This document shows, one piece after another, positions 1 through 41,016 of a stretch of 41,016 nucleotides of DNA (position 1 is the stretch's first letter; each line of letters begins with the position of its first letter). The translations under genes were made by a program, and so were the position numbers. The notes below the pieces were generated by a model. That model worked only from the letters and a program-made list of their open reading frames with translations, ran no database searches and was not told where the DNA came from. The stretch is from Myxococcales bacterium (GTDB lineage: Bacteria > Myxococcota_A > Polyangia > Polyangiales > Houyiibacteriaceae): positions 1 through 41,016 of the forward strand of contig JAHEEE010000034.1 in assembly GCA_024640845.1 (NCBI GenBank), given 5' to 3'.

Positions 1-460
1 GGCTATCGAAGCTGATCGCCTCACAGGTTCCGTCGCTTGGCTCGAAGCGGGGCAACCAACGACCCTTCTCCGCACGGACGCGAACGCCGGACGGCGGCTC
101 CGCGAAGAAGCGCTTCGGATCACCCGACTCGGCGATGTCCGCGTAGAGGTCGGCGTCGCGAACCGCCCGGCGGAGCTCGATGGGATTGTAGCCAAGCGGC
201 AACGCCATGCTCGAGATCATCGATGCACCAAACGTCCGAAGCACCGTATCGAAACCGGCTGCCGCGCCGACCTTCAAGCGGTCAGCGAGCGCAAGATCAA
301 AGGCCTCGGGGCGCTTCGCGAAATCGGCGTCGAGCTCCTCCCACCAGTGACCGCGTCGGATGAGCGGAGCTGCGCGCAGGCACGATTCGTGCGCGATCCG
401 GGACACGACGGAGGATTCATCCACCCGTTCAGCATACCGGATCGCGATCTGACGATGCAC
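1..460 (-). CDS. Hypothetical protein, N-terminal part (cut by window edge)
   Basis: This reading frame runs off the left edge; about 153 N-terminal residues are visible. I do not recognise the family. The visible part is soluble and mixed in composition, with no signal peptide or membrane segment and a conserved-looking stretch reading SSMALPLGYNPIELRRAV around residues 80-98. The start is taken as GTG at 458-460, the first start codon after an in-frame TGA that is also the stop of the upstream lipoprotein gene. An in-frame GTG at 422-424 is an alternative, and neither has a convincing ribosome-binding site. It lies 9 bases behind the lipoprotein gene on the same strand, so the two are probably co-transcribed. 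Confidence 0.55.
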   Translation of the reverse strand, partial: MHRQIAIRYAERVDESSVVSRIAHESCLRAAPLIRRGHWWEELDADFAKRPEAFDLALADRLKVGAAAGFDTVLRTFGASMISSMALPLGYNPIELRRAVRDADLYADIAESGDPKRFFAEPPSGVRVRAEKGRWLPRFEPSDGTCEAISFDS

Positions 461-469
461 GTTTTGGGC

Positions 470-1051
470 TCAGAGTCCGGTATCGACCTCGAAGGGAAGC
501 GCCCCGAGGAGGCTGCCCTCGGCATCTCGGACCTCGACTCGCCAGAGACCCGGCGCGTCGAAGTGCCGGGTGTATGCCCAGGTTCTCCACCGAGGCACGG
601 AGGCCGGGATCTCGAGCTCGATTCCGCCGCTGACCTTTGCGTCCGGTCCGATGAAGTGCACGAACAGGCTCTTGTCGGATTCCGCGTCGTTGCTCACCTC
701 GACGAAGGCATAGACCCTATCGTGATGCGGACCGAACGTGGACGTCGGGTCGACAGGCTCGCGTTTGTCGATCTCGGAAGCGGTGACAAAGCGTTGAATC
801 GCGACACCGCCGACGCTCTCGACGCTCGGCGCGAAGGAGACGTCGTCCGGCTTGGGCTTTTCGTCGACGCGAGCAGGTTTCGGCGCTTCGACGGGAATAG
901 CCTTCGGCGGAGCCGATTCCGCGGTCGATGTCAGCACGATCTCCGCTGAGGATACGGGGTCGATCGGCTCCGCACGTTCCACGGTTTCCTCTGCGCAGCC
1001 GACCCAAGCAACCGCGGCCAGCGCAACGATGACGATGTGTTTCTTTCTCAT
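470..1051 (-). CDS. DUF2914 domain lipoprotein
   Basis: A 193-residue predicted lipoprotein. Residues 1-19 form a short basic n-region and hydrophobic stretch ending in a lipobox-like WVGC, so Cys19 is the likely acylated residue. Residues 20-70 are low-complexity and rich in Ala, Pro, Glu and Lys. From about residue 80 to the end the pattern fits DUF2914: a YAFVEVSN strand, a hydrophobic FVHFIGP strand, a WRTWAYTRH segment and a closing LWRVEVRDAEGSLLG strand. DUF2914 domains occur on surface or periplasmic proteins and have no known biochemical function. The ATG at 1049-1051 is chosen because a strong AGGAGGT lies 4 bases upstream and the signal sequence starts there; the frame continues further upstream without coding character. 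Confidence 0.8.
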   Translation of the reverse strand: MRKKHIVIVALAAVAWVGCAEETVERAEPIDPVSSAEIVLTSTAESAPPKAIPVEAPKPARVDEKPKPDDVSFAPSVESVGGVAIQRFVTASEIDKREPVDPTSTFGPHHDRVYAFVEVSNDAESDKSLFVHFIGPDAKVSGGIELEIPASVPRWRTWAYTRHFDAPGLWRVEVRDAEGSLLGALPFEVDTGL

Positions 1052-1158
1052 GGGACCTCCTGGTCCGATGAGAGAGCACGCACCGTGCCAAGCGCGAACC
1101 CCCGCCGATTGCTGTGTCTTGCGGGCCTGCAGCGTGTCAGCGCGGACGCGGGTGTGGC

Positions 1159-1707
1159 TCAGCGCCCACGCCGCATGTCGCCGGTATGCCCTGGTGGATT
1201 CCCGAAGGGTGGAAACGCTTCGACACCCCGCACTCGCTGGAAATGCCCGATCGCCCAGTGCACGGACGGAAACGCAAGCTCCACGGCAGGCAAGTCGTCG
1301 AACGAGAACAGGCCGACCTCTTCGCTCTCTGGGCCCGCCGACACGTCCGGCGATGACAACCGCGCGCGGTAGAAGAGCTGAAGCTGACTGATGTGAGGCA
1401 AACTGTAGACGGCGAGCAGATCGATGACCTCCAGCTCTGCGCACGCCTCCTCCCATGCCTCTCGCGCAGCCCCTTCTTCTGGGCTTTCCCCCATCTCCAT
1501 GAAACCGGCGGGAAGCGTCCAGTATCCGCGGCGCGGTTCGATGGCGCGACGGCACATCAGGAGCTTGTCCTCCCACGTGGCGACAACACCCACGACGACT
1601 TTGGGATTCTCGTAGGCAACGTAGTTGCAGTCCGGGCAGACGAGGCGTTCGCGGTTGTCGCCGCTTGGAATCGTGCGAACTCTAGGGCCTGTATCTCGCT
1701 CCGTCAT
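1159..1707 (-). CDS. Nudix hydrolase (zinc-ribbon type, YjhB-like)
   Basis: A 182-residue Nudix hydrolase, a family that cleaves nucleoside diphosphates linked to another moiety; ADP-ribose- or NADH-like substrates are usual in this subgroup. The Nudix box is at about residues 68-90: GFMEMGE, then REAWEEACAE, keeping the catalytic REXXEE core but with Cys where the box normally has Gly. The N-terminus carries one CPDC pair followed by NYVAYENPKVVVG, typical of the zinc-ribbon Nudix subgroup, but the first Cys pair of the ribbon is absent. The ATG at 1705-1707 is the only good start, and upstream codons in the frame add no Cys pair. The gene is divergent from the ABC exporter across 82 bases. 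Confidence 0.85.
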   Translation of the reverse strand: MTERDTGPRVRTIPSGDNRERLVCPDCNYVAYENPKVVVGVVATWEDKLLMCRRAIEPRRGYWTLPAGFMEMGESPEEGAAREAWEEACAELEVIDLLAVYSLPHISQLQLFYRARLSSPDVSAGPESEEVGLFSFDDLPAVELAFPSVHWAIGHFQRVRGVEAFPPFGNPPGHTGDMRRGR

Positions 1708-1789
1708 AAACCAGTTGCGCTCGCTGTTCGTACCATGGAGCCCGCGCTAGGGCTATGGCGAGAGTAGACCTTCGCCTTAGACTCGGCCG

Positions 1790-3607
1790 ATGGAAGCGCG
1801 TGCCCGCCTGGATCGCCCGCAAGTGCTCGGTGTCTTTCGACAGTTGAAGCATGGCATCGCGCTCGTTTGGACCACCAGCCGCGGCCTCAGCGTTGTGCTC
1901 GGGGTGCTGAGCTTGGTGGCCGGCGTGCTCCCCGCCGGGGTCGCTTGGGTTGGCAAGCTGATCGTCGATGCGGTCGTGCGCGCGGCACAAACCGGTAGCC
2001 CAGACGACCAGCGCGCCGCGCTCACGTGGGTCGCCATGGAGCTCGTGCTCGTGGCTGTTCTCGCGGGGGCGCAGAAAGGGCTGACCACGTGCCAACAGCT
2101 CCTTCGCGCGCTCCTCGGTCAACGCGTGAACGAGATGATTCTCGAAAAGGCGCTCACGCTCGACCTCGCAGCCTTCGAGGATTCCGAGCTCTACGATCGA
2201 ATGACGCGTGCACGCCGGGAGGCGTCTCAACGCCCGCTCAGCATGGTGATGCGAAGCTTCCAGCTCGCGCAGCATTCGTTTTCACTCATCGCCTACGGGG
2301 CCTTGTTGTTGCAATTGTCCGCGTGGGCTCTGGCAGTACTCGTAGTCGCCGCCGTTCCCTCGTTCTTCGTCGAGACGCGTTTCTCAGCGAACGCATTTCG
2401 ATTGTTCACGTGGCGCGCGCCCGAAACGCGCAAGCAGAACTATCTGGAGGTCTTGTTGGCGCGTGAGGACTTCGCGAAGGAGGTCAAGCTGTTTGACCTC
2501 GGCCCCGTGTTTTTGGACCGCTACCGCGAGATCTTCGTCGAGCTCTATGCCGAAGATCGAGCCCTCACCCTGCGCCGCGGGTTCTGGGGGTTCATTCTCG
2601 GCCTTTTGAGCACGGGAGCCTTCTACGGCGCCTACGCCTGGATCGCGCTCGAAACGATCGCGAAGCGCATCACCCTTGGCGACATGACGATGTACCTCCT
2701 GGTGTTCAAGCAAGGTCAAGCAGCGCTCACCTCCATACTCGGCTCGATCGGAGGCATGTACGAGGACAGCCTCTACCTCTCGAATCTCTACGAGTATCTG
2801 GACTACGAGTCGCTCGACGAAAGCGGGTCGACCACCGTCGGCCCCAAACCGGGCGACGGCATCCGCTTCGAGAACGTCAGCTTCACCTACCCCGGAGTCG
2901 AAGCTCCGGCGCTCGAGCACGTGTCGCTGCACCTTCACCCTGGACGCAAGCTGGCGCTCGTCGGAGAGAACGGGGCGGGCAAGACGACCCTCATCAAGCT
3001 GCTGACGCGGCTCTACCGCCCGAGCGCGGGGAGGATCCTGCTCGACGGCCTCGAGCTGGATGCGTGGGATCTCGACACCTTACGCAAGCGCATCGGCGTC
3101 ATCTTTCAGGACTTCGTACGGTACCAGCTCGCTGCCGGTGAGAACGTCGGAGTCGGAGACGTTCGAGGTTTCGCGGATCCGGACCGCTGGAAGGTCGCAG
3201 CCGAAAAGGGCATGGCGCACGAGTTCATCGACAGGTTGCCAGACGGGTACCAAACGCAACTCGGCCGGTGGTTCGACGACGGGCACGAGCTGTCGCTCGG
3301 GCAATGGCAGAAGGTCGCGCTATCTCGCGCGTTCATGCGTGACGAGGCGGACATCCTGGTGCTCGATGAACCCACGGCGTCGATGGACGCGGAAGCCGAA
3401 GCGACGGTCTTCGAGCGGTTTGGACGACTAGCGACAGACAAGATGGTGATACTCATCTCTCACCGCTTCTCGACGGTGCGCATGGCCGACGAGATTGTCG
3501 TGCTCGAACGCGGAAGAGTCACGGAACGCGGCACACACGAGACGCTCATGCAGGAAGGCGGGCAATACGCTCGCCTCTTCACCCTGCAAGCGGCCGGCTA
3601 TCAATAA
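1790..3607 (+). CDS. ABC transporter, fused permease and ATP-binding protein
   Basis: A 605-residue half-transporter of the exporter type, expected to act as a homodimer in the inner membrane. Residues 1-330 form the membrane domain, with hydrophobic segments near 33-57, 82-98, 165-195 and 260-290. The nucleotide-binding domain follows: Walker A GENGAGKTT at about residue 400, a Q-loop (VIFQDF), signature LSLGQWQK (LSGGQ with the third position changed to Leu), Walker B ILVLDEPTASMD and the switch His in ISHRFSTVR. Substrate cannot be inferred; no peptidase domain or precursor gene is adjacent. The 3' end overlaps the convergent fadJ-like gene by 7 bases. Confidence 0.9.
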   Translation: MEARARLDRPQVLGVFRQLKHGIALVWTTSRGLSVVLGVLSLVAGVLPAGVAWVGKLIVDAVVRAAQTGSPDDQRAALTWVAMELVLVAVLAGAQKGLTTCQQLLRALLGQRVNEMILEKALTLDLAAFEDSELYDRMTRARREASQRPLSMVMRSFQLAQHSFSLIAYGALLLQLSAWALAVLVVAAVPSFFVETRFSANAFRLFTWRAPETRKQNYLEVLLAREDFAKEVKLFDLGPVFLDRYREIFVELYAEDRALTLRRGFWGFILGLLSTGAFYGAYAWIALETIAKRITLGDMTMYLLVFKQGQAALTSILGSIGGMYEDSLYLSNLYEYLDYESLDESGSTTVGPKPGDGIRFENVSFTYPGVEAPALEHVSLHLHPGRKLALVGENGAGKTTLIKLLTRLYRPSAGRILLDGLELDAWDLDTLRKRIGVIFQDFVRYQLAAGENVGVGDVRGFADPDRWKVAAEKGMAHEFIDRLPDGYQTQLGRWFDDGHELSLGQWQKVALSRAFMRDEADILVLDEPTASMDAEAEATVFERFGRLATDKMVILISHRFSTVRMADEIVVLERGRVTERGTHETLMQEGGQYARLFTLQAAGYQ

Positions 3608-5784
3608 AAGGTCTTGCCGGTGACTGCCATTTTGCGAAGCGATTCGGGAGGCTCGAATCGGGCACCGTAGCGGCTCGCAAGCTCGTCCGCGTCCCGCACG
3701 AATGCATCGACTCCGTAGTTGTCGATGTACGTGAACGGTCCGCCGGTGAACGCCGGGAACCCAACTGCCATGATGACGCCGACATCGCCGTCCCGAACGT
3801 CCGTGATCACCCCTTGCTCGAGGCAGCGCACCGCCTCCAGGCACTGAACGAACAGATATCGCCGTCGGACCACTTCGGCGCTCGGCTGCTCCGCGCCCGA
3901 CACGATCCACTGGCTCATCGCCTTGCCGAGCTCCGGCCATAGACGTTTTGCCCCATCTTCATAGTCGTAGAAGCCACCGGGCTTGCGCTGCGAGCCATCC
4001 GCCTTTGGAGGCGGGTACGCGCCCCAGCGGTCATGGTCTTCGATGAGCGAAGCGATGATCGCCTGAGCCGGCGACGGCTCCCAGACCCGACCCGCTGCGG
4101 TAGCGTCCTTCTCGGCTTGCTTGGCAACCTTGTACATGGTGCCGAGGCCGACCTGATCGGAAATGCCGAGCGGCGGCATCGGCATCCCCGCTGCCTTGGC
4201 CGCGTTCTCGATCAACGCCGGCGCGACTCCCTCCACGAGTAAGTGATTGCCCTCGGAGATGAACGTTCCGAAGACCCGGCTCGTGTAGAAGCCGGGGCTG
4301 TCGTTCACCACAATCCCGGCCTTCTTGATCTTCAGGACGTAGTCCCAGGCCTTTGCCAGCGTCTCTTTTGAGGTTTGCTCGCCAACGACGATCTCGACCA
4401 TTTGCATGCGTTCAACGGGCGAAAAGAAGTGAAGACCGATGAAGTTCTCGGGGCGGCTGGACGCTTCGGCAAGGCCTGTGATCGGCAGGCCCGACGTATT
4501 GGACGCGAAGATCGCATCGTCGCTCAGCTCGGCATCCGCCGCCTTGGTGACCCTCGCCTTGAGCTCACGGTCCTCGAAGACGGCTTCGACGACCACGTCG
4601 CATCCTCTGAGATCGTGATAGCTCTCGGTCGGATGAATCCGTCCGAGGATCGCTTCGATACGGTCTGGGGTCGTGCGGCCCTTCTGAAGGCGACGGCCGA
4701 GCGTCGTCTTGACCTTTTCTTTGCCGCGCTCTGCACTCGCCAGGTCCCGATCGAGTAACACGACGTCGATGTGTGCCTTGGCGCTGACGTGCGCGATGCC
4801 CTGCCCCATGAGGCCGGCGCCGACGATCCCCACCTTCTTCACGTCGAAACGAGGCACGTCTTTGGGCCTGCGGGCCCCCTTTTGGCAGCGTTGCAAGCTG
4901 AAGAAGAGCGTCCGCAGCATACTGCGTGCGGTCGGGTCCTGAAGGACGCGAATGAACTGGCGCGTCTCGACCTTGCCGGCGCGGTCCATCGGGAGCGGCA
5001 GGCCTTCGTACACGGCCTGGAGAATCGCCTGCTGGGACGGCATGTTCCCGAACGTGTTGGCATGCGTCATCGCGTTCGAGCCCATCATCGTCTGGGCGAA
5101 CGTCACGGAATTTGCGCCACCGCCGGGCACTTCGTAGCGCTTCTCGTCCCAGGGCTGCGTAGCGTTGCCGGATTCGACGATCCACTTCTTCGCTGCATCG
5201 ATGAGATCGTCGGGTTCGACCAGCTCGTCGACCAGGCCCTTCTCGAGTGCTTGTTCGGGGTCGAGCTGTTTGCCCTGCATGATGAGCGCGAGCGCGCTGC
5301 CGACGCCGATCAAGCGGGGCAATCGCTGGGTGCCGCCAGCGCCCGGCATCAAGCCGAGACCTGCCTCCGGAAGACCGACTAGAGCGTGGCGCTGATTGAC
5401 GAGAATGCGTCGATGGCATGCAAGCGCAATCTCATATCCGCCACCGAGGGTAACGCCGTTCAGCGCAGCGACGACTGGTTTGCCGCAGGTTTCCATGCGG
5501 CGAAGCTGGGCGAGCACACCGCTGGTGCGCTTCAGCAGATCCTCGGCGTCGATCGACCCGGAGCCGAGCGACTCGATCTGCTCGAGATCGCCGCCGGCGG
5601 CGAACACACCTTGCTTCGCGGAAGTGAGGATGATGCCCTTCACATCGTCGTCGGCTGCGGCCTTCTCGATGCCGGCGCTCAACTCGGCCAGGGCGTCGCC
5701 GCTGAGGACGTTCATCGGACGACTCGCGTCATCCCAAGTCAGGATCGCAAATTCGTCTTCCACCCGGTAGTCGATGATCGCCAT
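3601..5784 (-). CDS. fadJ: Multifunctional enoyl-CoA hydratase / 3-hydroxyacyl-CoA dehydrogenase (FadJ/FadB type)
   Basis: A 727-residue beta-oxidation enzyme that hydrates trans-2-enoyl-CoA and then oxidises the 3-hydroxyacyl-CoA with NAD. Residues 1-190 are the crotonase domain, with both catalytic acids visible (GGGYEIAL and [17 protein letters not shown]). From about residue 315 the dehydrogenase begins with the NAD-binding glycines [15 protein letters not shown], followed by SNTSGLPI and the catalytic His in [16 protein letters not shown]-terminal 3HCDH domains complete the usual family length. The gene follows the thiolase by 4 bases on the same strand, so the two form an operon supplying the last three beta-oxidation steps. 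Gene order matches fadIJ, but the sequence alone does not settle FadB versus FadJ. Confidence 0.92.
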
Positions 5785-5788
5785 GTCT

Positions 5789-7000
5789 CTACACCCGCTC
5801 GATGATGGTTGAAGTGCCCATGCCGGCGCCGACGCACAGGGTGATCAATGCGGTGTTGAGGTCCCGTCGTTCGAGCTCGTCGAGCACGGTCCCAAGCAGC
5901 ATTGCCCCGGTGGCGCCAAGCGGATGACCGAAGGCAATCGCGCCGCCGTTGACGTTGGTCACCGAGCGATCGATGCCCATTTCCTCCATGAACAGCAGGC
6001 AGACCGAGGAGAACGCTTCGTTGATCTCCCAAAGGTCGATGTCGGACACCCGCATGCCGGCTCTTGCCAAGGCTTTGCGTGACGCAGGCGCAGGGCCGGT
6101 GAGCATGATGCATGGCTCGCTCCCGACAGTGGCGGAACGAACGAGCCGAGCTCGGGGGGTCAGGCCAAGTCGCTGACCGGCCTCTTTGCTTCCCAGGAGG
6201 ACCGCGGCTGCGCCATCGACGATACCGGACGAGTTGCCCGCATGGTGCACGTGATTGATCTGTTCGACCTCCGGGTGCTTCTGAATCGCGACGGCGTCGA
6301 ATCCGAACTTGCGGCCCATCATCTCGAAGCTCGGCTCGAGCTGAGAAAGATCGTCGAGCGTCGTGCCGGGTCGCATGTGCTCGTCACGGTCGAGCATCGT
6401 GACGCCGATGCTGTCCTTCACCGGAACGATCGAGCGGTCGAAGTGGCGACCCTCCCATGCTGCCGCAGCCCTAGCCTGGCTTTCGACCGCGAACGCGTCG
6501 ACGTCTTCACGCGAGTAGCCGTACTTGGTTGCAATCAAATCTGCACCGATTCCCTGTGGCACGAACGACGTGCCCCACGCGAGCTCCGGGTCGGTCGACC
6601 AGGCGCCGCCCGCGGCGCCCATCGAGATGCGGCTCATGCTCTCCATCCCACCGCCGACGACCAGCTCGACGTCCCCAGCCTTCACCTTCGCCGCCGCGAT
6701 GTTCACCGCCTCGAGACCAGACGAGCAGAAGCGGTTGAGTTGAACACCCGGAACACTGTCGTCGTAGCCGGAGATCATTGCGGCCATGCGGCCGACGTTG
6801 GCGCCTTGCTCGCCAACCGGCTCGACACAGCCGAGGATCACATCCTCGATCTCGGCGTCGTCGAACCCGCCGCGCTCCGGCAACGCCTGGAGCACGGCTT
6901 GCGCCATGCGCAGCGGAGGCGCGTCGGCCAACGCCCCGTCCTTTTTTCGTCCTTTGCCGCGCGGGGTGCGCACCGCGTCGTAGATGAAGCAATCCGTCAT
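5789..7000 (-). CDS. Acetyl-CoA C-acyltransferase (thiolase)
   Basis: A 403-residue degradative thiolase that cleaves 3-ketoacyl-CoA with CoA. The nucleophilic Cys is in [11 protein letters not shown] at about residue 90, the NEAF motif is near residue 325, the catalytic His is in GHPLGATGA near 355, and the second Cys is in CVGAGMG near 390, so all active-site elements are present. The ATG at 6998-7000 is preceded by a purine-rich AAAGGAAA about 5 bases upstream. It is the first gene of the operon with the FadJ-like enzyme, and a 22-bp palindrome sits 36-57 bases before the start codon. Confidence 0.93.
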
Positions 7001-7035
7001 CGAGTTTCCTTTCGGGGGTTTCGTCGGGCGACGCG

Positions 7036-7057
7036 AAACTGAAACGTGTTCTAGTTT
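7036..7057. promoter_or_regulatory. 22-bp palindromic operator candidate upstream of the thiolase-fadJ operon
   Basis: Reads AAACT, 2 bases, AAC, 2 bases, GTT, 2 bases, AGTTT: every position outside the three 2-base spacers is symmetric. The core matches TNNAACNNGTTNNA, the published consensus of KstR, a TetR-family regulator of sterol/lipid catabolism in mycobacteria. It lies in the 88-base gap before the thiolase start, where a repressor site is expected. That a TetR protein binds here is inference. Confidence 0.55.
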
Positions 7058-7088
7058 GGGCGGACGTTCAGCGCAAACTGGCGCTAAT

Positions 7089-7985
7089 TCAGGGCTCGAC
7101 GACCCAGAAAAAGTCGGCCGATCGCTCTTCTGGCGGCCGCTTCAGCTCTTCCTTGAGCTCGGCTCGGGTCACAGGGAGGACCACGACGTAGGGCTTGGCG
7201 CCGCGCTTGCCCGCCCGCTCCGGAATTCCGAGGCCGCGCTTCACGTGCACCCGCCCCGCGAAGACAATCATCTTCGCGGGCCCATCGGGGCGCGAAAGCG
7301 TCTCGGCCACACGGGCACCCATGGTCTCGTCCCAGACGACCTGGGCTTGGTAGAACTGGTCGACCGTCTCTTCGGCCCCGTGCTCACCGACGTCGAACTC
7401 GGTGTCGAACATCGCACGGTGGGTCGCATCGTCTAGATCGAGCTCGGGAAGCGTCGCAGCCAGCTCCGGATCGAGCGAATCGAGCCCACCCTGCGCCACA
7501 GCATACGCGACCTCTCGCGGCGCATTCAGCGCGACCACCTCGAGGCCGCTGCTGCGCGCGTACTCGAGGACCGGTCGAAGCAAGCTGAAGTCGAACCCCC
7601 AACGCTGGTCGTACTCGGTCTCCCGGCGCAATACGGTTTCGTCGATGCGTCCTGCGCTCCACTCGTTCAGAGGTTGCTGAAACGGGATCTGGAACATCTC
7701 CATCCCGATCGCGAGGGACGACTCGCTGCGATGAAGCTCGCGCAGGATGGCGTACTGAACGCCGTGGTCCACGGGTTGGTCATGTCGCTCGCCGACGTAG
7801 ACGACCTGCTTCGTGCGCAACACCGCATAGAAGGCTTCCGGTTCGAGTGATGCTTTCGTCGCGGCGTCGATCAGGGCGCGCGGCTCTGACTGAGCTCGCA
7901 CGATCGCCTCGGGCGTTTGGGGGCCGCGACCGGCAGCGCCCGCGCAACCCACGGACGCAATTAACAGGACAGTTGCTAGCCTCAT
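7089..7985 (-). CDS. ChaN-family (DUF399) lipoprotein
   Basis: A 298-residue predicted lipoprotein. Residues 1-14 (MRLATVLLIASVGC) form a signal peptide ending in a lipobox with Cys14. The rest fits the ChaN/DUF399 haem-binding family of the Tiki/TraB fold: the YVGERHDQPVDH motif with paired acidic and His residues near residue 65, AIGMEMFQ near 93, a YDQRWGFDFSLLRPVLEYAR stretch of exactly the family type, and a conserved His in FAGRVHVKRG near 248. Related proteins bind haem or have been proposed to be metalloproteases. Its ATG overlaps the TGA of orn by 4 bases (ATGA), so translation is probably coupled to oligoribonuclease. Confidence 0.82.
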   Translation of the reverse strand: MRLATVLLIASVGCAGAAGRGPQTPEAIVRAQSEPRALIDAATKASLEPEAFYAVLRTKQVVYVGERHDQPVDHGVQYAILRELHRSESSLAIGMEMFQIPFQQPLNEWSAGRIDETVLRRETEYDQRWGFDFSLLRPVLEYARSSGLEVVALNAPREVAYAVAQGGLDSLDPELAATLPELDLDDATHRAMFDTEFDVGEHGAEETVDQFYQAQVVWDETMGARVAETLSRPDGPAKMIVFAGRVHVKRGLGIPERAGKRGAKPYVVVLPVTRAELKEELKRPPEERSADFFWVVEP

Positions 7986-8527
7986 GATTCCTGGGGAAGG
8001 AATAGCGCCTTCCGATAGTACTTGAGCTCCTCGATCGACTCCATGAGGTCATCCATCGCGCGATGGCTCCCCTTCTTGGAGGGCCTTCCCGAGTACTGCT
8101 TGGGATACCAGCGCTGCGCGAGCTCCTTGATCGTCGAGACGTCGACGTTGCGATAGTGAAGCCAGTCCTCGACCTCGGGAAGATAGCGCGCAACGAAGCG
8201 GCGGTCCTGATGGATAGAGTTGCCAGCGAGCGGCGCCTTCTTCTTCTCCGTGTGCTCGGTGAGGAACTCGAGCAGCGCCGCTGAAACCTGTGACTCATCA
8301 ACGGTCGACTCACGCACGCGCTGGGTCAGTCCCGACTGGCCGTGGTGCCGCGTGTTCCACTCATCCATCGCGCCCAGCACCTCATCGGATTGATGGACGA
8401 TCAGGTTCGGGCCCTCTGCCACCACTTCGAGCTCGCCGTCTGTCACGAGGACAGCGACCTCGAGGATTCGGTCAGTGTCGGGATTGAGCCCGGACATCTC
8501 CATATCCATCCAAACGATTGCAGACAT
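7982..8527 (-). CDS. orn: Oligoribonuclease
   Basis: A 181-residue DEDDh 3'-to-5' exoribonuclease that degrades 2-5 nt RNA fragments and pGpG, the last step of cyclic-di-GMP breakdown. All acidic motifs are visible: DMEMSG at the N-terminus, NSIHQDRRF in the middle and HRAMDD near residue 155. Length and the WMDMEMSGL start match the family. The ATG at 8525-8527 is preferred over an in-frame TTG three codons upstream because the protein then begins MSAIVWMDME. The gene ends in an ATGA overlap with the ChaN-like gene and is divergent from cysD. Confidence 0.95.
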   Translation of the reverse strand: MSAIVWMDMEMSGLNPDTDRILEVAVLVTDGELEVVAEGPNLIVHQSDEVLGAMDEWNTRHHGQSGLTQRVRESTVDESQVSAALLEFLTEHTEKKKAPLAGNSIHQDRRFVARYLPEVEDWLHYRNVDVSTIKELAQRWYPKQYSGRPSKKGSHRAMDDLMESIEELKYYRKALFLPQES

Positions 8528-8589
8528 AGGCCGCAAGGATCTTTAGCATGAGGTGGCCGACCCCGCCTTTTTCCGAAGTCGCTCGGACA

Positions 8590-8617
8590 TTGAACTCGTA
8601 TGGAAGTCGCGTATAGA
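8590..8617 (+). promoter_or_regulatory. Putative sigma-70-type promoter of cysD
   Basis: TTGAAC (8590-8595) and TATAGA (8612-8617) are separated by 16 bases, about 36 bases before the cysD GTG start. An AGGA ribosome-binding site follows at 8643-8646. Assignment is by eye from consensus similarity only. Confidence 0.4.
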
Positions 8618-8653
8618 CTGGCGTCCCAACGCGGACTGCCCTAGGAATCGTCG

Positions 8654-9568
8654 GTGCAAGCAAGCGAGCACAAACTAAGTCAGCTCCGCCAGCTCGAAGC
8701 GGAGAGTATCCAGATCATCCGCGAGGCCGCAGCCGAGTTTGACAACCCGGTGATGATGTACTCCGTTGGCAAGGATTCCTCGGTCATGCTGCGGCTGGCG
8801 GAGAAGGCCTTCGCGCCTGGGCCGCTGCCATTCCCGCTGCTGCACGTCGACACGACCTGGAAGTTCCAGGACATGTATCGGTATCGCGACAAGATCGAGG
8901 CAAAGCTCAAAGGAGAGCTGATCAAGCACGTCAACCAAGATGGCGTGGCGATGGGAATGAACCCCTTCGACTACGGCAGCAAGAAGTACACCGACATCAT
9001 GAAGACGGACGGCCTCAAGCAGGCGCTAACGAAGTACGAGTTTGATTGTGCGTTCGGCGGCGCTCGGCGTGACGAAGAGAAGTCTCGCGCAAAGGAGCGC
9101 ATCTTCTCGTTCCGCGACAGCCACCATCAATGGGACCCGAAGAATCAGCGTCCCGAGCTTTGGAACATCTACAACGCGAAGATCAAGAAGGGCGAAAATG
9201 TCCGCGTCTTCCCGCTGAGCAATTGGACCGAGCTCGACGTTTGGCTTTACGTTTGGCTGGAAGACATCGAGGTCGTCCCGCTCTACTTCGCCAAGGAGCG
9301 CCCGGTCGTCGAGCGCTCCGGCACGTGGATCCTCGTCGACGACGACCGCATGCGCCTCGAGGACGGCGAGCAACCGATCATGAAAAAGGTGCGCTTTCGC
9401 ACTCTCGGCTGCTATCCGCTCAGCGGTGCGGTGGAATCCGAAGCGGACACCGTTCCCAAAGTCATCCAGGAGATGCTCTTGAATCGCTTCTCCGAACGGC
9501 AGGGGCGCCTCATCGACTTCGACGAAGAGGGGTCGATGGAGGTCAAGAAGCGCGAGGGCTATTTCTAG
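8654..9568 (+). CDS. cysD: Sulfate adenylyltransferase subunit 2 (ATP sulfurylase small subunit)
   Basis: A 304-residue PP-loop ATP pyrophosphatase. With the CysN GTPase it makes adenosine 5'-phosphosulfate (APS) from sulfate and ATP in the cytoplasm. The PP-loop SVGKDSSVM is at residues 37-45, followed by family signatures [42 protein letters not shown] and [14 protein letters not shown]; the length is normal. It begins with GTG at 8654-8656 with AGGA 7 bases upstream. It is 30 bases upstream of cysN on the same strand, the usual heterodimer operon. Confidence 0.96.
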
Positions 9569-9598
9569 GCCCGCCGCAGGGCACTTCCAAGGAACGCC

Positions 9599-11428
9599 AT
9601 GAAGGACGAAAGAGACCTGATTCGCGAAGACATCGAGGCCTATCTCGCGAAGTACCAACAGAAGGAGCTGCTCCGTTTCGTATCGGTCGGCTCCGTCGAT
9701 GACGGCAAATCCACGCTCATCGGCCGGATTCTCTATGACACTGGGATGGTCTTCGAGGACCAGATGGCCGCTGTTCGAGCGGCATCGCAAACGGAGGCGC
9801 CCGACCTCGCACTGTTGACCGACGGGCTCAAAGCCGAGCGTGAACAGGGCATCACGATTGACGTGGCGTACCGGTACTTCGCTACCGACAAACGGAAGTT
9901 CATCATCGCAGACACCCCCGGGCACATTCAGTACACACGCAACATGGTCACCGGCGCATCGACCGCCGACGTGGCCCTCATCCTCATCGACGCTCGGCAC
10001 GGCGTGCTCGAACAGTCCCGCCGCCACGCCTACATCGCGTCCTTACTGGGCATCCCACATCTCGCGGTGTGCGTGAACAAGATGGACCTCAAGGATTTCT
10101 CGGAAGAGGTCTACGACTCAATCAGCTCAGACTTCATGGAGTTCGGCAAGACGCTTCGCTTCAAGGACATCCAGTTTTTCCCCGTCAGCGCGCTCGACGG
10201 GGACAATGTAGTCAGCAACAGCGAGCGAACTCCTTGGTACGACGGACCGAACGTCCTCGAGTACCTCGAGACGGTACCTGTGTTCGCCGATCGGAACTTC
10301 CAGGACTTTCGCTACCCCGTTCAATACGTGATCCGCCCGGATCTCGACTACCGAGGGTTCGCCGCGGAGATCGCTGCGGGCGTGATCAAGAAGGGAGACG
10401 ACATCGTCGCCCTGCCATCCGGTAAGCCCTCCAAAGTGAAAGCGATCGACACATGGGAGGGGGAGCTCGACGAGGCCTTCGCAGGTCAGTCCGTGACGAT
10501 TCGGCTCGAAGACGAAATCGACATCAGCCGAGGCGACATGATCGTCAAGCCTGACAACCTGCCTCGCGTCACTCGTCGCTTCGACGCACATATGGTGTGG
10601 ATGCACGAGAAGCCGCTCGACACCGAAAAGGCATACCTCGTCAAGCACACCACACAGACCGTTCGCGCGCAGATCGACAAGATCTATCACGAGATCGACA
10701 TGCATTCGCTCGAGGCAAAGCCCACCGACGGCATCGAGTTGAACGATATCGCGAAGGTCCGGCTGAGCTGTCACCGTGCGCTCTACGTCGACGACTATCA
10801 CCGCAACCGGGAGACCGGTGCCTTCATCGTCATCGACTCGCTGACCAACAACACGGTGGCGGCCGGCATGATCTCGCTGGAAGGCGCAGAGCAGAACATC
10901 GGGGAGGTCATGAAGGAGCTTCACGCCGAGTCGGCCATGGAGCCAAAGACCTTCGTGAGCCCAACCGAGCGCATGGAGCGCTTCGGCCAAAAAGGCGCAA
11001 CGGTGTGGCTCCACGGCGTTCCAGGCTCAGGGCGTTGGACGCTTGCGTACGCACTCGAGAGAAGACTGTTCGACGAGGGCCGGACCGCCACCGTGGTCAT
11101 CCCGGTCGGCGAGAATCTTCGGTCCATGATTTCTGCTGCCAAAGCCGTGACGGATGCGGGGCTCATCAACATCTGCGCATTCCCGAGCCCCACCGCCAAG
11201 GATCGGGAGGAGCTCGCGAAGCGAATCGGTGAGGACCGCGTGATTCAGGTGTACGTCAACACCGATATGGAGCTCTGCAAAGAGCGCCGCCCCGACGCCG
11301 ACTTTTCGAGCTTCGAACCGCCCGAGAACCCGGACATCACAATCGCCCTCGACCAGGTCCGCATCGACAAGGCCGTCGAGATCATCATGAATGCGCTCAA
11401 GGAGCGTGGGCAGTTCGAAGACGCCTAG
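9599..11428 (+). CDS. cysN: Sulfate adenylyltransferase subunit 1 (CysN) fused to a degenerate APS-kinase domain
   Basis: A 609-residue protein. Residues 1-430 are the CysN GTPase that powers ATP sulfurylase: P-loop GSVDDGKST near residue 31, DTPGHIQYTRNM, NKMDL, and beta-barrel domains. Residues 455-609 correspond to the APS kinase CysC. It still opens with GATVWLHGVPGSG and an alignable ALERRLF helix, but the P-loop reads GSGRWT instead of GSGKST, so the catalytic Lys is Arg and the next Ser is Trp. The DGDN motif is replaced by VGEN, and about 20 residues that normally follow it are missing, as is most of the DPKGLYKKAR lid. The sulfurylase half looks functional; the kinase half is probably inactive. 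An AAGGAA ribosome-binding site precedes the ATG. Confidence 0.93.
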   Translation: MKDERDLIREDIEAYLAKYQQKELLRFVSVGSVDDGKSTLIGRILYDTGMVFEDQMAAVRAASQTEAPDLALLTDGLKAEREQGITIDVAYRYFATDKRKFIIADTPGHIQYTRNMVTGASTADVALILIDARHGVLEQSRRHAYIASLLGIPHLAVCVNKMDLKDFSEEVYDSISSDFMEFGKTLRFKDIQFFPVSALDGDNVVSNSERTPWYDGPNVLEYLETVPVFADRNFQDFRYPVQYVIRPDLDYRGFAAEIAAGVIKKGDDIVALPSGKPSKVKAIDTWEGELDEAFAGQSVTIRLEDEIDISRGDMIVKPDNLPRVTRRFDAHMVWMHEKPLDTEKAYLVKHTTQTVRAQIDKIYHEIDMHSLEAKPTDGIELNDIAKVRLSCHRALYVDDYHRNRETGAFIVIDSLTNNTVAAGMISLEGAEQNIGEVMKELHAESAMEPKTFVSPTERMERFGQKGATVWLHGVPGSGRWTLAYALERRLFDEGRTATVVIPVGENLRSMISAAKAVTDAGLINICAFPSPTAKDREELAKRIGEDRVIQVYVNTDMELCKERRPDADFSSFEPPENPDITIALDQVRIDKAVEIIMNALKERGQFEDA

Positions 11429-11459
11429 GGAGTGACAGCCTCAGCGTGAGCGCACAATC

Positions 11460-12332
11460 TTGATCGTCGAGCTTCTCAGCGTCGTAGCTCCGGTTTTCAT
11501 CGTCGCTCTCGTGGGTCTCGCTTGGGCGCGCTCGGGTGCACACTTCGATGAGATTTCCATCTCGCGATTGGTGCTGAACGTCGGAGTCCCGTGTCTGCTG
11601 TTCCGAAGCCTCACTACGCTCGACGTGTCGCCATTCGAGCTCGCGCAGATGGCGGGGCTGACCGTTGGCGTGATGGCCCTCTTTGCGCTCGGTGGCTTCG
11701 CCGCGCTCCGGGCGATGAAGTTGCCGGCACACACCTTTCTCGGCCCGTTGATCTTCAGCAACTCGGGCAATGTGGGCGTACCCATCTGCCTGTTTGCTTT
11801 CGGTGAACCGGGTCTGGCGCTCGCGATGACCTACTTCGCGGTGTCGGCGACGTTTCACGTCTCGCTAGGTGGCCCCCTCTTCGCCGGATCGTTCTCCTGG
11901 AAACCGTTTTTCCGGTCTCCGCTCACGTGGGCAGTCGCAGTGACGGTACCGGTCGTCGCCACTGGCGCCGCAGTGCCCACTTGGATCGCGCGCACGACCG
12001 AGCTGCTCGGAGACATCGCCATCCCCCTCATGCTTCTCACCCTGGGCGTCTCGCTTTCGAAGATGCATCCGGAATCCCTTGGGCGTTCGCTCGTGCTCGC
12101 CCTGGTTCGCTTTGCGCTCGGCGTGTCCGCCGGCTTCCTGCTCACGGCGCTGCTCGGCGTCGAAGGCCTGACGCGTAAGGTCCTCATCCTCCAAGCCTCG
12201 ATGCCCGTCGGCGTACTCAACTACCTCTTCGCGCACCGCTACGGAAGGACCCCCGAGCAAGTCGCCAGCTTGGTGCTCGTAAGCACACTGCTCTCGGTCC
12301 TCACGATCCCAACCCTCTTGGCATGGCTCTAG
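11460..12332 (+). CDS. AEC-family (auxin-efflux-carrier type) transporter
   Basis: A 290-residue inner-membrane permease with eight or more hydrophobic segments across its length. The N-terminal pattern (VVAPVFIVALVGLAWAR), the LNVGVPCLLF segment and the FSNSGNVGVPICLFAFGEPGL motif in the middle, with its discontinuous helix, are typical of the AEC/membrane transport family; the C-terminal half repeats the fold with IPLMLLTLGVSL and LQASMPVGVLNYLFA. Substrates are usually organic acids, amino acids or other small anions, and none can be assigned here. The likely start is TTG at 11460-11462; no ATG is available and no clear ribosome-binding site is seen. Its TAG stop lies inside the left terminus of a palindromic repeat element. 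Confidence 0.85.
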   Translation: MIVELLSVVAPVFIVALVGLAWARSGAHFDEISISRLVLNVGVPCLLFRSLTTLDVSPFELAQMAGLTVGVMALFALGGFAALRAMKLPAHTFLGPLIFSNSGNVGVPICLFAFGEPGLALAMTYFAVSATFHVSLGGPLFAGSFSWKPFFRSPLTWAVAVTVPVVATGAAVPTWIARTTELLGDIAIPLMLLTLGVSLSKMHPESLGRSLVLALVRFALGVSAGFLLTALLGVEGLTRKVLILQASMPVGVLNYLFAHRYGRTPEQVASLVLVSTLLSVLTIPTLLAWL

Positions 12333-12475
12333 GGGACACGCTCCGGGTGTCTAACCATTCGCAATTACATCACTCCCCAGCGAAAGATCGCAGGGTTCCC
12401 TCCGGTCTGACGCTGCGATCGTTGACGCAGTACCGATGTAATTTCAAGAGGTTGCAAGTACGGAGCGTGTCCCTA
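12330..12475. repeat. Palindromic repeat element, copy 1 (inverted-repeat termini, MITE/REP-like)
   Basis: About 145 bases. The outer arms are perfect: GGGACACGCTCCG (12333-12345) and its reverse complement (12461-12473). Two further pairs nest inside: AATTACATC (12363-12371) with GATGTAATT (12435-12443), and GATCGCAG (12386-12393) with CTGCGATC (12413-12420). The element could fold into one long interrupted hairpin. It shares its termini, the AATTA block and AAAGATCGCAG with a second copy at 27601-27800. The outermost TAG on each side is the stop codon of the neighbouring gene (AEC transporter on the left, PLD-like gene on the right). It carries no open reading frame; mobilisation in trans is inference. 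Confidence 0.8.
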
Positions 12476-13042
12476 CATTTCGTCTAGGGGCATTTCGCAT
12501 TCATCCCGGAGGCGGCAGTCTCGACACTCTGCGCCGCGCCAGATTCGATCATATCGCTCTTGAACCGCGTCGATCATCTGTTCGTCTGAAGTGATGATGC
12601 CCATCTCGAAGTTGCGGCGGCCCTCGCCCTTGGCGCCGAGGCCGGCGCCGGTCCAGTTGGCGCTGCCGAGGTAGACCAGGCAAGCGTCGACCACCACTGT
12701 CTTGAGGTGAACCCGGGGGCAAACACGCATCTCGAGGCCGCCAGCTACCAGGTCGGGTTGCCCGTCGAAGCTCTTCCGAAACGGTCGCGAGGGCATCGAG
12801 GCATGGAGGATCCTCAGCTCGACGCCCCGACGCGCGAGCTCCGTGAAGGCTTCCAGGACGGAGCGGTAGTTGCCGCGGCGAGTGCGGCGTCTGCCCGGAA
12901 CCGCGTTCGGATCCTCGACCATGAGCTCCTTTAGATTGGCCGTCGCGATCCAAACACTGCGCTCCGCCTCGAGCGCCGCCTTCACGACTTGCTCGTAGTG
13001 ATCGCGGTCTGAGAGGAGCTGGAGAGGCACGGCACGGCGCAT
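12473..13042 (-). CDS. Phospholipase D-like domain protein with C-terminal Cys cluster
   Basis: A 189-residue protein with one HKD motif: HLKTVVVDACLVYLGSANWTGAGLG near residues 110-135 holds the His, Lys and Asp and the GSAN(W) segment. The N-terminal half (VWIATANLKEL, then SVLEAFTELARRGVELRIL) is the usual first part of a PLD domain. A single HKD per chain implies a homodimer, as in the Nuc-type nucleases, so a nuclease or phosphodiesterase is more likely than a lipase. The last 20 residues contain CRDCRLRDEC, which could bind a metal. The TAG stop is supplied by the terminus of the palindromic element, leaving this gene and the convergent AEC gene separated only by that element. Confidence 0.75.
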   Translation of the reverse strand: MRRAVPLQLLSDRDHYEQVVKAALEAERSVWIATANLKELMVEDPNAVPGRRRTRRGNYRSVLEAFTELARRGVELRILHASMPSRPFRKSFDGQPDLVAGGLEMRVCPRVHLKTVVVDACLVYLGSANWTGAGLGAKGEGRRNFEMGIITSDEQMIDAVQERYDRIWRGAECRDCRLRDECEMPLDEM

Positions 13043-13159
13043 TCAACGGAGACTACGTGACGCGAAAAAGAGATCCGAGAAATCGGCACCCACGCAACGC
13101 GCGGCAGCGAGATCCGGAATGGTAGGAGATAGTGTGAGGGCGGCGGGGCGGGCCCAACA

Positions 13160-15184
13160 CTAGTCCATCTCTCGATACTGCTCCTCTTCCGGCTCCTCGT
13201 CGGCGTCGAGGAACGCGAGGTCCCTTTGGCTGAAGACCCGCACGAGGCTCCGGCGAATCGGGACGAGCAATGCGATGCAGAGCGGAAAGAGAACCCCTAG
13301 AGCGGACGATTTCACGGCCCATAAAAGAGCCAGGCATATGACCTGGATGAGCGTGAATGTGTGCAGGACCACGCGGGAGACGCGACGAACGTAGTGCGTC
13401 GGTGGATACAGGGCTGGGTCGGTCACCCAGAGCTTGAGGCGATCGATGAATTGGTTCCCGCGAAGGGAGGCGATGCCCATGTAGAGGAACAGGCCGAAAA
13501 CCACGGACATCGGGATCTCCCGGAGCAGGCCGAGGAAGAGAAGTGAGGCCCCGATCAGCAAGTGGACGACGAGAGGGGTAAGACGGTTCTCCTGAACCGA
13601 GATGATGTGCTCGCCACGGGCGTGGTGACGGACGGTCGCGAGCGAACGTACGTGGTTGAGTGAGCGTACGGTCGCGGCGACAATCCACGGCAACCCGAAT
13701 GCCGAGCAAACCGCGACCAGAATCGCGATGACCGCCATGTCGAGGTCGTACCCCGCACCCTTCTTGAGCCGGTGGCGCGGACTGTTGACGATCCGGACGG
13801 TGATGTTCTGATCGAGGAACATCAAAACCGTTGCGAGCCCCGCGATCGGGATGGAAGCGATCCAGAACCAGATCGGAGCCTCCATCGGGTTGACCAGCCA
13901 CCCGCGTCCGCTGGTCGTCGCAAACTCGTCTGGGACTGCGAGATGATCCAGCTCTATCGGGCGCATGTTCCACGCGGCGACAGTCATCAACGAAATCGCG
14001 ATCGTGGGTCCAAAGTCGGCCAAAAACTCCCTTGCGTTCTTGGTCAAGAGCGGCTTCTGCCGCATGCGCGAGAGTTGCTGCGAGATCACGTAAGTCCCGA
14101 GCGCCAACACGAGAGCCAAGAGCTCGCCACTCGTGGCAACCTCTTCGTCCAGGATCCCCCCGAAGATGTCGCGAACTGCCTCGGTAATGAAGATCAAAGC
14201 GATCAGGGCGCCGAAAATCTCATCTGTAAATCGGGTGAAATGGCGAATGTACCGGCTCGCATTGGTCAGTGCGAGGGTCAGCATCATCAGCGAGGTCCAG
14301 ATGCCGATCCAGAACAAGCCCGGAAGAAACGGAACCTCGAACTGCTTGCAAAGCACGAAGAGCAGCGCGATGAAAATGGTAACCGGTCCGGTGCTCCCAA
14401 GCAGGGTGAGGGGCTGCCCGGCGAACAGCGCGTACGTGACTCCCCCAATGGCCGCGGCGAGCAGCGCCTCGACCACGCCGATCTCTCCTTGGGTCAAGAA
14501 CGCGAGCAGCCCGCCAAATGCAATCGATGGCGCCAAACATGCAAAGAACAAGAAGAGGATCGTCGCAAGCCCCTTGATATTGAATCCGTCGATGAAGTCG
14601 CTCGCGTAGTACGGGAGCTTGCGCCGGATGTCGGAGAGCACTCCAGCACCTAGTCCGACATCGGGCGGCGCGACGCTCGGATAGGTGGGCACCATCGACG
14701 GCCGACGCTGATCGGGCGGCGCTTCGACGTACTCCAAATAGAGCTGGTAGGTCGCAAGCACCTGCATTGGATCGTTCGCGCCGATGATCGATGCGCTGAA
14801 CCGCTCGTCGAATAGCATCCATCCGAACGGTTCGAGCTCTTCATTGAGGGGCATAGACGCGCCGTAGGGCGCGACGATCATCCATACGTAGTGAACCCTC
14901 TCATGGTCACTCGCACGCACACCTTCTGGAATGCGTATCAACGCGGAGCGAACTTGGTCGCCGTTTTGCGTTGTATACCGAATGCGAAGAACCCCAACTC
15001 CGCCACCGAGGTCTTGAAGTTCTCCCTCGCCGCGTTCGTCGAGTGTCGCCTGGACCGCTGCGCGATGACGCGGGCCGAGCTTTCCGCACCGCACCAGCTC
15101 ATCTAGGGCCTGCTGGATCAGCTCCTGCAGATCGCTGGCAGCCAGGTCGAGAAAGATCTCGCTGTCGTGAAGTCGCTTCTGCAA
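13160..15184 (-). CDS. SLC4-type (band 3 / HCO3 co-transporter) anion transporter
   Basis: A 674-residue membrane protein with the two-domain architecture of animal and plant SLC4 anion exchangers. Residues 1-190 are soluble and resemble the band 3 cytoplasmic domain (VHYVWMIVAPYG, then an FDERFSASIIGANDP segment). From about residue 205 the transporter core shows the family landmarks in order: FIDGFNIKGLATILFLFFA, GQPLTLLGSTGPVTIF, FTDEIFGALIALIFI, VLMFLDQNITVRIV, KKGAGYDLDMAVIA, FGLPWIVAATVRSLNH and FGLFLYMGIASLRGNQF. Likely substrate is bicarbonate, borate or another small anion. It starts at TTG (15182-15184), as no ATG or GTG occurs in frame near the N-terminus. The C-terminus is acidic. 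Confidence 0.88.
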   Translation of the reverse strand: MQKRLHDSEIFLDLAASDLQELIQQALDELVRCGKLGPRHRAAVQATLDERGEGELQDLGGGVGVLRIRYTTQNGDQVRSALIRIPEGVRASDHERVHYVWMIVAPYGASMPLNEELEPFGWMLFDERFSASIIGANDPMQVLATYQLYLEYVEAPPDQRRPSMVPTYPSVAPPDVGLGAGVLSDIRRKLPYYASDFIDGFNIKGLATILFLFFACLAPSIAFGGLLAFLTQGEIGVVEALLAAAIGGVTYALFAGQPLTLLGSTGPVTIFIALLFVLCKQFEVPFLPGLFWIGIWTSLMMLTLALTNASRYIRHFTRFTDEIFGALIALIFITEAVRDIFGGILDEEVATSGELLALVLALGTYVISQQLSRMRQKPLLTKNAREFLADFGPTIAISLMTVAAWNMRPIELDHLAVPDEFATTSGRGWLVNPMEAPIWFWIASIPIAGLATVLMFLDQNITVRIVNSPRHRLKKGAGYDLDMAVIAILVAVCSAFGLPWIVAATVRSLNHVRSLATVRHHARGEHIISVQENRLTPLVVHLLIGASLLFLGLLREIPMSVVFGLFLYMGIASLRGNQFIDRLKLWVTDPALYPPTHYVRRVSRVVLHTFTLIQVICLALLWAVKSSALGVLFPLCIALLVPIRRSLVRVFSQRDLAFLDADEEPEEEQYREMD

Positions 15185-15299
15185 GCACTACCCCGGTCGA
15201 GCACAGAAGGTCTCCGATCTCGCAGCCGATGGGAAGCGTCAAATTCCGGCTCCGCGTCGAGACCGCTCGGAAAGTCGAACCCCTAATGGAAGAGCTGCG

Positions 15300-16637
15300 T
15301 CATGGGGCGATACAACGCCGGACGACCTTCATGAGCGTGTCGGTGCCCCAAGCCATGCCGTCCACCGGGATTCGTTCGTTGTGTCCGTGGAACATATCGG
15401 CAAATCGCAGCGTCGCCGGCAGCTTCACTGGAGCGAAGCCGTACCACTTTGCACCGATGGAAGTGAAGGCTTTGGCATCGGTGAATCCCTGAAGGATGAA
15501 AGGAACGAGTGGTGCGTCAGGCGCTCGCTCCGCCATCACCTCGTGAATGACCGAGTACAGGGACGACTCTTTTGGCTCCGTGACGACGGGAGGCAGCGCA
15601 TGCAGCACGTCGAGCTCGATGTTGGTGCCCAACACATCTTGCAGCTCGCGCAGGAAGTCTGCTTGTGACTGGCCAGGTAGGATGCGTCCGTCGATCTCTG
15701 CTTCCGCCAGACCGGGGATCACGTTGGTCTTGTTCCCCGCTCGAAGCACGGTCGGCGATGCCGTGTTGCCGAGCAGTGCTCTGAACGCGCGACGCACGGA
15801 TGGATCGGGCAACATTCTCAGCATGGCGGGGCCAAGAGTCGGGCTGCCGAGCATCTTGATCAAAGGTCGCAAGGGTGCCGGCAGGTGCGACGCGATGGCA
15901 CCAACGAATTCCTGCACCGAATCGGACGAGTGACGTGGCAAACCGCCTTTCCCGAGTCTCACGATCGCCTCGCTGAGTTGAACGACCGCCGAATCCTCGC
16001 GCGGCATCGAGCCGTGTCCCGGCTCTCCGGTCGCCCGTGCGCGAACCCAACAGACTCCCTTTTCGGCGACCTGTACGGTGAAGAAGCTCTTCCCGGCCAC
16101 CTGGAGGTTGAAGCCACCGCCCTCCCCGATGGCGAACTCGCTTCTCACGAGGTCCGTGTGGTTCTCGCAAAGCCAGAGTGAGCCGAAACGGCATCCGGCT
16201 TCTTCGTCGGCGACACCGGCGAAGATCAGATCGCGCTCGGGCTTCAACCCTTCCCTCGCCAGACGCGTGATGATTGCGACCGACATCGCTGCCATGTTCT
16301 TCATGTCGATTGCGCCACGACCCCAGAGACAGCCGTCGTGCACCTCTCCGCAAAACGGGGGGTAATCCCAACAGGACGGATCCGACTCGACGACGTCGAG
16401 ATGTGCCGTCAGCAAGAGGGGCGCCTTCTGGCCCGTTCCCCGAATCCGCGCGACCACGTTGCCGCGACCGGGTGCACTCAGCAGCACCTGGGGCTCCAAA
16501 CCCGCCGCGCTGAGCTCTTCGGCAAGCAACTCCGCCGCGGGAAGCTCGTTTCCGGGCGGATTGGTCGTGTCGATGCGCAGCAGTTGTTGGCACAACCGAA
16601 ACGCATGCTCGGTCAACTCGAGATCGTGTTCGGGCAT
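15300..16637 (-). CDS. M20-family metallopeptidase / deacylase
   Basis: A 445-residue two-zinc hydrolase of the M20 clan (carboxypeptidase, acetylornithine deacetylase and succinyl-diaminopimelate desuccinylase relatives). The metal and catalytic residues are in place: His and Asp in LTAHLDVV near residue 78, Asp in WGRGAIDMKN near 110, the Glu pair in GVADEEAG near 142, EGGGFN near 172, and His in DMFHGHNER near 418. A lid domain, with NKTNVIPG, lies between. There is no signal peptide, so it is cytoplasmic. The long lid insertion (about residues 235-290) resembles carboxypeptidase-S-like members. No biosynthetic neighbours narrow the substrate. The ATG at 16635-16637 has no strong ribosome-binding site. 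Confidence 0.88.
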   Translation of the reverse strand: MPEHDLELTEHAFRLCQQLLRIDTTNPPGNELPAAELLAEELSAAGLEPQVLLSAPGRGNVVARIRGTGQKAPLLLTAHLDVVESDPSCWDYPPFCGEVHDGCLWGRGAIDMKNMAAMSVAIITRLAREGLKPERDLIFAGVADEEAGCRFGSLWLCENHTDLVRSEFAIGEGGGFNLQVAGKSFFTVQVAEKGVCWVRARATGEPGHGSMPREDSAVVQLSEAIVRLGKGGLPRHSSDSVQEFVGAIASHLPAPLRPLIKMLGSPTLGPAMLRMLPDPSVRRAFRALLGNTASPTVLRAGNKTNVIPGLAEAEIDGRILPGQSQADFLRELQDVLGTNIELDVLHALPPVVTEPKESSLYSVIHEVMAERAPDAPLVPFILQGFTDAKAFTSIGAKWYGFAPVKLPATLRFADMFHGHNERIPVDGMAWGTDTLMKVVRRCIAP

Positions 16638-16728
16638 GGTTGGCTACTTCTGTTTACTAGAAGCGAACTTCTTTTGGGGCGTTTTCTTTGCGATCAGCTG
16701 CATTGATATCGTCGAAAGCACGGACTTC

Positions 16729-16751
16729 GCGCTCTTGAGGTCTAAGAGCGC
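16729..16751. promoter_or_regulatory. Perfect 8-bp inverted repeat in the divergent M20 / globin spacer
   Basis: GCGCTCTT and AAGAGCGC are separated by 7 bases, 42 bases before the globin ATG. There is no T-run after it in either direction, so a regulator-binding site or leader hairpin is more likely than a terminator. Confidence 0.4.
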
Positions 16752-16792
16752 AACTTGATCCAAGCTTCACATTGGAGCAGGTTCCTCGGCGA

Positions 16793-17167
16793 ATGAGCTC
16801 CTTCGAACAGCTCGGCGGAGAGCCGAAGTTGAAAGCCATCGTCGACGATTTCGTCGACCGCTGTTTCGATGACACGATGATCGGCTTTCTGTTCCAGCGC
16901 GCCGACCGAGACAGGATCAAGCGCTTCGAATACCAACACGCGGCGGAGCATCTGGGCGGCCCGGTCCGCTACGGCGGCAGACCCCTCGACGAGGCACATG
17001 GTCCGCATCGCATTTTCGGAGGGCAGTTCGCGCGCCGCCGGCAGATTCTGATCGAAACGCTTCGCGACCACGGCGTCGCGGACGAACTCGTCGACGCATG
17101 GATCTCGCACCAAGACACCCTTCGCTCTCTCATCACCAAAGATCAGGACTCGAACTGCGGCGGTTGA
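16793..17167 (+). CDS. Group I-like truncated haemoglobin
   Basis: A 124-residue truncated globin, expected to bind haem and handle O2 or NO in the cytoplasm. It aligns by eye with TrHb1 proteins: LGGEPKLKAIVDDFVDR at the start, HLGGPVRYGGRPLDEAH in the middle with the last His as the proximal (F8) ligand, then LIETLRDHGVADELVDAW. At the B10 position, usually Tyr and important for ligand stabilisation, I read Val (DDFV). The ATG at 16793 is chosen over an in-frame TTG seven codons upstream because it places the LGG motif at the usual distance. It ends one base before the rsgA ATG, so the two are co-transcribed. A perfect inverted repeat lies upstream. Confidence 0.85.
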   Translation: MSSFEQLGGEPKLKAIVDDFVDRCFDDTMIGFLFQRADRDRIKRFEYQHAAEHLGGPVRYGGRPLDEAHGPHRIFGGQFARRRQILIETLRDHGVADELVDAWISHQDTLRSLITKDQDSNCGG

Positions 17168-17168
17168 G

Positions 17169-18077
17169 ATGACGGAACCCATCGAAGGTCTTGTCGTCAA
17201 ATCGACTTCCGGCTTCGTCGACGTCGCGATCGAGGGGCAGGTCGTACAGTGCCGCATGCGGGGACGCCTCAAGAACACCCCGCGAACGACCGATATCTGC
17301 GTCATCGGAGACCGGGTGAAGGTCGCATGCCCTGACCCACAGACGCGAGTGGTCGTGGAGGTGCTCCCCCGCAAGACCCGATTCTCGAGACGGCAACCCG
17401 GCCGCGGACCGGAGCGCGAGGATGTGCTCGTAGCGAACCTCGATCAACTCCTCGTGACCTTCTGCTACGGGCAGCCCCCACTGAAGACCCGCTTGCTCGA
17501 CCGCTTCCTCGTCATCGCCGAGCACCAGGGTGTCGAACCGGTCGTCGTCATGAACAAGGCCGACCTCCGAGGTTCTGACGACTCCGGTTGGCAGAGCGCC
17601 TACGAAGCGATCGGCTACCCGGTGCTCGACGTGAGTGCAGCAACCGGCGAGGGCGTCGGGCTGATAACGAGCGTCCTCAGGGACAAGATCTCTGCCTTCG
17701 TCGGGCCGTCCGGCGTGGGGAAGAGCAGTCTGATCAATCTCATCTTGCCAAGCCTGGACCTCAACACGGCAAGCATCAGCGACCACCACGGCAAAGGCCG
17801 GCACACGACGCGCGTCGCGTCGCTCCATCCGTTGCCGGCGGGGGGATTCCTCGCAGACACGCCCGGCATTCGCGAGCTAGCAACGTGGGCGCTCCCCGTG
17901 GAGGATCTGGACCGATGCTTCCCAGAGCTCGACCACTACCGCGGGGACTGCGCGTTTCGGAGCTGCAGCCACACACACGAGCCGCAATGCGCTATCATCG
18001 AGGCCGTGAACGCCGGGGGCATCGACCCGGAGCGGTACGAAAGCTACGTCCGACTTCGAGAAGAGTCGCTCGCTTAG
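17169..18077 (+). CDS. rsgA: Ribosome small-subunit-dependent GTPase A
   Basis: A 302-residue circularly permuted GTPase that assists late 30S subunit maturation. An N-terminal OB-fold domain (residues 1-75) is followed by the permuted G motifs: NKAD (G4), SAATGEG (G5), the P-loop GPSGVGKSSLIN (G1), a Thr-rich switch (GRHTTR) and DTPG (G3). The C-terminal zinc site is visible as CAFRSCSHTHEPQC. It follows the globin gene directly, and its TAG stop overlaps the TAA of the convergent kinase gene by 3 bases within a 4-base overlap. Confidence 0.95.
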   Translation: MTEPIEGLVVKSTSGFVDVAIEGQVVQCRMRGRLKNTPRTTDICVIGDRVKVACPDPQTRVVVEVLPRKTRFSRRQPGRGPEREDVLVANLDQLLVTFCYGQPPLKTRLLDRFLVIAEHQGVEPVVVMNKADLRGSDDSGWQSAYEAIGYPVLDVSAATGEGVGLITSVLRDKISAFVGPSGVGKSSLINLILPSLDLNTASISDHHGKGRHTTRVASLHPLPAGGFLADTPGIRELATWALPVEDLDRCFPELDHYRGDCAFRSCSHTHEPQCAIIEAVNAGGIDPERYESYVRLREESLA

Positions 18078-19990
18078 CGGCCACCGATCAGATCGAAGCG
18101 AGCACTCGCCACGCCGTCCTTCTTGACGTCGACCGTTCGACTGACCTTTTTCCCATCAGGAAGCTCGAAGTCCAAGGTCACACGTCCAAGGGGCGCGTAC
18201 ACCGTTTCGATCGGCGTGCGTCCAAGAAGATCGCCGGCCATGTACACGTCGGCGGGCGGAGTCGTCTCGATCCTCACCCGGCCAAAGGCTCCGGGCTTTG
18301 CGCCGCCTTGCTTGCCTAGCAGCCTGGCGGTGACACCGGCGGTCTCGCCGTGCCCGACCTCGATCCGACTCGACCACGACGCAAAACCGGGCGCCTCGAC
18401 GCGAACGCGATACTGGCCCTGCATCAAACCGGTCAAGGCAACGGGAGACACTCCCTGCTCCTTGCCGTCGAGGTAGACCTTTGCGCCAGGGGGGGATGAA
18501 GCAACGAGGATCCGCGCGCCGTGCTCGCGAAGCAATGGGTTCTCGTCCACAGCCACCTCGGGAGGTCCCTTGTCTTCGAAGATGCCGCCAACGTCGTTGA
18601 CGATGTCCTTGACCACATCGGTCCGCTCGTAGGCCACCGCGAGCCCCCCTAGAAGCACGACCAAAATGAGCGCCAACTGCTTCCATCCAAAGCGCGAGGG
18701 GCTGGTCGACCCTACGGATCGTCGCGGGGCGGCCCGCTTGGGAATGTCCTTTGGCGGGTCTTGTGTGGGGCCGTGGCTCAGCGCGGGCCCCGTCGTGTTG
18801 TTCGCCGGTGGGGGCAGTGGTGCAACGACCGGTGCGTCCAGAAGGTGCCCAAGGTCCATGTCGAGCCCGCTGCCATCGACTTCGAGCTCGCGAATCGCGC
18901 CCGGAACCTGAGACACGTACGACTTCGAAGAAGAAGCTGACGAGGAAGAGTCGTTCGCGTGGTGCATGTCGAGCGTGATCGACGCGCCGAACGGCACCGT
19001 GTCGACACGCGGGCCGCGCGTGAACTCCTCCGGGAAAACCTTCTTGACGAAGTCGGCGACCTCCCGCTGCTTTCCCAGCATGTCGTTTTCTTTGGCGAAC
19101 CGCTCGAGCTCGTTCGCGAACTCGGCGGCGGATTCGAATCGGTCGGTCGCTTCCTTGGCGAGCGCCTTCTGGAGGATCTTGTCGAGGTCGTCGGACACGT
19201 CCGGCAGCCGCTCCTTGAGCGAAGGCACAGGGTCCATGATGACGGCTCGCATCGTGGCGGCCTCAGTCTTGCGGCGGTAGAGCGAGCGGCCCGTTATCGT
19301 CTCGAAAATGCAGACGCCAAGGGCGAAGATGTCCAGCCGATGATCGGCCTGTCCGGCGGTGCACTGCTCGGGCGCCATGTACGCGAACTTCCCCTTCACC
19401 ACGCCTGCCTGCGTCTTGTGCGCTCGATGGTCCGCCTTGGCGATGCCGAAGTCGAGCAACTTCACCGCCCCGTTGTAGGCGATCATGATGTTGTGAGGCG
19501 AGACGTCGCGGTGGATGATGTTGAACGGCTCTCCATGCTCGTCGTTTGCGATGTGCGCGTAGTGAAGCGCTCTCGCGACCTCTATGCCGATGCGGAGCGC
19601 GATTGGCAGGCCCACTCCACCCGACTTGCGCGCTTTGCGGATGAGGCGACCGAGCGGCATTCCATTGATCCACTCCATGACGATGAAGTGTGAGCCTTCG
19701 TCGGCACCAAACTGGTGGAACTGACATATGTTCGGATGCTTGAGCTGCATTCCGATCTTCGCTTCGTCCAGGAACATTTGCACGAAGTCTGAGTCCTGCT
19801 CGAAGTGAGGAAGGATGCGCTTGAGCACCAAGAATCGATGATCACCATCGGTATTGGAGTGACGTGCGAGAAGAATCTCGGCCATGCCTCCAAGCGCCAA
19901 GCGACCGAGAACGTCGTAACCCGCAAACTTCCCTAGAACTGGAAGATCGACCGGCGGTGTTGGCATCTGACTGGCTGCGGATTCGGTCAC
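18074..19990 (-). CDS. Membrane-anchored Ser/Thr protein kinase with C-terminal PEGA domains
   Basis: A 638-residue Hanks-type kinase. The cytoplasmic kinase domain spans about residues 20-300: glycine loop GRLALGGMAEI, the ATP-binding Lys in VLKRIL, catalytic HRDVSPHNI, DFGIAK and APEQ. All key residues are present, so it should be active. A Ser-rich and Pro-rich linker follows, then one membrane helix (LALILVVLLGGLAVAY, near residue 455). The outer part has two PEGA repeats, each with SPPGA or TPPAD followed by a G-x-P(I/V) strand, proposed to bind surface ligands. The GTG at 19988-19990 is chosen for its GGGGGAAGA context; ATG at 19966 is an alternative. Such kinases are abundant in Myxococcota. 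The partner is unknown. Confidence 0.92.
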   Translation of the reverse strand: MTESAASQMPTPPVDLPVLGKFAGYDVLGRLALGGMAEILLARHSNTDGDHRFLVLKRILPHFEQDSDFVQMFLDEAKIGMQLKHPNICQFHQFGADEGSHFIVMEWINGMPLGRLIRKARKSGGVGLPIALRIGIEVARALHYAHIANDEHGEPFNIIHRDVSPHNIMIAYNGAVKLLDFGIAKADHRAHKTQAGVVKGKFAYMAPEQCTAGQADHRLDIFALGVCIFETITGRSLYRRKTEAATMRAVIMDPVPSLKERLPDVSDDLDKILQKALAKEATDRFESAAEFANELERFAKENDMLGKQREVADFVKKVFPEEFTRGPRVDTVPFGASITLDMHHANDSSSSASSSKSYVSQVPGAIRELEVDGSGLDMDLGHLLDAPVVAPLPPPANNTTGPALSHGPTQDPPKDIPKRAAPRRSVGSTSPSRFGWKQLALILVVLLGGLAVAYERTDVVKDIVNDVGGIFEDKGPPEVAVDENPLLREHGARILVASSPPGAKVYLDGKEQGVSPVALTGLMQGQYRVRVEAPGFASWSSRIEVGHGETAGVTARLLGKQGGAKPGAFGRVRIETTPPADVYMAGDLLGRTPIETVYAPLGRVTLDFELPDGKKVSRTVDVKKDGVASARFDLIGGR

Positions 19991-20160
19991 TCTTCCCCCG
20001 GACACCTTCCAACTCGACTGGCGCCCCGGCTCTCGCCATGCGTCAGTTGACAATTCCCCCCAATGGAACGTGTCACAGCACACAGCATAGCGGCTCGATC
20101 CAGGGACCGCCTACTTCGCGAACCGAAAAACGCAGCCCGATCAGCGACTTGTACGGTTTT

Positions 20161-21339
20161 TCACAAAATTCGCTCCAAGTGCTGCAACTCGCGGCACATG
20201 TTCTTCTGATGCGCTTCGAGGGTCCCTCCCCCGATTTCTAGCAGCTTTGCATCACGCCAGAGCCGTTCGACAGCGTACTCGGCGACATAGCCGTAGCCGC
20301 CAAGCACCTGAATCGCACGATCCGCGATGTCCTTGCCCATGGTCGAGGTGAACAGCTTCACCCCGTCCGAGTCGAGACGATGGCCGGGCTCGTCGAGCTT
20401 CATGGAGGATGCCGTGTAGTACGTGTATGCGCGGCCCGCCATGAACTCCGCGTACGACTGGCTGATGTAGCGCTGGATCTGGCCGAAGTCGCGAAGCGGT
20501 TTGCCAAACGAGGTGCGCTCGCTTGCGTAGCGATTCATGACCTCGATCGACCGCCGCGCAATTCCGAGGCTCATCGCGGCAAGCGCGACGCGCTCGATCT
20601 CGAGGTTGCGCATCATGCAGATCGTGGCGGCGCCTTCCGACCCAACCAAGTTCTCGGCGGGAACCTCGCAATCTTCGAAGACCAGCTCTGCGGTCGTCGA
20701 GGCGCGCATCCCGAGCTTGCCTTTGATCTTCTGGCCGAGACTAAAGCCGGGGAACCCCTTTTCGACGATGAACATCGAAAGTTGATTGCGCGGCTGACCG
20801 TCGAGGCGCGCGTAGACGAGAAAAGTGTCACCGAGCTCGGTATCGCTGACCGCGCCGTTCGTGATCCACATTTTCGCGCCGTTGAGCACATAGCGATCAC
20901 TCCTCTTCGCCGCAGTCGTTTGCATGCCGAGCACATCGGTCCCAGCACCAGGCTCGGTCATGCACATACCGCACACTTTCTTTCCTGTGCACGCATCGGG
21001 CAGATACTTGCTTCGCTGCGCGTCGCTGCCGTTCACCTGCAGGTTGTTTGCGAACAGCATGGAATGGGCGAGGTATGCGAGGGCAAATCCGGGGTCGGCC
21101 GCGGAGAGCTCCTCGTGCGCGATTACCGCGGCAAGCGGATCGAGCCCGGAGCCGCCGAAGCGCTCATCCACCGTGATGCCAAGAAGCCCGAGCTCTCCGA
21201 GCTGGCGGAACAGCTCGATGTTGAATCGTTCCGCGTGGTCGAACGACTCCGCTTGTGGGTCGACTTCGCGCTCGGTGAAGGAACGGACGAGCTCTCGAAG
21301 GGCGCGATGCTCGGACGTGGGATTGAAGAGATCAGTCAC
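20161..21339 (-). CDS. Acyl-CoA dehydrogenase (isovaleryl-CoA dehydrogenase-like)
   Basis: A 392-residue FAD-dependent enzyme that introduces the alpha-beta double bond in acyl-CoA. Family landmarks: CMTEPGAGTDV near residue 128 and KMWITNG (flavin contact), FGKPLRDFGQIQ, and GGYGYVAEYAVERLWRDAKLLEIGGGT at the C-terminus. In straight-chain enzymes the catalytic Glu precedes GT in that last motif; here the position is Gly (IGGGT), and a Glu is present instead in LEIERVALA, as in isovaleryl-CoA dehydrogenase, so a branched-chain substrate is plausible. It starts with GTG and follows the TetR gene by 46 bases on the same strand, suggesting a regulator-enzyme operon. Confidence 0.92.
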   Translation of the reverse strand: MTDLFNPTSEHRALRELVRSFTEREVDPQAESFDHAERFNIELFRQLGELGLLGITVDERFGGSGLDPLAAVIAHEELSAADPGFALAYLAHSMLFANNLQVNGSDAQRSKYLPDACTGKKVCGMCMTEPGAGTDVLGMQTTAAKRSDRYVLNGAKMWITNGAVSDTELGDTFLVYARLDGQPRNQLSMFIVEKGFPGFSLGQKIKGKLGMRASTTAELVFEDCEVPAENLVGSEGAATICMMRNLEIERVALAAMSLGIARRSIEVMNRYASERTSFGKPLRDFGQIQRYISQSYAEFMAGRAYTYYTASSMKLDEPGHRLDSDGVKLFTSTMGKDIADRAIQVLGGYGYVAEYAVERLWRDAKLLEIGGGTLEAHQKNMCRELQHLERIL

Positions 21340-21385
21340 AAGGCGGACCTAACACGCGAGCCCGCCGATCGGAAGCCGACCCTGG

Positions 21386-21991
21386 CTAAGCCGCGTCGGC
21401 GACCGACGAAGTGTTAGCGATACTCGCGGTCATCGCGCGACCGACCGCCGACGTGGCGCGGTCGATGTCCGGGACACGGCCATCGAGATGTGCCTCCGCC
21501 AAGGTGAACACCACACCGACGAGCAGCTCCGCATGCAATGCCGCCTCGTCCGGCGCGATGCCCGGCCGAACCCGAGTGACGATCTCCCTCATGCGACCAC
21601 GAAGGCTCTCCGAGAGCAGCATCCAACGCACGCCGAGTGCGGAGGTTCGATCCCGACGGTTGCCAAGGAACACCTCCGCGACCTTGCGGTCTCGAACCAG
21701 CGTTTGCGTGCACCGAAGGAGAGCCTCCTGCAAGACGTCGGCAGGGCGATCCGTCTCGGCAGAGGCGCTGGCCTCGAAGGTCGGGCCAAGCTCCCCAGCA
21801 ACCCATTCCGCCACCTCTTCGAGGGCCTGATCCATGCTTCGGAAGTGCACATAAAACGTCGGCTGCGCCACTCCAGCAAGCTGCGCAACACGTCCTGTGG
21901 TCAGCGCGCTGTGGCCGTGCCGGTGGATCGTTTTGAGAATCGCCTGAAGCAGGCGACGCCGCGTACGTTCCTTGTTGATTTGGCGTGACAT
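21386..21991 (-). CDS. TetR-family transcriptional regulator
   Basis: A 201-residue regulator. The N-terminal DNA-binding domain is clear: KERTRRRLLQAILKTIHRHG, then ALTTGRVAQLAGVAQPTFYVHFRSMDQALEEVAEW (residues 10-65), the standard TetR helix-turn-helix. The C-terminal ligand domain is all-helical and not assignable. The ATG at 21989-21991 is used; the longer upstream frame lacks coding character. It is transcribed with the acyl-CoA dehydrogenase and divergently from the Rieske oxygenase, so both are candidate targets. Other acyl-CoA genes in the window, with palindromes upstream, are further candidates. The ligand is probably an acyl-CoA or related hydrophobic molecule (inference). Confidence 0.9.
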   Translation of the reverse strand: MSRQINKERTRRRLLQAILKTIHRHGHSALTTGRVAQLAGVAQPTFYVHFRSMDQALEEVAEWVAGELGPTFEASASAETDRPADVLQEALLRCTQTLVRDRKVAEVFLGNRRDRTSALGVRWMLLSESLRGRMREIVTRVRPGIAPDEAALHAELLVGVVFTLAEAHLDGRVPDIDRATSAVGRAMTASIANTSSVADAA

Positions 21992-22009
21992 GCGGTGCGT
22001 GTAGCAGTC

Positions 22010-22025
22010 GAAACCACCCGGTTCC
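22010..22025. promoter_or_regulatory. Inverted repeat between tetR and Rieske oxygenase gene
   Basis: GAAACC, 4 bases, GGTTCC: arms match at 5 of 6 positions. It lies 19 bases before the TetR start and 85 bases before the Rieske start, a typical place for autoregulation. Weak evidence on its own. Confidence 0.3.
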
Positions 22026-22110
22026 ATCGAAAGTTGGCTTGCAATCGTGCTATTTACGCAAACGAAAGAAAGGCCGCCGGCTCGAGCGCAGAAATTGCGT
22101 GCCTGTAACC

Positions 22111-23169
22111 ATGACGAAACAACTTCGACAAGAAGCCGATCAGAGTGTGAACGTCGATTTTGCCCCGGGCTGGTATGTCGTCGCGGCGAGTCGCGACCTC
22201 CGCAGCCAACCCAAGCCCGTCGTGTTGAACGGGCTGCCGCTGGTTGTATTTCGTGACTCGGACGAACAAAGTGTCGCGTTGCTCGATCGGTGCGCACACC
22301 GCAATGCGCCTCTCTCTGCGGGGCGCGTGGTCGAAGGCAACATCGAGTGCCATTACCACGGCTGGCAGTTTGACGGCGCAGGCGCGTGCAAGGCCGTACC
22401 CGGCTTGTGCAGCGCGGCGGGTCACTCGGCACGCCGTGTACCGTCGTTCGCTTGTCGGGACTCGCAAGGTTGGATCTGGGTTTATTCGGACCCCGATGTC
22501 GACCCCGGTTCCGATCCTTACGAGATCCCCTACGCGGATCAGCCGGGATACCTCACCATCCGAGAGCAACTGGAAATGCCAGGCCCGCTCGACGCCGTGG
22601 CCGAGAACGCGCTCGACGTACCGCACACCGCGTTCGTGCACGCCGGTCTTTTTCGAAAGAACAAGGATCGCACCCTCATCGAGGTGGTGATCCGAACACT
22701 CGACGGCGGAGTCGAAGCGCAGTTCATCGGAGAGGAGCGACCCAAAGGTCTGATCGGTCGCATCCTCGCGCCGCAGGGGGGCGAGGTCTTGCATTGGGAC
22801 CGCTTTCTTCTCCCGTGCGTCGCACAGGTTGAGTATCGTCTCGGCGAGCGCAGTCACATCATCACGACCGCGGCGCTCACTCCACGAACGCGATACGTGA
22901 CCGATCTATTCGCGACGGTGGCGGTCAAGGTTCCGGTGCCCAACTCCGTCTTGAGGACGGTGTTTAAACCGATCGCGATGCGGATCCTCAAGCAGGACAT
23001 CGAGATCCTTCGGCGGCAAACTCAACAGATCGAGCGCTTTGGTGTCGAGGAGTTTGCGTCGACCGAGATCGATGTCCTCGGGCTACGAATCAAAAAGCTC
23101 CTGCGCGAGGCCGCGGCTGGGAAACGAAGCGCAACGCTCGAAGAGCGCCGTATCAAGATGCTCGTTTGA
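22111..23169 (+). CDS. Rieske non-haem iron oxygenase (alpha subunit)
   Basis: A 352-residue Rieske oxygenase. The [2Fe-2S] site is CAHRNAPLSAG followed by CHYHGW (residues 58-85), the standard C-x-H...C-x2-H. The catalytic mononuclear iron ligands appear in ENALDVPHTAFVH, with two His, and a later Asp in KQDIEILRRQT is the likely third ligand. The whole protein resembles single-component-alpha oxygenases acting on aromatic or steroid-like substrates. No reductase or beta subunit gene is adjacent, so electrons must come from elsewhere. The ATG at 22111 is chosen because coding character and homology begin there. It is divergent from the TetR gene, and the HEAT-repeat gene follows 27 bases downstream. 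Confidence 0.87.
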   Translation: MTKQLRQEADQSVNVDFAPGWYVVAASRDLRSQPKPVVLNGLPLVVFRDSDEQSVALLDRCAHRNAPLSAGRVVEGNIECHYHGWQFDGAGACKAVPGLCSAAGHSARRVPSFACRDSQGWIWVYSDPDVDPGSDPYEIPYADQPGYLTIREQLEMPGPLDAVAENALDVPHTAFVHAGLFRKNKDRTLIEVVIRTLDGGVEAQFIGEERPKGLIGRILAPQGGEVLHWDRFLLPCVAQVEYRLGERSHIITTAALTPRTRYVTDLFATVAVKVPVPNSVLRTVFKPIAMRILKQDIEILRRQTQQIERFGVEEFASTEIDVLGLRIKKLLREAAAGKRSATLEERRIKMLV

Positions 23170-23196
23170 GGTCGATTGGTGTACATTGGTGGCGGG

Positions 23197-24393
23197 ATGG
23201 GGTCAGACACCAACAGCGACTCGACGTATTTGATCAAGAATGCGCCTTCGGATCGCGTCGAGACGAGCCCGAGCGATGCGCCGCTCTCCGATCCCCCGGA
23301 CGGTCGATGGCGAACGTCTGCGCCCCCGCCAGGCGAGAGCCTCGAGTCCAAGTGGTGGCCCGACCGGGATCTCGGAAAAGCGTTCCGGCGCTGGACGAGC
23401 ATCCCCCCGGCACGGGGTGATGCGGCGCGTGCGGTCGCGATCAAGTTCCTGGTCGAGCACCTGAGCGTGTCAGAGCTAACTGCGGTGGGAACCGCGCCAC
23501 GGACGCCCGCACCGGTGGTGGAGCCTCCGGATCTTGCCGCCCGAGTTCGAGAGATGGTCGTCCGTCTCGGCACGCATGGGCCGAACGAGGAGGCGCCCGA
23601 TCTGAGCGCCCTGCTCGCGGTCGGCGGAGATGCGCTGCCCGCGCTCCGCGATCTCTTTCCTGGGAGGCTCTGGTTCAATCGATGGGAGCCACACGTGCAG
23701 CCCCCTCCCGGGCGGAGCATCTCCGGCCTCTGTCGAACCATGGTCGCCTTTGGCGAGCCGGCGGTTCCGTATGTGGTCGAGCTGCTCAAGTCCGAAGACC
23801 CGGAGATCCGGTACTACGCGACGCTGGTCGCAGCCGAGCTCCCGCATCCGCTCCTGGTAGAGCCGCTCGCTGCGACGCTTTTCGACGATGATCAGGGAGT
23901 CTCGCGAAGCGCGCTCTACGCATTCGAAGAGTTCCATGAACAGGACGGGATCGACGAGCTCAAAAAGTCACTCCGTGCGCTTGCTGTCGCTACGGATGCA
24001 GACCAACGCTCGCGCCTGCTCGCGATGCGGGCGCTGGCGGTGCTGCGTGATGTGAAGTGCGTCCAAGCGCTCTTTCCCGCCTTGTCCGAGCGGAGCGTAT
24101 TGGGCGAGGCTGCGTGGCGCGTTCTTCGGATGCTCACCGCGCAAGACTTCGGGACCGATGAACCCTCTTGGCGCGCGTGGTTCGATGCCCATGGCTCGGA
24201 TGCCCGTGTCGAATGGCTGATCGAGAGCTTGGATCACGAAGACCCCGAGATACGAGCCATCGCGAGCCGCGACTTGGTTCGTATCACGGGACACGACTAC
24301 GGGTATCGCGTCAACATGCCGGGTGACGAGCGCCGCGCGATCCGCGAGCGTTTTCGTCTTTGGTGGGCCGGCCGATCCACTGCGAGACTCTAG
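23197..24393 (+). CDS. HEAT-repeat domain protein
   Basis: A 398-residue cytoplasmic-looking protein. The first 60 residues are polar and probably disordered (rich in Ser, Pro and Asp). From about residue 90 the sequence is a chain of helical repeats of the HEAT type, for example AVPYVVELLKSEDPEIRYYATLVAAEL and WLIESLDHEDPEIRAIASRDLV in shortened form; both contain the D(P)EIR(x)A turn. Such proteins serve as scaffolds; no catalytic motif is present. The ATG at 23197 is preceded by GGTGGCGGG. The gene follows the Rieske oxygenase on the same strand and meets the YqeY-like gene tail to tail with 3 bases between stops. Confidence 0.75.
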   Translation: MGSDTNSDSTYLIKNAPSDRVETSPSDAPLSDPPDGRWRTSAPPPGESLESKWWPDRDLGKAFRRWTSIPPARGDAARAVAIKFLVEHLSVSELTAVGTAPRTPAPVVEPPDLAARVREMVVRLGTHGPNEEAPDLSALLAVGGDALPALRDLFPGRLWFNRWEPHVQPPPGRSISGLCRTMVAFGEPAVPYVVELLKSEDPEIRYYATLVAAELPHPLLVEPLAATLFDDDQGVSRSALYAFEEFHEQDGIDELKKSLRALAVATDADQRSRLLAMRALAVLRDVKCVQALFPALSERSVLGEAAWRVLRMLTAQDFGTDEPSWRAWFDAHGSDARVEWLIESLDHEDPEIRAIASRDLVRITGHDYGYRVNMPGDERRAIRERFRLWWAGRSTARL

Positions 24394-24396
24394 CCC

Positions 24397-24816
24397 TCAG
24401 CTCAGCAGCTCGCCCGCAATCGTCGATGCGAGCTTGCCGTCGATCTGACCGGGGTAGCGAGCGCGGACTTCTTTCATCACCTTGCCGAGGTCCTTCTTCG
24501 TCGACGCGCCGACCTCAGTGACGATTGCCGCGATCGCCTCGCTAGCTTCCTCGTCGCTCAGTGGCTTCGGCATATAGCGTTGGATGACCTCGATCTCAGC
24601 CTGTTCCTGGTCGGCGAGGTCTTGGCGCCCGCCTTCCTTGTAGCTCTTGATGCTGTCGCGCCGAGACTTCACCGCGCGGGTCAGTACCTCGAGATCGTCC
24701 GGATCATCGAGCTTCAGGAGCTCGCTCTTGAGCATCCTGAGGGTGTCGCGGGTGACGTTGTCGCGCGCCAGCATGGCCTTTTTGAGGTCAGCGTCGATCT
24801 GTTCGAGGAGTGCCAT
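24397..24816 (-). CDS. GatB/YqeY domain-containing protein
   Basis: A 139-residue protein matching the YqeY family along its whole length: LLEQIDADLKKAMLARDNVTRDTLRMLKSEL at the start (helical hairpin), RRDSIKSYKEGGRQDLADQEQAEI in the middle and STKKDLGKVMKEVRARYPGQIDGKLAS at the end. The family resembles the tRNA-binding tail of GatB, and its exact role is not established. The ATG at 24814-24816 is used, with AGGA 8 bases upstream. The frame extends 19 codons further without similarity. It faces the HEAT gene on the other strand. Confidence 0.9.
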   Translation of the reverse strand: MALLEQIDADLKKAMLARDNVTRDTLRMLKSELLKLDDPDDLEVLTRAVKSRRDSIKSYKEGGRQDLADQEQAEIEVIQRYMPKPLSDEEASEAIAAIVTEVGASTKKDLGKVMKEVRARYPGQIDGKLASTIAGELLS

Positions 24817-24880
24817 GGGGGCATCCTGACAGATCAGTGTGATCCCGGCTAGTTGGCCGGAAACGCGAATCATTTGCGCC

Positions 24881-24979
24881 TTGTAAAGCGATTGTAAATG
24901 CTTGTTTTTGCACGCTTTCAGTTGACTGAAGGCATCTCTCCACCCACATTGGGCGTTCCCGGCGAGTTAACTTGTAAAC
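24881..24979. promoter_or_regulatory. Operator-like cluster upstream of the second beta-oxidation operon
   Basis: TTGTAAA occurs at 24881, 24892 and 24972; the first two are 11 bases apart, one helical turn. TTCAGTTGACTGAA (24917-24930) has 6-bp symmetric arms. GTTAACTTGTAAAC (24966-24979) is a 10-of-14 palindrome ending 25 bases before the ATG. The cluster sits in the 188-base divergent gap with the YqeY-like gene. Which protein binds is unknown. Confidence 0.4.
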
Positions 24980-25004
24980 AGCCGAGGTAGAGAAAGGACG
25001 AAGG

Positions 25005-26345
25005 ATGTTGTCGACCACATCAACGGCAAGCGGCAAGTCTGCGGATTTGTTGGGGTCCCGCGAGATCAAGCACGTGGTGGTCCTCGGTGCCAACGGCGCG
25101 ATGGGCCTTGGAAGCGGGGCACTGTTCACGACTGCAGTGCCACGGGTCACCTTTTTGGCCCGGACCAAAGAGAAGGCAGACGGCGGGCTCGCCGCAGCCG
25201 TAAAGATGGTGCGCTCGAGCACTGTGGCAAACCGGGTCGACACGGGCAGCTACGACGCGGACTTCGATCGCGTCGTCGCTGAAGCCGATTTGATCTTCGA
25301 AGCGGTAACCGAGCAGCTAGACCTGAAGCAGCAGTTCTTCGACCGCATCGACGCGGTGCGCCGCCCCGACTCGATCGTGGCGACGGTCACGTCCGGCCTG
25401 TCGATCAACCAGCTCGCTGAAGGGCGAAGCGACTCGTTTCGCAAGAACTTCCTCGGACTTCATTTCTTCAACCCGCCTAACGTGATCGTGGGCACCGAGC
25501 TGATCGCCGGCAAGGACACCGACCCCAAGCTCGTCGATTTTCTCGACGCGTTCTGCACGGTCCGCCTTGGTCGCGCGATGGTGCGTACCGCCGATACCGC
25601 CGGCTTCGCCGGCAACCGAATTGGCTTCAAGGTGCTCAACGAGTGCGCCATCCTCGCAGAGGAGCACGGCCCGCTTCTGATCGACGAGCTGGTCGGTCCG
25701 TACACTGGCCGCGCGATGACTCCGCTTGCCACTATCGATCTCGTAGGCTGGGACATCCACCGTGCGATCGTCGACAACATCTATGAGCTCGCTCCCGACG
25801 AAGCGCACGAGACTCTGAAACTTCCGCAGTACATGGCGGAGTTGATGGAAAAGGGCGTCCTCGGTCGCAAGACCGGCGGCGGTTTCTTTGGCAAGGACGA
25901 CGGCGGCGGCCGCATCGTGCTCGACCCGAAGACGCAAAATTACGCTCCAAAATCCTCGATTGCGCGGCCGGACCTCGCCTTCATCGACACAATCTCGAAC
26001 CTCCATCGGGTCGGCCGCTACGAAGACGGTATGAAGGCATTTACAGAGGCCAGCGGGCCGTACGCAGCGATCGCCCAAAAGGTAATCGCCGGCTACATCA
26101 GCTACTCGTTCCATCGAGTTGGCGAAGTGACCGACGACATCTCGGGCATCGACCGCATCATGGGCTTCGGCTTCAACTGGGCGCCCCCGAGTGTCTTGGT
26201 CGACACGATCGGGCTCAAGCCTACCATCAAGATGATCGAGAAGGCCGGCCTTCCAGTGCCGCCAGCGCTCGCAAACGCCCAAGAGGGCACCAAGTTCTTC
26301 GACGACCCTCAGGTCAATGTGGGTAAGTTCTTCGTCGCTGCGTAA
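25005..26345 (+). CDS. 3-hydroxyacyl-CoA dehydrogenase (stand-alone)
   Basis: A 446-residue NAD-dependent dehydrogenase for 3-hydroxyacyl-CoA. The N-terminal Rossmann motif is VVVLGANGAMG (GxGxxG altered to GANGAMG) near residue 27. It is followed by IFEAVTEQLDLKQQFFDRID, VTSGLSI and the catalytic His in GLHFFNPPNVIVGTELI near residue 157, then the C-terminal domain with GFAGNRIGFKVLNE and LGRKTGGGFFGKD. Unlike FadJ, it lacks the crotonase domain; the C-terminal half is long enough for two 3HCDH domains. A GAAAGGACGAAGG ribosome-binding region precedes the ATG. It lies 13 bases upstream of the thiolase on the same strand. Confidence 0.9.
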   Translation: MLSTTSTASGKSADLLGSREIKHVVVLGANGAMGLGSGALFTTAVPRVTFLARTKEKADGGLAAAVKMVRSSTVANRVDTGSYDADFDRVVAEADLIFEAVTEQLDLKQQFFDRIDAVRRPDSIVATVTSGLSINQLAEGRSDSFRKNFLGLHFFNPPNVIVGTELIAGKDTDPKLVDFLDAFCTVRLGRAMVRTADTAGFAGNRIGFKVLNECAILAEEHGPLLIDELVGPYTGRAMTPLATIDLVGWDIHRAIVDNIYELAPDEAHETLKLPQYMAELMEKGVLGRKTGGGFFGKDDGGGRIVLDPKTQNYAPKSSIARPDLAFIDTISNLHRVGRYEDGMKAFTEASGPYAAIAQKVIAGYISYSFHRVGEVTDDISGIDRIMGFGFNWAPPSVLVDTIGLKPTIKMIEKAGLPVPPALANAQEGTKFFDDPQVNVGKFFVAA

Positions 26346-26358
26346 GCGAAAGGTATTG

Positions 26359-27603
26359 GTGAAAGAGATGACACAGGTTCCAGAAGTTTACGTTCTTGGC
26401 GGCTACCAGACGGACTTTGCCCGTAACTGGAGCAAAGAGAAGAAGCACTTCGTCGCGATGATGCGCGAAGCGGTCCTCGGGGCGCTCGATGAGACGAATA
26501 TCGAGCCGAAAGAGATCGAAGTCGCCCACACCGGCAACTTCGCCGCCGAGCTCTATAGCAAACAGGGTCACCTCGGTGCGTTCTTCCTCGAGATCGACCC
26601 CGCGTTCAGCGGCCTACCGACCTCGCGTCACGAAGCGGCGTGCGCGTCCGGCAGCCTCGCGATCCAAGCGGCGTCCGCCGAAATCGAAGCGCACCGGTAC
26701 GACCTCGCATGCGTCGTCGGCGTCGAGCAGATGAAGACAGTCGGCGCCGGCGAAGGCGGTGATTTCCTGGGAACGGCAGCATGGTACGAGCTCGAGGCCA
26801 AGGGCATCGAGTTCCCCTTCCCGAAGCTCTTCGGTAAGCTCGGGGACGAATACGACAAGCGCTACGGACTCAAGGACGAGCACCTCGCCGAGATCAGCAC
26901 GATTAACTACGCGAACGCCAAGCTCAATCCCAATGCGCAGACCCGCACGTGGTACATGAACTACGACCATGCGATGAGCCGTGACGAATTCAACGGCACG
27001 ATCGGTGGGCGGATTCACATTTCGGACTGCTCGCAGGTGACCGATGGCGCAGTGGCGGTGCTGCTCGCCTCACCGAAGTACGCCAAGAAGTGGGCGGACC
27101 GCAATGGCGTGTCGCTTGACGACATACCCCGCATCAAGGGCTGGGGCCACAACACGGCACGCATCCGCTTTGAGGACAAGGTCGCGGAGAGCGCCAACGA
27201 CGACTACGTACTTCCGCACGTACGGAGCACCGTTCAGAGCGCGATGAAGCGGGCCGGCATCCCCGACGTGAGCGGCATCGACGCCATCGAGACGCATGAC
27301 TGCTTCACCACGTCGGAATACATGGCGATTGACCACTTCGGCCTCACCGCCCCCGGCGAGAGCTGGAAGGCGATTGAGGAGGGCGACATCGCGCTCGGCG
27401 GCAAGACGCCGATCAACCCAAGCGGCGGCCTCATCGGCGCGGGTCACCCTGTGGGCGCTACCGGCGTCCGCCAGGTCCTCGACTGCCACAAGCAGGTGAC
27501 GGGCCAAGCCGGCGACTACCAGGTCGAAGGCGCCAAGAACGTCCAGACCCTCAATATCGGCGGCTCCGGCACAACCAGCGTCAGCTTCGTCATCGGCAAG
27601 TAG
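26359..27603 (+). CDS. SCP-x-type thiolase (acetyl-CoA acetyltransferase-like)
   Basis: A 414-residue thiolase-superfamily protein of the sterol-carrier-protein-x or archaeal type. The nucleophilic Cys is in AACASGSLAI near residue 93; His-Asp-Cys (ETHDCFT) and GHPVGATGVRQ near residue 370 complete the active site. It differs strongly from the FadA-type thiolase at 5789-7000, so the two probably handle different acyl chains. The GTG at 26359 has GAAAGG 5 bases upstream; ATG at 26368 is an in-frame alternative. Its TAG stop is the first three bases of the second palindromic repeat element. It forms an operon with the dehydrogenase before it. Confidence 0.9.
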   Translation: MKEMTQVPEVYVLGGYQTDFARNWSKEKKHFVAMMREAVLGALDETNIEPKEIEVAHTGNFAAELYSKQGHLGAFFLEIDPAFSGLPTSRHEAACASGSLAIQAASAEIEAHRYDLACVVGVEQMKTVGAGEGGDFLGTAAWYELEAKGIEFPFPKLFGKLGDEYDKRYGLKDEHLAEISTINYANAKLNPNAQTRTWYMNYDHAMSRDEFNGTIGGRIHISDCSQVTDGAVAVLLASPKYAKKWADRNGVSLDDIPRIKGWGHNTARIRFEDKVAESANDDYVLPHVRSTVQSAMKRAGIPDVSGIDAIETHDCFTTSEYMAIDHFGLTAPGESWKAIEEGDIALGGKTPINPSGGLIGAGHPVGATGVRQVLDCHKQVTGQAGDYQVEGAKNVQTLNIGGSGTTSVSFVIGK

Positions 27604-27800
27604 GGACACGCTCCGGGTCCTCAACCCCTCGGAATTAGAGCCTTTCTCAGCCAAAGATCGCAGCGACTTGCTCGGCGGGTTCTCCGGACCCGCGGAGTGG
27701 GTCGCTGCGAGGTAATTGGGGCGCTGGGATTGCCGTTGCGATCTTTGGCGGGGATTCCCAGTGATCTCGGATGCTTGAAGGGGTGGAACGTGTCCCCTAT
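27601..27800. repeat. Palindromic repeat element, copy 2
   Basis: About 200 bases filling the space between the thiolase stop and proS. The outer arms are GGGACACGCTCC (27603-27614) and GGAACGTGTCCC (27785-27796), 11 of 12 matching. The second arm pair, CCAAAGATCGCA (27651-27662) and TGCGATCTTTGG (27737-27748), is perfect. A third, TCGCAGCGAC (27658-27667) with GTCGCTGCGA (27701-27710), is also perfect and overlaps the second, so two alternative folds compete. The left end shares GGGACACGCTCCGGGT with copy 1. The terminal TAG is the thiolase stop codon. No open reading frame belongs to it. Confidence 0.8.
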
Positions 27801-27809
27801 ATGGGCGCC

Positions 27810-29525
27810 ATGCGTTATTCGCGGGCGTTTATTCCGACGGTCAAAGAGGTTCCGAAGGAGGCCACGATGCCTTCGCACGTGCTGATGCTGCGGGCGGGGT
27901 ACGCGCGGATGGTTGGGGCAGGGATCTATGAGCTGTTGCCGCTCGGAACGCGGGTGCTCCACAAGATCGAGCGAATCATCCGAGAGGAGATGGACGCCTC
28001 CGGGGCACAAGAGCTTCTGATGCCGACGTTCCTTCCAGGGGACTACTTCAAGGAGTCGGGGCGGTGGGATGTGTACGGCCCGACGCTCCTCCGCATCAAG
28101 GACCGCAAAGGGGGCGAGTATCACCTCGCGCCAACGCACGAAGAAATCATCACGGACCTCGCTCGGCGCGAGATCCGAAGCTACAAACAGCTCCCGCTGA
28201 ACCTCTACCAGATCCAGCTCAAGTACCGCGACGAGCCGCGCCCACGCGCGGGTCTGCTCCGCTGCCGCGAGTTCATCATGAAAGACGCGTACTCGTTCGA
28301 CGTTTCGGAAGAAGCCGCGGTCGCGAGCTACGATCGCATGCGGGACACCTATCACCGTATCTTCCGTCGTTTGGGTCTCGAATACCGAGTCGTGGAAGCC
28401 GACAGCGGGGCGATCGGCGGCAGCCAGAGCGCCGAATTCCAGGTACTGGCCCAGACCGGCGAAGACTGGATCGTCGCTTGTGACGCGTGCGACTACGCCG
28501 CGAATGTCGAGGTCGCGCACGCGGGCCGCGCCGCAGCGGAGCAAGGCGAAACGATCGACCCGGGCGAGCTCGAGAAGGTCGAAACCCCCGACACCCGGAG
28601 CATCGAAGAAGTCGTCGGGTTTTTCGGTGGGGAGACCACCAAGGCGGACACCCTCAAATCACTTCTCTACGTGGCCGGCGACGACATCGTGCTCGCGGTC
28701 GTCCGCGGCGACCACGAGCTCAACGAAATCAGCCTAGCCCGCTACCTCGATGTCGATGAGGTGTTGCTCGCTTCGGACGCAGCTGTGAGGGAAGCGACTG
28801 GTACCGAGATCGGGTTCGTTGGACCCGTGGGCTTCAAAGGCCGAATCATCGCCGACCCGGACGCAGTCGCCGTCCGCAACGCGATTGCGGGCGCGAGCGA
28901 GACGCCATTTCACTACAAGAACGTCAATTACGGTCGCGACTTCGAAGCCGAGGTCGCCTCCATCCGGCAGGCCGCCTCGGGCGACCCTTGCCCCAAATGT
29001 GGCGAAAGGCTCGAGCTCTACCGCGGCATCGAGGGCGGCCACATCTTCGTCCTCGGCACCCATTACTCGGATAAAATGAATGCCACCTTCCTCGATGAGG
29101 AGGGAAAGAGCCGTTCTCTCGTGATGGGCTGCTATGGCATTGGCGTGAGCCGTTTGATCGCAGCGGTCATCGAGCAACACCACGACGAGCAGGGGATTCG
29201 ATGGCCGGTCCCCGTCGCGCCCTACGAAGTGATCGTAACACCGATCGGCAAAGACGAGGCTCCGTTGGCCAAGGCCACCGAGATCTACGAGGCCCTGACG
29301 GCCGCAGGCATCGAGGTTCTGTTGGACGATCGACCCGAGCGGCCCGGGGTGAAGTTCAAAGATGCCGATCTACTGGGAATTCCGGTTCGCCTCACGGTCG
29401 GCGCGCGCGGGCTGAAGCAGGGGACAGTCGAGCTCAAGAAGCGAACGGACACCGAGTCTACCGAGGTCCCCATCGCAGACGCCACGGGCGCCGCCCGGGC
29501 GGCGCTCGACGAGCTTCGAGGCTGA
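27810..29525 (+). CDS. proS: Prolyl-tRNA synthetase (bacterial type)
   Basis: A 571-residue class II synthetase that charges tRNA-Pro. Motif 1 lies around LMLRAGYARMVGAGIYELLPLG, and motif 2 around YRDEPRPRAGLLRCREFIMKD in shortened form. The inserted editing domain (about residues 225-380) contains TLKSLLYVAGD and GPVGF, motif 3 is MGCYGIGVSRL, and the anticodon-binding domain ends the protein, so this is the editing-competent bacterial form. The ATG at 27810 gives the family N-terminus MRYSRAFIPTVKE; ATGs at 27801 and 27771 are in frame but lie next to or inside the repeat element. No ribosome-binding site is visible before 27810; the only purine-rich stretch (GAAGGGGTGG) is inside the element. 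Confidence 0.95.
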   Translation: MRYSRAFIPTVKEVPKEATMPSHVLMLRAGYARMVGAGIYELLPLGTRVLHKIERIIREEMDASGAQELLMPTFLPGDYFKESGRWDVYGPTLLRIKDRKGGEYHLAPTHEEIITDLARREIRSYKQLPLNLYQIQLKYRDEPRPRAGLLRCREFIMKDAYSFDVSEEAAVASYDRMRDTYHRIFRRLGLEYRVVEADSGAIGGSQSAEFQVLAQTGEDWIVACDACDYAANVEVAHAGRAAAEQGETIDPGELEKVETPDTRSIEEVVGFFGGETTKADTLKSLLYVAGDDIVLAVVRGDHELNEISLARYLDVDEVLLASDAAVREATGTEIGFVGPVGFKGRIIADPDAVAVRNAIAGASETPFHYKNVNYGRDFEAEVASIRQAASGDPCPKCGERLELYRGIEGGHIFVLGTHYSDKMNATFLDEEGKSRSLVMGCYGIGVSRLIAAVIEQHHDEQGIRWPVPVAPYEVIVTPIGKDEAPLAKATEIYEALTAAGIEVLLDDRPERPGVKFKDADLLGIPVRLTVGARGLKQGTVELKKRTDTESTEVPIADATGAARAALDELRG

Positions 29526-29529
29526 ACAC

Positions 29530-29724
29530 ATGGCGCGCTCCGAAGAACGATACGAGACCCCCAAGTGGCGCACCTTCTGGTTGCTCGCGATCTTTGCGCT
29601 GCTGGTCGGGATAGGCGTTGTAACCGTGCTGCTGCCAGAGCTGGAAGACGAATCCGATCTCGCCGCCGAACCACCGAACGACACCGCCGAAGAAGCATCA
29701 CACACCGAACCACTGCAAGAATGA
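29530..29724 (+). CDS. Small single-pass membrane protein
   Basis: A 64-residue protein I do not recognise. It has a polar N-terminus, one clear membrane helix (FWLLAIFALLVGIGVVTVLL, residues 17-36) and an acidic tail rich in Glu, Asp and Ala. It begins 4 bases after proS, with codon use like its neighbours, so it is probably translated from the same message. No cysteine or known motif is present. Confidence 0.6.
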   Translation: MARSEERYETPKWRTFWLLAIFALLVGIGVVTVLLPELEDESDLAAEPPNDTAEEASHTEPLQE

Positions 29725-29813
29725 AGCGTAGCGCCCCCGATTGCCTATAAAGGGGTGTGCCGGCACATCTATCTTTGCGTCCAGCCTCACAAATTTGCGA
29801 TGTTGTAGGGAGC

Positions 29814-32186
29814 GTGATTCGTCGAGCCCTAATCGCAGCTTTGCTCAGCGCCGTGCTTCTCGGCTCGGCTCCTGCTCCGCTCCACGCGTCGCCCGACGCG
29901 CCGATGTGCGTGGCTGATCAACCGTACGTCAGCCGCGCGCCAATCGACCTGGTCCAGTGGCACATGCCGATGTGCGGCCCGTTCTTGACCGCAGTGCCGA
30001 TCGCCGAAGCGGACCCGCCGGAGGACCGCGCCATCGCCGCGTACCGCCGTGCCACCGACGCGATCGCAGCCGCCAACTACGAAGAGGCGCGGCTGCAGCT
30101 CGATCTGGCTCGACGAGGCCTCGGGCGGATCCACGACCGAATCGCGCTCCAGAGCGGCCGGCTCGAGTTGCTTCGGCAGCAGCCGGAACGAGCCGCCGAG
30201 TTTTTCTCGGAAGCGTCGCGCAGCCCGCACGAGTCGGTGCGTGTCGAGGCAAGCTTTGGTCACGTCTTTGCGCTTCTTCGCGCCGATGACCCGATCGCCG
30301 ACGCCGCACTCGAGGAGCTCTTGGAGAACTATCCGCAGGTCCCCAATCGCACCGAGATCTTGTTCGAGCACGCGCAGAGCCTGCTTCGCCAGGGGCGATA
30401 CGAAGAGGCGATTTCGGTAATGCACATGCTGCGGGTCGAACACCCAGGCAGCCGATCCGCACGTTGGGCGGACGGCGAGATCCAACGACTCCGGAGGCTC
30501 GGCCACGAGGTGACCCCTTGGAGCGACGATGATCGCGTCCGGCGCGCGTGGCACCTCGTGCAAACGGGACCCCTCGACGAAGCCAAACGCGCGGTCGAAG
30601 AACTTCTCGAGAGCCCGCTCACGGGCGAACAACACGCGGAGGTTCACTATCTCGCAGGCAAGCTCGCTCGATTCGAAGGCCGTTGGGAGGCAGCTGAGAC
30701 GTACATGCGAACCGCGCAGCTATTCCCGATGCCTAGCCTCTCGACGGCGCGAACGATCGAAAACCGGGCGAACGACATGGCGCAGACGGCGAGCGCGCGC
30801 GATCGGGAAGACGCGCTTCGGAGGCTCTCGGAGCTTCGCGCAGGTCGCAGAGACTTCTCGATCCCCTCCGCTCGACTCGTCGAAATGATCGAAGTCGCGG
30901 CTGCCGCCGAGCTGCGAGACGAGATCGACAGCCTGGTGAGCACCCTGGGTCGTCGAAAGGGTCTGTCGACCGGCATCCTGCTCGATGCAGCGATGGCTGC
31001 GCTCGGCGCCGGCAGCGAGACGATCATCATCCCGCTGCTCGACGAAATCGCTAGGCAGCCCTACTCACGGCATCGGGCGGCCGCTCTCTACCACCTCGCG
31101 CGTGTGCATGAACGCGCGGGTCACCAGCAGGAAGCGGAGCTCTTCTTTTCACAGTCCAAGAAGGTCGCAGAGTCGATGCACGACGACTACTACGCGCTTT
31201 GGGCAACGAACGGGCTCGAGCGCCTCACCGACGGCGATATCGAACATCCGCAAGAAGGCTTCGAGGACCCATACGAAGAACAGGTTCCGGCTCCGCCGCG
31301 TGCCTCGGACGATGCCTTGGCCGATCGGCTCGAGCCGATCGCAGCACTTCACACCGGTGGATATCCGTGGATCGCTCGGGCCGTCGACCTCCTTCGGATC
31401 GGCGAGCGCGATGCGGCCACGGAAGAGCTATTCGAAACCTACCTGCAGTGGCGGCACGCGCAGGGCCGCCCGATTGCGCGCGCAGGCCTCGATTGCGTCG
31501 CTCGCGCGGACGGCCGTATCAATCCGCCGATTGCAAGCGATGTGCGCGAGACGCGCCTCGAGCTCTCCGAGGACGAGCGCGCGACGCTTTCGACAGTCGC
31601 AGCGGCGCTTGGCGACATAGGTACGGCGGGCGGCTTCGCGGGCTCCGAGCTCATTGAGACGCTGCCTCGGGCCTATGAATGGTTGGTCGTGCCGGCAGCC
31701 AAGCGGTATGGGCTCGACCCAAATCTTTTGCTCGCGGTCATGCGCGTCGAGAGCGCGTACCAAAAGCACATCGTGTCCTATGCGGGCGCAGTCGGATTGA
31801 TGCAGATCATGCCACGGACGGGACAGCTCATCGCGCATGCGCTCGGACATGACGATTTCACGCCTGCCGACTTGCTCGATCCACGTGTCAACCTCGACTT
31901 CGCGGCCTGGTACCTCGCCTCGCTCCTCCAGCGGTTCGACGGACACCTTCCGCTCGCCATCGCTGCGTACAACGGCGGCCCGCACAACGTTCGGCGGTGG
32001 ATCCAGGAAAGCGCCCCCGGCACTTCCCTGGACGTTCTCCTCGAGCGAATTCCGTTCACCCAAACGCATCGATACGTCCGCAAGGTCCTCGTCAACTATC
32101 AAGCGTACCGCGAGCAGCGCGACCTTCCGATGCCACGACTTTCGGTCGTACTACCCGATCCCCGCGTGGATCCGCTAGCATTCTAA
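29814..32186 (+). CDS. Soluble lytic murein transglycosylase (Slt70-like)
   Basis: A 790-residue periplasmic enzyme that cleaves the MurNAc-GlcNAc bond of peptidoglycan with 1,6-anhydro ring formation. Residues 1-26 are a signal peptide (RRALIAALLSAVLLGSA core, cleavage near LHA). About 500 residues of helical TPR-like repeats follow, then the SLT domain: catalytic Glu in AVMRVESAYQ, GAVGLMQIMPRTG, and AYNGGPHNVRRW near the C-terminus, all intact. The GTG at 29814-29816 is preferred over a GTG at 29757 because it places the signal peptide at the N-terminus, with TAGGGAG just upstream. It is 7 bases ahead of the L-2-hydroxyglutarate oxidase gene. Confidence 0.9.
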   Translation: MIRRALIAALLSAVLLGSAPAPLHASPDAPMCVADQPYVSRAPIDLVQWHMPMCGPFLTAVPIAEADPPEDRAIAAYRRATDAIAAANYEEARLQLDLARRGLGRIHDRIALQSGRLELLRQQPERAAEFFSEASRSPHESVRVEASFGHVFALLRADDPIADAALEELLENYPQVPNRTEILFEHAQSLLRQGRYEEAISVMHMLRVEHPGSRSARWADGEIQRLRRLGHEVTPWSDDDRVRRAWHLVQTGPLDEAKRAVEELLESPLTGEQHAEVHYLAGKLARFEGRWEAAETYMRTAQLFPMPSLSTARTIENRANDMAQTASARDREDALRRLSELRAGRRDFSIPSARLVEMIEVAAAAELRDEIDSLVSTLGRRKGLSTGILLDAAMAALGAGSETIIIPLLDEIARQPYSRHRAAALYHLARVHERAGHQQEAELFFSQSKKVAESMHDDYYALWATNGLERLTDGDIEHPQEGFEDPYEEQVPAPPRASDDALADRLEPIAALHTGGYPWIARAVDLLRIGERDAATEELFETYLQWRHAQGRPIARAGLDCVARADGRINPPIASDVRETRLELSEDERATLSTVAAALGDIGTAGGFAGSELIETLPRAYEWLVVPAAKRYGLDPNLLLAVMRVESAYQKHIVSYAGAVGLMQIMPRTGQLIAHALGHDDFTPADLLDPRVNLDFAAWYLASLLQRFDGHLPLAIAAYNGGPHNVRRWIQESAPGTSLDVLLERIPFTQTHRYVRKVLVNYQAYREQRDLPMPRLSVVLPDPRVDPLAF

Positions 32187-32193
32187 GCGACCG

Positions 32194-33303
32194 ATGGGGG
32201 ACGAAGTCGATGCGGTCGTGATTGGAGCGGGAGTCGTGGGCCTGGCGTGCGCCCACGAGCTATCTCGGCGCCTGGATACCGTCGTCGTCATCGACCGAGA
32301 GGTCGGTCCCGGGCGCGAGATCTCGAGTCGCAACAGCGGCGTCGTGCATGCGGGAATCTACTACCCGCGGAATTCTCTCAAGACGAAGCTCTGCATCGAG
32401 GGACGCAAGCGCCTCTACGCGTGGTGCGAAGCACACGAGGTTCCACACGCGCATACGGGAAAGCTCATCGTGGCAACCAACGCCGAGGACGAGGCGCGGC
32501 TCCGCAAGATCGCGCGGCATGCCCACGACGTCGGGGCGGGAGAGCTGCGGCTCATGAGCGGCGAGGAAGCTCGCGCCGACGAGCCGGAGCTTCGCTGCGC
32601 GCTTGCGCTTCACTCCCCGGAGTCGGGTGTGGTGGATGTCCATGAACTGATCGCGAGCTTGGTGCGAGAGATCCACGAAGCCGACGGCGCGACGGTGTAT
32701 CAAACTGCATTGAAAGAGGTCGAACGCGCTGCGGACAGCTGGGTGATCCGAACCACGGACACGATGGGGCGCGAGGCGGAGCTCGAAACCGCCCGCATCG
32801 TGAACGCGGCCGGCCTTTCGGCGATCGATGTCGCCCGGGCCACCGGGCTGCCCGACTGGGAGATTCCCTGGCGGCTCTACCCATGCAAGGGGTCCTATTT
32901 CGCCCTCGGCTCCGGCGCGCCAAAGACGCGCAACAGCTTGATCTATCCGCTCCCCGAAGGCGGTGGTCTCGGCGTACACATCACGGCGGACATCTCAGGC
33001 GCGAGAAGGGCGGGCCCGGACGCCGAGTTCATCGACAAGATCGACTACACGGTGGACGAATCGCGAGCGGAGCGCTTCGCAGCCGCGGTCGCACGATACC
33101 TACCAGCGATCCGGCCGGAGCACTTGACGCCGGACTACAGTGGGATCCGACCGAAGCTGGTCGGACCGGAAGGCGGTTTCGCCGACTTCGTGCTTGCGCA
33201 GCCGACATCGCAACCCGGCGTCGTACACCTGATTGGCATCGAATCTCCGGGGCTTACAGCAGCACTTGCCATCGGAGCGCGCGTCTCCACGATCATCGGC
33301 TAA
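32194..33303 (+). CDS. lhgO: L-2-hydroxyglutarate oxidase-like FAD-dependent oxidoreductase
   Basis: A 369-residue FAD enzyme of the DAO family. The FAD-binding motif [19 protein letters not shown] is at residues 8-26. [15 protein letters not shown] near residue 44, TGKLIVA near 86, and the closing DYSGIRPKL and [14 protein letters not shown] are signatures of L-2-hydroxyglutarate oxidase, which removes the dead-end metabolite L-2-hydroxyglutarate by oxidising it to 2-oxoglutarate and passing electrons to O2 or quinone. The length matches that family. The gene starts 7 bases after the transglycosylase stop. Confidence 0.88.
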
Positions 33304-33358
33304 GGGGCTTGCGCACTCGGCGACGGGTGTGCATAACCCCGGCCCACGAAGGAGTGCC

Positions 33359-34303
33359 ATGAGCCATCGACTCTTGATCATCGGCAGCGGACCTGCCGCC
33401 CACACTGCAGCGATTTACGCGGCACGCGCCGAGCTCAAGCCGGTCTTGTTCGAGGGCTTCATGGCGGGCGGAGTCGCGGCGGGCGGGCAGCTCACCACGA
33501 CGACGGATGTGGAGAACTTCCCGGGCTTCCCCGAGGGCATCATGGGCCCCGAGCTGATGGAGCGCCTCCGGGCGCAGTCCGAGCGCTTCGGAACGACCAT
33601 TCACACCGAGACAATCAACGAGATCGACTTCTCGAGCCGGCCGTTCAGGTTCAAGGCTGATGCACAAGAAGGCTCCGCCGATGCGGTCATCCTCGCTACC
33701 GGCGCGACGGCGAAGAGACTCGACATCCCCGGCGCGAACGACGGCGAGCTCTGGCAGCGAGGCATCTCCGCATGCGCCGTCTGCGACGGCGCCCTCCCTG
33801 CATTTCGCGATCAGCCTCTCGTCGTGATCGGCGGCGGCGACTCCGCCGTCGAAGAAGCGTCGTTTCTCACCAAGTACGGCTCGAAGGTCTACATCGTCCA
33901 TCGCCGCGACGAGCTTCGCGCCTCGAAGATCATGCAACAGCGCGCGTTCGACAACCCAAAGATCGAAATGCTCTGGTCGCACGTCGTGACCAAAGCCAAG
34001 GGCAAGGATTTCCTCGAGGCCGTGCGCGTGAAAGACCTCAAGACGGGCGAGGAGCGCGACATCCCCGCGGCGGGGCTCTTTTTCGCGATCGGCCATACGC
34101 CCAACACGGCGTTCCTCAACGGTCAGATCGACACCGACGACCAAGGCTACATCGTCACCAAGCCGGACTCGACCCAGACGAACATCCCAGGCGTCTTCGC
34201 CGCCGGCGACGTGCAGGACAAGAAATGGCGCCAGGCGATCACCGCTGCCGGCACCGGCTGCATGGCCGCCCTCGAAGCCGAGCACTTCCTAGCCGGGCAT
34301 TAA
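33359..34303 (+). CDS. trxB: Thioredoxin reductase (NADPH), eukaryote-like NTR type
   Basis: A 314-residue low-molecular-weight thioredoxin reductase that reduces thioredoxin with NADPH. The FAD motif is [19 protein letters not shown] at the N-terminus, the redox-active disulfide is CAVC near residue 140, the NADPH motif [13 protein letters not shown] near 158, and the closing ATATG-type motif reads [20 protein letters not shown]. The segment [21 protein letters not shown] matches the longer form found in plant and fungal NTRs rather than that of E. coli. The ATG at 33359 has AAGGAG 4 bases upstream. It ends the same-strand run that starts with proS and converges on the phosphoesterase gene. 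Confidence 0.95.
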
Positions 34304-34306
34304 AGA

Positions 34307-34319
34307 GGGGTCGAACCCC
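34307..34319. terminator. Short hairpin between convergent trxB and phosphoesterase genes
   Basis: GGGGT, CGA loop, ACCCC, directly after the trxB stop and 18 bases before the stop of the opposite gene. The 5-bp GC-rich stem could end transcripts from both sides, but there is no T-run, so this is weak. Confidence 0.3.
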
Positions 34320-34336
34320 ATTCTCGCGGAGCTAGA

Positions 34337-35320
34337 TTAGCGGGCGCCGTTTCCGTTCCCGCTGCGACGCTCGCGTTTCTCTTGTTTCCGGCGGACGGCT
34401 TGCGCGCGTTTTAGCTTCTTTTTCGCGGACGGCTTGCGGCCGGGGTGGGCGGCTTGCTCCCCATGGTGCTCGTCGAAGGCGCCGGGTTGCTCGCCAAGCT
34501 CGAAAAAGGCGACCTCTCGCTTCGCGCGCTCGCCGACCCGAAGTGGCACGATCGCCGCGCCGACACCGGCACCGACGTAGACCGCACCCCTCGGGTCTTC
34601 GGCGCCGCGGGAACCGTAGAGACCATGCACGTATTTGTGCCCGGCAAGCTTGCCCACCGAGAGCTCGTGAAGGCGGGCCACTGTGATCTGCCCGGCATGG
34701 GTGTGACCGGAGAACACCAACGGCACTCCGCCCTCCCACAGTGCGTCTGCTTCTTCGCCTATGTGCGAAAGCCCAATCACCGGCAAGTCGGACCGAAGAC
34801 CCTTTAGCGCCTTCTGTTGATCGGCGTGCCCCGTGTACGCGTCGTCCAGGCCGAGCACCTGAATGCGTTGATGACCAATCTCGACCAAGGTGTGGCCGTT
34901 GTCGAGCACCTCGGCTCCGCCTTTCTTCAGCGCCTTTCGAACCGGCTCGGCGCCCGCCCAATGATCGTGGTTCCCGAGAGACGCGAATACCGGCGCGTCG
35001 ATTCTGCTGATGACGTCGGTGAGATCGTCGAGATAGACCTGGCTGTGACAAACGAAATCCCCGGTGATGACGACGAGGTCGGGCTCGCCCGCGTTTGTCA
35101 TCGACACGGCATCGTATTGCACGGCCATCGGTGTGACGCGGCCCACGTGCAGGTCGGTCAGGTGCGCGACCCGTAAGCCTTCGAGGTGCTCGAGGAAGCA
35201 CTCGGGCCCGGCGAAGCGCCGTATACGAAATCGCCGCGACGTGTCGTGCCAGGGGTCGCGCTCGCGCAACAGCTTCTTTCGAAACTTGCGGAGACCTTCG
35301 ATGGTGGCGCTTCGACCCAT
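34337..35320 (-). CDS. Metallophosphoesterase (calcineurin-like)
   Basis: A 327-residue protein. The metal-binding motifs of the calcineurin-like phosphoesterases are in order: HLTDLHVG near residue 53, VITGDFV near 84, SLGNHDHW near 115, and FSGHTHAGQ near 203. The pattern is that of the YkuE-like subgroup, which includes lipid A and UDP-sugar pyrophosphohydrolases, but the N-terminal membrane helix usual in YkuE is missing. The last 40 residues are strongly basic (repeated Lys and Arg), possibly nucleic-acid or membrane binding. It is convergent with trxB, 33 bases from its stop. Confidence 0.85.
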   Translation of the reverse strand: MGRSATIEGLRKFRKKLLRERDPWHDTSRRFRIRRFAGPECFLEHLEGLRVAHLTDLHVGRVTPMAVQYDAVSMTNAGEPDLVVITGDFVCHSQVYLDDLTDVISRIDAPVFASLGNHDHWAGAEPVRKALKKGGAEVLDNGHTLVEIGHQRIQVLGLDDAYTGHADQQKALKGLRSDLPVIGLSHIGEEADALWEGGVPLVFSGHTHAGQITVARLHELSVGKLAGHKYVHGLYGSRGAEDPRGAVYVGAGVGAAIVPLRVGERAKREVAFFELGEQPGAFDEHHGEQAAHPGRKPSAKKKLKRAQAVRRKQEKRERRSGNGNGAR

Positions 35321-35345
35321 GTCTAGCTCACTTTAGTCACTCCGC

Positions 35346-35510
35346 TCAGTGCCCGCACGAATCGCGCTCGTGACGCTTCTTTTTCTTCAGGCGCGAAAGG
35401 GGCACGTCCGGGCCCCCGGGAGGCTTCTCCTTGCGACCCCGCAGACGCCATACGACGTATGCGCCTGCGGAGACGACGATGAATCCTGCCATGATTTCCT
35501 GCCACGGCAT
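35346..35510 (-). CDS. Small single-pass membrane protein in the feo operon
   Basis: A 54-residue protein, too short for usual ORF cut-offs. It starts 9 bases after the feoB stop, with the last bases of feoB (GGATAGGGC) as ribosome-binding region. Residues 6-22 (IMAGFIVVSAGAYVVWR) form one membrane helix. The tail is basic (LKKKKRHERD) and ends in CGH. Size, topology and position match the FeoB-associated small membrane proteins (FeoB-associated Cys-rich / FeoC-like slot), though only one Cys is present. A role in assembling or regulating FeoB is inferred from context. Confidence 0.65.
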   Translation of the reverse strand: MPWQEIMAGFIVVSAGAYVVWRLRGRKEKPPGGPDVPLSRLKKKKRHERDSCGH

Positions 35511-35519
35511 CTTGGCGCC

Positions 35520-37688
35520 CTATCCGAACCCGAGAAGGCGGCCGCCCTGATAGACGAGAAGGGAGGCAACGTAGGCGAGCACGGTCATGTAGGAGAAGAG
35601 AAATACCGGCCATTTCCAAGAGCCGGACTCTCGTTTTACGACGGCGATGGTGCTCATGCACTGGCAGGCGAGTAAGAAGAAGATCATGAGGGAAACCCCG
35701 CTCAAAGGCGTCATGACGCGGGTCCCATCGGCGTGCTTGGCGTCTTGCAACGCTTGGCGGAGCGGCTTGTTCTCCTCGTCTGCGTCCCCGATGCCAAACA
35801 CGATGCCGAGCGTCGACACGAATACCTCACGCGCAGCGAACGCGCCGATGATGCCGACTCCGATCTGCCAGTCGAATCCGATCGGTCGGAGCACCGGCTC
35901 GATGGCGTGACCGAATCGCCCGCCGAGGCTCTGCTCGAGTTGTTCACGCGCAGCCTGAGCGTCGACGAGGCGGCGCGCGGCCTCGCGCTGCGGCTCTGGA
36001 AGGGCCAATCGTTCGATCCGCTCTCGCTCGAGGTGTTGCTGTGCACTCACCTGTTCGGACTTCGGAAACGAAAGGAAGGCCCAAAGAACGATCGTCATCG
36101 CCAAGATGATCGTGCCTGCATCGACGAGGAAGATGCGAAGGCGACGCCAGGCGTTGATCCAGAGGATGCGCGCAGAAGGCCAACGGTAGGGTGGCATCTC
36201 CAGCACGAAGGGCGGGGTCGGGCCAGGCAGCACGGTCCTTCGAATCACGGCGGCCGCGCCTAGAGTGACCAGCACGGACAACGTGTACATCGAGAACAAC
36301 GCGACGGCCCCGGCGCTGAACCAGCCTACCGACTCGCCAGCAAAGACGGTGCCCACGACGAGGATGTACACGGGGAGGCGCGCGCTGCAGGACATCAAAG
36401 GAAGCGCCAGCATCGTCACCAGTCGGTCGCGACGCCGCTCGATCGTCCGCGTCGCCATCACGGCAGGGACGGCGCATGCAAAGCCAGAGAGCAGCGGCAC
36501 GAAGGCCTTGCCATGAAGCCCCACGCCTTTCATCGGGCGATCGATGACGAAGGCGACGCGCGCGAGATAGCCGGAGTCCTCGAGAAAGCCGATGAACAGA
36601 AAGAGCATGAGGATCTGAGGCGCGAATACGACGACGTTCCCTACGCCCGCGATGATGCCCTGCACCACGAGATCCCGCAGAACGCCCGCCGGCACCACCG
36701 CAGCCGCTCGGACCTGCAGATATGCGGTCATGGTTTCGATCGCGGCCATGAATGGTTCCGCGCCGGCGAAAAGCGCCTCGAAGATGGCGAACATGACGGC
36801 CGCAAAGACCAGAATTCCGGCGACCGGATGGGTAAGAACGCGATCGATGCGCTCACTGAAAGGAACCTCGGGCACCCGAACGGAGCAGGTCTGCGCGACC
36901 GCCCCATCGAGCCAGACGTAGCGCGCCTCGATGATCTCGAGGTCGGGGTTGCGCCCTTGCTCGACGGCTCGCGCGCGAATCCGGTTCGCGGCCTCACGAA
37001 CGTCGGTTGGAACGCCCACCAACCCGTCCTCTCCGAGCGAGAGCATACACCACAGTGCGAACGCGCGAAGCGCGCTAGTTGGCGCGTCAGGACGCCAACG
37101 CTCGATGAACGGAACCAGCTCGGAAATATCCGACTCGAGCTCTTCGCCGTAGCGCACGTCGGGCACCTTGGAATCACGCGGCGACTCGAGAGCGGCGGTG
37201 AGGGCTTCGCGCAGGGCATCGAACCCCCGTCGCTTGGTGGCGACGACGGGAACCGCGGCGACGCCAAGAAGCGCCGAGAGCCGCTCGGCATCGATTCGAA
37301 GCCCGAGCTTCTCCGCGGCGTCCATCATGTTGAGCGCCACCACGACGGGAACGCCAGTTTCGATGAGTTGGAGCGCGAGATAGAGCCCGCGCTGCAGCGT
37401 CGTCGCATCGACCACGCAGACTACGGCCCTGGTGTGCGGCTCGATCAGCGCGTTGACAGCGAGCTGCTCCTCGGGCGAGCTCGCCGTGAGACTGTACATC
37501 CCGGGCACGTCGACGAGATCGACGGTCTTGGACCCAAGCAACAAAGAGGCGCTGGTGCGATCCACGGTGACACCGGGGTAGTTCCCCACGTGCGCGCTCC
37601 CGCCGGACATGCCATTGAACAAAGTGCTCTTGCCGCAGTTGGGGTTGCCGGCGATCAGGATCTGAGGGGCGCGATGAGCCTCGGTCAC
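35520..37688 (-). CDS. feoB: Ferrous iron transporter FeoB
   Basis: A 722-residue inner-membrane Fe(II) transporter. The N-terminal GTPase has all motifs: GNPNCGKST (G1), GVTVD (G2 Thr), DVPGMY (G3) and NMMD (G4). A helical GDI-like spacer covers about residues 170-270. The membrane domain starts near residue 285 and contains the two Gate repeats, with conserved segments GKAFVPLLSGFACAVPAVMATR and MTPLSGVSLMIFFLLACQCMST; the Cys in each is the usual ion-path residue. It starts with GTG overlapping the feoA TGA by 4 bases. The short membrane protein follows 9 bases after. Confidence 0.96.
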   Translation of the reverse strand: MTEAHRAPQILIAGNPNCGKSTLFNGMSGGSAHVGNYPGVTVDRTSASLLLGSKTVDLVDVPGMYSLTASSPEEQLAVNALIEPHTRAVVCVVDATTLQRGLYLALQLIETGVPVVVALNMMDAAEKLGLRIDAERLSALLGVAAVPVVATKRRGFDALREALTAALESPRDSKVPDVRYGEELESDISELVPFIERWRPDAPTSALRAFALWCMLSLGEDGLVGVPTDVREAANRIRARAVEQGRNPDLEIIEARYVWLDGAVAQTCSVRVPEVPFSERIDRVLTHPVAGILVFAAVMFAIFEALFAGAEPFMAAIETMTAYLQVRAAAVVPAGVLRDLVVQGIIAGVGNVVVFAPQILMLFLFIGFLEDSGYLARVAFVIDRPMKGVGLHGKAFVPLLSGFACAVPAVMATRTIERRRDRLVTMLALPLMSCSARLPVYILVVGTVFAGESVGWFSAGAVALFSMYTLSVLVTLGAAAVIRRTVLPGPTPPFVLEMPPYRWPSARILWINAWRRLRIFLVDAGTIILAMTIVLWAFLSFPKSEQVSAQQHLERERIERLALPEPQREAARRLVDAQAAREQLEQSLGGRFGHAIEPVLRPIGFDWQIGVGIIGAFAAREVFVSTLGIVFGIGDADEENKPLRQALQDAKHADGTRVMTPLSGVSLMIFFLLACQCMSTIAVVKRESGSWKWPVFLFSYMTVLAYVASLLVYQGGRLLGFG

Positions 37689-37924
37689 CCGCGCTCCTCG
37701 GATCGCACCGCGATTCTCGCCGCCTCGCTCCGACGAACCGACAGCGAATAGTCGCGAAGTCGAAGCTCGAGTGGGTCACCGAGCGGCGCCACACGAACGA
37801 CCCGGATCTCGGTTCCCGGCAACAATCCCATCTCCATGAGGCGCCGCGACATTCGCCGATCGCAGTCGATCGACACGATTTCGGCGGCTTGGCCGGGCCG
37901 CAGATCTGCCAGAGAGCCGTTCAC
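37685..37924 (-). CDS. feoA: FeoA domain protein
   Basis: A 79-residue SH3-like cytoplasmic protein needed for FeoB-mediated ferrous iron uptake. It fits the family throughout: LADLRPGQAAEIVSI, RRLMEMGLLPGTEIRVVR and LELRLRDYSLSVRRSEAARI. It starts with GTG at 37922-37924; no ATG is available. It is the first gene of the feoA-feoB operon, and a Fur-like sequence lies 8 bases upstream of the start codon. Confidence 0.93.
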   Translation of the reverse strand: MNGSLADLRPGQAAEIVSIDCDRRMSRRLMEMGLLPGTEIRVVRVAPLGDPLELRLRDYSLSVRRSEAARIAVRSEERG

Positions 37925-37932
37925 CGGCTACT

Positions 37933-37945
37933 GATAATGAATTTC
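37933..37945 (-). promoter_or_regulatory. Fur-box-like half site upstream of feoA
   Basis: On the minus strand this reads GAAATTCATTATC; the last nine bases match the second half of the Fur consensus (ATCATTATC) at 8 of 9 positions. It sits directly upstream of the feoA start, where Fe-Fur repression is expected. The first half of the box is poorly conserved. Confidence 0.4.
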
Positions 37946-37963
37946 TTTTTCGCCTGCAACCGC

Positions 37964-37991
37964 TTGGAATTCGCGGTGAGATCCCTATAAC
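37964..37991 (+). promoter_or_regulatory. Putative tpx promoter
   Basis: TTGGAA (37964-37969), 16-base spacer, TATAAC (37986-37991). The -10 box ends 7 bases before the tpx ATG, so transcription would start at or next to the start codon, implying a leaderless message. No ribosome-binding site is present. Confidence 0.45.
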
Positions 37992-37998
37992 TCGCGGC

Positions 37999-38496
37999 AT
38001 GGCTACCACCGCCCTCAAGGGAACCCCGATTCACACCAACGGCGACCTGCCCGCAATCGGCAGCAACGCCCCTGACTTTCTCCTGGTCGCGACGGACATG
38101 AGCGAAAAGACACTCGCCAGCTTCGCCGGTAAGAAGAAGATCCTCTCGATCAACCCCAGCTACGACACGCCGGTCTGCCAGGCGGCCACGCGCACCTTCA
38201 ACGAGCGGGCTGCCGGACTCGACGGGGTGGTCGTGCTCATGGTCAGCGCCGACCTACCGTTCGCGCAGAAACGTTTCTGCGCCGCCGAAGGCATTGAAGG
38301 CGTCGTCCCGGTCTCGACGTTCCGCGGTAGCTTCCTCGAGGACTACGGGGTCGAGCTGACCGACGGCCCGCTCAAGGGCGTCTCCGCCCGGGCCATCGTC
38401 GTGATCGACGAGAACGACAAGGTGGTTCACACCGAGCTCGTTCCAGAGATCGCTCAGGAGCCCAACTACGACGCCGCCATCGCAGCCGTCAGCTGA
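37999..38496 (+). CDS. tpx: Thiol peroxidase (atypical 2-Cys peroxiredoxin)
   Basis: A 165-residue thioredoxin-dependent peroxidase that reduces H2O2 and organic peroxides. The peroxidatic Cys is in SYDTPVCQAATRTFN near residue 60 (Tpx signature, usually SxDTxVC), and the resolving Cys is in FAQKRFCAAEGIE near residue 94; the C-terminal SARAIVVIDEN segment is also typical. Length is normal. It is divergent from feoA across 74 bases and abuts the convergent transketolase gene with no spacer. No ribosome-binding site is visible. Confidence 0.95.
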   Translation: MATTALKGTPIHTNGDLPAIGSNAPDFLLVATDMSEKTLASFAGKKKILSINPSYDTPVCQAATRTFNERAAGLDGVVVLMVSADLPFAQKRFCAAEGIEGVVPVSTFRGSFLEDYGVELTDGPLKGVSARAIVVIDENDKVVHTELVPEIAQEPNYDAAIAAVS

Positions 38497-40497
38497 TCAC
38501 GACAGCAGGCGCTGCGCGGCGGCGACTGCGTGTTCGACCGTGATCCCGAGCTTCTCGAACAGAAGCTCGGCGGGAGCTGAAGCTCCGAATCGATCGATCG
38601 TGACGAATGCGGCGTCGTTGCCGACCCATCGGTCCCAACCCTGACGAATGCCAGCTTCGATGGCTACCTTGGGCACACCGAAAGGGAGCACCTCTGCGCG
38701 ATAGGCTTCGTCTTGGAGCTCGAACAGCTCCCAACACGGCATGCTGACAACGCGCACTGCGGTGCCTTCCTTCTCGAGGACGGCCGCGGCAGCTAGCGCC
38801 AACGAAACCTCGCTGCCGGTGGCGACCAGAATCACGTCGGGCCCGCCGCCTCCGGCCTCGAGCAAAGTGTATGCGCCGCGTGCGACCTTCTCCGCGCTTG
38901 CGAGCTTGGTGCGGTCCAGCACAGGCACGTTCTGGCGCGTCAGCGCGAGCGCGGCAGGGCCCTCCCATCGGATCGCAGCCTTCCAGCACTCGCGCACTTC
39001 GTTGGCGTCGGCAGGCCTGAAGACGGCCAAATCGGGGATCGCACGGAGTGCTGCGAGATGCTCCACCGGCTGATGTGTCGGACCGTCTTCACCGAGTCCG
39101 ATGCTGTCGTGCGTGAAGACGTAGCGCGTATGGAGCTTCATCAGCGCGGCGAGCCGAATCGAAGGTCGCATGTAGTCACTAAACACCAGAAATGTCGCGC
39201 CGAAGGGGATCACGCCACCGTGGAGAGCCATCCCGTTCATCGCAGCGCCCATACCGTGCTCGCGGATGCCCCAGTCGATGTTTCGGGGCACGCCTTCGGC
39301 ACCTGGAAGGAAGCTCGCGAGCCCCTTCATGTGGGTGTTGTTCGAGCCGGCGAGGTCGGCGGAACCGCCGACGAGGCCCCCGAGCCTCGAAGCGAGCGCA
39401 TTGAGCACCGTGCCGCTCGCCTTTCGCGTCGCAAGGCCTTTGGGGTCCGCCTCGAACGTCGGCAGGTCGACGTCCCAGCCCGCCGGAAGCTCGCCAGCCA
39501 ACGCGGCATCGAGCTCCGCCGCAGCGTCGGGGAATGCCTTGCGGTACTCGGCGAGGCGCTGCGCCCACGACCGGTACTCCTCGGCGCCGCGGGCGCGAAC
39601 CGCCTCGGCGGCCGAAGCCAGCTCGTCCGGGACGAAAAACGGCTCGGTCGGCCACTCCATGACTTGCTTGGTCGCAATGACTTCGTCTTCGCCGAGCGGC
39701 GCGCCATGCGCCGCCGAGGTGTCCTGCTTGTTCGGCGACGGACGCCCGATGATCGTGCGGACTCGAATGAAGCTCGGGCGCGGGTCCCGCGCTGCGGCCT
39801 CGGCAGCGGCGACCAACGCGCCGATGTCCTCGCCGTCATCGACGCTCTCGGTGTGCCAGCCGTACGATGCAAAACGCTCCAACACGTCCTCGCTGAACGA
39901 GAGCTCGGTTCTGCCGTCGATCGTGATCCGGTTGTCGTCCCAAAAGACGGTCAGCTTCCCGAGCTTCAGATGACCGGCGATCGACGCCGCCTCGGAAGCA
40001 ACACCTTCCATGATGTCGCCGTCCGACGCGATCACCCAGGTGCGGTGATCGAAGAGTTGGTGCCCCGGCTTGTTGAACCGCGCCGCGAGGTGCCGTTCCG
40101 CCATCGCCATGCCGACGCCGTTGCCCACGCCCTGCCCGAGCGGGCCGGTCGTCGTCTCGACGCCTGGCGTGACGTGGTTTTCGGGGTGACCCGGCGTCTT
40201 GCTGCCCCACTGGCGAAACTGACGGATGTCGTCGAGGGAGAGTGCGTAGCCGCTCAAGTGGAGCAGCGAGTACTGCAACATCGACGCGTGCCCGCAGGAA
40301 AGCACGAAGCGGTCGCGGTCTGCCCAATCGGGATTGGCGGGGTCATGACGGCGGAGCTTGGAGAACAGCGCCCAGCCCAGGGGCGCGAGCGCCATCGGGG
40401 TCCCCGGATGACCTGAGTTGGCGGCCTGTACGGCATCCATGCTCAGGCCTCGAATCGTCTTGATGGCGAGCTCGTCGAGCTTCGCTTCGTTCCCCAT
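38497..40497 (-). CDS. tkt: Transketolase
   Basis: A 666-residue thiamine-diphosphate enzyme of the pentose phosphate pathway, moving two-carbon units between sugars. Key parts: [21 protein letters not shown] near residue 28 (substrate His), [17 protein letters not shown], the ThDP/metal motif ASDGDIMEG through WDDN (GDG...N form), and the pyrimidine domain from residue 355 with [38 protein letters not shown] and [18 protein letters not shown]. Length is standard. The ATG at 40495-40497 has AGGAGG upstream; a longer in-frame extension to 40746 is non-coding. Its stop abuts that of tpx. Confidence 0.97.
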
Positions 40498-40601
40498 GCT
40501 GGTTTCCTCCTCGGTGGGCGCGCCGGATCTAGCAGCCCAAGCCAAAACGCAAAAGGTGCGCCTCGGGTTTTTGTCATCTGCTGGACATGAGCCCAGATCG
40601 C

Positions 40602-40640
40602 CAGTAACAACATCCGGCGCGGCAGCACGGTTGTTGACTG
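40602..40640. promoter_or_regulatory. Inverted repeat in the tkt/pntA divergent spacer
   Basis: CAGTAACAAC (40602-40611) and GTTGTTGACTG (40630-40640) are reverse complements except for one extra base. It lies between the two divergent start codons, 45 bases before the pntA ATG. It could be a hairpin or operator; TTGACT within the right arm could also serve as a -35 element. Confidence 0.3.
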
Positions 40641-40685
40641 TTTCAATCGGGTTTGCCTCAGGCAGTGCCCGCGCAGGAGGAAGGC

Positions 40686-41016
40686 ATGCCTCAGGTTTTC
40701 GTGCCCAAGGAAATCGCCGATGGCGAAACTCGGGTCGCCTGCACACCAGAAACCACGAAGCGCTACGTCAAAGAAGGCTTCGAGGTTCTCATAGAGAGCG
40801 GAGCGGGCAAGCACGCCCACTTCAGCGATGAGCACTATCGTCAGGCCGGCGCCAAGGTGGTCTCGGGCGCCGACGCCGAGGCGGCCTGGGGTACGGCGGA
40901 CCTCGTGTTCCGGGTCTACCCCATCACGCCAGAAGAGGCGTCGAAGATCAAGGAGGGCGCCATCCTCATCGGGTTCATGTCGCAGCACAAGAACCTCGAT
41001 TCGGTGCGCATCCTTC
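40686..41016 (+). CDS. pntA: NAD(P) transhydrogenase subunit alpha, N-terminal part (cut by window edge)
   Basis: The first 110 residues are visible. The N-terminal domain of transhydrogenase alpha and alanine dehydrogenase is clear: [21 protein letters not shown] at the start (shortened), [22 protein letters not shown], and [21 protein letters not shown] near residue 85. Homology is closer to PntA, which couples hydride transfer between NADH and NADP to proton movement, than to alanine dehydrogenase, but the C-terminal half that would settle it lies beyond the window. The ATG has AGGAGGAAGG just upstream. Confidence 0.85.

Follow-up and report, generated by a model that had tools for sequence, protein, structure and literature searches.

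Two kinds of RAYT-associated repeat come closest to the elements described here. Di Nocera et al. 2013 (PMC3733652) reported RAYT genes with long terminal inverted repeats (TIRs) that share the motif GGGGWSAS (TIRtrons), together with small dispersed TIR families. A second kind, the GTAG REPs, is located no more than 20 bp from the 3' ends of genes and itself supplies TAG stops (PMC3733652).

The window (the whole 41,016-nt stretch of myxococcal DNA analysed here) contains two miniature elements, neither with an assigned strand. Copy 1 (12330..12475, 146 bp) lies between the convergent genes of an AEC (auxin efflux carrier) family transporter (11460..12332, + strand) and a PLD-like protein (12473..13042, - strand). 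It is bounded by 65-nt terminal inverted repeats on the left (12333..12397, +) and right (12409..12473, -), both delimited by alignment A2 and model R1. Its outer arms are perfect over 13 bp (GGGACACGCTCCG, 12333-12345, and CGGAGCGTGTCCC, 12461-12473). Folded as single-stranded DNA, this copy reaches -37.1 kcal/mol vs. a mean of -19.1 for shuffled sequences (z -6.4), and none of the 200 shuffles equals it. The TAG at its left junction (12330..12332, +) is the stop codon of the transporter gene and the TAG at its right junction (12473..12475, -) that of the PLD-like gene, and element-free relatives end both genes at the same codon position. Copy 2 (27601..27799, 199 bp) is found between the gene of a thiolase (acetyl-CoA acetyltransferase family; 26317..27603, +) and proS (27771..29525, +, for the ORF as listed, the conserved part of which starts past the element, at about 27804-27813). 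Its left junction TAG (27601..27603, +) is the thiolase stop, for which element-free orthologues have TGA at the same codon, and its other end (27799) also reads TAGGGGACACG and terminates no gene. The sequence thus confirms the preliminary description in placing three of the four ends of the window copies at in-frame TAG stops.

In the region 27785-27815, copy 2 terminates on its right side approximately 5 bp upstream of a proS ATG. The element thus contributes to the region where proS translation starts, and the start of the longest proS ORF (27771) falls within the element. The PLD-like protein (12473-13042) has weak similarity, well below cut-offs, to DISARM DrmC and nuclease NucT models. 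An Rfam search of the window returned no match. Other GGGACACG matches in the window (400, 16013, 21471, and 24288) are missed by the TIR model and were treated as chance occurrences.

The family in the host genome and its relatives

The genome-wide count proposed in the preliminary description came to approximately 17 elements in the 4.14-Mb host genome (DNA, pattern, and profile searches), consisting of 13 two-ended short copies, a transposase element, and three or four one-ended copies; of the 13 two-ended ones, 11 abut a stop codon at one or both ends. An alignment of 29 ends defines the 65-nt repeat, GGGACACGCTCC...AACC...GAAATCA...AAAGATCGCAGCG, with 17 invariant columns. The RAYT/IS200-type transposase suspected to lie elsewhere in the genome is present on contig C81, which carries the single Y1_Tnp gene found genome-wide. 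The gene is part of an 824-bp element (C81:14029-14852) bounded by 65-nt inverted repeats matching those of the short copies and located between mglA-like and leuS-like genes, flush with the stops of both (apart from AEC, PLD-like, thiolase, and proS, the names given to genes are our own reading of the sequences). The encoded protein matches Y1_Tnp above the cut-off and scores 55.4 bits (E 5.9e-15) against the RAYT family NF047646, for which the curated equivalog cut-off is 80 bits; it is thus related to this family but is not assigned to that equivalog. As predicted from sequence, it contains the RAYT-type motifs NHVHLL (HUH) and YIDLNPVRAG (catalytic tyrosine), both aligning to the matching region of TnpArep 4er8 in a weak match (E 0.23), and has a tail beyond the core. 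Because the short copies share their ends with the sole Y1_Tnp locus, they are probably internally deleted relatives of the C81 element, and the window elements are best read as non-autonomous relatives of a resident TIRtron. At G000:C49:13189, the first ~20 nt of an element end (TAGGGGACAGGATCC) start at the stop codon (TAG) of an rplQ-like gene, where the similarity ends after this short stretch.

The repeat was found in all 18 genus relatives searched, with 28-44 matches in eight of them and 1-18 in the others, and it is nearly absent from the 15 same-family and 24 same-order genomes searched with a repeat model trained on the host genome, which diverged subfamilies may escape. Copies are more numerous in genomes with a Y1_Tnp gene above the cut-off (P 0.005). 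The transposase element occupies the same mglA-like/leuS-like site in seven or more genomes, a pattern that fits a single-copy RAYT under vertical inheritance, and orthologous copies of the repeat are found in up to seven genomes. Ends of the GGGGACAG type also occur in more distant RAYT relatives from Deltaproteobacteria, Thermodesulfovibrionales, and Treponema.

Several further repeats were observed in the relatives. Related families of TIRs that differ in their inner sequence (GGGGACACGCTCGCCCTCCAAAAC and the like) are present at L236, L245, and L264 (G014) and at L228 and L261 (G012). They abut the stop codons of the same genes (mglA, leuS, E2, SDR), which suggests that the same sites are used repeatedly. 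Genome G012 also contains a second RAYT lineage (L335) with GGGGACAGTCCCC ends, one of which lies 7 nt from a TGA stop. Three successive repeat ends follow a Lon-like gene in G017 (L165, 1537-2190), as if a copy had been duplicated or joined to another. Short GC-rich tandem repeats (CACTGG/GGCACT units) are found after stops in several relatives (L217, L218, L262, L308, and L314) and sometimes occupy sites where other species have the element.

Contact with stop codons

We pooled 80 loci from nine relatives with those of the host genome, yielding 98 elements (82 two-ended) that represent 35 independent loci in ten genomes; the loci are best-scoring matches, so well-preserved copies are over-represented. 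The ~20-nt C49 end match and a one-ended copy on C89, both unmatched by the model, were left out of the 98 elements. With genes called by a simple home-made caller, 24 of the 35 loci (69%) have at least one end no more than 7 nt from the in-frame stop of a coding ORF. In total, 70 ends lie this close to a stop; 39 sit at exactly -3 and approximately a fifth at -5 to -7. A deletion-only account, in which erosion brought copies flush with stops, was rejected, as it predicts a broad spread of distances and not a peak at -3. Null expectations were derived from 441 kb of the host genome with 368 called genes, in which 2.9% of intergenic insertion points are equally close to a stop. The observed 24 of 35 loci also exceed three stricter nulls, namely the intergenic T-A sites inside stop codons (14.4%; P = 5e-13), the random points within 4 nt of a stop in gaps of up to 100 bp (18.2%; P = 9e-11), and the T-A sites inside stops in convergent gaps (26.7%; P = 3e-7). 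The earlier judgement that the coincidence with stops is unlikely by chance therefore holds across all three.

The host genome is compact, with a median convergent gap of 15 bp, 31 of 65 convergent pairs no more than 10 bp apart, and 10 convergent pairs overlapping in CTAG. Such short gaps would favour an explanation by survival alone, in which insertion is random, only intergenic copies persist, and ends come to lie near stops by default. Even so, the gaps of up to 100 bp yield far fewer contacts than observed, flush contact is also seen at tandem loci such as thiolase-proS, and survival alone does not predict an enrichment of TAG at ends that terminate no gene (see below), making this explanation very unlikely.

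The comparison of filled with empty sites drew first on relatives poor in the repeat and then on others. For almost every gene in this comparison, approximately 13 in number, element-free orthologues stop at the same codon (TAG, TAA, or TGA). These genes encode the AEC transporter, the PLD-like protein, the thiolase, a RecN-like protein, an ABC-F protein, an acyl-CoA dehydrogenase, an SDR, PriA-like, TyrRS-like, MglA-like, and LeuRS-like proteins, a Lon-like protease, and an E2 component. The protein ends are conserved in the absence of the element (AEC ...LLAWL*, PLD ...EMPLD[EQ][MIL]*, thiolase ...SF[VI][IL]G[KT]*), and genome G001 provides a clean empty AEC/PLD site with TGA at both stops and a 13-bp spacer. 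Thus, the window elements did not create those reading-frame ends, contrary to the claim in the preliminary description that element ends create the flanking stops, for which it had itself named identical stops in element-free relatives as the refuting observation. An in-frame stop at the edge of an element need not be made by the element.

The element is nevertheless not neutral to the identity of the flush stop codon. Flush stops are TAG in 53, TAA in 12, and TGA in 5 cases, vs. 185 TGA, 139 TAG, and 44 TAA genome-wide (P 7e-13). Where the site is empty, the corresponding genes have TGA in 22 of 64 cases (P 9e-5, from a hand count with partly non-independent rows). Furthermore, TAG is present at 25 of the 110 ends not called as stops (probably including a few stops that the caller missed), vs. 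0.65% per position in intergenic DNA. Some genes have also been altered by the element. At the filled L147 site (G004), the two genes end in ...RLRR* and ...FKLD*, both at an element TAG, while the overlapping convergent genes of G005 and G012, which lack the element here, extend to ...RITRRA* (or a similar end) and ...FKLDA*, as read by eye from the alignment. In G013, a folD-like gene likewise ends in ...DAAEA*, compared to ...DAAEARIL* elsewhere, so that the L147 and folD genes are shortened by one to three residues at an element TAG. Elsewhere, genes run into the element and stop at +19, +27, or +32, with their last few residues replaced. Taken together, these cases indicate that insertion inside a gene 3' end occurs and is survivable.

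The shortened and run-in genes and the TAG excess at non-stop ends are what would be expected if an element with TAG at both termini inserted freely near gene 3' ends and its own TAG served as the stop whenever the frame fits. Free insertion would, however, rarely leave the same protein end with and without the element, as found in approximately 13 genes, and three-frame stops within the ends, a candidate adaptation that we rejected, are no commoner than in shuffled sequences. We therefore regard it as unlikely as a general explanation. The related proposal that a self-supplied TAG lets the element tolerate landing in gene 3' ends is accordingly upheld for L147, folD, and the TAG-bearing non-stop ends, but not for the AEC, PLD, and thiolase genes.

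Junction sequence and a model of insertion

At the junctions, the consensus reads T-A and then several Gs, TAGGGGACA...TGTCCCCTA, and the junction TAG consists of T-A and the first G of this run, which varies in length from 3 to 6. An A precedes the G-run in 87% of the stop-side ends and in 62% of the others, which corresponds to CCCC|T on the complementary strand. Cleavage by TnpAREP proteins occurs at C^T beside their hairpin, with GTAG as a likely guide (PMC8266576). Among 26 two-ended loci, candidate target-site duplications did not exceed in length those of re-paired flanks (1.64 vs. 1.56), the lone 5-bp duplication being GTCGA at L147. HUH enzymes, unlike DDE enzymes, are not generally expected to generate target-site duplications.

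We consider it likely that the short copies are miniature non-autonomous TIRtron derivatives for which a T-A/TAG junction rule, combined with purging, leaves copies flush with stops. A TIR-flanked RAYT element of the C81 type would have given rise to short copies retaining both ends, which could pair as one long hairpin on single-stranded DNA and would presumably be mobilised in trans by the C81 transposase. A T-A junction matches stops of the TAG and TAA type, and this rule is the likely cause of the contact: as the element begins with G, an insertion at TAG or TAA would leave a TAG stop and be harmless. Insertions in genes or promoters would be purged. The copies seen lie flush with native stops, chiefly at the 3' ends of genes in convergent or tandem arrangement. 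Several observations speak against this as a full account, namely that T-A sites in stops reach only 14% (27% in convergent gaps) vs. 69% of the loci, that approximately 17 flush ends carry TAA or TGA, that some lie at -5 to -7, that the L147 and folD genes were shortened by the element, and that the C81 protein scores below the NF047646 equivalog cut-off. The first of these means that the junction rule does not explain everything; together with purging, it covers much, but not all, of the stop-codon excess.

The residual excess may reflect true targeting or selection for a function at the 3' end. In the former case, the RAYT of this genus would target stop codons as such, inserting at the T of the stop with the TAG of the element replacing the native one. 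We regard this as unlikely; if true, insertion would be harmless by design and not through later selection. In the latter case, elements would be retained as terminators or mRNA stabilisers, with selection for the stop-adjacent copies. The strong hairpin, the location at gene 3' ends, the orthologous copies in up to seven genomes, and the distinct though related TIR families that G012 and G014 carry at these stops are all compatible with such a role. Nevertheless, the element is absent at these loci in many relatives, and compensatory change in the predicted pairs is nearly nil (2 of 27), and we thus view retention for a 3'-end function as decidedly improbable. With its single transposase locus, its approximately 15 short copies per genome across several species, and its many orthologous sites that are filled in some genomes and empty in others, this TIR-type RAYT family offers a good natural test of RAYT target choice. 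The same sites also allow testing why REP-like elements cluster at gene 3' ends.

Comparison with described systems

The family resembles GTAG REPs and REPINs with their RAYT (TnpAREP) in consisting of hairpin-forming non-autonomous repeats tied to a RAYT, in clustering at gene 3' ends (within 20 bp), and in having termini that often supply TAG stops. It differs from them in lacking a fixed GTAG, as the base before TAG varies and most ends have no TAG, in its 65-nt ends that pair with each other vs. self-complementary units of 20-40 nt, and in its copy number of approximately 17 vs. hundreds. As in bacterial MITEs, the copies are short, contain no genes, and have ends in common with a transposase-coding element of the same genome, but they lack a consistent target-site duplication, as expected if the enzyme is of the HUH and not the DDE type.

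The greatest likeness is to TIRtrons or TIRYTs, a name (TIRYT) that appeared in one paper only in the later literature searched. Both have a RAYT-like Y1 transposase gene flanked by long TIRs, as seen in the C81 element, and the TIRs are unrelated to GTAG REPs and dispersed through the genome as inverted pairs. The GGGGWSAS motif is matched by GGGGACAC or GGGGACAG in most element ends, and the C81 protein has the HUH motif and the catalytic tyrosine. TIRtrons probably correspond to subclass 2.1 of PMC6006769, which is marked by a C-terminal DNA-binding extension. The present family is distinguished by its 65-nt ends and its restriction to one genus. In addition, stop contact is measured here against empty sites, whereas PMC3733652 reports it only for GTAG REPs. 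The present family is thus a further member of the TIRtron/TIRYT kind, for which the contact with stop codons has been measured and empty sites have been compared.
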